Below, piece by piece: positions 1 through 64,000 of a DNA stretch of 64,000 nt. The stretch spans positions 124,001-188,000 of the forward strand of contig NZ_JACJTD010000002.1 in the NCBI RefSeq assembly GCF_014698505.1, written 5' to 3'. Within the stretch, counting starts at the first letter, position 1, and the number at the start of each line of letters is the position of its first letter. The translations under genes and the position numbers were made by a program. The notes beneath the pieces were generated by a model, which did not search any database, was not told the origin of the DNA, and saw nothing but the letters and a program-made list of their open reading frames with translations. Source of the stretch: Nostoc foliaceum FACHB-393. Lineage in GTDB: Bacteria > Cyanobacteriota > Cyanobacteriia > Cyanobacteriales > Nostocaceae.

Positions 1-282
1 ACTAACACCAGTTTCTTTAGCTTTCTGGGCGATGCTAACTACTGTTTCTTTTTCTAAGAGTGCTTGCGCCTTTACCTCTGTTTTATAGCGGGAAGATTGA
101 GCACAGTAGCTGCAATCTTCTGGACAACCTCCCGTTTTAATAGATATAAGCTTACAAACTTGTATTTTTGTTGGGTCATGATATTGGCGATGCACGCTAG
201 CAGCTTGATAAATAAGCTCTAGCAATGGCGTGTTGTATATCGCCCGAATCTCTAATTCCTGCCAATCGTAGCGTATTCCCAC
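1..282 (-). CDS. bioB: Biotin synthase BioB, N-terminal part (cut by window edge)
   Basis: This is the first 94 codons of biotin synthase, a radical-SAM enzyme that inserts sulfur into dethiobiotin in the last step of biotin synthesis. The radical-SAM cysteine motif is visible as [14 protein letters not shown], preceded by [10 protein letters not shown] chose the second of two adjacent GTG codons (282) because cyanobacterial BioB proteins begin M-V-G-[IV]-R-Y-D-W; GTG at 285 is equally possible. An AAGAAGGA ribosome site lies just upstream. An in-frame stop near 364 (minus strand) bounds the gene. The rest of the gene lies to the left of the window. Confidence 0.9.
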
Positions 283-681
283 CACATCACTATCCTTCTT
301 GTAGACTGGGTTAAATCTTGAGCTGTCTTTTGGTTGAATTTCCGGCGGTACAGCGTTTGGGCAAAGCTATTTCATCGAAGTTATGCCGCGTACTGTCCTT
401 TATCACCCATTGGCTCTCAATCCTTTGGCTCTAGATATTAGACATCAGCTTATCAAGATTTTGGTGGAATGGCAGATTCACAGCAAAAATACTCACCCTA
501 TCTGTTGGAAGTAAAGCGGAAGAATGGCGTTTTTGGCAAAACACCCATACTTAGATCACTGATTATCGAAATTGGAACATAATAATACAGCTAATCTCAC
601 TGCTGCGAAACCGCGAGTTATGAGAGAATTTACAAAATCTAGAGAATGTTCCGGGAAGAGATCCCGTCGATGAAGTAATTT
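283..681. other. Intergenic region with possible coding remnant
   Basis: This stretch between bioB and the acetyltransferase gene holds the bioB ribosome site and no intact gene. On the plus strand a short open frame starting at the ATG at 383 (about 43 codons, ending near 514) reads like protein but I do not recognise it. No clear repeat or terminator is seen. Confidence 0.4.
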
Positions 682-1257
682 ATGATATCAGAACTGCCAC
701 TAATTACAAGCGATCGCCTGTTCTTACGAGCGGCGATCCATGAAGATATACCCCAAATTCTCAAATACTTTATTCATAACAAAACTTATCTTACTCCATT
801 CTACCCTCTTTGGGCTGATGGTTTTTTCACTGAAGAATATTGGCAGTATCAGATAGAGAATAGTTTTCTGGAATTTATTAATGGTCAATCATTAAAGCTA
901 TTTATTTTTACAAAAAAAAATCCAACCGTAATTATTGGAACTGTAAATTTTAGTAATTTTGTCCGGGGTGCCGCTCATTTTTGCTATGTGGGATATAGCC
1001 TTGCGGAAAGTAAACAAGGTAAAGGATATATGACAGAAGCTTTAAAAGCCGCAACTCAATATCTTTTTCAAGAGTCAAATTTTCATCGGGTTATGGCTAA
1101 TTATATGCCTCACAATCAGCGTAGTGGCAATGTACTCAAAAGACTCGGTTTTGTTGTTGAAGGATATGCTAGAGACTATTTGTTAATTAATGGGCAATGG
1201 GAAGATCATATTTTGACAAGTCTCATAAATCCTAATTGGCAAGCACCTCAATATTAA
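682..1257 (+). CDS. GNAT N-acetyltransferase, RimJ/RimL type
   Basis: The 191-residue protein has the layout of RimJ/RimL-like GNAT acetyltransferases, which move an acetyl group from acetyl-CoA to protein N-termini or small amines. It opens with ITSDRLFLR, has the acetyl-CoA loop KQGKGYMTEAL near residues 113-123, and ends with the RimJ-type block NQRSGNVLKRLGF followed by a DYLLINGQWEDH segment. The length is normal for the family. The ATG at 682 fits the conserved start. The substrate cannot be told from sequence. The gene stands alone, followed by a heptanucleotide repeat block. Confidence 0.85.
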   Translation: MISELPLITSDRLFLRAAIHEDIPQILKYFIHNKTYLTPFYPLWADGFFTEEYWQYQIENSFLEFINGQSLKLFIFTKKNPTVIIGTVNFSNFVRGAAHFCYVGYSLAESKQGKGYMTEALKAATQYLFQESNFHRVMANYMPHNQRSGNVLKRLGFVVEGYARDYLLINGQWEDHILTSLINPNWQAPQY

Positions 1258-1345
1258 AATAATTCGTAATGGATGATGACCCTCGATAGCAAATAACGAA
1301 GCATTAGCAACGTAGGAGCGTCATTACGAATTACGAATTACGAAG
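1258..1345. repeat. ATTCGTA/TACGAAT repeat pair with hairpin
   Basis: An inverted pair made of TTCGTAATG (about 1263) and CATTACGAA (about 1322), followed by further TACGAAT copies. The same heptad recurs near 8570, 9017, 13932, 40557 and 61320. It lies between two convergent genes. Confidence 0.7.
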
Positions 1346-2009
1346 ACTGGCGGATTTGATCCAAACTTCGGTTAAGCCAGTCTTCATACCAATTATAAAA
1401 ACTTATAGGCTGCTCTTCATCACTATCTGCATGAAAATCATCAGGGTCGGTGTCATGGAAAGCATGACAAAAACTCAAAGAAGCAGGATATATCCCATTA
1501 TCATTAGTCCGGTCATCTATCCAGATTTTTCCTGACTGCTCCCCGGTAATGACTAACATCGCATAAATTCCACAACCATAATTTGTAATGGTGAGAGTGC
1601 CCTGGATAAATTTATCATCGAAGTAGGCATCATTGTTGATAACAAAACCCGTATTATTCTTGACAATCAAATCCAAATCATTCCATGCCTCTGTTAAAGG
1701 AAATGGTTTAGAAAGAATTTCGTAGTTCTCTTGGTATAGTTTTTCTGGGGTGACATCTTCAGATTCAATTCCCGACAGTCCAGATAACCCGTATCCTGGC
1801 CCCGCACCACCATTACCAACTTCTAAGAGAAAGTTTCTATATTCACTTGGTAGCGTAATATTGTATCTAGATTCAAACGCTTGAATATCTTTGTTACTCA
1901 AGCAAGGTTTGAATTGATATTGGTGTGATTCTGAACCAAAAACCTCAAATGTAGCGTCTAAAATAGCTAATTGAGTTAACTTTTTCTTTAATTGCAAAAC
2001 TTTATCCAT
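1338..2009 (-). CDS. SMI1/KNR4 (SUKH) family protein
   Basis: The 223-residue protein carries the SMI1/KNR4 signature: IQAFESRYNITLPSEYRNFL at about residues 42-61, then LEVGNGGAGPGYGL, and an acidic C-terminal half with many Asp/Trp residues. SUKH-superfamily proteins often act as immunity proteins against polymorphic toxins, though many stand-alone members have no assigned role. No toxin gene is next to it here, so an immunity function is inference only. ATG start at 2009. It converges on the acetyltransferase and diverges from selO. Confidence 0.8.
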   Translation of the reverse strand: MDKVLQLKKKLTQLAILDATFEVFGSESHQYQFKPCLSNKDIQAFESRYNITLPSEYRNFLLEVGNGGAGPGYGLSGLSGIESEDVTPEKLYQENYEILSKPFPLTEAWNDLDLIVKNNTGFVINNDAYFDDKFIQGTLTITNYGCGIYAMLVITGEQSGKIWIDDRTNDNGIYPASLSFCHAFHDTDPDDFHADSDEEQPISFYNWYEDWLNRSLDQIRQSS

Positions 2010-2131
2010 TATGCGCTCCAGATTTTGATGGTGACGCTGCCATATTTTAGATATGGGTCGCTTTTTGCGTCTATGCTGATGCTGAAGCCAGAGGTAGTAT
2101 TAAGGGAAGAATGAATTAAGCTTTGCTCGTA

Positions 2132-3589
2132 ATGACTCTGGCCGAAACTCCAAACTACAAAAATTCTAGCAATCCTTTTCTCTCCCTCAACTACGAAAGC
2201 GCTTTAGAATCTCTAGGCGACGACTACTACGATGAGGTTGCAGCAGAGGAATTTCCTCAACACCTCCTGCGTTGGCGTAACGATGCACTACTACCCCGCT
2301 TGGGTTTAGATCCCAAAGTAGTCAAAGACGAAGATTTTATCACAGCTTTTGGCAAATTTCAGGGGCGTAAACCCTTGTTGGCACTACGTTACCACGGCTA
2401 TCAATTTGGTGAATATAACAGACAGTTAGGTGATGGTAGAGGCTTTCTCTATGGACAAGTACGTGCCAATGATGGCGAATTGTACGATTTTGGCACGAAA
2501 GGCTCTGGGAGAACGCCCTACTCCCGTGGTGGCGATGGTATGCTCACGCTCAAAGGCGGGGTGCGGGAAGTTTTGGCTGCCGAAGCACTACACCAATTGG
2601 GTGTACGTACCTCGCGCTGTCTAAGTATGATTGAAACAGGTTTACCCCTCTGGCGGGGCGATGAACCTTCGCCTACCCGCTCATGTGTGATGATTAGAAT
2701 GAGCAGTTCTCATATTCGGTTTGGCACTTTTGAGCGACTGCATTATTTCCAGCGTCCAGATTTAACTAAGAAGTTATTAGACCACGTAATTGAGCAGTAT
2801 TATCGACACTTAAGTGCTGAACAAAATAAATATGCCTTGTTTTACGCCGAATTAGTGAAACGAGTTGCAGAATTAGTAGCCCAGTGGATGGCGGCTGGCT
2901 TTTGTCATGCAGTCCTAAATACTGACAATATGTCGATTACTGGAGAGAGTTTTGACTATGGCCCTTACGCGTTTATCCCAACTTACAACCCATCCTTTAT
3001 AGCTGCATATTTTGACTATTATGGACGCTACTGTTACGGTAATCAACCAAGTATTTGTCAGTTGAATTTACAAATGCTCCAGGAACCTTTAAAGGCGATT
3101 ATCGATAAAGAGGAAATGGAAGCTGGATTAGCAATGTTTGATGAGTATTATCAAGCTGAATACAGTTCTTTGATGTTGAAGAAGTTAGGTTTTATGGAGT
3201 TGCCGCATCCAGAAGCTGAGGAACTCTTAAATCTAACGATTGAATTCTTGAAAGAGAGCCAAGTTGGTTATCACCAATTCTTTTATGAGATGGCTCGGAC
3301 TTTTTCATCTAAATGGCGAGATGAGCCAGGTTTTGTGATGAATAGTTCAGATATTGTACCAGTACCGGGTGCGTCAGGAATTTTTGATGATTGGTGCATA
3401 CTATACCATAAAATTTTGAATGATTTGGAGCGCGATCGCATCGATGTAATTGCCCAAACTCTAGCTGATCATAATCCTAAAACAGCATTATTAAGACCTG
3501 TGATTGAATCTATTTGGGAATCAATTGCTCAGGAAGATAATTGGCAACCTTTTTATGATTTAGTGCAGCAAATTCAGTCTAAAAAATAG
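2132..3589 (+). CDS. selO: Protein adenylyltransferase SelO (YdiU/UPF0061)
   Basis: SelO is a pseudokinase-fold enzyme that transfers AMP from ATP to Ser, Thr or Tyr of target proteins in redox stress. Family blocks seen here include [12 protein letters not shown], a [18 protein letters not shown] stretch with the Gly-rich loop, [14 protein letters not shown], and [11 protein letters not shown] containing the metal-binding Asn/Asp. The protein is 485 residues, the normal size. The frame stays open to a TTG at 2123 that is better spaced from the AAGGGAAGA at 2102-2110, but relatives start M-T-L-A-E, so I favour the ATG at 2132. A two-codon ATG-AAT-stop sits at 2111. Confidence 0.92.
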
Positions 3590-3678
3590 TAAGATTACAG
3601 CTATTTTCTTTTTCATAGCGACAGACTGATTGAGATTAAATCTGCTGTAACTGACACGACGAATAATCTAATAAGATA

Positions 3679-3703
3679 AGAGACGTTGCAATGCAACGTC
3701 TCT
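3679..3703. repeat. Perfect inverted repeat AGAGACGTTGCA / TGCAACGTCTCT
   Basis: Two 12-base arms separated by one base. A diverged relative (TAGATAGATTGCA / TTGCAACGTATCTA) lies upstream of purA at 36648-36674, so this is a dispersed palindromic repeat rather than a gene-specific site. Confidence 0.75.
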
Positions 3704-3853
3704 ACAAGCAATGCTGAATTGTAGAAATACAGAAATCTGAATTGCGAGAAAATACGTAGGTCAGTTGTCAAATATAAAAGTAAAATTTTATCTAGTATTG
3801 GCGATTATAAATCACGACTACACAGACAAAAATCCAAAGTTTTGATGGTTGAA

Positions 3854-3895
3854 AACCCACGCTCAGAGTCATATTTGCCTCGTGGGTTATTTTTT
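3854..3895 (+). terminator. Terminator-like hairpin in selO / TIR-SLOG gap
   Basis: Stem AACCCACG / CGTGGGTT (3854-3861 and 3881-3888) with a 19-base loop, followed by ATTTTTTA. It is 265 bases after the selO stop and 100 bases before the next start, so it may end an unannotated small transcript rather than selO. Confidence 0.5.
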
Positions 3896-3990
3896 AGTCC
3901 ACGTAGTTGGACGAGAGTTTATGTAGTAGTAAATTCTATTCACTCATTGTTTCCAAACTTCTCTATAGCATCTAAGAAAATCTTAAAAAA

Positions 3991-5169
3991 ATGAATCAGA
4001 TATACATATCGTATGCATGGAAAGATAACCAGAGTGAATTAGGCAGTCAACGCGAAGAATTAGTTGATAAAATTTGTGCAGCACTTGTTTCTGAACATTA
4101 CAACTTAATTCGCGATCGCAATTACTTAACACTAGGTAAGAGTATACAGAACTTCATGCAGGAAATCGGGCGTGGTAACTATGTGATTATTGTTGTCAGC
4201 GACAAATATTTGCGTTCGGAATACTGTATGTTTGAAGCTCTTGAAATCATGAAACGCAAGGATTATGAACAAAAAGTTTTTCCAGTTGTTTTACAGGATG
4301 CCAATGTATATACCAAAGAAGGTAAGAGCGAGTACATAAAATACTGGAAGCAACAGAGAGAAAAAACCAAACAACTCATCGGTTCAGAAGTATCTTCGCA
4401 CGAACATTCAGCAATGTATGATGTGGCTGAAAAAATTATAGAAATTTCCCAAAAAATTGATGAATTCATGTTTTTTATCTCGGATAAATTAAGCATTGAT
4501 CCATCACATAACTTTAATGCATTTATCAATCAGCTTACTGATTCTATTAAAAATGATGCTGTTCAACTCAGAAGCAAAAAAAGCATTTTAGTTGCAGGCA
4601 CAGGATACTTTAATATTCCTAATGAAATCAATTGGTGCGCTCAAAAGCTTGGTGAAAAAATAGCAGGATATAACTATAACTTGATAACAGGTGGATGGGA
4701 GGGAGTAGATTATGTTGTAGCTGATAAGTTTGCTGAAAAAATCGCGCAACAAAATATCCGCTTAACCGAGAAGTTAACACACGTTGTTCCGCGAGGAAAA
4801 CAACCTGTATTTAAGGGTGGAAAAGTCGAATATACGGAGTCAGGTATTAATGAATGGCTCGATTGTTTGCGACATTCAGATTTGGTTATTCTTCTGGGGG
4901 GTGTTGGCGGAACTTATGAAACTTATCTGTATGCTAAACAAGAAAAAATTCCGGTGATTCCTATTGTATGCACTAATGGCGATGCCAAAAAAGTGTTCGA
5001 CGAAATGCTACAAAATTGGGATAGTAAACTAATGGGAAATATCTCACCGGAAAAATTCAAGTCACTGAATCAATATATCAATGATCCATCAACAGCAGAA
5101 GATGTAATAAATGATGTCATGGATATTGTTAATGAAATTATTTTTGCAAAAATGATGCTAAATCCATAA
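3991..5169 (+). CDS. TIR domain - SLOG domain fusion protein
   Basis: The first ~150 residues form a TIR domain: NQIYISYAWKD at the start (strand A), a VIIVVSDKYLRSEYCMFEAL block with Cys79 and the likely NADase catalytic Glu82, and a VFPVVL strand. Residues ~195-390 form a SLOG (Rossmann-like, LOG/DprA-related) domain with SILVAGTGYF, LITGGWEGVD (231-240) and LLGGVGGTYETY (301-312). TIR proteins of this kind cleave NAD or make cyclic ADP-ribose signals; SLOG domains bind such nucleotides, as in the Thoeris effector ThsA. A single chain with both suggests a self-contained sensor/effector. No other defence gene is next to it. AT-rich start region, ATG at 3991 without a strong ribosome site. 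Confidence 0.85.
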   Translation: MNQIYISYAWKDNQSELGSQREELVDKICAALVSEHYNLIRDRNYLTLGKSIQNFMQEIGRGNYVIIVVSDKYLRSEYCMFEALEIMKRKDYEQKVFPVVLQDANVYTKEGKSEYIKYWKQQREKTKQLIGSEVSSHEHSAMYDVAEKIIEISQKIDEFMFFISDKLSIDPSHNFNAFINQLTDSIKNDAVQLRSKKSILVAGTGYFNIPNEINWCAQKLGEKIAGYNYNLITGGWEGVDYVVADKFAEKIAQQNIRLTEKLTHVVPRGKQPVFKGGKVEYTESGINEWLDCLRHSDLVILLGGVGGTYETYLYAKQEKIPVIPIVCTNGDAKKVFDEMLQNWDSKLMGNISPEKFKSLNQYINDPSTAEDVINDVMDIVNEIIFAKMMLNP

Positions 5170-5225
5170 AGGACATTTGAAGGGTTTCTCAATCGCTAAT
5201 TTTTCCGTATGTCTAAAGTTCGGAG

Positions 5226-6950
5226 CTAACTAAATTGCTGGGCATAAAACCGCGCATAGCGACGTTCTAAGGCTAATAATTCCTCATGAGTTCCCGATTC
5301 AACAATTTGTCCCTGTTCGAGAACTAAAATGCGATCGCACCGTCTGACGGTTGATAAACGGTGAGCAATAATAAATACTGTGCGTTTTTGCATCAATCTT
5401 TCCAGCGCTTCCTGTACCAGCGCTTCTGACTCAGAATCTAATGCTGATGTCGCCTCGTCAAGAATCAAGATTTGAGGATTGAGCAGAACAGCACGAGCGA
5501 TCGCAATTCTTTGTCTTTGTCCACCTGATAAGTTTACCCCACGTTCACCCACCCAAGTCTGATAACCCTCTGGCAGTTGGCTAATAAATTGATGAGCATT
5601 AGCAATTTTCGCCGCCTCTATAACTGCTTCCATGTCAAAAACATCTTGTCCAAAAGCAATATTTTGGGCAATTGTCCCCGAAAACATGATGGTTTCTTGA
5701 GGAACAATCCCAATTTGTCGCCGTAAACTATGCAGCTTCACATCCCGAATATCAACACCGTCAATGAAGATTTGACCAGTTTCGGGGTCGTAAAAACGGG
5801 GGAGAAGATTGACAAATGTGGTTTTACCAGCGCCAGAAGCACCCACAAGAGCGATCGCTTCACCTGGTGATACCAATAAACTGATATCTTTTAATACAGG
5901 TTCTCCCGGTTTATAAGCAAAGGAAATATGACGATATTCTACTTTGCCGTTGACTGGAGGTAGAGCGATCGCATTTGTTTTTTCGATCACCGTTGGTTGA
6001 ATTGCCATCAATTCAAAAACGCGATCAACTGATGCTTCACCCTGCTTAAATTCGTTGTAGTTGTTAGTAGTATGACCAATGGGATCAATTAACAGCGCCG
6101 CCGCCGCTAGATAACTGAAAAAATTTGCCACTGTCAAGTTGTTTTGGGAAATTTGCCACGCTCCCACAATCAGTAACGATAACGCACTCAAAGCTTCCAG
6201 AAATCCGACGATGGGAATCTGAATCGCTTTGAGGCGTTCGGCTGAGTATTTTGCTTTGAGACTGCGTTCTGCTTCATGGCCAAAGCGGGCAATTTCGTAA
6301 TTTTCGGCAGCAAAAGCCTGTACCAAACGAATACCGTTGAAAACTTCCGCGAGAATGGCTGATAAACCCGACACGCGATTTTGACTTTTTAAGGAATATT
6401 TGCGTAACCGTTCACCAAACCAGCCAACTAAAATAGCCATTAGCGGTGCAACTATCACTGTTGCTAATGTCAATTGCCAATTTAGGTAAACCATGTAAAT
6501 CGGAATTGCTAGCAACTGCAAAATGCAGGGGATAAAGTCGTGAAATACTTTATTTACCACTTCGCCAACCCGGTCAACATCTTCCGTGAGGCGGTAAGAC
6601 AAATCACCTGCTTTTGCCGTCTCAAAATAGCTGAGATTTAGCTTTTGAAGATGGGCGTAGACTTGCTGGCGGAGGTTAAAAGCAACTCTTAAAGCAGCTT
6701 TTGCCATGTACATATCTTGTATAGATTGAAACAATCCTCTAACAAGAAATACTAAGGCGCAACTGCCAGTTATTTGAGCGATCGCTACTACATTACCTTG
6801 TGCAAAGGGAGTTGCCAATTTCCCGGCAAGATTGATCAACACTAATGTCGCCAGCACATATCCCAAGATACCAATAATACCCTTGGTGATGGTTTGCCAC
6901 TGGAGTCGGATATAAGGCAGCAGTTGCCAATAATTAGAACGCGTTTTCAA
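5226..6950 (-). CDS. ABC exporter, fused permease and ATPase (MsbA/HepA-like)
   Basis: A 574-residue half-transporter of the ABCB/MsbA type that would act as a homodimer in the inner membrane to flip or export lipids, glycolipids or other hydrophobic compounds. Residues 1-310 contain about six membrane spans with the usual AFNLRQQVYAHLQKLNLSYF coupling helix block. The ATPase half has Walker A GASGAGKT (370-377), a QETIMFSGTIAQNI Q-loop, LSGGQRQRIAIARA and ILILDEATSALD, then an IAHRLSTV switch histidine. All catalytic residues are present. It converges on the TIR-SLOG gene and stands alone, so substrate is unknown. Confidence 0.9.
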   Translation of the reverse strand: MKTRSNYWQLLPYIRLQWQTITKGIIGILGYVLATLVLINLAGKLATPFAQGNVVAIAQITGSCALVFLVRGLFQSIQDMYMAKAALRVAFNLRQQVYAHLQKLNLSYFETAKAGDLSYRLTEDVDRVGEVVNKVFHDFIPCILQLLAIPIYMVYLNWQLTLATVIVAPLMAILVGWFGERLRKYSLKSQNRVSGLSAILAEVFNGIRLVQAFAAENYEIARFGHEAERSLKAKYSAERLKAIQIPIVGFLEALSALSLLIVGAWQISQNNLTVANFFSYLAAAALLIDPIGHTTNNYNEFKQGEASVDRVFELMAIQPTVIEKTNAIALPPVNGKVEYRHISFAYKPGEPVLKDISLLVSPGEAIALVGASGAGKTTFVNLLPRFYDPETGQIFIDGVDIRDVKLHSLRRQIGIVPQETIMFSGTIAQNIAFGQDVFDMEAVIEAAKIANAHQFISQLPEGYQTWVGERGVNLSGGQRQRIAIARAVLLNPQILILDEATSALDSESEALVQEALERLMQKRTVFIIAHRLSTVRRCDRILVLEQGQIVESGTHEELLALERRYARFYAQQFS

Positions 6951-7222
6951 GCTTTAACGTCCACAACGATATTTTACTTTGTTTGACGCTATCAGTTTTT
7001 GGTGAGTTTCTGAACAGTTAACTAATTAGTTCCCAAAATTGGCGTTGTTGAATCACAATATATCTGGCATTTACTCCACCCAAAGAGAGCGATCGCGCTG
7101 CATTTTTAAGTTTTATTTTATACCAAACTTAAGATTTGCAAATTTGAGTTTTTTATGGATGTGATTTTACCCTATCTTAGTTCCCAGGCTACTGCCCAGG
7201 AACTAGAATAATCTTGCTGAGA

Positions 7223-7360
7223 TTAAGCGTTAGAAAACATTGTAAGCATTACTAATAGAACAAATAATGCACTTATCCAAAGAGCTAACGATCCCCAGCT
7301 AACTGAATCTTTTTGCACTTTTTGCCAGAAATTAGTAACTAAGTTATTCCGAATTGCCAT
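7223..7360 (-). CDS. 45-residue single-span membrane protein
   Basis: Reading the minus strand from an ATG at 7360 gives 45 codons ending in TAA at 7223. Residues 1-22 are polar and Lys/Gln-rich (NNLVTNFWQKVQKD), and residues ~23-41 are a strong membrane helix (SLALWISALFVLLVMLTMF). A very good ribosome site, GGAGG, sits about seven bases upstream. This supports a translated small protein, though I do not recognise a family. It is upstream of, and co-directional with, the ABC exporter, 270 bases away. Confidence 0.65.
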   Translation of the reverse strand: MAIRNNLVTNFWQKVQKDSVSWGSLALWISALFVLLVMLTMFSNA

Positions 7361-8164
7361 TTTATAACCTCCAATTTTTATTAAACTTGCACTTACTTAA
7401 TGCATTAAGCCTGCATTGAGTAAATAAAAGTTCATCTTTGGGAGAATCAGCCTTTATTTGCTGATTCCCAGAGACTAAATCAAGAGAAATTTAAATTAAT
7501 GTATGCAGCTATGCAGCGATAGCTACGACGGACCCCACCTACACATATGCGTATGTTTCAACACATTAACGTTCTTAAAAACAAACAAAAATTTACAAAA
7601 AGATATTTGTTGATGCTTAAGTTTATTTTCCCATACGTAACTGTTTACACTCCAAAAACTGGCGATTTTGAGAGAATTCTTAACGTTGACTTAACCACGT
7701 ATAAAAATACATGTTTTCAAACCAAAATCTACGTAAAAAGTGACTCATTTCACTTTCACTCATGATTTATCTAGACTTGAAAATAGACACAATCAACAAT
7801 GGTAGCGAAAAAATATTTATGCAAGTGATGAACAATCAAGAATTTAAAGCAGTTGTGTTTGAAAAACTACTATAGGACTAGTATTTGATTTTTGAAAAGA
7901 TACGTAGGGTGCGTTAGCGACAGCGTAACGCACCATTCTTAAGGCTTTGATGCGTTACGGCTTACGCCTAACACACCCTACAAATACTTAGATTTTTTCA
8001 GAAATCAAATATGATTCCTATATCCAGTATTTATGAGAGTATTAATAGTGAACAATCATGATTGGCACTTGGCGCATTAGCAACGTTAAATAAAGAGGCT
8101 GGGGGCAGGTGTGCTTCAACTCCCCTCAAAGCACTTAAAATTAAAATATTTCCTACAAAAAACT
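7361..8164. other. AT-rich gap with one MITE-like element
   Basis: Some 800 bases without a convincing gene. The open frame at 7547-7765 (72 codons) has a Lys/Phe/Thr-rich composition that follows the AT-rich DNA and no ribosome site, so I leave it out. A MITE-like repeat occupies 7871-8022. The remainder is featureless apart from the ribosome site of the small gene at its left edge. Confidence 0.5.
7871..8022. mobile_element. MITE-like element, TATAGGA...TATTTGATTT ends
   Basis: A 152-bp element with imperfect inverted ends: TATAGGACTAGTATTTGATT on the left matches the complement of the right end (TATAGGAATCATATTTGATT). Inside is a second inverted pair, GTAGGGTGCGTTAG / CTAACACACCCTAC, around a core that repeats GCGTTACG. 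Its outer ends resemble those at 22341-22448 and 26583-26674, which have different cores. No coding capacity. Confidence 0.7.
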
Positions 8165-8506
8165 ATGAAAGCTGAAGCAGAAAACCATCTCAGGCTGACT
8201 TGTGAAGTAGAAACTACCCTAAAGGTAATTGGAGGACGTTGGAAAGTTTTAATTATTAGAGAATTAATGACTGGCGTAAAACGGTTTGGTGAGTTGCAAC
8301 GGGCTTTACCTGGAGTTACGCAAAAGATGCTGACTCAGCAACTTAGAGAAATGGAAGAAGACGGCATTATTCATCGAGAAGTTTATCCCCAAATTCCACC
8401 CAAGGTAGAATATTCTCTGACACCTTTAGGAGAAACTTTGCAACCAATTCTCTATGCTATGCATGAATGGGCTGTGCAACATTTAGCTCAAACAAATAGC
8501 CATTAA
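8165..8506 (+). CDS. HxlR-family winged-helix transcription regulator
   Basis: A 113-residue DNA-binding protein of the HxlR/MarR-like group, usually small dimeric regulators responding to redox or reactive metabolites. Family blocks are [20 protein letters not shown], then [19 protein letters not shown] and [16 protein letters not shown] followed by the wing ([15 protein letters not shown]). The single Cys before the first helix is conserved in redox-responsive members. The frame is open to a GTG at 8111, but relatives start a few residues before the Cys, so I use the ATG at 8165; neither has a good ribosome site. No obvious target gene is adjacent. Confidence 0.85.
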
Positions 8507-8582
8507 TATTGAGCATAGATAATAAATAATAATTGCTACCTTATAATTTTAGCTGGCAGATTTATCCGAATTACGAATTACT

Positions 8583-8978
8583 TTATTCGTTGTTTCGTAA
8601 ATACTCAATCGCGGCCTCTAATTTTGAGGGGTAACTTTCAGCAAACCTTTCAAACCAAAGTCCTTCGGACGACAGTGGATCTACTTTGGCTAACCATTTT
8701 TTTGCTTCCACTTTCAAAGCTTCTAGTTGTTTGGCTTTGAGTTGTTCTTGTCGAATTCGTTCTTGTTCTAGTTCTTGCTGCCTTTTTAATTCAATAGCAG
8801 CATCCTCTTCGGCAAAATCAGCCTGAACTTCTGCCAAAAGGTTATCCATAAAAGATGCCGACTTTGGCGATGCTGGAATAAACGATTTAGCTGTGGCTGA
8901 TTTTGACTGCTGTTGTTGTGGTTGTACTTCTTTGTATTCGGTTTGGAGTTCAGCTAATAGCTTATCAATGGAATCCAT
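8583..8978 (-). CDS. Small protein with duplicated D-LLAE motif, coiled coil
   Basis: A 131-residue protein I cannot assign to a named family. It carries two copies of one motif: SIDKLLAELQTEYKE (residues 3-17) and FMDNLLAEVQADFAE (about 43-57), joined by a Gln/Ser/Pro linker. After this comes a charged Glu/Arg/Gln-rich helix that should form a coiled coil (about 58-95), and a short C-terminal block with WFERFAESYPSKLEAAIEYL. It follows two tandem VWA genes on the same strand, 140 bases downstream of the nearer one, so the repeated motif could be a ligand for those domains; that is inference. Confidence 0.7.
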   Translation of the reverse strand: MDSIDKLLAELQTEYKEVQPQQQQSKSATAKSFIPASPKSASFMDNLLAEVQADFAEEDAAIELKRQQELEQERIRQEQLKAKQLEALKVEAKKWLAKVDPLSSEGLWFERFAESYPSKLEAAIEYLRNNE

Positions 8979-9118
8979 TTTTGCAATTCCTAATAAATGG
9001 TATAGCTAGTACCGCTTTGCGTAATTCGTAATGGGCTACGCCCCGCTACGCTAACGTAATTTCCACTGCATAGGGTTTTAGACATTTTCAATGCGTGGAT
9101 TATTTATGCCGAACTGTA

Positions 9119-9724
9119 CTAGTCATTAATGGCATTAAGTAGCACTTCGGATAGACTCAAATCTTCCATGTCTTCCATAGTAATGGTGTCACAGATATCA
9201 AATTTAGCACCAGCACTCTGGAGTTCATCGTCTAAGACTTTGAGAAATCGGGTAGCTTGTTGATCTGTGCCGACTTGAATGAAGGAGATGGCTAATTCTT
9301 CATCTCGATCTATGCGGCGAGAAGCTTCAATAATCACCCTCATGACTGCTTTGCGATCGTCCGGTTCACCATCAGTAACCACTAAAATTGTTTCACCATT
9401 TGGCTTGGTTTGACCAGCTGCTTTGCGTTGAAGGTAATCATCCGTTGCGTGTTTTAACACACCTGCTAAATCAGTTGTTCCAGAAGGATCATTTTCTCGG
9501 AAAATTTGCGCTACCTTGCTGGATGTCACATTTTCGTATCGCTTAAATTTACCAGAAAATACATAAATAGTAATGCCATCTGGGTCAAATTGCTCACATT
9601 TGCTAGCTAAAGCTAAAGTAGATTCTTGTGCCGCAAACCATCTACTTCTACCACCCTTTTGATCTTGGGTTGCCATGCTGCCGCTTTTGTCGATAATCAA
9701 GGTATAGTCACGATTTTCGAGCAT
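9119..9724 (-). CDS. VWA-domain protein, TerY-like (copy 1)
   Basis: A 201-residue protein consisting of one von Willebrand factor A domain. The metal-ion-dependent adhesion site is intact: DKSGSM (residues 12-17), the Thr in DPSGTTDLAGVL, and VTDGEPDD. Such cytosolic VWA proteins bind protein partners through a Mg ion; TerY-like members occur in tellurite/stress gene sets. It is about 75% alike to the next upstream gene and co-linear with it, 55 bases apart, so the pair is a tandem duplication and likely one operon with the downstream 131-residue protein. Confidence 0.85.
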   Translation of the reverse strand: MLENRDYTLIIDKSGSMATQDQKGGRSRWFAAQESTLALASKCEQFDPDGITIYVFSGKFKRYENVTSSKVAQIFRENDPSGTTDLAGVLKHATDDYLQRKAAGQTKPNGETILVVTDGEPDDRKAVMRVIIEASRRIDRDEELAISFIQVGTDQQATRFLKVLDDELQSAGAKFDICDTITMEDMEDLSLSEVLLNAIND

Positions 9725-9779
9725 TATTCAATTCTCCAATTAAGAGTTCAGAGTTACTGGACTATGGGTGATCAACACA

Positions 9780-10385
9780 TTAGTCAGTTATTGCGTTCGT
9801 CAATACATCTACAAGACTCATTTCTTCTAAGTCGTCTAAAGTGACGGTATCGCAAATATCAAATTTAGCGCCAACACTTTGCAATTGATCATCCAAAGCC
9901 TTCAGGAACTTAGTTGCTTGGGCATCTGAACCTACTTGAATGATCGAAATTGCTAATTCTTCATCACGTTCCATCTGGCGAGTCGCATGAATGATCACTT
10001 CAAACACAGCTTTGCGATCGTCTGGTTCACCATCGGTGATGACTAAAATTGTCTCTCCGTTTGGCTTGCTTTTACCGGCAGCTTTGCGTTGAAAGTAGTT
10101 ATTGAGAGCATCTTGAAGTACACCTGCTAAGTTTGTCGTTCCAGCAGGGTCATTTTCGAGAAATATTTGTGCGACTTTGGCTGAGGTCACATCGTCGTAG
10201 CGTTTAAATCTACCGGAAAACAAGTAAACGGTGATGCCATCGGGGTCAAACTGTTCAGCCTTTCTTGCCAAAGCGAGAGTAGACTCTTGGGCTATCTCCC
10301 ATCTACTTCTACCACCCACTTGGTCTGGTGTAGACATACTACCGCTTTTGTCAATGATTAATGTATAGTCGCGATCGCTCATCAT
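9780..10385 (-). CDS. VWA-domain protein, TerY-like (copy 2)
   Basis: The same length (201 residues) and layout as the neighbouring copy, with DKSGSM, DPAGTTNLAGVL and ITDGEPDD forming the metal site. This is the promoter-proximal gene of the minus-strand cluster. Differences from copy 1 concentrate in charged surface residues (for example ARKAEQF against ASKCEQF) and in the last 20 residues, which suggests separate partners. The first codon is ATG at 10385, with a second ATG directly after it at 10382; both precede a conserved SDRDYTLIIDKSGSM start. Confidence 0.85.
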   Translation of the reverse strand: MMSDRDYTLIIDKSGSMSTPDQVGGRSRWEIAQESTLALARKAEQFDPDGITVYLFSGRFKRYDDVTSAKVAQIFLENDPAGTTNLAGVLQDALNNYFQRKAAGKSKPNGETILVITDGEPDDRKAVFEVIIHATRQMERDEELAISIIQVGSDAQATKFLKALDDQLQSVGAKFDICDTVTLDDLEEMSLVDVLTNAITD

Positions 10386-10722
10386 AATATTCCTCTGATT
10401 GTTACCCTGTGGTTCTAGTCTAACTCCGTTTTTTTACGAGCAAGCAAGGCTTTTAAGCATTTGTATCAATTATGCTATTCAAAAAAGCCGCACCACAGTT
10501 GATAAATGCGTTGGCGTAGACCGCCGCAGGCATCACCTAGCGTTTTTGTTCCCACAGAAAGCACAATCTTCTTAGTCCCCAATCCCCTGGAAACACTAAA
10601 AGTTAGAGACTGGTTTGGTTGTTGCAACCGTATTTAGTCTGGGAATAATAAATACTAATCATGCTGGCGCACACGTAGCTAAACAGCTTTTGTTTAGCTT
10701 GATTTTAAAGATAAATTCGGGT

Positions 10723-13700
10723 ATGAACCATCCTAAATTCTTAGATAATCCCGCGCAAAAACAAAACACGCAGTCGCAAAACTTCTCCTTGGCGTTTCTG
10801 CATCAGATGATCAATGGCATATCTGACCCAATTTTTGTGAAAGATCGCCAACATCGCTGGGTATTAATTAACGATACCTACTCTGATTTCGTCGGTCATA
10901 GTCGAGAAGAATTAATTGGTAAGTCAGACTATGATTTTTTTCCTCAAGCAGAAGCTGATGTGTTCCGCGAAAAAGATGAACTGGTTTTCACCACAAATAT
11001 TACGAATGAAAACCACGATCTTTTTACCGATGCTCAGGGTATAACCCATCTCATCTCTACAAAAAAGTCTTGTTTTGAGGATGAGACTGGTAATAAATTT
11101 ATTGTGGGTAGTATTCGAGACATCATCTTACAGAATGAAGCCGGGAAAGTTCTAGGTATAACTGGCATTACCGATACTACTGTTCTTATGGAAACCTGCG
11201 AGGCACTTCGGGTAACCCTAGAAGAACTTCAGGTAGTTGAAGAAGAACTGCGCCAACAAAACGAAGAATTAGCGATCGCTCGTGAAACGGCTGAATTAGA
11301 GCATCGGCGTTACCGGGATTTGTTTGATCTCGCCCCAGATGCTTACTTGGTGACCGATGTAGCTGGCATCATCAAAGAGGCTAACTATGTAGCCGCAGCT
11401 TTACTATCTGTGAGACAAAAGTATCTGGTAGGTAAACCATTAATCCTCTTTATCGCTGAACCAGACCGCCAAACCTTCATGAACCAACTGGCAAATTTGC
11501 AGCAGGTGCAGGATTGGGAAGCCTATCTACAGTCACGAGGAGGTACAGCCTTTCCTGCTCGGATCAGGATGGTTGCTATGTATAATTCACAGGGTCAGCA
11601 GGTCGGCTGGCGTTGCTTGATTTGCGACATCAGCGAACAGCTTGCTGCGCTGCGCTTACGCCAGCAAGCAGAGAAAGACCTACACCGCATTAATGCTGTA
11701 CTGCAAGCTCAACAAGAAGCTTCCATCGACGGAATTCTGATTATTGATGAAAATCTTACAGTTACATCATTTAATCAGAAATTTTCCCAGCTATGGCAAA
11801 TTCCTGCGGCCCTGATCCAAACAGGAGACGATCGCCAACTCGTGGGATGGGTACTAGACAAACTAGTAAATCCAGACGAATTTCTGGCTAAGGTGGAGTA
11901 TCTTTACCAGCATCCAGAAGAAAGCAGCCGTGATGAAATTTTCCTCAAGTCTGGAGAGATTTTTGAGCGCTATTCTGCACCCGTGCATAAACAGCAAGGG
12001 GCTTGTGATGAGATATCACCTTTAGGAGACTATTACGGTAGGATTTGGTATTACCGCGACATTACCGAATACAAGCAAGCAGAGGCAGAACTTAGAGCTT
12101 CACAGCAAAGACTGGCGTTGCTGATTGAACAAACACCTTTAGCCATTATTGAATGGAATACCAAATTTGAGATTCAGACATGGAATCGCGCAGCAGAAAG
12201 AATCTTTGGATACACCACAGAGGAAATGCTGGGGACTAGTTTTGAGACCATAGTACCTGAAAGCGCTAGAAAGCACGTAAATGAGATTATCACCGCCTTG
12301 TTAACACAACGTGGAGGAAGTTTGAGTGTCAATGAGAACATCACTAAAGATGGTAGGACAATAGTCGGTGAGTGGTATAACAACCCGTTAGTGGCTCCTG
12401 ATGGCCAGGTGGTTGGTGTTGCTTCACTGGTGTTAGACATCACAGAACGCAAACGCGCTGAAGAGGAACAGCAAAAATTTGTCGCGTTGATTGAAAACAG
12501 CAGCGACTTTATTGGTATTTCTTCAATAGAAGGGCAAGTTGTCTATGTGAACCCCGCCGGACTCAAGATGGTAGGACTTAATAGGCTGGAAGAAGCCAAA
12601 ACTAAATTATTGGTTGATTTTCATTCACCAGAAGCTCTTGCAGAGTTGAAAGAGCAAATTATTCCTTTGATGCTTGAACATGGTTTCTGGCAGGGCGAGT
12701 TTCGCCATAGGCATTTTCAAACGGATATAGAAATTCCCACAGATTGCAGCCTGTTTATGGTTAAACATCCTGAAACAGGAAAGCCTTTCTGTCAGGTAGC
12801 TGTTGCTAGGGACATTACAGAACGTAAACAAGCCAAAGAAGCCCTGCTAAAGTCAGAAGCGCAACTTCGACAACAAGCCCAAGAACTCAAAGAAACACTC
12901 CACGAACTTAAACACACCCAAACTCACTTGATTCAAACTGAAAAAATGTCCAGCTTGGGTCAACTAGTTGCAGGAGTGGCACACGAAATTAACAATCCGG
13001 TGAATTTTATCTATGGCAATCTCAACCCTGCCAAAGAATACACCCAAGATTTACTTTCACTTTTACGACTCTACCAAAATCATTATCCTGAACCTGTGCT
13101 AGAAATTCAGGATTTTGCAGAACTCATAGAACTGGAATTTTTGACATCAGATTTGCCACAAATCATCAACTCAATGAAAGTTGGGGCAGACCGTATTCGG
13201 GAGATTGTGCTTTCCCTGCGGAATTTTTCGCGCTTGGATGAAGCCGAAATGAAAGCTGTTGATATCCATGAGGGAATCGACAGTACTCTGATGATTTTGC
13301 AAAGCCGCCTCAAGGGTAATGAGCAACGCTCGACAATTGAAATAATCAAAGAATACGGCAAACTCCCGCTGGTTGAATGTTATGCTGGGCAGCTAAATCA
13401 AGTATTCATGAATATTTTGTCAAATGCGATCGATGCTTTGGAAGAGTCATACCCTGCGGGAAGGCGAAGCGCCTATGTCATTTGTCCTATCCATTGGGAA
13501 AACGCCCGTAGGGTAGAGCAAATGACCTCCCCGCAAATTCGCATTTGCACTCAACTAGAGGAACCAAATCAAGTAACAATTACGATTGCCGATAATGGAT
13601 TGGGAATACCAGAAGATGTTAGAAAACAACTATTCGACCCCTTCTTTACCACCAAGCCCATCGGCAAAGGTACGGGGATGGGGCTTGCCATTAGCTACCA

Positions 13701-13806
13701 GATTATTACACAAAGACATGGCGGTTTCTTAAAATGTCTTTCGCAGCCAGGACAAGGCGCTGAGTTTATGATTAAAATTCCCCTGATCCAAGATGCGTCA
13801 ACATAA
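10723..13806 (+). CDS. Multi-PAS sensor histidine kinase
   Basis: A soluble 1027-residue sensor kinase. Several PAS/PAC units follow one another (about residues 25-170, 205-315, 325-465, 475-590, 600-715), with clear PAC ends such as [18 protein letters not shown]. Then a coiled coil, HisKA box [13 protein letters not shown] with phospho-acceptor His754, and an HATPase domain (N-box NAIDALEE, G1 DNGLGIPE, G2 [11 protein letters not shown]). No membrane span is seen and no receiver domain. The frame is open to TTG 10615, but the ATG at 10723 precedes the first folded region. Residues ~910-935 look like an inserted palindromic repeat inside the ATP-binding domain. The cognate response regulator is not adjacent. 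Confidence 0.88.
13450..13527. repeat. Palindromic repeat inserted in frame in kinase gene
   Basis: Inside the HATPase coding region, arms GTCATTTG (13477) and CAAATGAC (to 13526) bracket a 34-base core, and a GCGGGAAGGCGAAGCGCC segment precedes it. GTCAT occurs at both 13446 and 13477, which may be a target duplication. The encoded ~26 residues have no counterpart in the HATPase fold. Confidence 0.6.
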
Positions 13807-13931
13807 TTTGTAATTAATAATACTCACCTCTGGCGAGAAGCAATCTACGTAATTCGTAATTTTAACAGCTTTCACCCCGTGAGTAAAAATACTTTGTTTT
13901 TTACTACCGACAGCTACCCCCTCTGAAAATA

Positions 13932-13968
13932 TTGATTACGAATTACGAATTACGAATTACGAATTAGT
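13932..13968. repeat. TTACGAA heptanucleotide tandem run
   Basis: Four to five direct copies of the heptad TTACGAA just downstream of obgE, with an inverted set (CGTAATTCGTAATT) about 85 bases away near 13847. It is one member of the short tandemly repeated family scattered over the window. Confidence 0.75.
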
Positions 13969-13970
13969 AA

Positions 13971-14999
13971 TTATCTAAATGCCTCGACTTCTTCAGGAAC
14001 CTTCATTTGGTCGAGAATTCTCCAGATTTCTTGTAACATCGGTTCTAAGCCGGTGCGGGTAACTGCTGAAATCACAAAAACCGGGGCGTAAGAGAGATGA
14101 TTAAGTTGGGTTGCTAACGCCTCCAAATCGACAGTTTCCCGATCAACTGCATCAATTTTGTTCAGCGCCACAACTTGTGGGCGTTCTGCTAAACCCCGCC
14201 CATAAGCTTGTAATTCTTCCTTAATTGTGTTGTAGTCTCTAACGACATCATCACTAGTGGCATCAATCAAGTGAAGTAGCACTCGCGTGCGCTCGATATG
14301 GCGCAAGAAATCATGTCCCAGTCCTGCACCGTGAGCTGCTCCCTCAATTAGTCCGGGAATGTCGGCGAAAACAGTACCATCACCAGTAGGTTTCCGCACT
14401 ACACCCAAATTTGGGATCAGGGTAGTGAAGGGATAGTCTGCGATTTTCGGACGTGCTGCTGATAAAGATGAAATTAGAGTGGATTTACCAGCATTTGGTA
14501 AGCCAATAATCCCCACTTCTGCCAAAAGTTTCAATTCCAGGCGCAGCTGCTTTATTTCCCCTGGTAATCCTGGGAGGGCATATTCTGGGGCGCGGTTACG
14601 GTTACTTAAGAAATGCTGATTTCCCAGTCCGCCTTTACCACCTTGGGCAATCAGCAAAGTCTGCTTCGGCTCAGTTAAATCCCCCAGCAATTCGCCAGTT
14701 TCAGCATCATAAATGGTTGTACCGCAGGGAACTTCGATGATCAAGTCCTTTCCTCCTGCTCCGGTGCAGTTACTTGGGCCACCACGAGTCCCTTTTTCTG
14801 CCTGAAAGCGATGGTTGTATCTGAAGTCCAGCAAAGTTTGCAGGTTTTCGTCGGCAACGAAAATTACCGAACCGCCTCGTCCCCCATTACCACCAGAGGG
14901 GCCACCGGTCGGCACATATTTCTCCCGGCGGAAGGCAACAATACCATCGCCGCCCTTACCAGCTTCAACTTCAATTTTTGCTTGGTCGATAAATTGCAT
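13971..14999 (-). CDS. obgE: GTPase ObgE/CgtA
   Basis: An essential ribosome-associated GTPase acting in 50S maturation and stress signalling. The glycine-rich OBG fold fills residues 1-158 ([31 protein letters not shown]), followed by the G domain with G1 GLPNAGKS, switch I/II ([16 protein letters not shown]), G4 NKID and G5 SAVTRTG. The 342-residue length matches the cyanobacterial form, which lacks the long C-terminal domain of some homologues. ATG at 14999. A hairpin of GTGAGGAGTTA-type repeats separates it from the upstream co-directional TerB-like gene, 74 bases away. Confidence 0.97.
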
Positions 15000-15010
15000 A
15001 CTTAAATAAT

Positions 15011-15068
15011 AGTGAAAAGTGAGGAGTTAGGAATTAGGAGTTACAAATTATAACTCCTCACTCTTCAC
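15011..15068. repeat. Inverted GAGGAGTTA repeat hairpin
   Basis: The segment AGTGAGGAGTTA near 15018 pairs with TAACTCCTCACT near 15053, leaving a loop of GGAATTAGGAGTT type. It sits between two minus-strand genes and could attenuate or end transcription from the upstream gene into obgE. Confidence 0.6.
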
Positions 15069-15073
15069 TTTAA

Positions 15074-15784
15074 CTAAATATATGGTGAAACATCTTCACC
15101 GCATTTATCTGCCAGATAGGAGAGGGCGCGGAAACGTAAGCCCACTAGTTGTTCATACAACGGGTTAATTTTACACATCGGCGGTATGTGGACAATCTTG
15201 CGTCCAAATAAGGTCACATCCCGCTCAAAGGGACACTGGGAGGGAATCATTTTACACAAAAAGCGGGCTACTCTTGGGTCTTGGATATCTAGCCCATCCA
15301 GCCAGTCACGCAGGGGGTGTAGTGCATCAATTTGAGGCTTTGTCAGCGCAGGGGTGGGGATAGCGGGGGTGGTAACTTGCTGTGGGTGTTCTAGGGTGTG
15401 GCGAAGGGCTTCTAGTAAATTTTCTGGCTGTTCTAAGGCTTGGCAGAACTGATGCAGAACCTGATCTTCGCTGGGAGAATAAGTACCATCTGCGATCGCT
15501 ACCATTATCGCTGTCCTTAAGAAATTTTCCGCTGCTGATGTACCTTTACCCAACACTGCGGCTAATTCTTCTGGCGTAATTACCTCTAGTGAGTCGCATT
15601 GAATCTTAGGAGCTAATTCATTTTTGGTGATGCTGGCAATTAATTCCTGTTCTTGGGCATCAAAATTACCATCTGCCCAAGCAATGGTGAGCAGCCCACG
15701 CAACCAAGCGGCAATCTGTTCGCTGCTGTAGGGGGATTGAACGGTACTTGTCATAAACTCACGTCTCAAGCTTTCCTCAGTCAT
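15074..15784 (-). CDS. TerB-like domain fused to Mo-nitrogenase C-terminal-like domain
   Basis: The 236-residue protein has two parts. Residues ~20-130 resemble the TerB/DjlA-type helical domain: LLTIAWADGNFDAQEQELI and a second AIMVAIADGTYSPSEDQVL, each with the D-G-x-[FY] acidic turn. After a Pro/Thr linker, residues ~165-236 match the cyanobacterial Mo-dependent nitrogenase C-terminal-like family (DPRVARFLCKMIPSQCPFER, PPMCKINPLYEQL, ending with LADKCGEDVSPYI), whose conserved Cys residues are kept. Neither domain has a firm function. No nif gene is near. Start ATG at 15784; an in-frame ATG at 15754 is possible. Confidence 0.75.
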   Translation of the reverse strand: MTEESLRREFMTSTVQSPYSSEQIAAWLRGLLTIAWADGNFDAQEQELIASITKNELAPKIQCDSLEVITPEELAAVLGKGTSAAENFLRTAIMVAIADGTYSPSEDQVLHQFCQALEQPENLLEALRHTLEHPQQVTTPAIPTPALTKPQIDALHPLRDWLDGLDIQDPRVARFLCKMIPSQCPFERDVTLFGRKIVHIPPMCKINPLYEQLVGLRFRALSYLADKCGEDVSPYI

Positions 15785-15995
15785 TACTAAGCTACCCTAC
15801 CCAGCGACTAGGAAGATAGTGGGGCAGCAGAGAAAAACCAGAAACTGCGTAGGCATGGCCGCCTCAAGAAATAAACCAGAGAAGTTTTCAAATCGCAACA
15901 GTCGGTCTTGGGGTAAAATCCATTTGAGAGTAATGTTGAGAATTTTTTCTACTTAAACTGAAAATGGAGATTTAATCTGTGTTGTGGAGGTATTC

Positions 15996-16410
15996 ATGAA
16001 TAAAACCAAAGTTCACCTCGGTACCATTCAAGAAACACTACTAATTCCCCTCTGGGCTAGAGATTGTGAGCTTCAGGCAGCAGATCCAATTATAGTAGAT
16101 CCTCAATCATCTCAGATTCTTGCAGCGATAGACTACGAATTTAATAAATTTACTACTGCTAAATCTTCTCAGATAGGCTGTTGTTTATGAAGAACCATCC
16201 TCGACAACTGGGTACGCACTTACCTCAATCAGTATCCCCAGGGTTCCGTTATCGAGATTGGTGCAGGACTGAATACACCCTTTGAGCGAGTGGATAACGG
16301 CAAGGTTTGCTGGTTTGACATAGATTTACCGGATGTCATAGTTCTGCGATGACAGTTTTTTGAGGAAACGGAACGCCTATTCTGTGGGATTCGTATTGCT
16401 TGGCATTAGT
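15996..16410 (+). pseudogene. Broken class I SAM methyltransferase (PPM1/LCM-like)
   Basis: A GGAGG site and ATG at 15996 begin a protein reading VHLGTIQETLLIPLWARD, the usual start of leucine-carboxyl-methyltransferase-like enzymes. A TGA stop interrupts it at 16188, but the same frame continues with ILDNWVRTYLNQYPQGSVIE, IGAGLNTPFERVDNG and WFDIDLPDVIVLR, covering the SAM-binding motif I and its acidic partner. A second TGA follows (CGA to TGA would restore LRRQFFEETER), and the frame ends by a stop near 16410, well before a full ~270-residue enzyme. So it is both interrupted and truncated. The first 64 residues could still be translated as a peptide. Confidence 0.75.
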
Positions 16411-16447
16411 TAAATTAGGCTAACTCTAAAGAATTAAGGTATACATA

Positions 16448-17548
16448 ATGTTTTTATTTGGCATTGAGCATGAAGTCGCTTTCCTAAACAAAGAAGGAAA
16501 ATTTGCTGATTTTTCCCACACCAAATTTGCTGATTTCAATCAAATTATTGAAAAGCTACCCACATACCTCAGCGACTATCCTCAACTGCGGGTTGGGGAT
16601 GCAGGTATTAAGATCAAAAGATGGTATATTGAGGGGTTTGAGAGATTTGCAGATTCCGACAAGGTGATAGACTGTCATGCTAAAGGTATTGAAATTAGAA
16701 CGACTATACATTCTAATATTCAAGGCGCTATTACTGAATTATCAGAAAGTTTTGGCTTGCTACGTGAGATTGCTGCTAACTTTGGTTTCTCACCAGTTTT
16801 AGTTAGTTTTAATCCATACAATCCTGTTTTTGAGCCTCAACCCCCATTAAACGATTATGAAATCAAACAGTTAGAGGCTTATCCTGACGAACAAACTGCT
16901 AATATTCATATGGTGTCATACGGCCCGGACTTAAATATTTCAGTGGCAGATTTGTCTACTGAACGTGTAATTGATATTGGCAGAAAGTTAACTTATTACA
17001 GTCCTTATATCGTCCCTTTTAGTTATAGTTCCCCTTTTTATAAGGGAGGTTTATGGGATGGACTATCAGTACGAACTTTTATCAGAACCGGAAAAAGACC
17101 AGCAGCCCTAGTTTTTGTTCAAAAACAAGAACAACTGATTGATAGCACACCTTCCTTGACAAAAATCGCCCGTATTCCGGCTGAAGTAGGACGTATTGAA
17201 TTTAAGGCTTGTGATAGTTGTGATAATTTTTTAATCTATGCGGCTTTGCTGACATTATTGAAAGGTTTGGTGTTAGATGAAACCTTGCTGGGTAGAGCAA
17301 CCGTACCTAATGCAGCGTTACATCAACTTTCTGCAAAAGAAGGGTTTGACAACGAGGATATTTTTGGGAATGCGACAAAAGTCTTGCAAGCAGCCGAAGT
17401 TGCTTTGGGAGATGACCCCGATGTTCATTATTTAACACCGTTAAAAGTGCTGCTGGCGAAGCGAAAAACAAGATCCCATGAATTAATAGAAATGTTCCAT
17501 TGCGTAAGTTCAATAGAAGAGGTAATAAAGCAGACTTATCAAGTTTAG
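16448..17548 (+). CDS. Glutamate-cysteine ligase family 2 (GCS2-like) protein
   Basis: A 366-residue protein starting FLFGIEHEVAFL, the [GI]-E-x-E metal/ATP signature of carboxylate-amine ligases of the GCS2 group (which includes plant-type glutamate-cysteine ligase and EgtA). Further support: an IEIRTTIHSNIQGAITEL segment with the second acidic metal ligand, SVRTFIRTGKRPAALVF, and RIPAEVGRIEFKACDSCDN. It is not the usual cyanobacterial GshA, which starts differently, so it probably joins an amino acid to another partner. AAGG lies nine bases before the ATG. It follows a broken methyltransferase gene; the two may once have been one pathway. Confidence 0.75.
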   Translation: MFLFGIEHEVAFLNKEGKFADFSHTKFADFNQIIEKLPTYLSDYPQLRVGDAGIKIKRWYIEGFERFADSDKVIDCHAKGIEIRTTIHSNIQGAITELSESFGLLREIAANFGFSPVLVSFNPYNPVFEPQPPLNDYEIKQLEAYPDEQTANIHMVSYGPDLNISVADLSTERVIDIGRKLTYYSPYIVPFSYSSPFYKGGLWDGLSVRTFIRTGKRPAALVFVQKQEQLIDSTPSLTKIARIPAEVGRIEFKACDSCDNFLIYAALLTLLKGLVLDETLLGRATVPNAALHQLSAKEGFDNEDIFGNATKVLQAAEVALGDDPDVHYLTPLKVLLAKRKTRSHELIEMFHCVSSIEEVIKQTYQV

Positions 17549-18267
17549 AGGAAATTGCCAATGGGGACTATTAAGAGCAGAGGGGCAGAATTTTCTGTTT
17601 GCTCCTGTGCTCGCAATCCGGTTTAGTTAAAGTGCATAGTCTTTAAAGTCCTTTGACTGGATAAAGTCAAGCTAACTGAACATAATACTAGAAACATTAA
17701 CTCATTCCGCGGCAATTCGAAAAAACGAGCAAAGCGATGTTCTCTTGAATTGTGCTGGGGAAATCGAAGTCATTAGTGATTAGTTATTGGTACTAATCAC
17801 TATTTACCACTGACTAATGACTAAATCGGCGGGAAGTTATCCCGGATACTCCTTGAAGAGATGGGATTCCCGCCAATTTTCGTTAACCTGCCATAACTAT
17901 ATTAAGTCGATATACCTAGAGACTGATTTTATTACAACTATAGATATAGGAAATTTCATTCTAGAGATTGATGCAGGCATTAACATTTTCAAAGTACAAG
18001 TAGATACAGGGAACCTTGAGAGAAGATTGTCAAGAAAAAACGTAATGATTTTGCTAAAGAATTAAGGTGGTATTTGCTTATTATCCCTTACTATTTCGAT
18101 GCAGAAGTACAAGGACAATTTCTTCATCAGGTTCGTTTCTAAAGAACTTCCAGATTGAAGCGTGGCTTGATATTTTTATTATTGCTCAAGTTTACCAAAT
18201 AAAGGTATGAGCTTCCGCTATTTCAATCAAAGTTCTGCGTTGTTAAAGCTGTTATCGAGGATTTGAA
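17549..18267. other. Intergenic region with a duplicated ~100-bp element
   Basis: About 720 bases. The element at 17769-17875 is described separately. The open frame at 17817-18065 starts inside that element (peptide MTKSAGSYPG, shared with the false start of the adenosine deaminase frame), so I do not call it a gene. The rest is AT-rich with no recognised signal. Confidence 0.5.
17769..17875 (+). repeat. Duplicated element, copy A (also at 28074-28160)
   Basis: GTCATTAG-type repeats run into ACTAAATCGGCGG, then TATCCCGGATACTCCTT and GATGGGATTCCC. The same order of blocks appears on the opposite strand at 28074-28160. GGCGGGAA and TTCCCGCC form a stem around the middle. It could be a remnant end of an insertion sequence or a structured RNA; no protein gene is attached. 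Confidence 0.6.
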
Positions 18268-18624
18268 ATGAAGATTATTGCTTCTGTTTTATCTATCTTA
18301 AGCCCAGTACGTTTTCTAGTTGTGGCTTTTACTTGCGCTATACTATTGTTATCTAGTGCTTTTCCTGCTTTTGCGATCGATAGCTACCAAAGTGACCCTA
18401 CCGAAGCTACTACACAACTGCTTGACATTCAGCGCAAAACTGACGAAGCCGCTAAAGAACCACCAATAGGATTGAGAAAGACTCAAAAAGAAACTAACGC
18501 AGGACTCAATGAGGTGCAGGGAGCTGCTGATATTGATAAGCAAAAGCGTCCAGAAAATTCCCAGAGTGCAACATCTGTTGAAGAAAATATAAAGAATGTG
18601 TTGGAGAAAGTTACAGGTAAGTAA
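18268..18624 (+). CDS. Small exported hypothetical protein
   Basis: 118 residues. A signal peptide or membrane anchor covers about residues 15-37 (VAFTCAILLLSSAFPAFAID, with A-F-A before the likely cut). The mature part is short, charged and low in hydrophobic residues, rich in Gln, Glu, Lys and Thr (TEATTQLLDIQRKTDEAAKE), probably disordered or helical. I recognise no named family; similar low-complexity secreted proteins are known as stress-induced in cyanobacteria. ATG at 18268 with AGGATTTGAA upstream. A hairpin follows the stop and the Dps gene follows on the same strand. Confidence 0.75.
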   Translation: MKIIASVLSILSPVRFLVVAFTCAILLLSSAFPAFAIDSYQSDPTEATTQLLDIQRKTDEAAKEPPIGLRKTQKETNAGLNEVQGAADIDKQKRPENSQSATSVEENIKNVLEKVTGK

Positions 18625-18656
18625 CTAAAATAATAGTTCTGGTAATTTTTCGATAA

Positions 18657-18690
18657 TAATGGGTGATTGCGTAAACGCAGTCACCCATTA
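18657..18690 (+). terminator. Hairpin after small exported protein gene
   Basis: Arms TAATGGGTGA / TCACCCATTA surround an inner TTGCGT-AAA-CGCA pairing. The following bases are only moderately T-rich (CTAATTAG), so it may be an imperfect terminator. The outer arms equal those of the gyrB terminator at 47633. Confidence 0.65.
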
Positions 18691-18999
18691 CTAATTAGTA
18701 ATTAATTTTAAGGTGGCAAATTCAAGTAGATATAAAATTATGTTCATCCTAAGCAATTTTTGGGAAATTGCGTTTAGATAGTTTTAATTAACTATTATAT
18801 TTAATATTCTGATTTTTGGATCTTAAAAACAATAAAGTTCGCTAATTACTAGATTACTGGCTTAACACTACCTATTAAGACATAGGCATAATTATAAATG
18901 CGGTAATTAATTTAAGCTCATAATATTTCCTTTGGTTGATGTGGAATCTGTGTGAAATTTGGGAAGTTAGTAGATAAGTTTGCTTAGGGATGGAAAACA
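18691..18999. other. AT-rich upstream region of dps
   Basis: About 310 bases with no gene or repeat that I can support. It should hold the dps promoter; I cannot pick a convincing -35/-10 pair. Confidence 0.4.
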
Positions 19000-19539
19000 A
19001 TGCGTGCGATAAACATTGGTTTGACAGAAGAACAGCGTCAAGGTGTAATTAATCTGTTAAATCAAGATTTGGCAGATGCCTATCTACTGTTGGTGAAAAC
19101 CAAAAAGTATCACTGGGATGTCGTTGGGCCTCAGTTCCGCTCTTTGCACCAGCTTTGGGAAGAACACTACGAAAAGCTGACTCTAAATATTGATGCTTTA
19201 GCAGAGCGGATTCGTGCTTTGGGCGGTTATCCAGTTGGCACAATGGAAGGATTTCTCAAGATTGCTACTCTCAAGGAACATGCTGGTAATGTTCCCACAG
19301 CAACGGGGATGGTAGCTAATCTAGTGGAAGACCACGAGCAGGTTATTCGTAACTTAAGAGACCATGTGGATCAGTCTGGTGATGAGTTCCACGATCAAGG
19401 AACTGCTGACTTTCTGACTGGACTCATGGAAGAGCATGAGGAAATGGCTTGGATGCTGCGTTCATTTATTGAAGGGGAAGCACTCGGCCCAGATGGTAGA
19501 CAGCCAGCAGAAGGGGCCAAGACTCCTGTCGGTGTGTAG
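19000..19539 (+). CDS. dps: Dps-family ferritin-like DNA-protection protein
   Basis: A 179-residue Dps protein that should assemble as a 12-mer, oxidise ferrous iron at subunit interfaces and shield DNA. The ferroxidase ligands line up with E. coli Dps by spacing: His38 (KYHWDVVG), His50 (SLHQLWEEHY), Asp65 and Glu69 (NIDALAERIRALGG). The C-terminal tail GRQPAEGAKTPVGV is short and not strongly basic. GGGATGGAAAAC precedes the ATG. It is followed on the same strand by a hairpin and the GSP17M-ChaB gene, inside a run of stress genes. Confidence 0.95.
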   Translation: MRAINIGLTEEQRQGVINLLNQDLADAYLLLVKTKKYHWDVVGPQFRSLHQLWEEHYEKLTLNIDALAERIRALGGYPVGTMEGFLKIATLKEHAGNVPTATGMVANLVEDHEQVIRNLRDHVDQSGDEFHDQGTADFLTGLMEEHEEMAWMLRSFIEGEALGPDGRQPAEGAKTPVGV

Positions 19540-19580
19540 CTCATAGGGGCTGAGTTGAGCATGGTTGTCTGTTAAATCAG

Positions 19581-19609
19581 TTAGAAGGAGAAATCAATCC
19601 TCCTTCTAA
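19581..19609 (+). terminator. Hairpin between dps and GSP17M-ChaB gene
   Basis: Perfect 10-base stem TTAGAAGGAG / CTCCTTCTAA with a 9-base loop, without a T tract behind it. It may stabilise the dps mRNA end or act as a weak terminator. Confidence 0.5.
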
Positions 19610-19700
19610 ATGGTGTGAAAGGGTTAATTTTCCTACATCTACCTATTCACCATATTCATTGCAAAAGCAAGATAATACAAACCAAAAAAGGAGTTTTTAA

Positions 19701-20468
19701 GTGCCAGAAGTTTATAAAGCAGAACGTACTATCTCTGCCGTATTCAAAGAACAGAAGCAAATTGATGATGTGATTCGACGTTTACTAGACAGGGGTGTGC
19801 CTAGAGATCATATTTCGGTCATGGGCAGAAATTTTCAGTCGGAAACTAGAATCGCTGGCTTTATTAGTAAAAAAGATGTGATTCTGGGAGGTTTGAGAAC
19901 AGGGGCAGTTTTTGGTTCCTTGTTTGGTTCCTTTCTCAGCTTGCTCACGGGTGTAGGTGTATTGTTTATTCCCTTTGTCGGCCCAATCGTAGCAGCAGGG
20001 CCTATTGGTGCAGTGTTGTTAGGGGCTGCTAGTGGAGCGATCGCAGGTAGTGCAGGTGCTGGCCTAGTATCGGTTCTAACTACTTTGGGGATGCCAGAAG
20101 ATAAAGCGACTATCTACCAAACCCGCTTACAAGCTGGCGAGTTCTTATTGATGGCAGAAGTACCGAGCGATCGCACCGGCGAATTTCAATTGCTCCTCGA
20201 AAGTGCTGGTGGCGAAGAAATTAACACCATTGAAAAAACCTTTGCTCGCCCTTGTCCCGGACAGTGCAACAGCCCAGAAGATTTGTCTCCTGAAGTTCGC
20301 GCTCATCTTTCTGATGAAGCTCAACGCACATTCATTGAGCGCTATAACACTGTCTTCAATGAAAAAAATGACGAGTTCACTGCTGAACAAGCTGCTTGGG
20401 AGTCTGTTCATCAGCAATATGATGAAGATGAAAACGGCGTTTGGTCAAAAGCTAAGGTTAAAGTTTAA
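19701..20468 (+). CDS. GSP17M-like membrane domain fused to ChaB domain
   Basis: The 255-residue protein joins two stress modules. Residues 1-165 follow the general stress protein 17M layout: an ACT-like start ([27 protein letters not shown]), a Gly/Ala-rich hydrophobic pair of helices (about 68-125) and a second half ([20 protein letters not shown]). Residues ~195-250 form a ChaB-like domain ([39 protein letters not shown]). Two Cys (PCPGQC) sit in the joint. GTG start at 19701, chosen because AAAGGAG lies eight bases upstream. The fusion ties a membrane sensor-like part to a small nucleic-acid/cation-associated domain; its role is unknown. Confidence 0.8.
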
Positions 20469-20610
20469 GGATTTCCAAAAAATAAAATATCCAATCTTGT
20501 TTGGTGAGTATCTTGACACCCTTAACTAAAGACTTCCAAGATACCCACTCTACAATTAGGGAACTCCAAAAAATAAATTATCCTAATTTCTGGACTCAAC
20601 ACGACTGTTC

Positions 20611-20648
20611 CTCCCCCCCTGCTCCCTGCTCCCTGCTCCCTGCTCCCC
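20611..20648. repeat. CTCCCTG heptanucleotide tandem run
   Basis: About four to five copies of the 7-base unit CTCCCTG, another member of the short tandem repeat class found across this window. Confidence 0.75.
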
Positions 20649-20783
20649 TGCCAAGAAAGCGATGGGATATTTTTTTAGTTGGAAGTCCCTTACTTGTGTT
20701 CGTCTCTGTTTATAACCGTTCCCGCATGGGTTAGGTAACATACAGAAAAAAATAATTAACCAAAGATGAACACAGATACTTAT

Positions 20784-20808
20784 AGGGACACGGCATTGCC
20801 GTGTCCCT
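20784..20808. repeat. Palindrome AGGGACACGGC / GCCGTGTCCCT
   Basis: Two 11-base arms with a three-base loop between convergent genes. It could serve as a bidirectional stop, but has no T tract. Confidence 0.6.
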
Positions 20809-20850
20809 CGTTTACATGGAAATCGCTATATCTGCGGTTTTAAATCTTCA

Positions 20851-21246
20851 CTAGGGCAATTTATAGCTACCAACACGCACATTTAACTCACCTTGGGCTG
20901 GGTTCTGGCTGAATATAAATGCGCCTTCTTCAGTTTCCCCACCAGATAAAAAGTCGATCTGTTGCTCTCCTGTTTCTGTAACTTTACCGTCAATTAGTAA
21001 CTCAGCCATAATTTGGACTGATTCGGCCGTGTCTCCTCCAGTATTCTCGACTTCAAAGGGAACATAAAATTGTCCGTCAACTTCCCGAATTGTTTGTTTT
21101 TTGGTAACAGAAAGGATGGGAGGTTGATTCTTTTCGTTCAGCCAAGTGTAGCCTACCAAACTCACAACGATTCCTAGGATAAGTAAGGCAACGCTGAATG
21201 TCACCCACTCTGCAATAGAGCGTGGTGGTTGTTCTGTTTTAGTCAT
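20851..21246 (-). CDS. TIGR02588 family protein
   Basis: 131 residues: one membrane helix (about 14-38, WVTFSVALLILGIVVSLVGY), then a soluble domain resembling an Ig-like/CARDB fold (PPILSVTKKQTIREVDGQFY, FEVENTGGDTAESVQI, NVRVGSYKLP). The family is described as always paired with TIGR02587, with unknown function. Here the ATG at 21246 overlaps the stop of the upstream TIGR02587 gene by ATGA, which fixes the start and shows translational coupling. The frame is open further 5', but that part is only the other gene read in another frame. Confidence 0.85.
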   Translation of the reverse strand: MTKTEQPPRSIAEWVTFSVALLILGIVVSLVGYTWLNEKNQPPILSVTKKQTIREVDGQFYVPFEVENTGGDTAESVQIMAELLIDGKVTETGEQQIDFLSGGETEEGAFIFSQNPAQGELNVRVGSYKLP

Positions 21247-22130
21247 ATTGCTAACCTTCCGGCTGCACCGCCAATAGTTGCAGGTAACCCCAGCATTAAG
21301 GTGTGATCTAACCACATTGTCCAAGGGTCGCCAAAAGTTAACTTTTGAAAGAACCACAACATAAAAGCGGTTGCTAGTAGTGAAACTAGATAAGACATAA
21401 TGGTTTCGCTTGATGGTCGTTGGAAAATTCCCTTTTGCTGTCTTCGCTTTTGCTGGTCAGAAAAGCCTGCCTGAAATACAATGCCATAAGAAATCAGCAG
21501 AGATGTGGCGATCATTGCCAACTGCCAAGGTGGTGAGGCTGCGGCTGCAAGCATAGGAATTTCATCTGTTGGAGCAATGTTAAATGCAATTATGGTTGCT
21601 CCAATCAGGGTTCCACCCACATCGGCAAAGGTGGCGTGTAAATCATCCCCTTTGTTCTTGGTTGTGCTGTTTACCTGATCGGTTGCTTGTCCTTGTGCAT
21701 TGCTGTTTCCATTATCTCCCAACAACTGATTGGCTAATGCTACACCGAGAGCGAAGGGCACACTTTCAAAGATGATTTTACCTAAAGATTCCTTTAGGGA
21801 TGTTTCTAGTGTCAATTCTCGCAATAGTAGCAGCACAAAGGTAGAGCAAGCTAGTCCGATTGCGATCGCTTCTACGGTATCCATTGCCGCTTGATAAGCT
21901 AGCCAAGTATATCTGCGTTTCCGAAAGCCTTCTATTTGATTGAGCAAGTAAACCACAATAAACATGAATGCGATCGCCATCATCATCAGTTGTGGTTTTG
22001 CTAACGATCCAATCCACCAAACCTCCATTGTATACAGCAAGGGTATGCCAAATAAAAATCCTCCACAAGCACCCCGAATGATGTCATTAATCTCACTCCT
22101 CCATACATTTTTTTTACGTTTTGTTGCCAC
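21243..22130 (-). CDS. TIGR02587 family multi-span membrane protein
   Basis: 295 residues with about seven hydrophobic spans (for example GGFLFGIPLLYTMEVWW, LMMMAIAFMFIVVYLLNQ, WQLAMIATSLLISYGIVF). Polar loops contain a low-complexity Asn/Gln/Asp stretch (about 155-180). The product and its TIGR02588 partner form a two-gene membrane unit of unknown role, reported in a scatter of cyanobacteria and rhizobia. The GTG start at 22130 has AAGGAAAG about seven bases upstream and no in-frame ATG upstream. The unit sits among dps, chaB, csbD and glsB-type genes, so a stress role is a reasonable guess. Confidence 0.85.
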   Translation of the reverse strand: MATKRKKNVWRSEINDIIRGACGGFLFGIPLLYTMEVWWIGSLAKPQLMMMAIAFMFIVVYLLNQIEGFRKRRYTWLAYQAAMDTVEAIAIGLACSTFVLLLLRELTLETSLKESLGKIIFESVPFALGVALANQLLGDNGNSNAQGQATDQVNSTTKNKGDDLHATFADVGGTLIGATIIAFNIAPTDEIPMLAAAASPPWQLAMIATSLLISYGIVFQAGFSDQQKRRQQKGIFQRPSSETIMSYLVSLLATAFMLWFFQKLTFGDPWTMWLDHTLMLGLPATIGGAAGRLAI

Positions 22131-22168
22131 TCCTTGACTTTCCTTTTGTTGAAAATTTGCTTTAACTT

Positions 22169-22313
22169 AACGTGAGTTCGACAAGTTTTATTTGACCTCT
22201 CCCCCAACCCCTCTCCGTGTCGGAGAGAGGAGCAAAAAGCTGAATTTTTCGTTGATCCTCCCTTTCCGTTTCGAGAGGGAGGCTGGGAGGGAGAGGTTCA
22301 TCGAACTCACGTT
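22169..22313. mobile_element. MITE-like element with 13-bp perfect ends
   Basis: Perfect terminal inverted repeats AACGTGAGTTCGA / TCGAACTCACGTT bound 145 bp. Inside are CT-rich and AG-rich arms (ACCTCTCCCCCAACCC, GGGAGGGAGAGGTT) that extend the pairing, and a nested GAGAGGGAGG block. No coding capacity. Confidence 0.75.
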
Positions 22314-22340
22314 GACTTATACTAATTCTCTATGAAGATG

Positions 22341-22448
22341 TATATAGCACTTCTAAATCATTCGTGAAAAGTTAGATCCCCGATTTCTTTGAGAAGTCGG
22401 GGATCTAGACAGCGCGAATTTTCACAAATCAAATAGGATTGCTATATA
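22341..22448. mobile_element. MITE-like element, TATATAGCA ends
   Basis: A 108-bp element whose ends pair: TATATAGCACTTCTAAAT on the left and the complement of AAATAGGATTGCTATATA on the right. The core is a separate hairpin AGATCCCCGA / TCGGGGATCT (22374-22406). The ends match the elements at 7871 and 26583 and the half-site at 23906-23933. Confidence 0.7.
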
Positions 22449-22606
22449 TTCATATTTTTTACGTTGGGTGCTCCCATAGCACTTCGTACATATCTTAAGA
22501 TAAGATCATCTACCAGATTATTCTATCGGTTGATGGAAGTCAAAAATAATACAGTACTGTTAGTTTATGTAATAACTGAATCAACTACAAGCTGGAAATA
22601 AAAACC

Positions 22607-22789
22607 ATGAGTGCCGAAAAAAGAGTAGAAGCTACTGCGAAAAATATTGAAGGAAAAATTCAAGAGGTTGTGGGTGAAATAACCGGTAATCCACAAGATA
22701 AGACTGAAGGACAAGCAAAGCAAGCTGAAGCCCAAGTTACTCACACTGTAGAAAACATTAAAGACGAACTTAAGAAAGCTTTAGACTAA
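22607..22789 (+). CDS. CsbD-like stress protein
   Basis: A 60-residue, very hydrophilic protein of the CsbD family, bacterial general-stress proteins with unknown biochemical role. It shows the two family repeats: EATAKNIEGKIQEVVGEITG and DKTEGQAKQAEAQV. The length is typical. ATG at 22607; GCTGGAAATAAAAACC precedes it. A clear terminator follows at 22849. It sits next to a GlsB/YeaQ-type gene, a pairing common in stress-induced gene groups. Confidence 0.9.
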   Translation: MSAEKRVEATAKNIEGKIQEVVGEITGNPQDKTEGQAKQAEAQVTHTVENIKDELKKALD

Positions 22790-22848
22790 TTTAGTTTTTA
22801 CAGTGCAAATCGTAGCGATGATTCATAACTGATAGTCTAACATTAATT

Positions 22849-22879
22849 ACTCCACTAACTTTTAGTAAGTGGAGTTTTT
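22849..22879 (+). terminator. Rho-independent terminator of csbD-like gene
   Basis: Stem ACTCCACT / AGTGGAGT with an 11-base loop, followed directly by a T run (GTTTTTG). It lies 60 bases past the stop. Confidence 0.8.
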
Positions 22880-22960
22880 GTGTCTGCGTAAAATTTGCAA
22901 GGGAGAATTACTAAGAAATTGGTTCTAACCATGATTGATTTTGCTGGGTATTTAATTAAA

Positions 22961-23236
22961 CTAATGAGTGGCACGATTAGCTAATAGGTTCCAGATAAAA
23001 ATCGCAATTATTGCACCAATTACGGCAACAATTACACCGGGGATACTGAGAGTTGCAGCAGTTAATTGAAATCTTCCTGTCTCTAAAAGAGTAACTAAAA
23101 TTCCACCGATCACAGCACCTACAATACCTAAAACCATAGTTGAAACAATTCCACCACCCTGACGACCGGGATAAATAGCTTTTGCTATAGCTCCGGCAAT
23201 TAAACCCAAAATTATCCAAGCAATAATGTTCAGCAT
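22961..23236 (-). CDS. GlsB/YeaQ/YmgE family membrane stress protein
   Basis: A 91-residue protein with three hydrophobic helices and the family motif IAGAIAKAIYPGRQGGGI near residue 14, then MVLGIVGAVIGGILV and a final VIVAVIGAIIAIFIWNLL. These transglycosylase-associated membrane proteins are induced by stress in many bacteria; their mechanism is unsettled. I start at the ATG at 23236 because relatives begin M-x-N-I-I-A-W; an ATG four codons earlier (23248) is also possible. It converges on the CsbD gene. Confidence 0.85.
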   Translation of the reverse strand: MLNIIAWIILGLIAGAIAKAIYPGRQGGGIVSTMVLGIVGAVIGGILVTLLETGRFQLTAATLSIPGVIVAVIGAIIAIFIWNLLANRATH

Positions 23237-23472
23237 AATTTCATCCATCAGAAAACTTCACAACTAGCTTATAAATTACAATATTGTTTTCCTTCTACCC
23301 GAAGATATAAGTATTAAACTTCAATAAAAACTAATACCATTTCTGTCAATAATTACAGCCGCCTACAATGATTGTAAGCCTTGGCTATATAGACACAAAC
23401 ACGCTAGCGGCTTCCTTTAAAGTACGTTTAATATGGGAAAATATCAAGAATTATTGGGAGGAATCAATCGTC

Positions 23473-23559
23473 ATGACTGTTATTGTTGCTAAATGGACGA
23501 TTGACGAATATCACCGTATGATTGATGCTGGCATTTTGAGCGATCGCAAGCATAGTTAA
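23473..23559 (+). pseudogene. N-terminal fragment of a Uma2-family gene
   Basis: The ATG at 23473 begins TVIVAKWTIDEYHRMIDAG, the standard start of Uma2 (DUF820) proteins. The frame stops after 28 residues, at the point where VELLRGEI would normally follow. Nothing resembling the rest of the family lies downstream, so this is a truncated copy. An intact Uma2 gene is at 43794-44501 but starts differently. Confidence 0.7.
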
Positions 23560-23905
23560 CCATATCGATACGAGGAATACCGTATTTTTTCTTTAGAGAA
23601 AAAAGCTTAACAGAACTGTATTGCCGTATAAAGGGGGAAAAAAGATATCTAGTTCCCTCCCCAATCCATCGGGGAGGGTTAGGATGGGGTAAAACCCTGG
23701 GGTTAAATGCAAGGCGATCGCCCTCGGTCAAGAGTCTGCGTAGGCGTAGCCTGTTGTAGACATCGCCTTTCTTATTTAAACATTCTTTACAATATTATAC
23801 TTATAAATATTTCTGCAATTGTTTTTACATAGGCTTAGGCGTGAAGATGTCATTAGTCATTAGTCCTTTGTAATCACAAATGACCAAGGACGACCATAAC
23901 AAAAA

Positions 23906-23933
23906 TTTTCACAACTCAAATAAGATTGCTATA
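23906..23933. repeat. Solitary MITE end (TTTTCACAA...GATTGCTATA)
   Basis: Matches the right-hand end of the element at 22341-22448. No partner end is seen within 300 bases to the left, so it is a solo or truncated copy next to the 21-bp array. Confidence 0.5.
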
Positions 23934-23943
23934 AGTTCCTATA

Positions 23944-24164
23944 TTGAATTCGGGCGGTCGTTTATTGAATTCGGGCGGTCGTTTATTGAATTCGGGCAGT
24001 CGTTTATTGAATTCGGGCGGTCGTTTATTGAATTCGGGCGGTCATTTATTGAATTCGGGTAGTCGTTTATTGAATTCGGGCAGCCGTTTATTGAATTCGG
24101 GCAGTCGTTTATTGAATTCGGGCGGTCGTTTATTGAATTCGGGCAGCCGTTTATTGAATTCGGA
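23944..24164. repeat. 21-bp tandem repeat array, 10 copies plus a partial
   Basis: Ten head-to-tail 21-bp units starting at 23944 and every 21 bases after, plus 11 bases of an eleventh. Each begins TTGAATTCGGG and ends GTTTA or ATTTA; changes are confined to the GCGGTC part (GCAGTC, GTAGTC, GCAGCC). Each unit has one GAATTC. Because 21 is divisible by three, all frames without stops read as heptapeptide repeats, but there is no start or ribosome site that suggests coding. It lies 80 bases past the mutL stop. Confidence 0.9.
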
Positions 24165-24243
24165 CAACCCCTAATTTTTTCCCCCCAATACATCTGGGGG
24201 ATTAAGGGGGTAATTTGACTTGTGTGTACACTTACTGAAAACA

Positions 24244-25962
24244 TCAAATTCCGTGACTTTTACCGATTACCCAATTACGCCGGAAAAACCGGGCTAAAGC
24301 TGATTCTTCTAAAGATAAATAAATTGGTCGGCCGTGGGGACAGGTGCGGGGGTTGCGAGTCCGTTGCCAATTATCTAAAAGTGTCTGCATTTCTTGTTGA
24401 TTCATCGGTGTACCATTACGAATTGCACTGCGACAGGCGACAGCTACTTGGGCTGTTTGTAAATCGCCTCCCCAACTAAGTTCTAAAATTGCTTCTGCAC
24501 AATCGTCTCGCTGTTGCAAAGGTGCAGGTATGTTACGAACTGCCCAAAGTTGTTCGCCAAAGGGTTCTATGTCTAAACCGATGCGTTGCAGTTGTGATAC
24601 TTGCGCTGGCGATAATTGATAAAGAATGATTGGCGGTTCGACAGGAACAAGTTGCCAATCATCGCATAGTTGCTCATACAAAACTCGCTCATGGGCAATA
24701 TGCTGTTCTACTAACCACATACCACCTGGATGTTCCGCCACAATATAGGTGTTGCTAACTTGAGCGACAGCTTTTAAAGAGTTAGGAGTTGGGAGTGAGG
24801 AGTTAGGAGTTTTGGGATTTTCGTTAGGATTTTGAGAATTGAAATTGTAGCTGCCTTTTGCTTCTGCGGCTTTGAGTAATTTACTAACTCGTGTCGTGTG
24901 AACAGCTTCTTTAAGATTGTTAGAAGAAATGCTGAGTGCTTGGTTAATTGCTTGGGTAATTTGTTCTTGCCAATAAATGATTTCGTTGAGATAAATCTCT
25001 GTTTTCGCTGGATTGCGATTCCAATTAATTTGATCAGGGGAAATGGCAAGATGTAAGAAACAAATTGGATAGCGATCGCGTGGTAATGTTCTGTGAAATG
25101 CTGATAATATCGTTTGCTCTAGTTCTGGCGTTTTAACCATCCGTCCGTTAATGGCTACACGTACCCAATCTGGACGATGACGATGACAGCGATCAGGTAA
25201 TCCTACCACTAAATTGAGTGCTGAGTGGGGAGAGACGCGATTCATCGCGTCTGTACAAGAGTTGGGAGGGTTGGGTATTTCGAGTTTGACTTCTTGCAAA
25301 TCACCTTGTCGCACTTGGGGTAAAATCTGTGGTAGCAATTGCCCAGTTGTCGAAGCTGGAGAGATGGTGAACCATTGACGGTCATTTTGCCAAATCTGCC
25401 AAGTAACGTGAGGATGACATAGGGCAATTTGGTGAATTGTGGCTTGCACGGCTTTCATTTGCTGTGCTGCTGTGGGTAATCCCTGACGACGAGATGAGCA
25501 GTTACCGAAAAGATGAGAAACTGTCACCACTGTACCAGGTGCGATCGCAGTTATTTCAACTTGCACAACTTCCCCACTATCGCCATAGCTAATCCGCCAT
25601 CCTAAGTTTCCACCCACAGGACGACTCAAAATTTCCAAATCTGCCAAAGTCGTTAAACTGTGTAACGCCTCACCACGAAACCCCAAACTGTTAATTTTCC
25701 ATAAATCGGCACCAGAGCGAATTTTACTGGTGCTGTGGGCTGTGGCTGCTTGTTGCAAATCATCTAGGTTCATTCCACAACCATTATCTGCAACACGAAT
25801 TCGCCATTGCTGCGGCCATAAAGAAACCACAATTCGCGTTGCACCTGCGTCTAGGGAATTTTCTACCAATTCCCGCACCACAGAAGCAAAAGAGTCGATT
25901 ACCTCACCAGATGTAATGAGATATACGACTTCTGTTGGTAGAGCTTGAATAGTAGATGCCAT
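24244..25962 (-). CDS. mutL: DNA mismatch repair protein MutL
   Basis: The 572-residue MutL binds ATP and links MutS mismatch recognition to strand removal. The GHKL ATPase part shows LITSGEVI, VRELVENSLDAGAT, ADNGCGM and a GFRGEAL lid block. The C-terminal domain has EQHIAHERVLYEQL, matching the endonuclease motif DQHA(X)2E(X)4E but with Glu for Asp, and CPHGRP near the end, so it is the nicking type. Two repeat-derived stretches sit in frame: residues ~234-246 (a palindrome) and ~383-396 (heptads encoding Pro/Thr/Asn/Ser). ATG at 25962. Confidence 0.95.
   Translation of the reverse strand: MASTIQALPTEVVYLITSGEVIDSFASVVRELVENSLDAGATRIVVSLWPQQWRIRVADNGCGMNLDDLQQAATAHSTSKIRSGADLWKINSLGFRGEALHSLTTLADLEILSRPVGGNLGWRISYGDSGEVVQVEITAIAPGTVVTVSHLFGNCSSRRQGLPTAAQQMKAVQATIHQIALCHPHVTWQIWQNDRQWFTISPASTTGQLLPQILPQVRQGDLQEVKLEIPNPPNSCTDAMNRVSPHSALNLVVGLPDRCHRHRPDWVRVAINGRMVKTPELEQTILSAFHRTLPRDRYPICFLHLAISPDQINWNRNPAKTEIYLNEIIYWQEQITQAINQALSISSNNLKEAVHTTRVSKLLKAAEAKGSYNFNSQNPNENPKTPNSSLPTPNSLKAVAQVSNTYIVAEHPGGMWLVEQHIAHERVLYEQLCDDWQLVPVEPPIILYQLSPAQVSQLQRIGLDIEPFGEQLWAVRNIPAPLQQRDDCAEAILELSWGGDLQTAQVAVACRSAIRNGTPMNQQEMQTLLDNWQRTRNPRTCPHGRPIYLSLEESALARFFRRNWVIGKSHGI
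24778..24812. repeat. GAGTTAGGAGT heptad repeat inside mutL linker
   Basis: AACTCCT-type heptads (read on the gene strand) form part of the coding sequence and give a TPNSSLPTPNS linker. The same heptad is found outside genes near 15018, 38219 and 55787. Confidence 0.7.
25229..25262. repeat. AGACGCGATT/ATCGCGTCT palindrome inside mutL
   Basis: AGACGCGAT and ATCGCGTCT pair around TC, followed by GTACAAGA. The same block, inverted, lies between the efflux permease and ATPase genes at 61349-61376, showing it is a dispersed repeat that has entered the mutL coding frame. Confidence 0.7.
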
Positions 25963-26008
25963 AAATTATAGTTTATAGCTTCTGGGTGCAAGGTAAGTGG
26001 AGGGAGAA

Positions 26009-26043
26009 ATCAATTAAAAATTAAAAATTAAAAATTAAAAATT
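26009..26043. repeat. AAAAATT heptad run upstream of mutL
   Basis: About four to five copies of the 7-base unit AATTAAA, roughly 50-80 bases upstream of the mutL start. Confidence 0.7.
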
Positions 26044-26234
26044 GTACCTTTACAGGGATCTTGCTACGCGCAGCCGTAGAGAAGAAAAAGACTGGGGGAG
26101 ATGTAGCTTTAGCTTCCCGTAGCTTGGAGAAATAAGCAGGCGAATTGACCAGAAATTTTTATTAATTGTAAAGAAAACTCAATTAAAGGAAGATTTTTGA
26201 TAAATTGCTTGTGAGGTGATGAACCAGAAAACTT

Positions 26235-26570
26235 ATGAGTAATAACTTAGTTGCTGATGTCCATGAGTTAAAGACCCGTTTGCAATGGGGTCAACCAGGT
26301 TTTACAATTGTTGATGTGCGTGAGCGCCACACCTACAATAACGGTCGAATCAGTGGAGCAATACCCATCCCATTAGATGATTTGGCATCTAGAGCCAAAT
26401 CTGCTTTACATAAAGAACGCCATATTTATATTTATGGCGACAGTGACGAACAATCAACCCAGGCTGCACAAATTCTGAGAGGAGAAGGGTTTGTTGAGGT
26501 AGCGGAAATCAAAGGTGGTCTTGCAGCTTGGATTTCAGTCGGTGGTGCTACAGAAGGTGTCGCCGCTTAA
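26235..26570 (+). CDS. Rhodanese-like domain protein lacking the active Cys
   Basis: A 111-residue single rhodanese domain: FTIVDVRERHTYNNGRI, GAIPIPLDDL and EIKGGLAAWISVGG are all standard. In active sulfurtransferases the loop after the central strand reads Y-C-x-x-G-x-R; here it is YGDSDEQS, so the persulfide-forming Cys is replaced by Gly. It is therefore expected to be non-catalytic, perhaps a binding or scaffold module. ATG at 26235 with GTGAGGTGATGAACC upstream. It stands alone, divergent from mutL. Confidence 0.85.
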   Translation: MSNNLVADVHELKTRLQWGQPGFTIVDVRERHTYNNGRISGAIPIPLDDLASRAKSALHKERHIYIYGDSDEQSTQAAQILRGEGFVEVAEIKGGLAAWISVGGATEGVAA

Positions 26571-26582
26571 ACTTAACCCAGA

Positions 26583-26674
26583 TATATAGCAATTCTAAAT
26601 GAGATTGTGAACTTGTCGTGGAGGTAGGCAATAGGCAATAGATTTTTTTCACGAATGATTTAGGATTTCTATCT
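26583..26674. mobile_element. MITE-like element, TATATAGCAATTCTAAAT ends
   Basis: The left end TATATAGCAATTCTAAATGA pairs imperfectly with the complement of GATTTAGGATTTCTATC on the right. The short core includes a GGCAATAGGCAATAG direct repeat. It shares ends with the elements at 7871 and 22341. Confidence 0.6.
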
Positions 26675-26758
26675 CAATGCAAGTCTATTTATTGCATAAT
26701 TGCTAGTTTTTTGTACTGCACATTAGACTTCTAACAAAAATCTGAATTAGCGAAAAGG

Positions 26759-26805
26759 AAACCACAGATAAACACCGATAAAATATCTGCGTGTATCTGT
26801 GGTTT
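26759..26805. repeat. Inverted repeat AAACCACAGATA / TATCTGTGGTTT
   Basis: Twelve-base arms around a 23-base loop that itself contains GATAAAATATC. The adenosine deaminase gene ends 135 bases to the right on the minus strand, so it may fold in that transcript's 3' end. Confidence 0.6.
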
Positions 26806-26939
26806 AATCCCTAAAAAATTGACTTTTGCAAGATATCTACTGTGCATTACAGCTTTCTCTACGGCATCATCAAAACTAACTGATTGCAACATTAATTAAC
26901 ATTGAATTAACTTACTTTCTGCTTACCTCTAGATGGTGG

Positions 26940-27989
26940 TTAATTACTATCCCTTGTTGCCAAAACTTTAGGTGGTTCAGGTTTCAGTAACCCATTCAAC
27001 AGGGATGCGGGACGTTGACTGTAAGGCCAAGCAAAAGCATGACGGAAAGCTGCATCCTGACAAGCTTGTAGTTGGGCAAAACTGATAATGTTATAAGTCA
27101 AGAGATTCTCATACTCAAATGGTAGACGCACATTGTGCAATCCAGCATTATCAGTACAGATAGCGATATCTACCCCAGCTTCAAAACAACGATCAAAAAC
27201 TAATTTGAGTTGACGGATATCCTGCAAAGTACCAGTTTTCAGGTAAGTTGTGGGGCAAACCTCTAAACACTGTCCGCGTTTAGCGACATCATTAAGTAAC
27301 TCTGGATATAGTAAGGGAATTTGGATGCCGTGACCGATTCGCATGAGATAGGGTAAGAGTTCGGGGTAACAGCCAGCAGTGGTTTCATATAAATGTCCGG
27401 TGGTCTTAACGCCCTGCGATCGCGCATAATCATATAAGCTAATCCATTCTTCTAAGCGATCGGCATAATAGCTATCACCCCCCGCTACATCTACTGCACA
27501 GACATACTGCTTATTTTGCGCCGCCAAATCAACAATCGCCTTGTTCACTTCATAAGGTAGGCGCGTGTGCATACAGAGAATTTGGCTAGTAACAATCGGA
27601 TATTCTGGCTGGTGGCTAGCAAGTCCTACTACTTGCACAATTTCTGTCATCTTGTCAATTCTCTGTGATTGATTCAGATGCTCAGGTGTCCGTAAATATG
27701 GAGTGTAACGCAGTTCCAGGTAAGCCAAATTTTCAAAAATGTAAGCACCCCGCACCAAGCGATAGATAAAGTAAGGTAAAGTCTCCACAGTTTGCACACT
27801 TTCTACGAGAGTGTGTAATTCTAAATACTCATCCAGGGTGTTGCGTGGGCGAGTATAAAAATCTTCAAATTCTGAATAGTCAGCAAAGCGAGAAATCAAA
27901 TCCGAAGAATGTCGCTCGAAATATCGCCATAAAACTCTGGGTACGACCGAGCCGCCCAGGTGCCTATGTAATTCAGCATATAAAGCCAT
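26940..27989 (-). CDS. Adenosine deaminase-family protein
   Basis: A 349-residue amidohydrolase of the adenosine/AMP deaminase family, which converts adenosine (or a related purine) to inosine. Metal-site residues are visible: LHRHLGGSV (H-x-H), TTGHLYETTAG, RIGHGIQI and CTDNAGLHN. The last differs from the usual T-D-D-P, so specificity may differ from classical adenosine deaminase. The frame runs back to 28133, but that 48-residue extension is encoded by a duplicated repeat element and a hydrophobic stretch; I therefore start at the ATG at 27989, directly before ALYAELHRHLGG. Confidence 0.85.
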   Translation of the reverse strand: MALYAELHRHLGGSVVPRVLWRYFERHSSDLISRFADYSEFEDFYTRPRNTLDEYLELHTLVESVQTVETLPYFIYRLVRGAYIFENLAYLELRYTPYLRTPEHLNQSQRIDKMTEIVQVVGLASHQPEYPIVTSQILCMHTRLPYEVNKAIVDLAAQNKQYVCAVDVAGGDSYYADRLEEWISLYDYARSQGVKTTGHLYETTAGCYPELLPYLMRIGHGIQIPLLYPELLNDVAKRGQCLEVCPTTYLKTGTLQDIRQLKLVFDRCFEAGVDIAICTDNAGLHNVRLPFEYENLLTYNIISFAQLQACQDAAFRHAFAWPYSQRPASLLNGLLKPEPPKVLATRDSN

Positions 27990-28073
27990 AGTGGTATTTT
28001 TAGGTAAAAATTTTATTAATTGTAACAAAAACATAGAAATAAAAAATCTATACTCGAAGAAATAATGAACATC

Positions 28074-28160
28074 GGGGGGAATCCCATCCCAACAAAAGGG
28101 GTGTCCAGGATAGCGGTCCGCCGATTTAGTCATTAGTCATTAGTCATTGGTACTAATGAC
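28074..28160 (-). repeat. Duplicated element, copy B
   Basis: On the minus strand the blocks run GTCATTAGTACCAATGACT, ACTAAATCGGCGG, TATCCTGGACACCCC and GATGGGATTCCC, in the same order as copy A at 17769-17875. It gives the adenosine deaminase frame a false N-terminus. Confidence 0.6.
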
Positions 28161-28165
28161 TCGAA

Positions 28166-28197
28166 ATCCCACGGCTTTTCATGAAAAGCCGTGGGAT
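28166..28197. repeat. Perfect 32-bp palindrome
   Basis: The left arm ATCCCACGGCTTTTCA is followed directly by its exact complement. It abuts copy B of the duplicated element, as an end hairpin of a transposon relic would; that reading is inference. Confidence 0.7.
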
Positions 28198-28444
28198 GAT
28201 TTAACAGAGGCTACGACCGAGACGCTGCACAAAAGTTGGGATTTTATCCATAGTTTCTGAAAATCCATCATTTATATAGTGTTTTGAGCAAAAATAAACT
28301 TGACATTATCAAGATTAAATTGATAGCATTGAAAAATTTTAATTTTTGTGTTACGCTAAATAAACATTGCTATTGTTGAGCAAGTGAAATATAGCAATAT
28401 ATTTTTCCTTTAACTAAGCAAATTCCTGGCAAGGTTGGTATTAA

Positions 28445-28654
28445 TTGAAAATTCAAGCGTTGGAAGTCAAAGCTGGCGATCGCATTGTTGCTTACTGCAA
28501 CAACAAAATGCAAATCTGCAAGGTAAAACGCATTTTAGATCCCGGTCAAGCTAATATCACACTATCAGTATTCACCTCTGAGAATTATCGCGGTTGCTCA
28601 GTTTCATCTATAGTCCGCTTTCAAAGCAACGCCTTAGTTGATTTAGTAAGTTAA
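28445..28654 (+). CDS. Small conserved-looking hypothetical protein
   Basis: 69 residues from a TTG start at 28445, with AAGG 13 bases upstream. The sequence (IQALEVKAGDRIVAYCNNKM then QICKVKRILDPGQANITLSV) looks like a compact beta-rich domain of SH3/KOW or Hint-like size with no membrane or signal segment. The composition is protein-like and unlike the AT-rich flanks. I do not recognise a named family. It has no clear operon partner. Confidence 0.65.
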   Translation: MKIQALEVKAGDRIVAYCNNKMQICKVKRILDPGQANITLSVFTSENYRGCSVSSIVRFQSNALVDLVS

Positions 28655-28725
28655 AAATCAAGTAAACATTCAATCTCAAAAATATCTTTAGCTATTGTCC
28701 AGCCTCAAGCTGGATATAGTTATTG

Positions 28726-28770
28726 TTGTATGTGCGATGCCTGTGTCGGGCTACGCCTACGCACATACAA
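28726..28770. repeat. Inverted repeat TTGTATGTGCG / CGCACATACAA
   Basis: Eleven-base arms around a core GATGCCTGTGTCGGGCTACG similar to the repeat in the A-subunit gene near 52575. Confidence 0.65.
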
Positions 28771-28880
28771 ATCTGTTAATTGTGGCTGGATGATTTTTCA
28801 GAAAAACGCTCTCACACTATAAGCAGTGCAGGCGGAAGTTTTTGAGAAAACTGATACTATGCTCATGCACCACCAAAAAA

Positions 28881-29075
28881 TTAGAGAACTAGGCATAAAG
28901 TAATTAGATTCGTATCGCCAACCAAACGAGAAGATGGTAGGGATTTCCAGCCCAAATAACCATATTTTTTACCGATAGGCTTGTTGAGCTTCAAAATCGC
29001 CCAGTCCTTTGAGTAATCGGCTAAGGTGCCATTTTTAAAGTCTGCGGTTACGGTGTACACACAAGTGCTAGTAAA
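28881..29075 (-). pseudogene. Internal fragment of a trypsin-like (S1B) protease
   Basis: Minus-strand reading gives VYTVTADFKNGTLADYSKDW followed by AILKLNKPIGKKYGYLGW. This is the catalytic-Asp region (D-W-A-I-L-K-L) of V8-like serine proteases found in cyanobacteria. Stops at both ends leave only about 64 codons; neither the His nor the Ser catalytic region is found nearby, so this is a remnant. Confidence 0.7.
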
Positions 29076-29190
29076 TTATGGATGGAAGGGATTTAGGGGG
29101 ATCTAAAAAGTTAGGAGGCTAAAGGAATAGTTTCAAAACACGCCCTAGGTAGAACAGGGAATGAGAATAGGATTTATCGTGAGGTACAAG

Positions 29191-29218
29191 AACCCCGACT
29201 TTTTTGAAAAGTCGGGGT
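29191..29218 (+). terminator. Hairpin AACCCCGACT / AGTCGGGGTT
   Basis: A strong stem followed by TTTTGG. A similar hairpin forms the core of the element at 22341-22448. It could stop transcription in front of the broken antitoxin gene but is more likely a dispersed repeat. Confidence 0.5.
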
Positions 29219-29290
29219 TTTGGGGATCTGATTGAGCAGTGTTCGCTCTACAAAATTTAGAATAAGATGAGGTTTACTAATTATTTGGCA

Positions 29291-29515
29291 ATGGAAGTTT
29301 TAAAACTTACAACTAAAATTGATGAATCAGGATATTTAAATCTTAATATTCCAACGCAGTTAGCGGCTGTTTAAGTAGAAATTATAGTTATTTTGAATCC
29401 AGTTTCGTCATAGGAAAAGCAGCAACCTAGTTATGATTTCTCTGATTTAGTAGGGTGATTAACTTGGCGGGGAGATGCGGTAGCTATGCAGAGAAATCTA
29501 CGCGATGAGTGGTAA
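29291..29515 (+). pseudogene. Antitoxin remnant with three in-frame stops
   Basis: From the ATG at 29291 one frame reads EVLKLTTKIDESGYLNLNIP and, after stops, VEIIVILNPVSS, EKQQPSYDFSDLVG and LTWRGDAVAMQRNLRDEW. It ends in TAA at 29513, overlapping the PIN toxin start. This is the layout of small antitoxins paired with VapC-type toxins in cyanobacteria. The stops (TAA, TAG, TGA) can each be explained by one base change from CAA, CAG/GAG and CGA. Confidence 0.75.
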
Positions 29516-29720
29516 TCGCTACGTGTTGGATACGAATGCGATAGTAGCTCTGCTTCAAGGAAATTCTCAACTTATTCAATTACTCCAAGATGTTGATTGG
29601 ATTGGAGTTTCAGTTATTAGCAAAATTGAATTTCTCGCGTTTTCTGGGCTGAGTCAAGAGGATTGTCAGCTTTTTGAGAGGTTTTTGCAACGAGTTGAGA
29701 TTGTCAATTTAGTACCGTAA
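29505..29720 (+). pseudogene. Truncated PIN-domain toxin (VapC-like)
   Basis: 71 residues begin GNRYVLDTNAIVALLQGN, with the first PIN acidic residue in LDTN and the second in SVISKIEFLAF. A stop follows VEIVNLVP, where full VapC proteins (~130 residues) continue to the P-D-A-I-x-A-A-T block with the remaining acidic residues. It is thus missing half the active site. Its ATG overlaps the end of the broken antitoxin gene by 11 bases, which shows the original operon arrangement. Confidence 0.8.
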
Positions 29721-29750
29721 TTAATTGGTAGCCTCTACCTTTTCCTTGCA

Positions 29751-29773
29751 GTGCATAGGCGTAGCCTATGCAC
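29751..29773. repeat. Palindrome GTGCATAGGC / GCCTATGCAC
   Basis: Ten-base arms around GTA, 30 bases after the PIN-toxin stop. A further hairpin-rich GCTTCTCTACAAGAAGC block lies near 29874-29890. Both are of the dispersed palindromic type. Confidence 0.6.
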
Positions 29774-29941
29774 TACTAACCAATAAGGCATAGTGCAGGC
29801 TAAAAGTCTTCTGAGTCCTTGTGTCAAGCCTAATTGAGATGATATTACCCTGGCAAAGCGATGCCTACGGCGAGCTTCTCTACAAGAAGCTCCGCGAACG
29901 CTAACGCGTTACTAAAACCACCCTCCAATTGATGGCTTTTA

Positions 29942-30253
29942 TTAGTTCTTTTTCACATCGCGAGCCATATTGAGGTAGTAGTCGTCAATTTTGGCATTAG
30001 GACGACGGCGGTTAGTGGCAGAAATTTTAGAAGTGTTATCCTGATTCGTTTTAATTGGCTCTTTTGCAGAAGCTTGCTTTATACCTTGCGCCTCATCAGA
30101 TTCCAAGAAATAATCAGACCTTGTAAATCCAAACAGGTTGGCAAAAAAACCAAATAAATTTCCTACAGCATTGGAAACACTTTTGAATAAAACACCAAAC
30201 AAGCCTTGAAGACGAAGGAACAAGTTCCGAACAATTTGAGTTAGACGAAACAT
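29942..30253 (-). CDS. Hypothetical protein with amphipathic N-terminal helices
   Basis: 103 residues. The first 45 are Phe/Leu/Gly-rich with regular spacing (LQGLFGVLFKSVSNAVGNLF, GFFANLFGF), likely membrane-associating helices rather than a signal peptide. The remainder is polar (Lys, Asn, Thr, Asp) and ends IDDYYLNMARDVKKN. I recognise no named family. GAGGG lies eight bases before the ATG at 30253. No operon partner. Confidence 0.7.
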   Translation of the reverse strand: MFRLTQIVRNLFLRLQGLFGVLFKSVSNAVGNLFGFFANLFGFTRSDYFLESDEAQGIKQASAKEPIKTNQDNTSKISATNRRRPNAKIDDYYLNMARDVKKN

Positions 30254-30522
30254 AACAGCACCCTCTATGATTGCCTATTATTATTCTGACTTAATTCCAA
30301 TAGGAGGAATGGTGCTATGCAAAAAATCTACCAGGCGTAGGCATGAGAGCAGCGAGAATTTATTAGAGGTTGTATTTGAAACATTTCTATTTGGCACCAC
30401 AAACCCTATAACTGCGTCAACTATCTTGCAGCTAAATTACTGTATCAGTTTTCCTGGTGTAGCAATTTAACGTTTATATGGAATGAATATAACCAATTAA
30501 CCTCATTTAGTCAGCAGAAGTA

Positions 30523-32814
30523 ATGACAAATCAGTTCTGGGAAAAAAGCATAGAAATCAATGCTACTCTAACCAACTTACTAGTTAACACCGTGCGTAGC
30601 TTATTCCTATATCGCAGCAAGCTACGCAAAGCGTCTGGTAGAGTTGCGCCTAGTCGTCAGACATCGCCTTTCATTCATCAAGGTTGGTGGCTTTTAAGGA
30701 AGCGTCTGCTGCCATTATTATGTCTGATATCATTCGTTACGGTATTGCTAATCAACAGCTTTGCCCCTAGCTTTGCCCAACTACCTCCTCAACCTCGTCA
30801 AGAAATTCGGGGGGTATGGCTGAGTGGTAACGATTTTAACGTTTTCAGAAATCGCTCAAAGGTGCAAGCAGCCATGAGCCAACTGCGGCAGCTAAACTTT
30901 AACACCGTTTATCCAGTAGTCTGGAACGATGGCTATACACATTATCCCAGCGCCATCATGCAAAAAAAGGGTATTCCCTTCTTCTTCAAAGGAACAGATG
31001 GACAAGATGTGATTGCAGACATTATCAGCCAAGCCCGCAGAGAAGGTCTACTAGCAATACCCTGGTTTGAATTTGGTTTCATGGTTCCCCTAAGTTCGGA
31101 ACTCGCATCCCAGCATCCAGATTGGCTGACACAAAAGCCGGATGGGACTCAAACTTCAATTAGTGCTGCGGGTGAGGTAGCGTGGTTGAATCCGTTTCAC
31201 CCGGAAGTGCAAAAGTTTATCACCGAACTCGTGATGGAAGTCATTACTCAATACGATGCTGATGGCGTTCAATTTGACGACCACATGAGTTTACCTGTGG
31301 ATTTTGGTTACGATAAATACACAATTAGTCTATATACTCAAGAAACGGGCAATCCTCCCCCACCGAATCCCCAAGCCCAAGCATGGATAAAATGGCGGGC
31401 AGATAAAATCACTGCATTCATGGTAGACCTCCACCAAACTGTGAAAGCTAGAAAACCGAATGCTATCTTCTCAGTTTCTCCCAATTACTATGATTTTGCC
31501 TACAAGCTGCAACTGCAAGACTGGCTCAACTGGGTACGGTTAGGTATTGTCGATGAGTTAGTCATGCAAGTATACCGTAATGATTTAGAAAGTTTTATCG
31601 CTCAAATTACCCGCCCAGAAATTTTAGAAACCCAAAAAATCATCCCAACTGGTATCGGTATTATGGCGGGGTTACGAAATCGCCCAGTTTCCATGCCACA
31701 AATCCAATCCCAGGTGCAAGCAGCGCAACAACGCGGTTTAGGTAGCGGCTTTTTCTACTACGAAAGCCTTTGGGATATCGCGCCTGAACCAGCAGCGCAA
31801 CGACAGTCAGCATTTGCGGCTCTTTTTCCAAACCCAGCGTTGCGCGATATCTCTCAAAATACACCCCGCAAACCAACTTTTGATACCATATCCCTACCTT
31901 TATATCCAAAACCTTCCCTTGGCCAACGTGTTCGTGGCTATTTTCTGGAAATAGCGATCGCAGGTGGTCAGCCAAGACGTATCTTATTAGATACAGGGTC
32001 AGCAGGGCTGCGAGTTCCCAAAGAGTTTTTAGGTAATGCTCCTATCCGCAAAACAGGACAAAATATCAAGGAAGTATTAAGCGATGGTACTATCCTGGAG
32101 GGAGAATTAGTTTATGCTAATGTCCGATTTGGTTTGCTTCCCGCCGCAGAACCAGTTCCGGTACAAGTTGTTACTAGCCGCCAATGTATTGCCCAAAAAC
32201 CTAATTGTTCAGCAAAGAGTGGTGCGCCATTTTCTGGTATTATCGGTGTCAACTATTTTGAAAAGTCACTTCCCTATAATCCGTTGAGAAAATTACCAGG
32301 AAATCTGAGTAACGGATTTATAGTGATTGGAAATGGTGGTAGTAACAACAATGGCAACCTAATTCTCGGTTTGACTGCTAATAACCAAGCAGGTTTCAAA
32401 ATGGCTCCTTGGAGTAAACAAAGCGAAATTAATGGTGTACCCGGTAACAGATGGGACTCTCAACTGAGCAAAGTTTGTTTAACTCTTGCTGGGAGTTCTG
32501 CTAAAAATTCTTGTAATGGCAAAATGATCACTGATACTGGAACCATTAATGGTTTGACTGAATTCAAGTCAGCTTCTACAGCAGGTAAGCTCAAGCCAGG
32601 AGTGTTACGTTCAGCTTTGAAAGTAGCAATTAATAGCATTTTTGATTACAGCCTGACACCAGGAACCCGCGACGGATTTAATCGCTGGAATTTGAGTATT
32701 TCGCCACAAGCAGAACTTCCTATATTTGTAAATACTGGCATCGCCTTTTTTGATAAATACGATGTCCTCTTTGACCAAGTTAATGGAAGACAGGGTTTTC
32801 GCAGTCGGCGGTAA
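30523..32814 (+). CDS. GHL10 glycosidase-like protein fused to pepsin-like protease domain
   Basis: 763 residues. After a long basic N-terminus there is one membrane/signal segment (about 62-86, ending SFAQ). Residues ~92-430 match the GH10-like GHL10 family (DUF187): EIRGVWLSGNDF, FNTVYPVVWNDGYTHYPS, DGVQFDDHMSLP with catalytic-type acids. Residues ~470-760 resemble a bilobal aspartic protease: ILLDTGSAGLRVP (Asp490) and MITDTGTINGLT (Asp671), 181 residues apart as in pepsins. Located outside the cytoplasm, it could act on cell wall or sheath glycans plus protein. Residues ~25-49 look repeat-derived. Not seen by me elsewhere as a fusion. Confidence 0.8.
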   Translation: MTNQFWEKSIEINATLTNLLVNTVRSLFLYRSKLRKASGRVAPSRQTSPFIHQGWWLLRKRLLPLLCLISFVTVLLINSFAPSFAQLPPQPRQEIRGVWLSGNDFNVFRNRSKVQAAMSQLRQLNFNTVYPVVWNDGYTHYPSAIMQKKGIPFFFKGTDGQDVIADIISQARREGLLAIPWFEFGFMVPLSSELASQHPDWLTQKPDGTQTSISAAGEVAWLNPFHPEVQKFITELVMEVITQYDADGVQFDDHMSLPVDFGYDKYTISLYTQETGNPPPPNPQAQAWIKWRADKITAFMVDLHQTVKARKPNAIFSVSPNYYDFAYKLQLQDWLNWVRLGIVDELVMQVYRNDLESFIAQITRPEILETQKIIPTGIGIMAGLRNRPVSMPQIQSQVQAAQQRGLGSGFFYYESLWDIAPEPAAQRQSAFAALFPNPALRDISQNTPRKPTFDTISLPLYPKPSLGQRVRGYFLEIAIAGGQPRRILLDTGSAGLRVPKEFLGNAPIRKTGQNIKEVLSDGTILEGELVYANVRFGLLPAAEPVPVQVVTSRQCIAQKPNCSAKSGAPFSGIIGVNYFEKSLPYNPLRKLPGNLSNGFIVIGNGGSNNNGNLILGLTANNQAGFKMAPWSKQSEINGVPGNRWDSQLSKVCLTLAGSSAKNSCNGKMITDTGTINGLTEFKSASTAGKLKPGVLRSALKVAINSIFDYSLTPGTRDGFNRWNLSISPQAELPIFVNTGIAFFDKYDVLFDQVNGRQGFRSRR

Positions 32815-32854
32815 GAGGGTAGTAAAGACTTCCTCCCTCAGATAGCCTTCAAAA

Positions 32855-33763
32855 CTAATTTTCCTGAACCAGCAAAACTGACTTCACGGGACGCTTGATA
32901 GGATTTCCTTCCAAATCAACCTTCCCGTAAAAGGTTTTGCCCTTGTAATAAAGTGAAGACGAACTCCCCCCATCCAGATTCATTGCTTGATCAGCACCAA
33001 GAGTTTTCATAAAATCAGCTAATGCTGGTAAGGATATCCCAGAGTTAGCGGGAGCCGAGGGTTTTTGAGCCACCATAACTAAAATAACGCTGCCATCACG
33101 AGTGATACCCACAGCAGTTCTGGCGTTGGGTTGGTTGCTGCCAAGTGCATCTCGTTTATTGGAATTATCCACAAAGCCCTCTTTTACTGACGTGAGTTCT
33201 GGTAATAGGCGTGGGCCAGCACCTATAGCATCGACTAACTGACAACCTGCTGGTGGTAACTGACTGTGTAGGGCAATAGAATAACTGATAGTTTGCCCAC
33301 ATGAGTAGCGGCGGAATTCTGCACGATTGAATATTTGACTCAGGTAAGGTTTTAAGTTGGGATTGTTCACCAGTCGCTCATTTTCCTTGGGGTCAGCTAC
33401 CAACTTCCCTTGTAGGACAACGTAAGATGTCGATTTTTGATTGGCTGGGTCAAAAAAGCCTGCGTTCAAAATAGCTACGGCTCGATGCTTCTGGGCAAAT
33501 TCCTCTACAGTGGCTACCTTCTGTGATAATTCAGGAGTCACCAAAAATCTGCTATTGGCTGGAATTAACAAAATGTGAGCTATGCTTTGGGGCAAAGTGC
33601 GCTCGAAGTAGCGGATAGTTTTTGGTGGTGAAGATGCAACAGTCGGTATTGACGGTGTTGAAGAACGCAAATTAAACCACAACACCATTGTCAAACTAAT
33701 TAATATCAAAGCCAGTAGTTTGATTTTTCTCACATTTAAACCCACTGCGGTTAGCTCAAACAA
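32855..33763 (-). CDS. Phosphodiester glycosidase (NAGPA/DUF2233) family protein
   Basis: 302 residues with an N-terminal membrane/signal segment (about 14-32, LLALILISLTMVLWF) and a NAGPA-type domain. Recognised motifs are AILNAGFFDP, NARTAVGITRDGSVILVMV and QAMNLDGGSSSSLYYKGK, typical of enzymes that remove a sugar from a phosphodiester link. Two Cys (YSCG, AGCQL) could form a disulfide in the periplasm. It converges on the glycosidase-protease fusion gene; both are predicted cell-envelope enzymes. ATG at 33763. Confidence 0.88.
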   Translation of the reverse strand: MFELTAVGLNVRKIKLLALILISLTMVLWFNLRSSTPSIPTVASSPPKTIRYFERTLPQSIAHILLIPANSRFLVTPELSQKVATVEEFAQKHRAVAILNAGFFDPANQKSTSYVVLQGKLVADPKENERLVNNPNLKPYLSQIFNRAEFRRYSCGQTISYSIALHSQLPPAGCQLVDAIGAGPRLLPELTSVKEGFVDNSNKRDALGSNQPNARTAVGITRDGSVILVMVAQKPSAPANSGISLPALADFMKTLGADQAMNLDGGSSSSLYYKGKTFYGKVDLEGNPIKRPVKSVLLVQEN

Positions 33764-34215
33764 AGTTAGTTTAGTTGAAATAGCAGAAACACAGGGAGAA
33801 ATTAACCGCTATAAAGATAAGCTGTTAAGCATTTAATTTGCACATTGAGATCGCAGTTTGCAGCTTTTATTACCATGAAAATGATGCAATTTAAATGACG
33901 ATTAGCTTACTGTTCCTATTATTACTAAGCGATCGCTAATTTTTGGCTGATAGTAAAAATTCTCTAAAAATCCCTATTGGGTATTGAAACGCTTGAAACT
34001 TACTAAAATCCCTATTGGGGATTGAAATTAAGACCATGTTAGAAACCACAAACCTGAAAAATATCTCCAAAAAATTTGCTATAGCTAGAAATTGTGCTTC
34101 TTTCAAAGAAAATGAGGCAATGAGAGCTATTGCGTATAGCATGGATTTACTACCACCTGGTTTATATATATGGCTATTTGGTTTTAGTTTGTGATATTTT
34201 CACCACCAAAATAAA
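33764..34215. other. Intergenic region with CRISPR-repeat-like relic
   Basis: About 450 AT-rich bases holding only the two tandem units at 33953-34028. The small open frame covering them is their translation and not a gene. Confidence 0.5.
33953..34028 (+). repeat. Two tandem 38-bp CRISPR-repeat-like units, no spacer
   Basis: Both units carry AAATCCCTATTGGG followed by ATTGAAA, with 38 bases between equivalent points. The second unit (CTTGAAACTTACTAAAATCC and so on) resembles the 37-nt Nostocales CRISPR repeat that ends TAGGGATTGAAAC. There is no spacer between the copies and no cas gene in the window. I call it a relic of a CRISPR repeat or an unrelated look-alike. Confidence 0.5.
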
Positions 34216-36384
34216 TTAGCTATCTCCTGTAACTGATTCCAATTCTAGAGACAGCGAATGTGTATCTCTGAATGTTGAGGCAGGTAAGTACACTGTAAAT
34301 TGAGTGCCTCTGCCTACTTGACTGTAAACATTGACAAAACCACCGTGATTTTTAATAATACCCAACGCCGTGGAAAGTCCTAAACCTGTGCCTTTGCCTA
34401 CCTCTTTGGTAGTGAAAAATGGTTCAAAAATCCGTTGCTGGACTTCCGACGACATCCCCATACCAGTATCCGTCACCACGATCGCAATATAAGAACCCAC
34501 TTTCGCATCAATATTTATCTGGGCAGAATGTTCACCAATCACCAGATTTTCCGCCGCAATCCTCAATATACCGCCACTAGACATAGCATCGCGGGCGTTG
34601 ACTACTAAATTTATCAGCACTTGATGTAGTTGAGTTGTGTCTCCACGTACATACCATAGATTCTTGGGAATATCTGTCTGGCAGATGATGGATTTAGGGA
34701 ATGTTTGAACGATAATTTGCTCAATTTCTGCCATCAAAGGCTGAATTTGGACAATTGTCTGTTTATCTTCAATACCCCGTGCAAAGGACAACACTTGCTT
34801 GAGCAAATTAGCGCCGCGTTTGACATTATTTTCTAGGGTTTGCAGTATTTGCTGACTCTGCGAATCGGGCAATTTCTTCTGCAACAGTTGAACTGACATT
34901 AAAATTGGGGATAGTATATTGTTGAGGTCATGGGCGATACCGCCAGCTAGGGTGCCGATACTCTCCAAACGTTGCGATCGCAGAAGTTGAGCTTCCAATT
35001 GTTTCTGCTGCGTAATCTCGGTGTTCACACTCAAAATGGATTTGGGTTGTCCATTATCATGTCGGATCAGTGTCCACCGACTTTCAAGGATAATTACTTT
35101 GCCTTCCCTTGTTAATTGATGCAACTCACCGCGCCACTCACCCGCTTTCATTACCTTCAAGTAAGCATCTTCTAACTGTGGTGAAATCTCTTTATACAAA
35201 AGTTGCAAAACATTTTTGCCCACAGCTTCCTCAGCCTTCCAGCCGTATAGACGTTCAGCACCTTTATTCCAAAACAAGATTTGGTTGTGGATATCTCGCA
35301 CCAGAATCGCGTCAGTTGATACATCCAGCAGCGCTGCTTGTTCACGGATTTTCTGTTCTGCGTGTTTTTGCTGGGTTATATCTCGCGTCAGTGCCAAATG
35401 AATGAAGGTGCCATCAAATTCGTTACATAGTGGTACGGCATGAGTTTCCATGTAGCGGCGGGTACCTCTAAATCCAATGATTTCAAACTCCAAAGTCCCC
35501 TTGTTACCTTGGCAGATACTTTTATGCAAGTCGGCAAAGGCTGCTCTATACTCTGGCAAAATTACGGCATCAGCTGGTTTACCAATCAAAACATCAGCAC
35601 TTTCCACTTCCAGCATTGCCAGTCCATAGGCATTAATTTCTAAAATGGTGCCATCCCTGGCAATTAACTCGATGCATTCTGGTTCTGCATCTATCATCGC
35701 TCGTAAACGATTTTCGCTTTGGCGTAGGGCCAGTTCCGTCTGCTGAAGTTGCCTGATATAACGCCACAACAAGTCATACAGCAGCCCCACCAGTACTAAA
35801 TCCACAACAGCAGCGATAAAAAATGTAACTATCGCCTTTTGGGAATTTGCTTGTGACTGCTGCATTCCCTGCTGTAATAAATTTTGCTCCAGTTCTAAAG
35901 AGTCGTGAATAAGTTGTTGGATTTCTTTGCCAATTTGCTTGTCTTTGTCAGATAAGATTCGCTGCCGAACTGCTTCAAATCCCTGGTTTTGCCTGAGGTA
36001 AATTTCTTGTTGCAGGATGTTGAGCCTGTTGCTAATTTTTGGCTCCAACAAAGAAATCCACTGCTGCTTTTGATGGTTTTGGGCAGTTAACTTGCTGAGA
36101 ATCTGAATATTGCTATTAGTTTGTTGATAAGCTGCAAGATAGGTTTTTAGATCATCTGCATCTGCTGTAATTAGGTAATTACGTTGTGCCGTTTCGGTAT
36201 CTTTGAGTGTAGATTGGATACTTTGAAGTTGAGTAACCACTTCATAGGAGTATATCACCCCTTGCTGGTTGTAAATCAGCTTAACAGTGTTGCTATAGGA
36301 GACTACAGCGTTAGTAAATATAACTGCCAACGCTAAGATGAATATTGCTTTCAGCTTTTGGACTCGATACCATTTTTTGATCAT
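34216..36384 (-). CDS. Membrane sensor histidine kinase, CHASE3-PAS-PAS
   Basis: 722 residues. Two membrane helices (about 13-30 and 184-206) frame a CHASE3-like sensor region (TLKDTETAQRNYLITADADD). Two PAS domains follow (about 225-340 and 345-460), then HisKA with GGIAHDLNNILSPIL (His485) and HATPase (NLVVNARDAMS, TDTGMGMS, GKGTGLGLST). The H-D-L-N-N box marks the NtrB-like/hybrid class. No receiver domain is attached. The frame opens 11 codons earlier (36417), but the ATG at 36384 begins the typical short basic start and has AAAGGG upstream. Confidence 0.9.
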   Translation of the reverse strand: MIKKWYRVQKLKAIFILALAVIFTNAVVSYSNTVKLIYNQQGVIYSYEVVTQLQSIQSTLKDTETAQRNYLITADADDLKTYLAAYQQTNSNIQILSKLTAQNHQKQQWISLLEPKISNRLNILQQEIYLRQNQGFEAVRQRILSDKDKQIGKEIQQLIHDSLELEQNLLQQGMQQSQANSQKAIVTFFIAAVVDLVLVGLLYDLLWRYIRQLQQTELALRQSENRLRAMIDAEPECIELIARDGTILEINAYGLAMLEVESADVLIGKPADAVILPEYRAAFADLHKSICQGNKGTLEFEIIGFRGTRRYMETHAVPLCNEFDGTFIHLALTRDITQQKHAEQKIREQAALLDVSTDAILVRDIHNQILFWNKGAERLYGWKAEEAVGKNVLQLLYKEISPQLEDAYLKVMKAGEWRGELHQLTREGKVIILESRWTLIRHDNGQPKSILSVNTEITQQKQLEAQLLRSQRLESIGTLAGGIAHDLNNILSPILMSVQLLQKKLPDSQSQQILQTLENNVKRGANLLKQVLSFARGIEDKQTIVQIQPLMAEIEQIIVQTFPKSIICQTDIPKNLWYVRGDTTQLHQVLINLVVNARDAMSSGGILRIAAENLVIGEHSAQINIDAKVGSYIAIVVTDTGMGMSSEVQQRIFEPFFTTKEVGKGTGLGLSTALGIIKNHGGFVNVYSQVGRGTQFTVYLPASTFRDTHSLSLELESVTGDS

Positions 36385-36417
36385 GCGATCGCCCTTTCTG
36401 CCGCAGATGCCCTCCAT

Positions 36418-38217
<1,800 letters not shown>

Positions 38218-38218
38218 T

Positions 38219-38306
38219 TAAAAGTTAAGAGTTAAGAGTGAGGAGTAAGTAATTAATTCAAAACTCCTAACTCCTAACTTCTAACTCCTAACTCCTAACT
38301 CTAATT
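38219..38306. repeat. GAGTTAA / AACTCCT heptad block
   Basis: Runs of AGTTAAG and GAGGAGT on the left and five to six AACTCCT/AACTTCT units on the right can pair with each other. The block fills the purA-rplY gap and may act as a weak terminator. Confidence 0.7.
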
Positions 38307-38323
38307 AACAACTCACAATTTCT

Positions 38324-38929
38324 ATGGCTATTACAGTCGAATCTCAAAAACGCCCAGAAGGCAGCAAGCCAAGAGCTTTGCGCCGTTCTGGACTGATACC
38401 TGCCAATTTATACGGTCACAAAGGTACAGAATCAATTTCTTTGACCATTGATGCCAAAACTGTTGAGCGCTTGCTCAAAAGAGTTTCAGTCAACAATACA
38501 TTGATTGAGTTAAACGTTGCTGATGTACCTTGGCGCGGCAAAGCCCTACTGCGGGAACTTCAAATCCATCCAGCAAAAGGTACACCCTACCACCTCAGCT
38601 TTTTCGCGGTTGCAGGCCACGGCGACACAACTGTAGGAGTACGGCTGCGTTTTGTGGGAAATGCTATTGGTGTTAAACAAGATGGTGGTGTTTTAGACAC
38701 CGTAATCTCCGAATTGCAAGTGAGTTGTGCGCCAGAAAACATCCCAGATGTAATTGAAATCGATGTCTCTAACCTGCAAATTGGAGACAGCTTGAGTATT
38801 AGTGATATACCCTTTCCTGAAGGTGTAAAACCTCTAGCTGAATCAGAACGACTTGTTGTGAGCGTTTTGCCACCACAAATCAGTGCTGAAGATGCTGGGA
38901 CAGAAGCTGAAACTGAAGCAGCTTCTTAA
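38324..38929 (+). CDS. rplY: 50S ribosomal protein L25 / general stress protein Ctc
   Basis: L25 of the long Ctc type (201 residues), which binds 5S rRNA through its N-terminal domain. Evidence: the start [20 protein letters not shown] then GLIPANLYG, a Ctc beta domain with [15 protein letters not shown], and the acidic C-terminus rich in Glu/Ala. ATG at 38324. It is probably separately transcribed from purA because of the repeat block, and it ends with a good terminator. Confidence 0.95.
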
Positions 38930-38961
38930 GCTAGGTAAACTGTGTAATAATTTTTGATGAC

Positions 38962-38987
38962 ACCAGGGGGGAACTCCTGGTTTTTTT
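38962..38987 (+). terminator. Rho-independent terminator of rplY
   Basis: Stem CCAGG(GGG) / (ACT)CCTGG followed by seven T residues, about 35 bases past the rplY stop. Confidence 0.85.
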
Positions 38988-39028
38988 GTATTTGAACCGC
39001 AGAGGCGCAGAGAGCGCAGAGGACAGAG

Positions 39029-40558
39029 ATGACAGAAGCGACTCTTCCAGTCTTAATTCAGCAAATGTTACAGCCGGGATTTTATCCCCATCCGGTAACA
39101 GAACCCATTCAACTAATTCAAACCCACGTTTCTTATGTGCTGCTGGCTGGGGATTACGCTTATAAGCTGAAAAAACCTGTGAATTTTGGTTTTTTGGACT
39201 TTTCCACCTTAGAAAAGCGGCAGCATTTTTGTCAAGAAGAGTTACGGTTAAATCAACGGGGTGCTGGTGAACTGTATTTAGAAGTTTTGCCTATAACTCT
39301 GTTAGAGGAAAAATATCAGTTAGGGGGAACGGGCGAGGCTGTAGAATACGTGCTGAAGATGTGCCAGTTTCCTCAAGAGTCTTTATTAAGTACACTTTTT
39401 GAACAGGGTAACTTAAATGAGACACACCTAGAAGAGTTGGGACGGGTCGTGGCTCAATACCATGCCGAAGCACAGACGAATGATTATATTCGCAGTTTTG
39501 GTGAAGTGCCAAAAGTTCGGGCTGCAATTGATGAAAATTATCAGCAAACTGAGAAGTATATCGGTGGCCCACAGACTCAGGCGCAGTTTCTAGAAACAAA
39601 GCAATATACAGATAATTTTTTTGCAGAACATCCAGAATTATTTGCTAACAGAATTCAAAACGATTATATTCGTGAATGTCACGGGGATTTACACCTGAGA
39701 AATATTGCGTTGTGGCACGATAAAATCCTGCTGTTTGATTGCATTGAGTTTAATGAGCCGTTTCGCTTTGTCGATGTGATGTACGATGTGGCGTTTACGG
39801 TGATGGATTTGGAAGCGCGGCAGCGCAAAGACTTGGGTAATGCCTTTTTGAATGCCTACATAGAGCAAACTGGAGACTGGGAAGGCTTACAGGTGCTGCC
39901 CTTGTATTTAAGCCGTCAGGCTTATGTCCGGGCAAAGGTAACTTCGTTTTTGCTAGATGATCCGAGTGTACCCGCGACGGTAAAGGAAGAAGCGACAAAA
40001 ACCGCCGCTGACTATTACAAACAGGCTTGGGACTATACTAAACCAAAGCTGGGACAACTAATTTTGATGTCGGGGTTGTCAGGCTCTGGTAAAAGTACCA
40101 CAGCAAGGAATTTAGCCCGTCAACTGGGAGCGATTCACCTTCGTTCTGATGCAGTGCGGAAACATTTAGGGGGAATTCCCTTATGGGAAAAGGGTGGCGA
40201 TGATTTATATACCTCTGAGATGACCGAGAAAACTTACACACGGCTATTGGAATTGGGAATTATCCTGGCTAAACAAGGTTTTTCGGTGATTTTGGATGCC
40301 AAGTATGATCGACAGCAGTTGCGGCAAGAAGCGATCGCTCAAGCTACGAAATATCAACTACCGCTTCAGATTATTCAATGCACAGCACCGTTAGAAGTTC
40401 TAAAAGAACGTCTGAACAATCGCACTGGTGATATTGCTGATGCCACCGCTGATTTATTAGACTTACAAATCAAACAAGCTGAACCTTTCACTGAAGAAGA
40501 ACAATCCTACGTAAAGATTTTGGATACAACTCAACCACAACAGGCACAATTAAAATAA
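39029..40558 (+). CDS. APH-like kinase domain fused to P-loop kinase
   Basis: 509 residues. The first ~330 have an aminoglycoside-phosphotransferase fold: the catalytic loop IRECHGDLHLRNI, then LLFDCIEFNEPFRFVDVMYD with the metal Asp. The last ~170 form a P-loop kinase of the gluconate-kinase/zeta-toxin type: LILMSGLSGSGKSTTARNLA, IHLRSDAVRKHLGGIP and VILDAKYDRQQLRQEA. Such two-part proteins are common in cyanobacteria and proteobacteria and have no proven substrate. ATG at 39029 with AGAGGACAGAG upstream. Probably monocistronic. Confidence 0.85.
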   Translation: MTEATLPVLIQQMLQPGFYPHPVTEPIQLIQTHVSYVLLAGDYAYKLKKPVNFGFLDFSTLEKRQHFCQEELRLNQRGAGELYLEVLPITLLEEKYQLGGTGEAVEYVLKMCQFPQESLLSTLFEQGNLNETHLEELGRVVAQYHAEAQTNDYIRSFGEVPKVRAAIDENYQQTEKYIGGPQTQAQFLETKQYTDNFFAEHPELFANRIQNDYIRECHGDLHLRNIALWHDKILLFDCIEFNEPFRFVDVMYDVAFTVMDLEARQRKDLGNAFLNAYIEQTGDWEGLQVLPLYLSRQAYVRAKVTSFLLDDPSVPATVKEEATKTAADYYKQAWDYTKPKLGQLILMSGLSGSGKSTTARNLARQLGAIHLRSDAVRKHLGGIPLWEKGGDDLYTSEMTEKTYTRLLELGIILAKQGFSVILDAKYDRQQLRQEAIAQATKYQLPLQIIQCTAPLEVLKERLNNRTGDIADATADLLDLQIKQAEPFTEEEQSYVKILDTTQPQQAQLK

Positions 40559-40672
40559 TTCGTAATTCGTAATTCGTAATTCGTAATTGAATCGAAAATT
40601 AGGAATTACGTTAGCGAGTCAGACGCTCCTAGGTTGCTAACGCTTCTCTACGAGACGCTGCGCGAACGAATT
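40556..40672. repeat. AATTCGT heptad run and associated palindromes
   Basis: Four to five copies of AATTCGT follow the kinase stop, and a GCTTCTCTACGAGACGCTGC palindromic block lies near 40641-40665. Both types recur in the window. Confidence 0.7.
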
Positions 40673-40695
40673 AGTTAATAGCCTTTTTTTATTCT

Positions 40696-41202
40696 ATGGC
40701 AGACAAAAAGAACGATTTTTTCAGTATTTCTCCCAGCTTCTTTTCTCAGCTGTTATTTGGTGCATTTTTAACATTTATATTAATAATGACCGGCTCTGCA
40801 CCAGCCCTGAGCATCTTCTTAGGTATCATGGGCGGTTTCATCTTAAGCTGGATCACAAATGTAACCAATAATAGCCCCCAGCCTCCAACTGTAGCCTCTT
40901 CTGATGGCGTGGATACAGGATTGAAATACTGGTTATTTTTCATGCTTGGCTTTGTGTATTTGGGGTATCCAGCACCCATGAGTATCTTACTAGGTGGAAT
41001 AGGTGCTTTAGCTGGAGGCTGGATTACTGCTTGGTGGGGAAGTAAGGAAGAAACTAGAACTCAGCTGCAAGTTGAAGAATCAGAAGAGGGCGAAGTTGAA
41101 CCAACGAACGATAGGATCAACAAACAGCAAAGAAGAAGAAACACCCGCCGTTACCGTCGCGCTCCTGGAAGTAGTATCAATCTCAGGTTTTGGGAAAAGT
41201 AA
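40696..41202 (+). CDS. Membrane protein of unknown function
   Basis: 168 residues with four hydrophobic segments in two similar pairs: FFSQLLFGAFLTFILIMTG with LSIFLGIMGGFILSWI, and WLFFMLGFVYLG with MSILLGGIGALAGGWIT. This suggests an internal duplication. The C-terminal 50 residues are first acidic (EESEEGEVEP), then strongly basic (QQRRRNTRRYRRAPG), likely cytoplasmic. I know of no named family. ATG at 40696, no clear ribosome site. The ydcF-like gene follows on the same strand. Confidence 0.75.
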   Translation: MADKKNDFFSISPSFFSQLLFGAFLTFILIMTGSAPALSIFLGIMGGFILSWITNVTNNSPQPPTVASSDGVDTGLKYWLFFMLGFVYLGYPAPMSILLGGIGALAGGWITAWWGSKEETRTQLQVEESEEGEVEPTNDRINKQQRRRNTRRYRRAPGSSINLRFWEK

Positions 41203-41305
41203 TAATTTGGGAATGGGGCATTGAGCATTGATTATCGGGCAATAATCAATAGTTCTTCTTCCTCATCTCCCTCATCTCCCTATTTCCCATTCTCTATTCC
41301 CCAAT

Positions 41306-42097
41306 ATGTTTTTATATCTATCCAAATTACTGCCACTATTTTTTTATCCACTAGGATTAGCCTGCGTGAGCTTGGTAGTAGCATTAATCACGTTGTGGAA
41401 ACGACCGCGCACTGCGGCGATCGCAATTGCTTTTGCCCTAACTTTATTGCTATTTTGCAGTAATGGTTGGATTGCTAAATCACTCGTGCGATCGCTAGAA
41501 TGGCAAAATCTGCCACCCGCCCAAATACCAGTTGCAGAAGCAATTGTGGTTTTAGGTGGCGCAACCAAATCAGCGTTTCCCCCCAGACCTACCGTCGATT
41601 TGAGTGAATCAGGCGATCGCGTAATTTATGCCGCACAACTGTATCGCCAAAAAAGAGCGCCTATAATTATCCTCAGTGGGGGTCGCATTGATTGGCGTGG
41701 AAGCGGTTCATCAGAGTCGGCAGATATGGCAACAGTACTCACATCTATTGGTATTCCATCTGAAGCGATTGTTCAGGAACCTGAATCTCTTAATACTTAT
41801 CAAAATGCAGTGAATGTCCGAAAAATTTTGGAATCACGTGGCATCAATCAGGTGTTATTAGTTACTTCGGCGATGCACATGCCGCGATCGCTTAGAATTT
41901 TTCAACGTCAAGGAATTAATGCTATTCCTGCACCCACTGACTTTATAGTTAGTGAGGGTGAACTCCAAGAACTCGGCAGCACTCCCAAAGGCGCTATATT
42001 GAATTTATTACCTGATACCGACAACTTAAACCAATTTACCAGCGCTTTAAAAGAGTACATTGGTTCTTTTGTCTATTGCTTACGAGGTTGGCTCTGA
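41306..42097 (+). CDS. YdcF/SanA-family (DUF218) protein
   Basis: 263 residues. Two N-terminal membrane spans (LLPLFFYPLGLACVSLVVAL and AAIAIAFALTLLLFCSNGWI) are followed by a DUF218 domain: IPVAEAIVVLGGAT, IILSGGRIDWRGSGSSES, SLNTYQNAVNVRKIL and VLLVTSAMHMPRSL. DUF218 proteins such as SanA and ElyC affect envelope integrity and may bind nucleotides or lipid-linked precursors. The length matches the ElyC-like two-span type. ATG at 41306. Confidence 0.88.
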   Translation: MFLYLSKLLPLFFYPLGLACVSLVVALITLWKRPRTAAIAIAFALTLLLFCSNGWIAKSLVRSLEWQNLPPAQIPVAEAIVVLGGATKSAFPPRPTVDLSESGDRVIYAAQLYRQKRAPIIILSGGRIDWRGSGSSESADMATVLTSIGIPSEAIVQEPESLNTYQNAVNVRKILESRGINQVLLVTSAMHMPRSLRIFQRQGINAIPAPTDFIVSEGELQELGSTPKGAILNLLPDTDNLNQFTSALKEYIGSFVYCLRGWL

Positions 42098-42108
42098 AAG
42101 AGTGATAA

Positions 42109-42300
42109 TTATATAGTTCCTTGATCAGGAATGCTATTGATCATAAACTCACCACCATATAATTTCGCTATATGCTGAACAATACTAAGCGCTAATCCAG
42201 AGCCTTGTTGTTCGTATAACTTTTGATTAAAAATGAATATTTGAGCAAACCCGTAAAACTCAAGCGTCTGGCAGCCACAATTAAACTGAAGATAATTATC
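42109..42300 (-). pseudogene. C-terminal fragment of a histidine kinase
   Basis: Minus-strand reading includes LYEQQGSGLALSIVQHIAKL and YGGEFMINSIPDQGT, the G2 box and end of an HATPase domain. The N-, G1- and HisKA regions are missing and the final F-x-x-x-L-P strand is lost. The upstream half of the frame is not recognisable. Confidence 0.65.
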
Positions 42301-42337
42301 CAAAGAATACTATATTCACAGGATTCCTTGAAGACAA

Positions 42338-42523
42338 ATGAATGGAGATAATTACAAACATCTTTGTCATCAACGACAAATCTTTACGCCCAAGACTAAG
42401 CGAATCTGTCCCACGTACATTGAACTTCGGTAAAATCCGTCAAACCCTCCCATCATCCCCTAAAAAATAATCTGCTATCGCATCACGCAAACAGGCTCAA
42501 CAGCATTACTCACAAGATTTTAG
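42338..42523 (+). pseudogene. Possible decayed short gene with two TAA stops
   Basis: From the ATG at 42338 a frame reads NGDNYKHLCHQRQIFTPKTK, then TYIELR, and after TAA codons continues NPSNPPIIP and KIICYRITQTGSTALL before a final stop. Changing each TAA back to CAA would open 61 codons. Composition is protein-like but I recognise no family, so this is tentative. Confidence 0.3.
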
Positions 42524-42612
42524 GACTTACGCAAAATCATGAAAAAACGAAACGCCAAGTACGCCAAGTGCGCCAAGTAATAAGAGTTGTAGAGGGTTTT
42601 TGCGTAAGTCCT
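42522..42612. mobile_element. MITE-like element with AGGACTTACGCA ends
   Basis: Perfect 12-bp inverted ends AGGACTTACGCA / TGCGTAAGTCCT bound 91 bp. The core has three direct copies of CGCCAAGT. No coding capacity. This end sequence is a common dispersed type in filamentous cyanobacteria. Confidence 0.8.
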
Positions 42613-42698
42613 GGATTTTATAGTCGTGTATCGCCAATAGCTATAATTTCAATAGTCGCAGAGTTTTAATTTTTAAATACCTTAGCACTCTTAAAATT

Positions 42699-42920
42699 AT
42701 GTCTAAAAATTTACCCTATATTATCCCATCCCCTCAACCCCAAGTTGAAGAAGCTTTTGCTACTTACCAAACAACCCACCAGTTCTATCACGAAGTTCGT
42801 TCCCGGTCAGAGTTTGAGCGTTATTGTGAATGGTATTATACAACAGCAGAACAGCACCGCCAAGAGCTTAAAAGAATGCGCGGCGAACTGAATATTTTCC
42901 AGTGGTTTCGCCGCCGATGA
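42699..42920 (+). CDS. Small hypothetical protein
   Basis: 73 residues (LPYIIPSPQPQVEEAFATYQ start, then many Tyr, Glu and Arg: EFERYCEWYYTTAEQHRQEL; C-terminus IFQWFRRR). Likely a soluble helical protein. It reads like a real protein rather than noise and is convergent with ftrV, six bases apart. I recognise no named family. ATG at 42699 lacks an obvious ribosome site. Confidence 0.7.
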   Translation: MSKNLPYIIPSPQPQVEEAFATYQTTHQFYHEVRSRSEFERYCEWYYTTAEQHRQELKRMRGELNIFQWFRRR

Positions 42921-42925
42921 GTCAT

Positions 42926-43168
42926 CTAAATGACTTCTAATTCATTTTCACGTAAATGGGCTTTAAACTTTTTACTAAACTGGACTACAATCGGCAGATT
43001 AGCGCTTACGGGTCTGTCTCGCCATTGGGTGGCAATATTTACTACATCTCCTTCTTCACCTTTGATGTCAAAAGGCTGATTCCGATGTTCAGGATGATGA
43101 TACACTACTACCGAATCTTTAACGCGGACGCGATCGCCAACTTTCATAACAAAATTTACATCTAGCAT
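42926..43168 (-). CDS. ftrV: Ferredoxin-thioredoxin reductase variable chain
   Basis: FtrV is the small beta-barrel partner of the catalytic FtrC subunit; together they pass electrons from photosynthetic ferredoxin to thioredoxin. The sequence VGDRVRVKDSVVVYHHPEHR, then FDIKGEEGDVV, RPVSANLPIVVQFSKKFKAH and LRENELEVI matches the cyanobacterial chain. I start at the ATG at 43168 (80 residues) because GGAAAAG precedes it; the GTG at 43180 and ATG at 43147 are alternatives. The catalytic subunit gene is not in this window. Confidence 0.92.
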   Translation of the reverse strand: MLDVNFVMKVGDRVRVKDSVVVYHHPEHRNQPFDIKGEEGDVVNIATQWRDRPVSANLPIVVQFSKKFKAHLRENELEVI

Positions 43169-43180
43169 TTGCTTTTCCAC

Positions 43181-43793
43181 AAGTATCTGCTACAAAATAT
43201 ATGAATGAACTACCTCATCTTACTTTGTTGAAGATGAGGTTTCTACATCCCCATCAGTAAGTTTAGATTTTTGTAAACAGCCCTAGCAAATAGAATTCGC
43301 CCCCAGAAGAGACTTTAACTGTCTACACAGGCTTTCAATTTCTTAAGTCCAGGCAGCCACTGAGGCAATGTTTAAACGATGCCTTTGTTAATTTTTTAAT
43401 GCATATCTAGTTCAAAGGATGTGGGAGTAAAAACACAAATTTGATCGTCTGAGAGAGCGAGCACACTAATCTTAACCAATTATTGGCATAACCGAATGGG
43501 AAGCGATGATATTTAATCTATCAGCTTCAAGTATTAAAAACCTTTAATCAATATCATAACCCGAAAAACGATGTAAATAAAGCACTTATATTTTTAACTA
43601 TTTTAAGTAAAAGCATATATCAAATACCAGATCAGATAATATGTGAAAGTAAGATATATCAGATGCAAGCACATTATCTAAGCTAAATTCATATAAATCT
43701 TAAACAAAAATGTCCCATATTAATCATATATACTCCTCTGCTTCAAAAAATAAACTAACCTAGAAATAATGCTCTTAAAGACTGGATAAAATC
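43181..43793. other. AT-rich intergenic region
   Basis: About 610 bases between the divergent ftrV and Uma2 genes. I see no gene, terminator or clear repeat; the promoters of both genes must lie here. Confidence 0.5.
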
Positions 43794-44501
43794 ATGGTTC
43801 AGCAACTTCTAATCAATGATGATGATTACTATGTGCCAGATGCCAACCAGCTAGTCACTGAAAATGATACACCTGTGGATAATTTTGCATCTGCTAAACA
43901 ACAACGCCTTTTAGTGAGTTCTCTTTACAGTTGTCTACAACATCAGACTTTTTTAGCTGAAGCTAATGTGGGCATTTACTACACAGACCTTCAGCCCCCT
44001 ATTGTACCTGATGTCTTTCTCAGCTTAGATGTACAAGTACCTGAGAAATGGTGGGAAAAACAAAATCGTTGTTATATGGTTTGGCGTTTTGGCAAATCTC
44101 CAGAAGTTGTACTCGAAATTGTCTCTAATAAAGAAGGTGATGAACTGGGCAAAAAGCTGCAAATTTATGAACATATGCGGGCTAGTTACTACATCGTATA
44201 CGACCCGAATCAGCAATTAGGAGAAAAAGTACTACGCGTTTATGAACTTAGGGGAAGGCGTTACTTTGAAACTTCAGAAACTTGGCTTGAACAAGTTGGT
44301 TTAGGTATAACTCTGTGGGAAGGTAAATTTGAAGGCAGACAGAATCATTGGTTACACTGGTGCTACCAAGATAGTAATGTTCTACTGACTGGGGATGAAC
44401 GCGCCGAACAAGAACAACAACGCGCCGAACAAGCAGAACAACGCACCCAATTACTAGCAGATAGGCTACGGGCTATGGGCGTAGATCCCGACACTCTATA
44501 A
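43794..44501 (+). CDS. Uma2-family (DUF820) protein
   Basis: 235 residues of the Uma2 family, a restriction-endonuclease-like fold greatly expanded in cyanobacteria with unknown targets. Seen here: PPIVPDVFLSLDV with the first acidic residue, SPEVVLEIVSNKEGDELGKK with the E-x-x-S core, and a YYIVYDPNQQLGEKVLRVYE strand pair. A coiled-coil tail of ERAEQEQQRAEQAEQRTQLL precedes a common end RLRAMGVDPDTL. The first ~30 residues are variable. ATG at 43794. Confidence 0.88.
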   Translation: MVQQLLINDDDYYVPDANQLVTENDTPVDNFASAKQQRLLVSSLYSCLQHQTFLAEANVGIYYTDLQPPIVPDVFLSLDVQVPEKWWEKQNRCYMVWRFGKSPEVVLEIVSNKEGDELGKKLQIYEHMRASYYIVYDPNQQLGEKVLRVYELRGRRYFETSETWLEQVGLGITLWEGKFEGRQNHWLHWCYQDSNVLLTGDERAEQEQQRAEQAEQRTQLLADRLRAMGVDPDTL

Positions 44502-44561
44502 AACACTCGCTGTTAAGACGCAAAGTTTTTTTTACGTCTTTGCATGAGTAAAAAAATCTCA

Positions 44562-45464
44562 CTAACTCGTGCAACTTATAAATTTATTTATACGATGCCA
44601 AACCTTCTCTAATAAATCAGGATCATTCGCATCAAACCATTCAATTTTTGGATAGGCGCGAAACCAAGTGCGTTGTCGCTTGGCAAATTGTCGTGTATGC
44701 AAAACTATTAATTCTTTTGCTTCATTTAAGGAAATATCCCCAGCCAAATATTGCTTAATTTCTTGATAGCCCAAAGTATTCAACAAAGACAAATCAGCGC
44801 CATATTTTTGACAAAGATACTCCACTTCAGCGACGAAATTATCTGCTATCATTTGCTCAGTACGCTGTTTAATCCAAGCATCCAACTTTTCAACATCGCA
44901 ATCTAAACCAATTTGCAAAATCGGATAATTCGGTGGATTCTCCCCTTGTTGTTCTGAAATGGGGCACCCGGTAACATAATATACCTCTAAAGCTCTTAAA
45001 GTTCGCACTGAATCATTAGCATGAATTTTTTGTGCAGCAACTGGATCAACTTGTTGTAACATTACGTAGAGTTGAGTTTGACCAAGAGATTCAAGCTGCG
45101 ATCGCAATTCTGTTTGTGGTGCAACTCTAGGGATTTTCATCCCTTGGACAATGGAACGGATATATAAACCAGTGCCACCAACTAACAAAAGTGGTGTAAC
45201 ATCAACAGAAGCAATTAAGGCTTGTGTTTGTTCCTGATAGTCTGCTACTGTCATCGTGTCTGTTGGATCGCAGATATCTATTAAATAGTGTGGCACCAAT
45301 TTTTGTTCAGCCACAGTTGGTTTCGCCGTCCCAATATTAAACTCACGATAAACTTGACGAGAATCAGCACTGAGAATTACAGAACCCAACCGCATCGCCA
45401 AAGCCAAAGCCAAACCCGACTTACCTGTTGCCGTCGCCCCACAAATCACAATTAATTTAGTCAT
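44562..45464 (-). CDS. miaA: tRNA dimethylallyltransferase MiaA
   Basis: MiaA adds the dimethylallyl group to A37 of tRNAs that read U-starting codons. The 300-residue protein has the P-loop GATATGKSGLALALA, DSRQVYREFNIGTAKP with the catalytic Asp, PHYLIDICDP, GGTGLYIRSIVQGM and RQFAKRQRTWFR near the C-terminus. Everything is intact. ATG at 45464, immediately followed upstream by a GTCATTA heptad run. Divergent from gyrB. Confidence 0.96.
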   Translation of the reverse strand: MTKLIVICGATATGKSGLALALAMRLGSVILSADSRQVYREFNIGTAKPTVAEQKLVPHYLIDICDPTDTMTVADYQEQTQALIASVDVTPLLLVGGTGLYIRSIVQGMKIPRVAPQTELRSQLESLGQTQLYVMLQQVDPVAAQKIHANDSVRTLRALEVYYVTGCPISEQQGENPPNYPILQIGLDCDVEKLDAWIKQRTEQMIADNFVAEVEYLCQKYGADLSLLNTLGYQEIKQYLAGDISLNEAKELIVLHTRQFAKRQRTWFRAYPKIEWFDANDPDLLEKVWHRINKFISCTS

Positions 45465-45489
45465 TAGTCATTAGTCATTAGTCATTAGT
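45462..45489. repeat. GTCATTA heptad run
   Basis: Four direct copies of GTCATTA, the first overlapping the miaA start codon region. The same heptad lies near 28130 and 51213. Its position puts it in the miaA leader. Confidence 0.8.
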
Positions 45490-45658
45490 TTTCTTCCCTT
45501 GCTCCTGTGCCCCTCTTATACGGTACTGCAACCCCAGTATAAACTTCTCTTGAAAATGCCCTACAGACGCCAGCAAGGCTTTTGTGTTACAATTTTGGAG
45601 TGTTTTTACTTTTATTTGCCTTTAGGCGATTTCAACCCCACGCATCAGGAGAGTTTAC

Positions 45659-47596
45659 ATGACGAGCAGTTACAGTGCCGATCAGATTCAAGTTCTGGAA
45701 GGTCTGGAAGCCGTCCGCAAAAGACCAGGAATGTACATCGGTACCACTGGGCCGCGAGGACTCCACCATTTAGTTTACGAGGTGGTGGACAATTCAATCG
45801 ATGAGGCTTTGGCGGGTCATTGCACTCATATAGAAGTGGATATCAACGCTGATGGTTCCGTGACTGTAACAGATGATGGTCGCGGTATTCCCGTTGATAC
45901 TCACTCGCGCACTGGAAAATCGGCTTTGGAAACCGTGATGACGGTACTGCACGCCGGTGGTAAGTTCGGCGGCGGTGGCTACAAAGTTTCTGGAGGTTTG
46001 CACGGGGTTGGTATTTCTGTTGTTAATGCCCTATCTGAGGTTGTAGAAGTTACAGTTTGGCGAGATAAAAAAGTTCATCTCCAACGCTATGAACGGGGCA
46101 TCCCAGTTAGTGAACTGCAAGTAAAGCCTTACAAAGAAGCTAGAACTGGAACTTCTGTCACCTTTAAGCCAGATACTCAAATCTTTACAACTAGCATTGA
46201 GTTTGATTACATCACTTTATCAGGTCGCCTACGGGAATTGGCGTATCTGAATGCAGGTGTCAAAATTACCTTTACTGACCACCGTCTAGAACTTCTAAAA
46301 AGCGATACACCCAAGGTAGAAACCTACGAATACAAGGGTGGGATCAAAGAATATATCGCTTACATGAACCGTGAGAAGCAACCGCTGCATGAAGAAATTA
46401 TCTATGTACAGGGAGAACGGAACAATGTACAAGTAGAAGTTTCTTTGCAGTGGTGTACTGATGCTTATACGGATAATGTGCTGGGTTTTGCCAACAATAT
46501 TCGTACTGTGGATGGTGGTACACACTTAGAAGGATTAAAAGCGGTTCTGACTCGGACATTAAATGCGATCGCTCGCAAGCGCAATAAAATTAAAGATAAT
46601 GAACCTAACCTCAGTGGCGAACACGTCCGCGAAGGGTTGACTGCGGTAATTTCCGTTAAAGTCCCCGACCCGGAATTTGAAGGACAAACTAAGACTAAAC
46701 TCGGTAACACCGAAGTTCGAGGAATTGTTGATTCTTTGGTGGGAGAAGTTCTCACCGAGTACCTAGAATTTCATCCTGCTATAGCAGACTCAATTTTAGA
46801 TAAAGCTATCCAAGCTTTCAAAGCCGCAGAAGCAGCCCGTCATGCGCGGGAATTAGTCCGGCGCAAATCCGTACTGGAATCTTCGCCATTACCTGGCAAA
46901 TTGGCAGATTGCAGTTCTCGTGACCCCAGCGAATCTGAGATATTCATCGTGGAAGGGGACTCAGCAGGTGGAAGTGCCAAACAAGGACGCGATCGCCGGA
47001 CTCAAGCTATCTTGCCTCTACGTGGTAAAATTCTCAATATTGAAAAAACCGACGATGCCAAAATCTATAAAAATAATGAAGTTCAAGCGTTAATTACAGC
47101 ACTTGGTTTAGGTGTCAAAGGTGATGAATTCGATTCCGCCCAACTGCGTTATCACCGCATAGTCATCATGACTGACGCTGACGTAGATGGAGCGCACATT
47201 CGAACTTTGTTGTTAACATTCTTCTATCGATATCAACGGGCACTGATCGAACAAGGCTTTATTTATATTGCTTGTCCCCCATTGTTTAAAGTAGAACGGG
47301 GACGTAATCATGAGTACTGCTATAGCGATCGCGAAAAAAATCAAGCGATCGCCAAATTTCCTGCTAACGCCAACTATACCATCCAACGCTTCAAAGGTTT
47401 GGGTGAAATGATGCCACAACAACTCTGGGACACCACAATGAACCCAGAAACCCGCAAAATGAAGCAAGTCGAAATTGAGGACGCTGCCGAAGCTGATCGC
47501 ATCTTCACAATTTTAATGGGCGATCGCGTCGCACCCAGACGAGAATTCATCGAAACCTATGGTTCTAAACTGAACTTCACTGATTTAGATATCTAA
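45659..47596 (+). CDS. gyrB: DNA gyrase subunit B
   Basis: The ATPase subunit of gyrase, 645 residues. GHKL motifs: [25 protein letters not shown] and [14 protein letters not shown]; the transducer has [11 protein letters not shown]; the TOPRIM part has [25 protein letters not shown] and [19 protein letters not shown] with the metal-binding acids; it ends [14 protein letters not shown]. The length matches the cyanobacterial short form without the proteobacterial insert. AGGAGAG is placed well before the ATG. A strong terminator follows. Confidence 0.97.
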
Positions 47597-47632
47597 TATC
47601 AATTCCCTGCTACTACTCTAAGAATTTTTGAC

Positions 47633-47673
47633 AAAGGTAATGGGTGATAGGTTTTCACCCATTACCTTTTTTA
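47633..47673 (+). terminator. Rho-independent terminator of gyrB
   Basis: A perfect 15-base stem, AAAGGTAATGGGTGA / TCACCCATTACCTTT, with a seven-base loop and a following T run. Confidence 0.9.
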
Positions 47674-47849
47674 TATCCAAAATTGCTATAAAAAATACCT
47701 CTTTTGGCTGATGACAAACTAAGAAATAAATAAATTTTTGTATTAATATTTTTCAGACTACAAAATATGTCGTTAGATGAGTGACTATATCCATAAATTC
47801 ATTAACTATTGTTAATAATTCCCTATTTAATTGGATTCGACACAAAGCT

Positions 47850-48497
47850 ATGAAAGCGAGCAAAGGCATAGTACGAAAAGTATTGTTCAATATTATTGGC
47901 ATAGGTAGTTTGGTTGTTCTGTCTGCCTGCGCTCAACCTGTCACAGAAACTCCCACCGCAACTGTTCCTCCCGTTGCCCAAACTCCCATAACAACTGTCC
48001 CTCCTGTCACGCCAACTCCTAACAGCACAACTGCAACCCAAAATTTAGCAGAACTGGCAAAGTCCGCAGCTAGTCAAGGACAGTTTAAAACTCTCATCCA
48101 AGCAGTGCAAGCTGCGGGCTTAACTGAACAATTGGTTGCACCAGGCCCTTACACAGTATTTGCTCCTACTGACGCCGCTTTCTCTGCTTTATCAAAAGCT
48201 ACTTTAGACCAACTCTTACAACCAGCAAATAAACAACAATTAATCAGGCTTCTGGCCTACCACGTTATACCTGGCGGAATTACCTCCCAGCAATTGACAT
48301 CTGGACAAGTTAAAACAGTTGAGGGTAATCCCGTTAAAATCACGGTTGATCGTGCCAGCAATTCAATCACAGTCAACAACGCTAAAGTGGCTCAGCCAGA
48401 CATCCCAGCTAGCAATGGCATCGTTCATGTAGTTGACCAGGTACTTCTGCCACCTAATTTTCCCGCAAGTTTAAACACCACCCCAACACCACGGTAG
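47850..48497 (+). CDS. Fasciclin-domain lipoprotein
   Basis: 215 residues from the ATG at 47850. A lipoprotein signal (IIGIGSLVVLSAC, lipobox L-S-A-C) is followed by a Pro/Thr-rich linker with repeated TVPPV units, then one FAS1 domain (LAELAKSAASQGQFKTLIQA, GPYTVFAPTDAAFSAL, YHVIPGGI, ASNGIVHVVDQVLLPP). Fasciclin proteins are usually cell-surface adhesion modules. The frame begins at a GTG 23 codons earlier, but the short start gives a normal lipoprotein leader. Confidence 0.9.
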   Translation: MKASKGIVRKVLFNIIGIGSLVVLSACAQPVTETPTATVPPVAQTPITTVPPVTPTPNSTTATQNLAELAKSAASQGQFKTLIQAVQAAGLTEQLVAPGPYTVFAPTDAAFSALSKATLDQLLQPANKQQLIRLLAYHVIPGGITSQQLTSGQVKTVEGNPVKITVDRASNSITVNNAKVAQPDIPASNGIVHVVDQVLLPPNFPASLNTTPTPR

Positions 48498-50040
48498 TTC
48501 AAGCATTGCTCATAGTTTCCAGCTTTCGCTAGGGGTAGACTTGAAAGCTACCCTGGCTTTTAACTAGACGCTAACAATCAATTAAAATAAAAAATTTAGG
48601 TTGACCTACTACTTGTGTGGTAGGTCAGTACTACATAACTACAAAAATTCTAAATTTTCCAGTTAGCAAATATACATATAATTTGCTTCTTGTCAAGATT
48701 TTACAAAAGTTCAATCTTCTAGTGTTAGCTAAACTACCAACTTTTTTGGAAATTTAGTTAAGATAATAATCTTTGCAGTGACTGGTTGATTCATTTCGCC
48801 CACCACCTAAAAACACATTTGTTATGCTTTAAGAAAATAACTGAATCTCATCTATCAAACAGCAATTAATAAGTATCTTGAGGATTTCTCATAATAAGAT
48901 GACAGAAGCTTACCGAAATAAAAGTATTGAAGTTTACAAGTTACTTACGCAAGCAAAGTTTGTAACCAAATCATCAGACAATCTTCTGGCTTATCTTTGT
49001 TCGAGGTAATGCCTACTGGAAGCAGACACCAACTGGCAGCAAACTTGTTAATATCTTCATGTACTGCCGTGGAGATCGCTATTGTATCGTATGTATCTAA
49101 TGAACTTTTGCCTTAAATAAGACTATACTGGCAAGTTCGCAGGACAAATTGTTTTTGAATTGATTAAAATATCCTTGTATACAATAAGAAAAGTTTGTCA
49201 AGTTTCATAGGGCTGAAATCGCCACAGTGCGCTAACGTGTGAATAAGACCGAATTAGTTCAACCTAAATTGATCTGCTATCAGGTCGATTCCGCCCCAGC
49301 CTCAACTCCTCAGTTAAGGTAATTAGTCTGCGGAAGGTTAACTGCTTTAAGGCAAGCACCACCACCCTTGTTGTATTTACCCAAGGTTAAGACCCGGTTT
49401 AGTCTAAGGAATGCGTAATTTGTGAAGGAAATGTAAAAATGGGTAGATTAAGACGAATTGTCTGAGTTAACATAAAATGCACTCTTCCTAAGTAATTAAT
49501 GTTGTGTAAAATACATGAAATTTGGCAAAAGCAAACGTACTTACTTTGTAATGTAATAAGCAGGTCACTGCAATTCCGAAAAGTGGAGAAAAATTTAAGG
49601 GTAGAACTCCCGTTTTTAATATCTTTTTGGTAATAGTGGCTAATAATTGCTTTAGAAGATCATGATTAATACACAAAAAGAGTGCAATTTCTGTGAAACA
49701 GGCTACAATCGGAAGAGTCTTTATAGGAAAATCTGCCAACAGTCTGAATTCATTAGTATAGAGTGGCAAATTTTTTGATAAAGGCGAGTCTTTTTTTTGA
49801 CCAGTTAGTTGAAAGCAGTGTGTGATAGCAACACATATAACATTTACTAAGATGAGCAAGTCACTTTTAGTAATGGCTTAAACTAAAGTAAAAAACCCTC
49901 CAATTGGAGGTTTAAAACGCCCGAAAATATATCTGGCAAATCTGCCAAAAAGATTATTTTCGGTTGACAAATAGCTCGTTTAAAAGAGCAGTAAACACAT
50001 CTTGAGTAATTGATTCTGCAAGGAGCATGAGGAACGCGGC
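48498..50040. other. 1.5-kb gap upstream of sigA
   Basis: No gene is convincing in this long gap. The minus frame at 49488-49859 (123 codons) has a composition of AT-rich noise and no ribosome site. Short coding-like pieces occur at 48900 (TEAYRNKSIEVYKLLTQAKF) and 49240 (NKTELVQPKLICYQVDSAPA) but both end quickly. The 49200-49420 part is GC-richer than its flanks and may be a non-coding RNA or a sigA leader. A CCTCCAATTGGAGG palindrome lies at 49897-49910 and a TTGACA at 49964. Confidence 0.5.
49891..49914. repeat. Palindrome CCTCCAATTGGAGG in sigA leader region
   Basis: A 14-bp perfect palindrome flanked by A runs on the left and TTTAAAA on the right. Read on the minus strand it is a hairpin followed by TTTTTT, so it could stop minus-strand transcription entering from the sigA side. 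Confidence 0.55.
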
Positions 50041-50044
50041 ATGA
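50027..50044 (+). other. Five-codon upstream frame overlapping the sigA start
   Basis: ATG-AGG-AAC-GCG-GCA-TGA: its TGA overlaps the sigA ATG as ATGA. AAGGAG lies directly in front of it, though closer than ideal. GAGG inside it gives the ribosome site for sigA itself with eight-base spacing. Confidence 0.4.
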
Positions 50045-51210
50045 ACCAGGCTAACAACGTACTCGAAAGCATATATCAGCCTGACCTAGAAATAATGAAT
50101 CAGCCTGAGCTCGAGTTAGAAGAACTCTTAATAGACGATGAAGAGGACTTGCTGATCATCGATGAAGGTGACGATGAATTTTTAGAGCCTCAGTCTGATG
50201 AGGACGACGCAAAGTCTGGAAAAGCCGCTAAATCGCGTCGTCGGACACAAAGCAAGAAAAAGCACTATACCGAAGATTCAATTCGGCTTTACTTGCAAGA
50301 AATTGGTAGAATTCGTCTGTTGCGGGCAGACGAAGAAATTGAATTGGCGCGGAAAATAGCCGATTTACTGGAATTAGAGAGAGTGCGGGAAAGACTCTCA
50401 GAACAGTTGGATCGCGATCCTCGAGATAGCGAATGGGCAGAAGCAGTACAACTACCCCTACCAGCTTTTCGTTATCGCCTCCACGTTGGTCGCAGGGCGA
50501 AAGACAAGATGGTGCAATCGAACCTCCGTCTTGTAGTTTCAATTGCTAAGAAGTACATGAATCGTGGTTTGTCGTTCCAGGACTTAATTCAGGAAGGCAG
50601 TCTCGGTTTGATTCGTGCCGCTGAAAAGTTTGACCACGAAAAAGGTTATAAGTTTTCTACATACGCTACATGGTGGATTCGTCAAGCAATTACCCGCGCG
50701 ATCGCAGATCAATCCCGCACAATTCGCCTTCCAGTTCACCTTTACGAAACCATCTCTCGGATTAAGAAAACTACCAAGTTACTGTCTCAAGAAATGGGTC
50801 GTAAACCAACTGAAGAAGAAATCGCTACTCGGATGGAAATGACCATTGAGAAGTTGCGTTTTATTGCTAAGTCTGCCCAGTTGCCCATTTCATTAGAAAC
50901 GCCTATTGGTAAAGAAGAAGATTCTCGATTGGGCGATTTTATTGAATCCGATGGTGAAACGCCAGAAGACCAAGTTTCCAAAAATCTTCTGCGCGAAGAC
51001 CTCGAAAAAGTCCTTGACAGTCTCAGTCCTCGTGAACGTGATGTTCTCAGACTGCGTTACGGCTTGGACGATGGTCGGATGAAGACCCTTGAAGAAATCG
51101 GGCAGATTTTTAACGTTACCCGCGAACGCATTCGTCAAATTGAGGCGAAGGCACTCCGCAAGTTACGCCACCCAAATCGTAACAGCGTTCTCAAGGAATA
51201 TATTCGGTAG
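50041..51210 (+). CDS. sigA: Principal RNA polymerase sigma factor SigA (RpoD1)
   Basis: The group 1 sigma-70 factor, 389 residues. After an acidic N-terminus ([20 protein letters not shown]) and a basic patch come region 1.2 ([20 protein letters not shown]), region 2 ([40 protein letters not shown]), region 3 and region 4.2 ([20 protein letters not shown]). The length and acid-rich start match cyanobacterial SigA rather than group 2 factors. The start overlaps a five-codon upstream frame. A bidirectional terminator follows. Confidence 0.96.
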
Positions 51211-51262
51211 TCAATTAGTCATTGGTCATTAGTGAATAAACAAAGCACAACTGACAAATGAT

Positions 51263-51308
51263 AAATAAAAAACCTGGTAGTGAATTAGCACTCCAGGTTT
51301 TTTTATTT
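51263..51308. terminator. Bidirectional terminator between sigA and hli
   Basis: AAAAAACCTGG pairs with CCAGGTTTTTT around a 15-base loop holding its own AGTG / CACT pairing. A and T runs on both sides suit both convergent genes. Confidence 0.85.
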
Positions 51309-51343
51309 ATAGGTCATCTATAGGTCATCTTAGATATTAAAAC

Positions 51344-51529
51344 TTACAGGATGCCCCAAAAATGTAGAAAGCCTTGTCCAGAAAAAACCTCAACCAAAAT
51401 GGCTGCTGAAAAGCCGATCATTGCCAAACGACCGTTCCAAATTTCTGCTTGTGGGGTAAAGCCCCAGCGCCAAGCGTTGCGATCTTCAATTACGGGGGTG
51501 ATAACTTTTGTCGTAGTTGCGTTAGTCAT
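51344..51529 (-). CDS. hli: High-light-inducible protein (CAB/ELIP/HLIP family)
   Basis: A 61-residue thylakoid protein with one membrane helix. The chlorophyll-binding motif is visible in [20 protein letters not shown], with the E-x-x-N-G-R-x-A-M-x-G core intact. Hlips dimerise, bind chlorophyll and carotenoid, and protect photosystem assembly under high light. I start at the ATG at 51529; the frame extends three codons to a GTG. The SigA gene converges on it. Confidence 0.95.
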
Positions 51530-51697
51530 GGTTGGCACTCTAAATTGGATTTACTAAGGATTGTTACCTTATGTAAACTAATATAACAATGTTTTTCATG
51601 GATGCAAACCTAATTTATATTTTTATTTCTATAGCTTGACTTATCTGGCACAAGTTGATATCTAAAAAATTAATACATCTATCTTCAGATATAATTA

Positions 51698-52384
51698 CTA
51701 AAATTGCCTCATATTTTGCAATTTCAGCATTGCTATACACATCATCAGCCACAAAAATCCAACTCCATAACCTGCAATCACATCCGTAGGCCAATGCACT
51801 CCTAAATACAGCCGACTGATACCAATAGCAACAATTACCACCCCCGCCATACTATAAATAAACTGAGAAAATTTAGGATAGTGAGTTGCCAACAAGTAAG
51901 CTAGAAAGCCGTATAGCACCAGAGAACCTAAAGCATGACCACTGGGAAAACTAAAAGATCGTTCAGTAATCAACCGATCCCAAAGTTCAGGGCGGGGTTT
52001 GCTAAATAACAGCTTTAGTCCTGTGTTGAGGATAAAAGCTCCCAGACAAGCGATCGCAAATATCTTGGCTTCTTGCCGGTAACGTCGCCACCAGAGTATG
52101 GTCAGACTAAGTGTGACGACAACCACGACAAAATTGGGATTGCCAAGGTTCGTAATTGCCAGCATCACATTATCTAGACTGGGATTAGAAAACTGATACA
52201 GCCACAACAGAAAATGTGTATCAAATGCAAAAGCTTCTCGCTCGAAGACTTCTTCAAAAAGCTCTGCCAGAAGAAAAAGGATCAGCAGACAGCTAGCCAG
52301 TCCAACGATACCAATTGTGGTCAGCAAGGGAGCCAGACGAGGATGTATGTGTTGCAACCAAAAAGTTAAAATTTTTCGGAGCAT
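51698..52384 (-). CDS. PAP2-family membrane phosphatase
   Basis: 228 residues with about six membrane spans and the three phosphatase motifs: KLLFSKPRP (K-x6-R-P type), SFPSGHALGS (P-S-G-H) and SRLYLGVHWPTDVIAG (S-R-x5-H-x3-D). Such enzymes dephosphorylate phosphatidic acid, undecaprenyl diphosphate or similar lipids at the membrane. The ATG at 52384 lies 32 bases after the upstream A-subunit gene stop on the same strand, so the two may be co-transcribed. Confidence 0.92.
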   Translation of the reverse strand: MLRKILTFWLQHIHPRLAPLLTTIGIVGLASCLLILFLLAELFEEVFEREAFAFDTHFLLWLYQFSNPSLDNVMLAITNLGNPNFVVVVVTLSLTILWWRRYRQEAKIFAIACLGAFILNTGLKLLFSKPRPELWDRLITERSFSFPSGHALGSLVLYGFLAYLLATHYPKFSQFIYSMAGVVIVAIGISRLYLGVHWPTDVIAGYGVGFLWLMMCIAMLKLQNMRQF

Positions 52385-52416
52385 ACGTGGATATTTACTT
52401 TATTTACTCCCCTTTG

Positions 52417-54936
52417 CTAACGGACTTCGGCAACGGTGATGATTTTTTCATCGCGGTTGAGTTGGAGAATGCTTTCACCTTTCACATCTCTACCTAAAAT
52501 AGGAACTGTTTCCACAGGTATGCGCACTACCCGTTCTTTATTCGTCACTAAAGCTACCTCGCCAGAGGCGTTGGCGTAGCCCGCCGAAGGCATCGCTATG
52601 ACCATACCAGCTAGGTTGTCAGTTTTACTGGCAAATTTCAGCGCTTGCGTGCCTAAATCACCGCGATTAGCCGCTCTCAATTGACTCGCAGGCATTCGCT
52701 TGGCATATCCTTCTTGAGTAACTAGCAGCAGTTGGTCATCTTTACCGACAGTGACACAGCCAACCATTTGCTGATTTTTCAATAACCGAAATGCTTGTAA
52801 ACCCATCGCTGTGCGACCCATGATCGGTAATTGTTCATCATTGACTGCAAAGCGCAACACTCGCCCACCTGAACTAGCTAAAATCAGATGCTCCCCTGGA
52901 GCAGTGAACTGGGTAAATGACAATTCATCATCGTCTTTGAGCTTCAAAATCGTGATTCCGCGTCGAGTCAAGTTAGTAAATTCTCCCAGAGACAGACGCT
53001 TAATCCGTCCCTGTTTTGTTAGGAGAATCATCTGCTTCGTTTCGAGATTTTCCGGCAGTAAAAAGCGGCTGACCACAGCTTCTTGAGCACCTTGAGCAGT
53101 ACTACTGAGCATAGTAATCAAAGGTTTTCCCCGTGGAGAACGTCCAGTGGTTGGGGGAATTTCTCCTACCTTCACAGGATAGACTTTGCCACCACCGGTT
53201 AGTATTAGCAGGTCTTTTTCTGTGTCAGTTAAAACAGTTTGGATAATGAAGTCATTATCGTGCAGACCATTTTCACCTTTTGACTTTCTCCCAGATGGCT
53301 GGGTGCGACGGACATAACCCCGTTGGGTAAATTCTAAAACCGCTTCCTCTGCCGGTTCAGAAGATTTAAGTTCCTCTTCTTCCTCTACTCCTTGTCTTTT
53401 TTTACCCTTGTCCTCTTGTATTCTTGTATCAGTGCTGGTGGGCGCTAGCTTGGTACGCCGGGGATCGCTGTACTTGCGCTTGAGCGATCGCAAATCTTTT
53501 TTCAATGCCTTGAGCAATTCTCGGCGATCGTTTAGTAACCGCTCCAACAAGCCAATTTGTTCACTTAGCTCGTCAAATTCCTGCTGCAAATTTTGCTGTT
53601 CTAAACTGGTGAGGCGACGCAACGGCATAGCCAAAATTGCATCTCCTTGTACCTCACTCAAATCTAGTCGGCTACAAAGGTTAATTTTTGCCGTACTCCC
53701 ATCGGGAGCTTGCCGCAAAATTTCAATTACTTGATCCAAATTAGATAGTGCTTTGAGTAAACCTTCCACCAAATGCACACGACTTTGGGCCTTACCCAAC
53801 TCGTAATTGTAGCGACGGTTGAGTGTTTCTTCTCGGAAACTCAAAAACTCCTGCAACAGTTGACGCAAACTTAACTGTCGGGGTTGTCCATTCACTATTG
53901 CTAGGAGAATCGCCCCAAAAGTCATTTGCAAGGCAGTTTGGTGATACAAATGCTGGAGAACTTCTTGGGGATTGGTATCGCGTTTGAGTTCAATTACCAC
54001 CCGCATCCCTTCCCGATCGCTCTCATCCCGAAGATCAGAAATTCCTTGCAAGCGTCCTTGATTTACTAAGTCGGCTACCTTCTCAATCCAGGCAGCCTTA
54101 TTCACTTGATAAGGCAATTCTGTAATGATAATTGCCGTCCGTCGCTTGCTTCCCCTCGCGGCTGGAATTTCCTCCAGAGTTGCGACTCCCCGCACTAGAA
54201 TTCCACCTTTACCTGTGGTGTATGCTTCCCGAATTCCCGCCTCACCAACTATTTCTCCACCAGTGGGAAAGTCGGGCCCTGGAATTAGTTCAAATAATTT
54301 TTCATCTGGCAAATCTGGATTGTCGATTAAGGCAATTAACCCATCGACAACTTCCCCCAAGTTGTGTGGTGGAACATTCGTTGCCATTCCCACGGCAATA
54401 CCAGAACAGCCATTGAGCAACAGAAACGGCAATTGAGCAGGTAGCACCGTTGGTTCTTGCTGGGAATTATCGAAGTTCCCGACAAATTCCACAGTTTCTT
54501 CACCAATTTCTGTCAGCATTCCCTCATGACTGATGGGTGCGAGGCGCGTTTCTGTGTAACGCATCGCCGCTGGCGGGTCATTATCGACGCTGCCAAAGTT
54601 ACCGTGTCCTGCTAGTAAAGGATAGCGGCTAGAAAAATCCTGCACCAGCCTGACTAAAGCATCGTAAACTGATTGGTCGCCGTGAGGATGGTATTTACCC
54701 AACACATCACCCACTACGCGGGCACATTTTCGATAGGGTCTATCTGGTACTAAACCGAGTTCGTGCATTGCATACAAAATGCGACGATGCACTGGTTTTA
54801 AGCCATCACGCACGTCTGGTAGCGCTCGCCCGACAATCACGCTCATGGCATATTCTAGATAAGACCGTTGCATCTCGGTGTGCAGGGCTGTTGTAATTAC
54901 CTGTCCCGTTGAGAGAAGGTTTAACTGTTTTGCCAT
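52417..54936 (-). CDS. gyrA: Type IIA topoisomerase subunit A (GyrA/ParC family)
   Basis: 839 residues. The breakage-reunion domain has [40 protein letters not shown] and the catalytic Tyr127 in [10 protein letters not shown]. The C-terminal beta-pinwheel has six blades with [GR]-x-x-R-G-K-P-like motifs. The first blade, where GyrA carries QRRGGKG, reads [10 protein letters not shown] (about 548-557), so the GyrA-box is degenerate; it may be a topoisomerase-IV-like paralogue. Gln88 stands at the quinolone-site Ser position. An acidic insert ([13 protein letters not shown]) precedes the pinwheel, and residues ~780-791 come from an inserted repeat. Confidence 0.9.
52564..52599. repeat. In-frame repeat in gyrA C-terminal domain
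   Basis: The block GGCGTTGGCGTAGC then CCGCCGAAGGCATCGC is a dispersed cyanobacterial repeat type; similar cores occur near 10510, 28750 and 62225. Here it codes for about 12 residues ([10 protein letters not shown]) between two conserved pinwheel strands. Confidence 0.65.
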
Positions 54937-55262
54937 GAGTTTTTTCCCTGAAATTTAACTACACTAAAGCCGGCGGAACTCAATATTGCAGCAACCACAG
55001 CATAACGGATGAAATGGGATTCCTAACAAAATATTGATAGTCATAAAAGAAAAAGCAGTAGTATCATCCTTGATGACAAGGATGTACATTCACTATTAAA
55101 AAGGAAACAGATAGCAGGTAGCTATTTTAATCGAATGATAATCTGCTGCACACTTAATTTGTATAGACTCCATAGCCAGGATACTTGCCATGACTGCACT
55201 TTCTCATTTTGAATTTTGAATTGCCTAATCCCCTTACCTCTACCTCTATAACTAAAATTCTC

Positions 55263-55667
55263 ATGAAAACTGTTTTAATTGTCGAAGACGATCTAATTAA
55301 TGCTCGTGTTTTTTCCAAAATTTTGTCCAAGCGTGGCGGCTTGGGTGTGAAACACACTGAAAATGTCGAAGAAGTAATAAAAATTGCCCAATCAGGAGAA
55401 GCCGACCTGATTTTGATGGATGTTTCCCTATCTAGAAGCGTTTACCAAGGTAAATCTGTTGATGGAATCAAAATTACACAAATGTTAAAATCTGATCCAA
55501 AAACAGCAAATTTACCTGTTATTTTGGTGACGGCACATGCTATGGAAGGCGATCGCGAGAACTTTCTCAAACAAAGCGGTGCTGATGGCTACATTTCTAA
55601 GCCAGTTGTTGACCATCAACAGTTTGTTGACCAAATCATCGCACTTCTGCCCACAAATGAACACTGA
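55263..55667 (+). CDS. CheY-like response regulator
   Basis: 134 residues, a single receiver domain: KTVLIVEDDLINARVFSKIL with the acidic pair, LILMDVSLSRS with the phospho-acceptor Asp, LPVILVTAHAM with the Thr, and GYISKPVVDHQQF with the Lys. No output domain. It would act by protein-protein contact after phosphorylation, or as a phosphorelay carrier like DivK. I start at the ATG at 55263; the frame opens at 55209 but the extra residues are not part of the fold. No kinase gene is adjacent. Confidence 0.92.
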   Translation: MKTVLIVEDDLINARVFSKILSKRGGLGVKHTENVEEVIKIAQSGEADLILMDVSLSRSVYQGKSVDGIKITQMLKSDPKTANLPVILVTAHAMEGDRENFLKQSGADGYISKPVVDHQQFVDQIIALLPTNEH

Positions 55668-55786
55668 GAATTGACGACTTATTTCAGGAATACTCGCCCG
55701 CAAATGTTTTTGAGCGACTAGTTCCTGTCTTTAGTTAGTATAGATGTACTACGAAAAGGTACTGTTAGGCAAGTGGTAATAGGAAA

Positions 55787-55866
55787 GTTATGAGTTATGA
55801 GTGCTGAGTTATGAGTTGAAATATTTACTTTTAACTCCTAACTCCCAACTCGTAACTCCTAACTCT
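55787..55866. repeat. GAGTTAT / AACTCCT heptad blocks, inverted
   Basis: GAGTTAT-type heptads on the left and AACTCCTAACTCCC-type heptads on the right can form a hairpin at the 3' end of the TPR gene. Confidence 0.7.
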
Positions 55867-55867
55867 A

Positions 55868-56755
55868 TTATTGGGTAGGCTGTTTTTCAGGGGCTGATAA
55901 TGAGTTTTCTCGTTGCTGTAGGGCCGCTTGAATACGGGGTAATTCTAGGAATTTTTTCGTATCAGACAGTAAGCGATCGCCCCAGAGATTTTCTTTGAGG
56001 AAATCCAAATTAGCATAGCGCGAATCGATGCGGAGTGCGGCTTCTCCCAAGGTTAATCCTTGTTGGCTATCACCTTTAGTATATAGTGCCACTGCCAAGG
56101 CCAATAAAGGTTCTGCGGCTTGCTTATCAATGGTTACAGCAGATTGCCATTGCTTAATCGCTCCGGGGATATCACCCTGTTCGTAGTTGATTAGACCAAT
56201 ATTATTGATCGCCGGCCAGAATTTTTTATCTTTAGAAACTGCTGTATTGTACTGTGCGATCGCATCTGGCAATCGACCCAGCAGATAGTAAGCATTACCC
56301 AAATTAAACAACCCTTCTGGATCATTGGGTTTTAACTTCAAACCATCTTGGTAATTGACAACAGCTGCTTGGTAATTTTTCTGCTGAAAATTAGCTGAAC
56401 CCAAAGCAAACAAAATATCACCATTTTTGGGGTTGATAGATTGCGCTTTTTTCAGGCTAGCGATCGCCCCGTCAAACTCTTTAGTTTGTAGTTGCAATCC
56501 ACCTAAGAGCAACCACACTTTATCATTCTTAGGAGCCAGTTGACTAGCCAGCCGCGCTCGTGGCAAAGCTAATTCAACCTGTTGAAACTGAGCCAGTTGA
56601 GCCGCCTCTTGTGCCAAGCTCAACCCCTGTTTCTCTAACTTTGTACCATCTAGTTGCAGTGTATGGGGTATTAATGCCTGCGCGTTAGCGGCTTTTGGCA
56701 TACTCCACAAACTACAAACCATTAGAAAAGAAATCAAACGAACATGTTTAGGCAC
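55868..56755 (-). CDS. Exported TPR-repeat protein
   Basis: 295 residues: a signal peptide (LISFLMVCSLWSMPKAANAQ), then about six TPR motifs, clearest at DGAIASLKKAQSINPKNGDI, YQAAVVNYQDGLKLKPND and PDAIAQYNTAVSKDKKFWPA. TPR arrays bind protein partners; this one would act in the periplasm or thylakoid lumen. The last 40 residues (DRLLSDTKKFLELPRI onward) are outside the repeats. ATG at 56755. Divergent from the TetR gene, 145 bases away. Confidence 0.88.
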   Translation of the reverse strand: MPKHVRLISFLMVCSLWSMPKAANAQALIPHTLQLDGTKLEKQGLSLAQEAAQLAQFQQVELALPRARLASQLAPKNDKVWLLLGGLQLQTKEFDGAIASLKKAQSINPKNGDILFALGSANFQQKNYQAAVVNYQDGLKLKPNDPEGLFNLGNAYYLLGRLPDAIAQYNTAVSKDKKFWPAINNIGLINYEQGDIPGAIKQWQSAVTIDKQAAEPLLALAVALYTKGDSQQGLTLGEAALRIDSRYANLDFLKENLWGDRLLSDTKKFLELPRIQAALQQRENSLSAPEKQPTQ

Positions 56756-56877
56756 ACTACCGCCTTTAAGCCACTAATCAAAGAATCTTTCAGCTAGCTT
56801 AAACGATCTCCGCTGTTGACGGCAGCAAAATCTTACGTCATTAGTTCTTGACATCCCCATAATAAAAGCAATATATT

Positions 56878-56899
56878 AATAAGTAATCACTTACTTATT
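56878..56899. promoter_or_regulatory. Perfect palindromic operator at the TetR gene start
   Basis: AATAAGTAA-TCAC-TTACTTATT, a perfect 9+9 palindrome ending one base before the TetR ATG. Its size and position suit autorepression by a TetR-family dimer, overlapping the -10 or the transcription start. Confidence 0.7.
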
Positions 56900-56900
56900 T

Positions 56901-57527
56901 ATGGCTCGTATACCCAGAATCACCAATCAGCAAATCTTAGAAGCAGCCCGTCAAGTTTTCCTACAACAAGGATTTGGTGCTTCAACCTTAGAAATTGCTC
57001 AACAGGCTGGTATTTCTGAAGCTTCAATTTTCAAGCGATTCTCAACCAAAGAAGAATTATTTTTTGCAGCGATGGGAATTCCAGAAAAACCCCTCTGGGT
57101 GAGTGAGTTGGAATCTCTTTGTGGCAAAGGCAATCTCAAAGAAAACCTAATCAATATTTGTCTCCAGATTATGGAATTCCATCGTGAGGTGCTGCCTCTA
57201 ATCATGATGCTGCGATCGCGAGGCAATGCGCTCCCACAACTTGGAGGTAAAGAACCAGGGCCCATGCGAGATGTCAAAGTACTGACTGCTTTCCTAGAGC
57301 ATGAGATCAACCAAGGCCGGCTTCGCCTTTGCGATCCCCAGACAGTGGCTCATATCTTACTAGGATCGCTGATGAACTACGTTTTCTTAGAGCAGATATC
57401 GTCTCAAATCAGTACATCAACTACCGAATTACCATTAAATTCTGGAGATCGTGCCACAGAAGTATCACTATTTGTCCAGAGTCTTGTGGATATTGTCTGG
57501 CAAGGAATTGCACCAAGCCAGGATTAA
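56901..57527 (+). CDS. TetR/AcrR-family transcription regulator
   Basis: 208 residues with the N-terminal TetR helix-turn-helix: ITNQQILEAARQVFLQQGFG, then STLEIAQQAGISEASIFKRF and STKEELFFAAM. The C-terminal ligand domain is family-variable. It lies upstream of, and on the same strand as, a four-gene efflux system, so it probably controls that system and itself through the palindrome at its start. The leader is only a few bases long if transcription begins near the palindrome. ATG at 56901. Confidence 0.9.
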   Translation: MARIPRITNQQILEAARQVFLQQGFGASTLEIAQQAGISEASIFKRFSTKEELFFAAMGIPEKPLWVSELESLCGKGNLKENLINICLQIMEFHREVLPLIMMLRSRGNALPQLGGKEPGPMRDVKVLTAFLEHEINQGRLRLCDPQTVAHILLGSLMNYVFLEQISSQISTSTTELPLNSGDRATEVSLFVQSLVDIVWQGIAPSQD

Positions 57528-57607
57528 ATCAAAGGGGTTAGGTATTTATTGGCCATTAATTATTCTCCCTTACCCCCTCTGCTCTCTACTCCCCATTAAA
57601 AAAATTG

Positions 57608-57660
57608 GTGACTTTGGTCATACATCAGCGTGGAATTACTAGTGACTTTCGTCATACATC
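57608..57660 (+). promoter_or_regulatory. Two direct repeats GTGACTTT-GTCATACATC
   Basis: Copies at 57608-57626 and 57642-57660 differ at one base, and are 34 bases apart (about three helical turns). Each has an inner TGAC / GTCA dyad. They lie 130-180 bases before the repeat-protein gene, so they look like binding sites of a regulator. Confidence 0.6.
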
Positions 57661-57690
57661 GGTTTGAACTTTTTGATCAATAATTATTAT

Positions 57691-57704
57691 GTATGAATTT
57701 ATAC
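57691..57704 (+). promoter_or_regulatory. NtcA-type site GTA-N8-TAC
   Basis: GTATGAATTTATAC fits the NtcA consensus exactly. No matching -10 (TA-N3-T) is seen at the usual ~22 bases downstream, so binding is possible but unproven. Confidence 0.35.
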
Positions 57705-57788
57705 GATGAGGTAAATATTAAACACTTTGATGTGCTGAATTCAAACCTCAGCAAAATAGAACTTTAATGCAAATAAGGAGTCAATTCT

Positions 57789-58340
57789 ATGTTGAAGCCA
57801 AACCGTGTATCGATAGTCTTAGCTGCTGCTGCCCTGGTCATTGTCCCTACTCTGTTGACTGCGCCTGCAAGTGCCCAGACGAAAGTCTATGTTGTTGGCG
57901 ATCGCGATCAAAATTGGGATCGCGACGGCAGACGCAACTATAGAGAACGTAGAAACCCCAGAGACAGGGGCAATTGGAACCGCAACGGCAGACCCTATCC
58001 TGGAGAAGTCAGAAACCCTGGAAACTGGGGCAATTGGAACCGCAACGGCAGACCCTATCCCGGAGAAGTCAGAAACCCTGGAAACTGGGGCAATTGGAAC
58101 CGTGACAACCAGCCCTATAGCAGAGTAGTCAGACTTGGTAATGGTGACATCAGATATCCCAACGGGCAAATTATTCCTGCTAGATCCATAGTCAGACTGC
58201 GTAATCAAGGTTATTTCAGACTTCCCAACGGGGACATTCTTCTTCCCAATCAGGAAATTGTTCCATCTGGGAGATTAGTGAGAGTGCGTGATGATTACTT
58301 CAGACTTCCTAGTGGATTGGTACTGCAAATAAACCTTTAA
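57789..58340 (+). CDS. Exported protein with 20-residue tandem repeats
   Basis: 183 residues. A signal peptide (IVLAAAALVIVPTLLTAPASAQ) is followed by an Arg/Asn/Asp-rich segment and two identical 20-residue repeats (60 bp each) beginning NWNRNGRPYPGEVRNP, plus a partial third. The C-terminal 80 residues hold three related beta-hairpin-like units (GDIRYPNGQIIPARSIVR, FRLPNGDILLPNQEIVP, YFRLPSGLVLQ). Likely an extracytoplasmic binding protein; I know of no named family. AAGGAG is placed well before the ATG. It precedes the efflux adaptor gene by 100 bases. Confidence 0.85.
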   Translation: MLKPNRVSIVLAAAALVIVPTLLTAPASAQTKVYVVGDRDQNWDRDGRRNYRERRNPRDRGNWNRNGRPYPGEVRNPGNWGNWNRNGRPYPGEVRNPGNWGNWNRDNQPYSRVVRLGNGDIRYPNGQIIPARSIVRLRNQGYFRLPNGDILLPNQEIVPSGRLVRVRDDYFRLPSGLVLQINL

Positions 58341-58442
58341 AACACCAAAAACTCAAAATTATTGTCAGTATAGGGCTACCAGGCTATAGTTTTAGCCGTG
58401 AATAACTAGCTCGGTAGCCGTTCTTTATAAACAAATTTAGTT

Positions 58443-60017
58443 ATGAAAATTGATACATCAGATACCGTAGATTCACCAATTTTAGTTCCAGAGGTAAAGA
58501 AAAAAAAGGGCAGGCGTAATTGGCTCTCTTGGCTAATTGCCCTTTGCCTTTTAGGAGGAATTGGCTATGCAGTTTATTACCAAGTAGCCGTTGTTTCCCG
58601 TCAAGAAGCCAGAGGCCGGGTGCTGACAAGACCTGTAGAAAGGCAGAGTTTAACAATCACAGTTTCAGCGAACGGAACGGTGAAGCCTGAGCGGTCAATC
58701 AACCTCAGCCCGAAAAATTCAGGCATCTTGAAAACACTGCTGGCAAAGGAAGGGGATCTCGTCAAACAAGGACAGATTGTAGCTTACATGGATGATTCCA
58801 ACCTCCGGGGGCAACTCACCTCTGCTCAAGGACAATTGGCACAAGCCGAGGCAAATCTGCAAAAGGCGATCGCAGGCAATCGCCCTCAAGATATTGCTCA
58901 AGCCCAAGGAGTATTAGACGAAGCCCAGGCGAATCTGCAAAAGGTACAAGCCGGCAATCGCTCTCAAGATATTGCCCAAGCACGGGCACGCTTGCAAAGC
59001 GCTCAAGCCTCCCTTCGCCAAGCAGAAGATGACTTGGTTCGTAATCAGCAACTTTACAATGCAGGTGGTATTTCCCTTCAGACTCTTAACCAAAACCGTG
59101 CCAATCGTGACAGCGCTCAAGCTAGTGTAAATGAAGCACAGCAAGCACTGGCTCTGCAACAAGCCGGGTCACGTCCAGAAGATATTGAGCAAGCACGAGC
59201 TGTGGTGAAGCAAAGACAGCAAGCTTTAGCACTTGTGAAAGCCGGAACGCGCCAAGAAGATATTGACGCAGCCCGCGCCCAGGTAACATCTGCTCGCGGT
59301 TCGCTGCAAAACATCCAAGCCGAAATCAATGACACAATTATTCGCGCACCTTTCGATGGTGTGGTGACAAAGAAGTTTGCTGATCCAGGCGCTTTCGTGA
59401 CACCCACAACTGCCAGTAGTGAAGTAGCTTCTTCTTCTTCTTCTTCAATCTTGTCTCTAGCTTCAACCAATGAAGTTGTCGCAAGTTTAGCGGAAACAAA
59501 TATTTCCAGAATCAGCCTTGGTCAAAAAGTTTCGATTAAAGCAGATGCCTACCCAGGAAAAACCTTTGAAGGTAAAGTCAGTCAAATCGCTGCCCAAGCA
59601 ATAGTAGAGCAAAACGTCACCAGTTTTGAAGTGAGAGTATCGCTTTCAGACCCTCAAAGGCTACTCCGATCTGGGATGAATGTGGAAGTAGATTTTCAAG
59701 TCGGTCAAGTTGAAAATGTTCTAGTAGTACCAACGGCCTCAGTTGTGCGCCAAAACAATGCCACAGGTGTGTTTGTGGCTGGAGCTGATAACAAACCTGT
59801 GTTTACTCGCATTGAGACTGGCGTTACCGTGAATAACTTTACCGAAGTTAAGTCTGGATTGACAGGAGACGAAAGAGTGTTACTCAGTTTCCCACCAGGA
59901 TCACGTCCGCAATCAACACCACGAGGAGGAGTTTTTCCTGGTCTAGGAGGAGGCGGAGGTGGTGGTGGAAGAGGAGGCGGTGGCGGCGGAAGAGGAGGCG
60001 GTGGCGGTGGTTCTTAA
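58443..60017 (+). CDS. Efflux periplasmic adaptor (MacA/HlyD family)
   Basis: 524 residues: one membrane anchor (about 22-42, WLSWLIALCLLGGIGYAVYY), then a lipoyl-type half (TITVSANGTVKPERSINLSP, VKQGQIVAYMDDSNL), a long coiled-coil hairpin built from repeats with RPQDIAQAQ / RSQDIAQAR / RPEDIEQAR / RQEDIDAAR, the second lipoyl half (IIRAPFDGVVTKKF) and barrel domains. The C-terminal ~30 residues are almost only Gly with Arg, which is unusual for adaptors. It bridges the inner-membrane transporter to TolC. First gene of the four-gene system; ATG at 58443. Confidence 0.92.
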   Translation: MKIDTSDTVDSPILVPEVKKKKGRRNWLSWLIALCLLGGIGYAVYYQVAVVSRQEARGRVLTRPVERQSLTITVSANGTVKPERSINLSPKNSGILKTLLAKEGDLVKQGQIVAYMDDSNLRGQLTSAQGQLAQAEANLQKAIAGNRPQDIAQAQGVLDEAQANLQKVQAGNRSQDIAQARARLQSAQASLRQAEDDLVRNQQLYNAGGISLQTLNQNRANRDSAQASVNEAQQALALQQAGSRPEDIEQARAVVKQRQQALALVKAGTRQEDIDAARAQVTSARGSLQNIQAEINDTIIRAPFDGVVTKKFADPGAFVTPTTASSEVASSSSSSILSLASTNEVVASLAETNISRISLGQKVSIKADAYPGKTFEGKVSQIAAQAIVEQNVTSFEVRVSLSDPQRLLRSGMNVEVDFQVGQVENVLVVPTASVVRQNNATGVFVAGADNKPVFTRIETGVTVNNFTEVKSGLTGDERVLLSFPPGSRPQSTPRGGVFPGLGGGGGGGGRGGGGGGRGGGGGGS

Positions 60018-60039
60018 AGTTAGTTGTAAATAAAACCTT

Positions 60040-61320
60040 ATGTTTAAGATATTTAGCGGCTCTAAGAAAGCTAAGAATACCCGCACAGTACCGTTGTTGG
60101 AAATTTTAACAATGGCAGCAGAGACTCTGTGGAGTAACAAATTACGCACAGGTTTAACTATGTTGGGCGTGATTATTGGGATTTCTTCAGTCATTGCCAT
60201 TACTTCTGTCGGTCAGGGAGTGCAAAAGGGGGTTGAGCAACAGATACAAGCATTGGGTACAGATGTGATCCAAATCTTGGCGGGTGCGGCAAGAAGCGGG
60301 AATGTCCGTCAAGGAGTAGGTTCTAGCAGTACTTTGACTTGGGAAGATGCAAAGGCGATCGCTACACAAGCGCCATCAGCACAGATCGTTTCTGCTTATC
60401 TCCAACGGAGTGCCCAAGTTGTATATGGGGGACAGAATACCTCAACAACCATTTATGGCACAGATTTGAACTACCCAGAAGTCAGAAATACTCACCCCCA
60501 ACAAGGAAGATATTTTACTCAAGAAGAACTAGATACTGTCGCACAGGTAGCTATTCTTGGCCCTACAGTTCAAAGAACACTTTTTGGACAGGGTGTAAAT
60601 CCTATCGGCGAGAGAATTCGCATTCAGGGAGAGGCTTATGAAGTGATTGGGGTGATGGAACCTAAAGGTTCTCAGGGGCCGATGGATCGAGATGACCAGA
60701 TTTTCATTCCTCTAACTAGTATGTCGAAGAGACTAGTTGGGAATAATGCCCTCGTAGGCGTTTCTGTAAATGGAATTTTAGTCAAAGGTGCTAATCAGGA
60801 AGAATTAGAAGCCGCTCAGTTTCAAGCCACCAATCTCTTACGGTTGCGTCACAACATTTATCCGCCACAAGCCGATGATTTTCGGCTGACCAATCAAGCT
60901 GATATTGTTAGTACCTTCACTAATGTTGTGGGTTTGTTTACAGTAATGGTGGTAGCGATCGCTGGAATTTCGTTAGTGGTTGGTGGAATCGGTATTGCCA
61001 ACATTATGCTAGTTTCCGTGGTTGAGCGGACACGAGAAATCGGGATTCGCAAAGCCGTAGGAGCCAACAATTCTGCAATCCTGAATCAATTTTTAGCCGA
61101 AGCGATCGTAATTTCCATTGCTGGTGGAGGTATTGGTATGGCCACTGGCGTTTTATTAGCCTTTATAGCTGCAAGCACTTTCAAATTTCCCTTTGTCATT
61201 TCTTTCTTGTCGATCATTGCTGGATTTGGACTCTCATTGAGCGTTGGCTTACTAGCTGGGGTGATTCCAGCACGAAACGCATCTAAATTAGATCCAATCA
61301 CTGCTTTAAGAAGCGACTAA
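60040..61320 (+). CDS. MacB-like ABC transporter permease
   Basis: 426 residues with the MacB/FtsX four-helix plan: helix 1 (LTMLGVIIGISSVIAITSVG), a large periplasmic domain (about 60-290), then three helices (VMVVAIAGISLVVGGIGIAN, ending MLVSVVERTREIGIRKAVGA, and the last pair to residue ~415) and the end NASKLDPITALRSD. In full MacB the ATPase is fused at the N-terminus; here it is a separate gene downstream. 22 bases after the adaptor stop, so they form one operon. Confidence 0.93.
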   Translation: MFKIFSGSKKAKNTRTVPLLEILTMAAETLWSNKLRTGLTMLGVIIGISSVIAITSVGQGVQKGVEQQIQALGTDVIQILAGAARSGNVRQGVGSSSTLTWEDAKAIATQAPSAQIVSAYLQRSAQVVYGGQNTSTTIYGTDLNYPEVRNTHPQQGRYFTQEELDTVAQVAILGPTVQRTLFGQGVNPIGERIRIQGEAYEVIGVMEPKGSQGPMDRDDQIFIPLTSMSKRLVGNNALVGVSVNGILVKGANQEELEAAQFQATNLLRLRHNIYPPQADDFRLTNQADIVSTFTNVVGLFTVMVVAIAGISLVVGGIGIANIMLVSVVERTREIGIRKAVGANNSAILNQFLAEAIVISIAGGGIGMATGVLLAFIAASTFKFPFVISFLSIIAGFGLSLSVGLLAGVIPARNASKLDPITALRSD

Positions 61321-61376
61321 ATAATTCGTAATTCGTAATTCGTAATTCTTGTACAGACGTGATTAATCGCGTCTCT
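61319..61376. repeat. AATTCGT run and AGACG palindrome between permease and ATPase
   Basis: Three to four AATTCGT heptads, then the repeat AGACGTGATT / AATCGCGTCT (61355-61374), the same repeat as in mutL at 25233. It lies inside the operon, five bases before the ATPase start, and may shape its translation. Confidence 0.7.
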
Positions 61377-61381
61377 CTACT

Positions 61382-62053
61382 ATGCCAACAATGATCTGGA
61401 TGGAATCTATTACTAAAACTTACTACTTGGGAGAAGTTAGTGTTCCAATACTCAAAGGAATTGAACTCTCTATTGAAGAAGGGGAATATGTCTCGATTAT
61501 GGGTGCGTCAGGTTCGGGTAAATCCACGCTCATGAATATTTTGGGATGTCTGGATCGTCCTACGACTGGAGACTATATTTTTGAAGGCAGAAACCTGACG
61601 ACTTTTGATGATGATGAATTAGCCTATATTCGCAACCAAAGAATAGGTTTTGTTTTCCAACAATTTAACCTATTGGCGCGAGCGACAGCGTTGGAAAACG
61701 TTATGTTGCCAATGGTTTACGCTAATTTACCCAAACCAAAACGCCGTCAAAGGGCATTAGAAGCCTTGGAAAAGGTGGGACTAGAGGGACGCATATCTAA
61801 CCGTCCTAGTCAACTATCTGGGGGACAACAACAACGAGTAGCGATCGCTCGCGCTTTGGTCAACCGACCTGCATTAGTTTTGGCAGATGAGCCAACAGGA
61901 GCTTTAGATACTGAAACTTCCCATGAGGTGATGAGTTTGCTGACAGAACTTAATGACCAAGGGATCACGATTGTGATTGTCACTCATGAACCAGATATCG
62001 CGGCTCAAACCAAAAGGATTATTCGAGTTCAAGATGGCTTGATTGTAGGCTAA
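61382..62053 (+). CDS. MacB-like ABC transporter ATPase
   Basis: 223 residues with Walker [22 protein letters not shown]-loop, [16 protein letters not shown], Walker [14 protein letters not shown] and the VTHEP switch His. Sequence type is that of LolD/MacB, energising a permease that works by mechanotransmission rather than direct transport. Start ATG at 61382 gives [19 protein letters not shown]; the fourth codon is also ATG. It pairs with the permease directly upstream. Confidence 0.95.
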
Positions 62054-62169
62054 TTTGTTAAGATCAACCCTTTGAGGGGGAATTTAAGATTTAAATTTCT
62101 GTAGGTTAATCAGGATAAAAACTCTTGACGTATCCTCAAAAAAACCTAATTAATGACTACATTTAGATT

Positions 62170-63606
62170 ATGAATTTCAGTTTATTATTTGTGCATTCTA
62201 CCTGGGTGAGCGTAGCATTGGCGGTAGCTTTGCCGTCAGGCATCGCTATTCTTTTTCCAACTTTAGCAAGTGCAGCAACTCCCCCAAAACCCCAGAATTC
62301 CTCAAACTCTGTACAGGTTCCCGATTACCTCAACCCCAATCCCAATCCTCTGCAATTTCCTACCAAACCGGAGGAAGTAAAGATTCAGGGAACTGTGCCA
62401 ATCAGTTTGGCACAAGCTTTAGAACTAGCAAAACGCAACAATCGAGACTTACAAGTAGCCATATTAGAGCTAGAACGCAGTCGCTCGTCGCTACGCGAGT
62501 CTCAAGCTGCCTTATTTCCTACTCTTGGTATTAACAGTAGTTTGACTAACAGTGGCAATGGTTTTACTAACAGTTCATCTCCAGCCAGCACCTCTTTCAA
62601 TGGTTCAGCACAACTGAACTATAACCTCTATAGTTCTGGGAACCAACAAGCTACTATCCAAGCCGCAGAGGAACAGCTAAGGATAGATGAATTAGATGTT
62701 GAGAGTACATCTTTGGAAATCGAACTGAATGTCACAACTGAATATTATGATTTGCTAGAAGCAGATGAACAAGCACGAATTAATCAGTCTGCCGTGGATA
62801 ATGCCCAGGCTAGTTTGCGGGATACTCAAGCGAGAGAACAGGCTGGAGTGGGTACGCGGTTCGATGTGCTGCAAGCTCAGGTGAATTTAGCAAACGCCCA
62901 ACAAGAACTGACTAATGCTATCTCACAGCAAGAAATCGCTCGTCGTCGGTTAGCAACTCGGTTAAGTTTAGCACAGTCGGTTAATATCACTGCGGCAGAT
63001 CCGGTACAATTAGTCGGTCTTTGGCAGCCAACAGTAGAAGAAACTATTGTGCTAGCTCTTCAAAATCGTCCAGAATTGCAACAGCAATTAGCACAACGTA
63101 ACATTGGTGAGCAACAGCGACGACAAGCACTTTCACAGCTAGGGCCACAAATTAGTTTGGTAGGTAATTACAATCTGCTAGATCGGTATGATGATGGTGT
63201 CAGCATTACTGATGGCTATTCAGTGGGAATTCAAGGAAATCTCAGTTTGTTTGATGGGGGAGCAGCAAGAGCAAGGGCGGCTCAGTCGAGAGCTAATATT
63301 GCGATCGCAGAGACTCAATTTGGTAGCCAGCGCGACCTAATTCGCTTTGATGTAGAACAGTACTATTCTCAATTGCAAGCCAATTTAAATAATGTGCAGA
63401 CTTCTAGCGTGGCTTTAAATCAAGCCAGGGAAGCTCTGAATTTAGCAAGGCTGAGGTTCCAAGCTGGTGTGGGTACTCAAACAGAGGTGATCTCTGCTGA
63501 AAATGACCTGACAAGAGCAGAAGGTAATCGAGTTACAGCTATTTTGGATTACAATCGCGCTCTAGCTAATTTGCAAAGATCAGTCACTTCCAGGGCTTCG
63601 CGCTAA
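62170..63606 (+). CDS. TolC-family outer-membrane efflux channel
   Basis: 478 residues. A signal peptide ends LASAA (about 37). The two TolC repeats are visible as ISLAQALELAKRNNRDLQVA with SQAALFPTLGINSS, and VEETIVLALQNRPELQQQLA with ALSQLGPQISLVGNYN, followed by NLSLFDGGAARARAAQSR. TolC trimers carry substrates from adaptor and transporter to the outside. It closes the four-gene efflux system, 116 bases after the ATPase gene. Residues ~16-27 of the leader may be repeat-derived. ATG at 62170. Confidence 0.93.
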   Translation: MNFSLLFVHSTWVSVALAVALPSGIAILFPTLASAATPPKPQNSSNSVQVPDYLNPNPNPLQFPTKPEEVKIQGTVPISLAQALELAKRNNRDLQVAILELERSRSSLRESQAALFPTLGINSSLTNSGNGFTNSSSPASTSFNGSAQLNYNLYSSGNQQATIQAAEEQLRIDELDVESTSLEIELNVTTEYYDLLEADEQARINQSAVDNAQASLRDTQAREQAGVGTRFDVLQAQVNLANAQQELTNAISQQEIARRRLATRLSLAQSVNITAADPVQLVGLWQPTVEETIVLALQNRPELQQQLAQRNIGEQQRRQALSQLGPQISLVGNYNLLDRYDDGVSITDGYSVGIQGNLSLFDGGAARARAAQSRANIAIAETQFGSQRDLIRFDVEQYYSQLQANLNNVQTSSVALNQAREALNLARLRFQAGVGTQTEVISAENDLTRAEGNRVTAILDYNRALANLQRSVTSRASR

Positions 63607-63740
63607 GGTCAAATTAATAAATAAATTCAAGCTACTTGACGTTTTTGGATAGAAACGGGTTGGTATCCCCCGCAATTTGATCCACATCAAGAATTAAGAT
63701 GAATGGGTATAACTGAGATTTTCTTAAAATACAAAAAAAG

Positions 63741-64000
63741 ATGAGTTATAACCACAAGCTTAAAATCCTACCTTTTATAGTAATTTTCCTGTTAATGCTT
63801 GAATGCTTGCTGGTTAAGCCAACTGCCATAGCAAGAGCAGATTCTCCATCCACCACAGTTTACGAACAACGGATAATTCATAGTCCAGATGGTATTGGCA
63901 AATACTACATGGGGCGAGAAATTGCCAAAGTTATGGGATATACAGGCGCAGGCTGGCTAGAACGACAAAGCCGAGAGGTGGAGGAACAGCCAAGTAAAAT
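63741..64000 (+). CDS. Exported methyltransferase-like protein, N-terminal part
   Basis: The gene runs off the right edge; 86 codons are visible. An N-terminal hydrophobic segment (LPFIVIFLLMLECLLV) with A-R-A-D following suggests a signal peptide or anchor. The mature start reads IIHSPDGIGKYYMGREIAKV, then MGYTGAGWLERQSREVEEQP, the opening of a family of secreted class I SAM-dependent methyltransferases with the E-E-x-Q-P-S-K block. The SAM motif would lie beyond the window. ATG at 63741, AAAAAAAG upstream. Confidence 0.75.
   Translation, partial: MSYNHKLKILPFIVIFLLMLECLLVKPTAIARADSPSTTVYEQRIIHSPDGIGKYYMGREIAKVMGYTGAGWLERQSREVEEQPSK

Follow-up and report, generated by a model that had tools for sequence, protein, structure and literature searches.

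A conserved in-frame fusion of a GHL10 glycosidase-like domain and a pepsin-like aspartic protease domain in some filamentous cyanobacteria

Does a single reading frame of Nostoc foliaceum FACHB-393 truly join a GHL10 glycosidase-like domain to a pepsin-like aspartic protease, and what might such a protein do? The frame lies in the window, the whole stretch of 64,000 nucleotides that was analysed, from a genome of 8.87 Mb. The fusion had been proposed in an earlier note from the letters of the DNA. The in-frame fusion is real and is conserved in some filamentous cyanobacteria. Its product is probably an exported two-domain protein of the envelope or extracellular matrix, in which GHL10 is combined with a bilobed aspartic protease domain of the PecA or PE-PGRS_C kind. 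It would represent a new combination of known domains and an apparently exported PecA relative in cyanobacteria.

The gene begins with ATG and is translated into 763 amino acids without internal stops. The gene and its N-terminal segment are as follows.

30523..32814, + strand: whole gene of the fusion protein, apparently exported; 763 amino acids; full-length fusion in 53 of 56 loci
30691..30777, + strand: signal-peptide-like segment, residues ~57-85; a basic and a hydrophobic stretch followed by AxA, by hydropathy and inspection

The most hydrophobic 19-residue stretch of the protein starts at residue 62. Basic residues stand before it and, as judged by eye, an AxA-type site (SFA, then QLP) comes after it. 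In 16 relatives, the segment just before EIRGVW is similar and the residues further upstream are variable, so that translation may in fact begin further downstream than the first ATG. With its hydrophobic segment and AxA-type site the protein looks exported, and this prediction backs the earlier placing of both parts outside the cytoplasm.

The N-terminal half contains the following features.

30802..31707, + strand: GHL10 glycosidase-like domain, residues 94-395; PF02638 and Foldseek match to Cwp19 (5oq3)
31063..31080, + strand: WFEFGF, residues 181-186, including Glu183; the segment reads WFNPYR in Cwp19
31276..31281, + strand: Asp252-Asp253 of GHL10; aligned to Cwp19 Asp195-Asp196

The Pfam profile PF02638 matches residues 94-395 with an E-value of 9.8e-105 and 350.5 bits (cut-off 27.9). 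Residues 81-763 were modelled, and the pLDDT of the GHL10 half is 63-94 in all but two of its 36 ten-residue blocks, which have 56 and 48. The top Foldseek match of this model is Cwp19 (5oq3, E 6.2e-17), followed by the PgaB hydrolase domain. Asp253, in QFDDH, which is aligned to FDDY, is the equivalent of the active-site Asp196 of Cwp19. Cwp19 Arg132, reported to be conserved in GHL10, is absent from the GHL10 domain of the fusion, and Met187 stands at its place. Positions 31063-31083 of the window read WFEFGFM against WFNPYR in Cwp19: a glutamate is present and the supposedly conserved arginine is gone. Among the GHL10 paralogues of the same genome, the nearest four (L002-L005) have WFEFGF or WFEYGF, L007 has WFNPYR and L006 has neither. 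The role of Arg132 is termed conjecture in the available part of the Cwp19 paper, and membership in GHL10 is therefore decided by the PF02638 match. The replacement of Arg132 by Met187, together with a WFEFGF segment with Glu183, makes a different catalytic partner possible in this GHL10 lineage.

The full fusion is found as one open reading frame of 714-835 amino acids in 53 of the 56 loci fetched, counting L023, L032 and L054, whose frames of 742-765 amino acids align across the GHL10 part without an exact QFDDH. The remaining three loci (L057, L060 and L061) sit at contig ends. L060 and L061 belong to one Desmonostoc genome, where the two ends of the gene lie on two contigs; a repeat may interrupt the gene there. 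Of the loci fetched, the ten closest belong to Nostoc species and are 91-95% identical in the protease half, although records very near the own genome are possibly missing. Fourteen of 386 genomes drawn from the phylum have the protease domain, 12 from the same family and two from another. One open frame of 725-800 amino acids is present in 11 of these 12, and the gene of G278 is split over two contigs. A further comparison of 40 family genomes gave a GHL10 match in 39. In 11 of the 40 the GHL10 domain lies in a frame of 739-800 amino acids, and all 11 have the protease match inside that frame. The other 29 of the 40 gave no match to the protease domain. An empty search is no proof of absence by itself, but as a control the same alignment matched six of six long-frame sister genomes and 14 of 386 in the phylum draw.

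An assembly or sequencing error that joined two genes is ruled out by these counts, and its probability is negligible: the 53 single-frame loci are spread over many assemblies, including two whose titles call the genome nearly complete, and 11 of the 40 family genomes have the protease match within one frame of 739-800 amino acids. The search for the same fusion in the Nostocales, suggested earlier, thus found it conserved, and the single-frame loci contradict the idea that the domains are separate genes in all relatives.

Ten of the 11 fusion-bearing family genomes also contain a lone GHL10 gene, 66-71% identical. A tree was built from GHL10 domains, 21 fused and 20 lone, with hand-chosen rows and two of the genome's own paralogues as the root; the fused rows L054 and L123 are apparently from the same genome. 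The sampled fused GHL10 domains form one clade (support 100/99), which suggests one origin of the fusion. The simplest account would be a single duplication of GHL10 and the capture of a protease domain.

The neighbourhood was compared in the 56 loci over at most 4 kb on either side of the protease match, or less near some contig ends. A small frame at 29942-30253 is found in 11 loci, a frame at 26940-28133 in three, and the frame at 32855-33763 on the - strand, convergent with the fusion gene, in eight, all of them near relatives. The kinase at 34216-36417 is found in seven loci of near relatives, plus a 36%-identical local match in L043. Judged by eye, the convergent frame may encode an exported phosphodiester glycosidase. 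These neighbours are shared almost only by near relatives and are therefore of little help as a clue, and the fusion gene looks stand-alone.

Relatives of the protease domain also occur on their own. Two lone, lipoprotein-like proteins of 371 amino acids (L077 1255-2370 and L076 1354-2469) come from 3-Mb genomes of another cyanobacterial family (G177 and G332). They are 32% identical to the domain in the window and carry DTG and DSG motifs; GHL10 is absent from their Pfam matches. Among plasmids, the searches turned up one weak relative, a hypothetical protein of a Rahnella plasmid (L099 2333-3406; 357 amino acids), with two DTG motifs and 27-32% identity to the protease domain.

The C-terminal half contains the following features.

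31909..32811, + strand: pepsin-like aspartic protease domain, residues 463-763; hhalign to the pepsin profile; PF20729 34.4 bits, cut-off 33, domain alone
31990..31998, + strand: putative first catalytic motif DTG, Asp490; DTG in 56 of 56 covering rows, window included
32185..32208, + strand: Cys555 and Cys562, which may form a disulfide; unchanged in all 24 rows of alignment A1 and all 14 of alignment A3
32236..32250, + strand: GIIGV, residues 572-576, with psi-loop Gly575 of lobe 1; aligned to pepsin Gly122
32476..32514, + strand: Cys652 and Cys664, a possible disulfide pair close ahead of the second DTG; unchanged in all 24 fused rows of alignment A1
32533..32541, + strand: putative second catalytic motif DTG with Asp671; the aspartate is kept in all 56 covering rows, window included
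32731..32751, + strand: NTGIAFF, residues 737-743, with psi-loop Gly739 of lobe 2; aligned to pepsin Gly302

The motifs DTGSAGL at 490 and DTGTING at 671 are 181 residues apart, and those of the pepsin sequence compared, at 32 and 215, are 183 apart; the near-pepsin spacing of Asp490 and Asp671 pointed out earlier, with DTGSAGL as the first motif, was correct. Two DTG motifs 165-200 residues apart arose in 12 of 100,000 shuffles of residues 463-763. A family profile of these residues, built from the 14 rows of alignment A3 (10 loci and three distant relatives besides the window), was aligned by hhalign with the pepsin profile over 263 columns (E 2.7e-8). Asp490 falls on pepsin Asp32 and Asp671 on Asp215, and the C-terminal stretch is also in register. 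The single sequence from the window, taken without its relatives, gave a probability of 20% and an E-value of 0.0011. The fusion protein has two D-[ST]-G-[ST] motifs, DTGS at 490 and DTGT at 671, one in each predicted lobe. Alignment A1 comprises 24 of the 57 sequences of the conservation set, and alignment A2 22. The hydrophobic-hydrophobic-Gly motif reads IIG in lobe 1; in lobe 2 the glycine is in place and is preceded by N-T. By sequence alignment only, Leu519 stands at the place of the flap tyrosine, pepsin Tyr75, which is absent. Cys652 and Cys664 are not conserved in the lone relatives of alignment A3. Two residues of lobe 2 are missing from the window protein and from none of the 23 relatives aligned with it in A1 (VLRS--ALKV; domain residues ~235-236, window position ~32611).

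The family profiles place the domain near the known groups. PF00026, the Pfam profile of the pepsin family A1, was not listed for the fusion protein at E-values up to 10 and gave nothing above its cut-off in the six genomes searched, the own genome included. Given this and the missing flap tyrosine, formal A1 membership is not supported. What stands of the earlier reading as GHL10 joined to a pepsin-like protease is the in-frame fusion and the pepsin-type relatedness. The PE-PGRS_C profile PF20729 (cut-off 33) gave 34.4 bits with the domain alone and 31.4 in the whole protein. Its first third also matches short open frames of other cyanobacteria, and the match in lobe 1 is thus not specific. 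The own genome has one more weak match to PE-PGRS_C, below the cut-off at 21.3 bits, in a 368-residue open frame (G000:C13:130716-130886). A relation to DUF3443, also hinted at earlier, is borne out at threshold level only, PF11925 (cut-off 25) giving 25.2 bits with the domain alone and 22.5 in the whole protein. The PecA profile NF038019 of NCBIfam gave 26.7 bits with the domain alone against an equivalog cut-off of 150, and formal PecA membership is not supported. The 11 Pfam matches of the whole fusion protein include no PE family. The AlphaFold model of the protease-like domain has a pLDDT of 40.7 and is fair in part of lobe 1 only, probably because its alignments held close relatives only. 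A Foldseek search with this model gave 4ehc with an E-value of 0.21 and a TM of ~0.2, and ranks 8-10 are unrelated chains. VIA-align coverage extends over domain residues ~27-113, with one row to 135.

Conservation was followed in 57 aligned sequences, the window and the 56 loci, each motif being covered by 56. The first motif is DTG in all 56. The aspartate of the second is likewise kept in all 56, in the forms DTG (38), DTA (12), DSG (4) and DTR (2). The change of the second glycine to Arg (L055 and L056) or to Ala (12 further relatives), with the aspartate kept, is seen in several separate lineages. Against 11 chosen relatives, dN/dS ranges from 0.07 to 0.11 in GHL10 and from 0.10 to 0.26 in the protease half; pair by pair, the value of the protease half exceeds that of GHL10 by a factor of 1.4 to 3. 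Among relatives without DTG, seven pairs were compared, and their protease halves have values of 0.15-0.41, save for one near-identical pair (0.78, dS 0.009). Both halves are under purifying selection; the protease-like domain is constrained, less so than GHL10, even where the glycine is lost.

These results bear on two other ways of reading the C-terminal half. Only lobe 1 might be related to retropepsins, of the DUF3443 or Asp_protease_2 type, and work as a dimer, the rest being unrelated. The Pfam matches to PE-PGRS_C, DUF3443 and Asp_protease_2 all stop within lobe 1, as would be expected, and the first-third matches of PF20729 in short frames and the model that is fair in part of lobe 1 only agree with this reading. 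Lobe 2 alone, moreover, was aligned with the pepsin profile over 17 columns, on pepsin lobe 1, and was not recognised. In the full-length profile alignment, however, Asp671 falls on pepsin Asp215 and Gly739 on Gly302, and the length of this alignment was reached by 0 of 100 lobe-2 shuffles. The lone cyanobacterial relatives and the Rahnella plasmid protein also retain the second D-T/S-G. A single related lobe is considered improbable.

The strongest rival is an inactive pepsin fold, on account of the DTA and DTR relatives and the missing flap tyrosine. The cleft would then bind a peptide or a wall component, and GHL10 would be the sole enzyme. In 14 of 56 sequences Ala or Arg stands in place of the second glycine, and on a 55-row tree, which left out L060 and L061, DTA requires five changes, at least three of them forced by supported branches. 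The faster evolution of the protease-like domain than of GHL10 points the same way, as does PE_PGRS16, which had no proteolytic activity in the study that solved its structure, according to the available part of that paper. Both aspartates are nevertheless kept in all covering rows, even where the glycine is lost, both motifs are complete in the window protein, and DTG and DSG are kept in the two lone cyanobacterial relatives. A non-protease is regarded as rather unlikely.

The reading preferred here, as somewhat more likely than not, is a single exported two-domain protein of the envelope or extracellular matrix. A bolder reading, put forward tentatively and less likely than not, is a bifunctional envelope enzyme whose GHL10 domain would open or hold glycan so that the pepsin-like protease could cut proteins anchored in it, and which would have arisen once in the Nostocales after GHL10 duplication and capture of a PecA-like domain. 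In the preferred arrangement, an N-terminal (beta/alpha)8 glycosidase-like domain is followed by a short linker and the bilobed pepsin-like domain. The GHL10 part would act on or hold to glycan, a cell-wall or sheath polysaccharide, and would place or assist the PecA-like protease. The pair Asp490/Asp671 would cleave peptide bonds, either of glycan-bound proteins or of the fusion protein. Analogy with PecA, which cleaves itself and surface proteins, and with the action of Cwp19 and DigH on glycan suggests an enzyme of the envelope or matrix; by the same analogy the C-terminal domain would provide proteolysis, perhaps self-processing. DigH is taken here to be a GHL10 protein. If the preferred reading is true, exported bacterial pepsin-fold proteins extend beyond mycobacterial PecA into cyanobacteria, which here are not known as pathogens. 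The natural series of DTG, DTA and DTR in close relatives offers a ready-made test of the requirement for the second glycine.

No description of a GHL10-pepsin-like fusion was found in the titles and abstract beginnings of the open-licence literature among the matches listed. In a proteomics table, one weak peptide represents a "family 10 glycosylhydrolase" from another Nostoc; it is given no weight here. The literature comparisons draw on the available parts of PMC6819658, PMC12288456, PMC5765458, PMC2761423, PMC9895726 and PMC10936207. PecA of Mycobacterium marinum is described there as a protease of the cell surface that cuts itself as well as exported proteins; a change of its catalytic aspartate abolished this cleavage. 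An extracytoplasmic bacterial pepsin-fold protease had thus been characterised already, and the isolation of the protease half is not as great as the earlier note supposed. The bacterial pepsin homologues described in 2009, from seven species, among them members of Colwellia, Shewanella, Marinomonas and Sinorhizobium, are given as having no signal peptides, and the Nostoc protein, which looks exported, differs from them in this respect.

The closest characterised kin are the mycobacterial proteins PecA/PE_PGRS35, PE_PGRS16 (PDB 4EHC) and PE26 (PE-PGRS_C, PF20729). The fusion protein shares with them a bacterial pepsin-like domain that is exported (here by prediction), DTG/DSG motifs and a detectably similar lobe 1. 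Unlike PecA, it has no PE domain match, GHL10 being joined instead, and sequence similarity was detected only in lobe 1. With pepsin itself it shares two D-T-G motifs 181 residues apart, the psi-loop glycines and the C-terminal stretch in register; PF00026 is unmatched and the flap tyrosine absent. On the glycan side, GHL10 is represented by Cwp19 of Clostridioides difficile (PDB 5OQ2/5OQ3), which acts on peptidoglycan and is reported to be a lytic transglycosylase (PMC6016235). E. coli DigH is described as degrading denuded glycan strands. The fusion protein resembles Cwp19 in its GHL10 domain and active-site aspartate pair, and it differs from it in having Met187 in line with Arg132, Glu183 nearby and a protease part, of which the available portion of the Cwp19 paper makes no mention.
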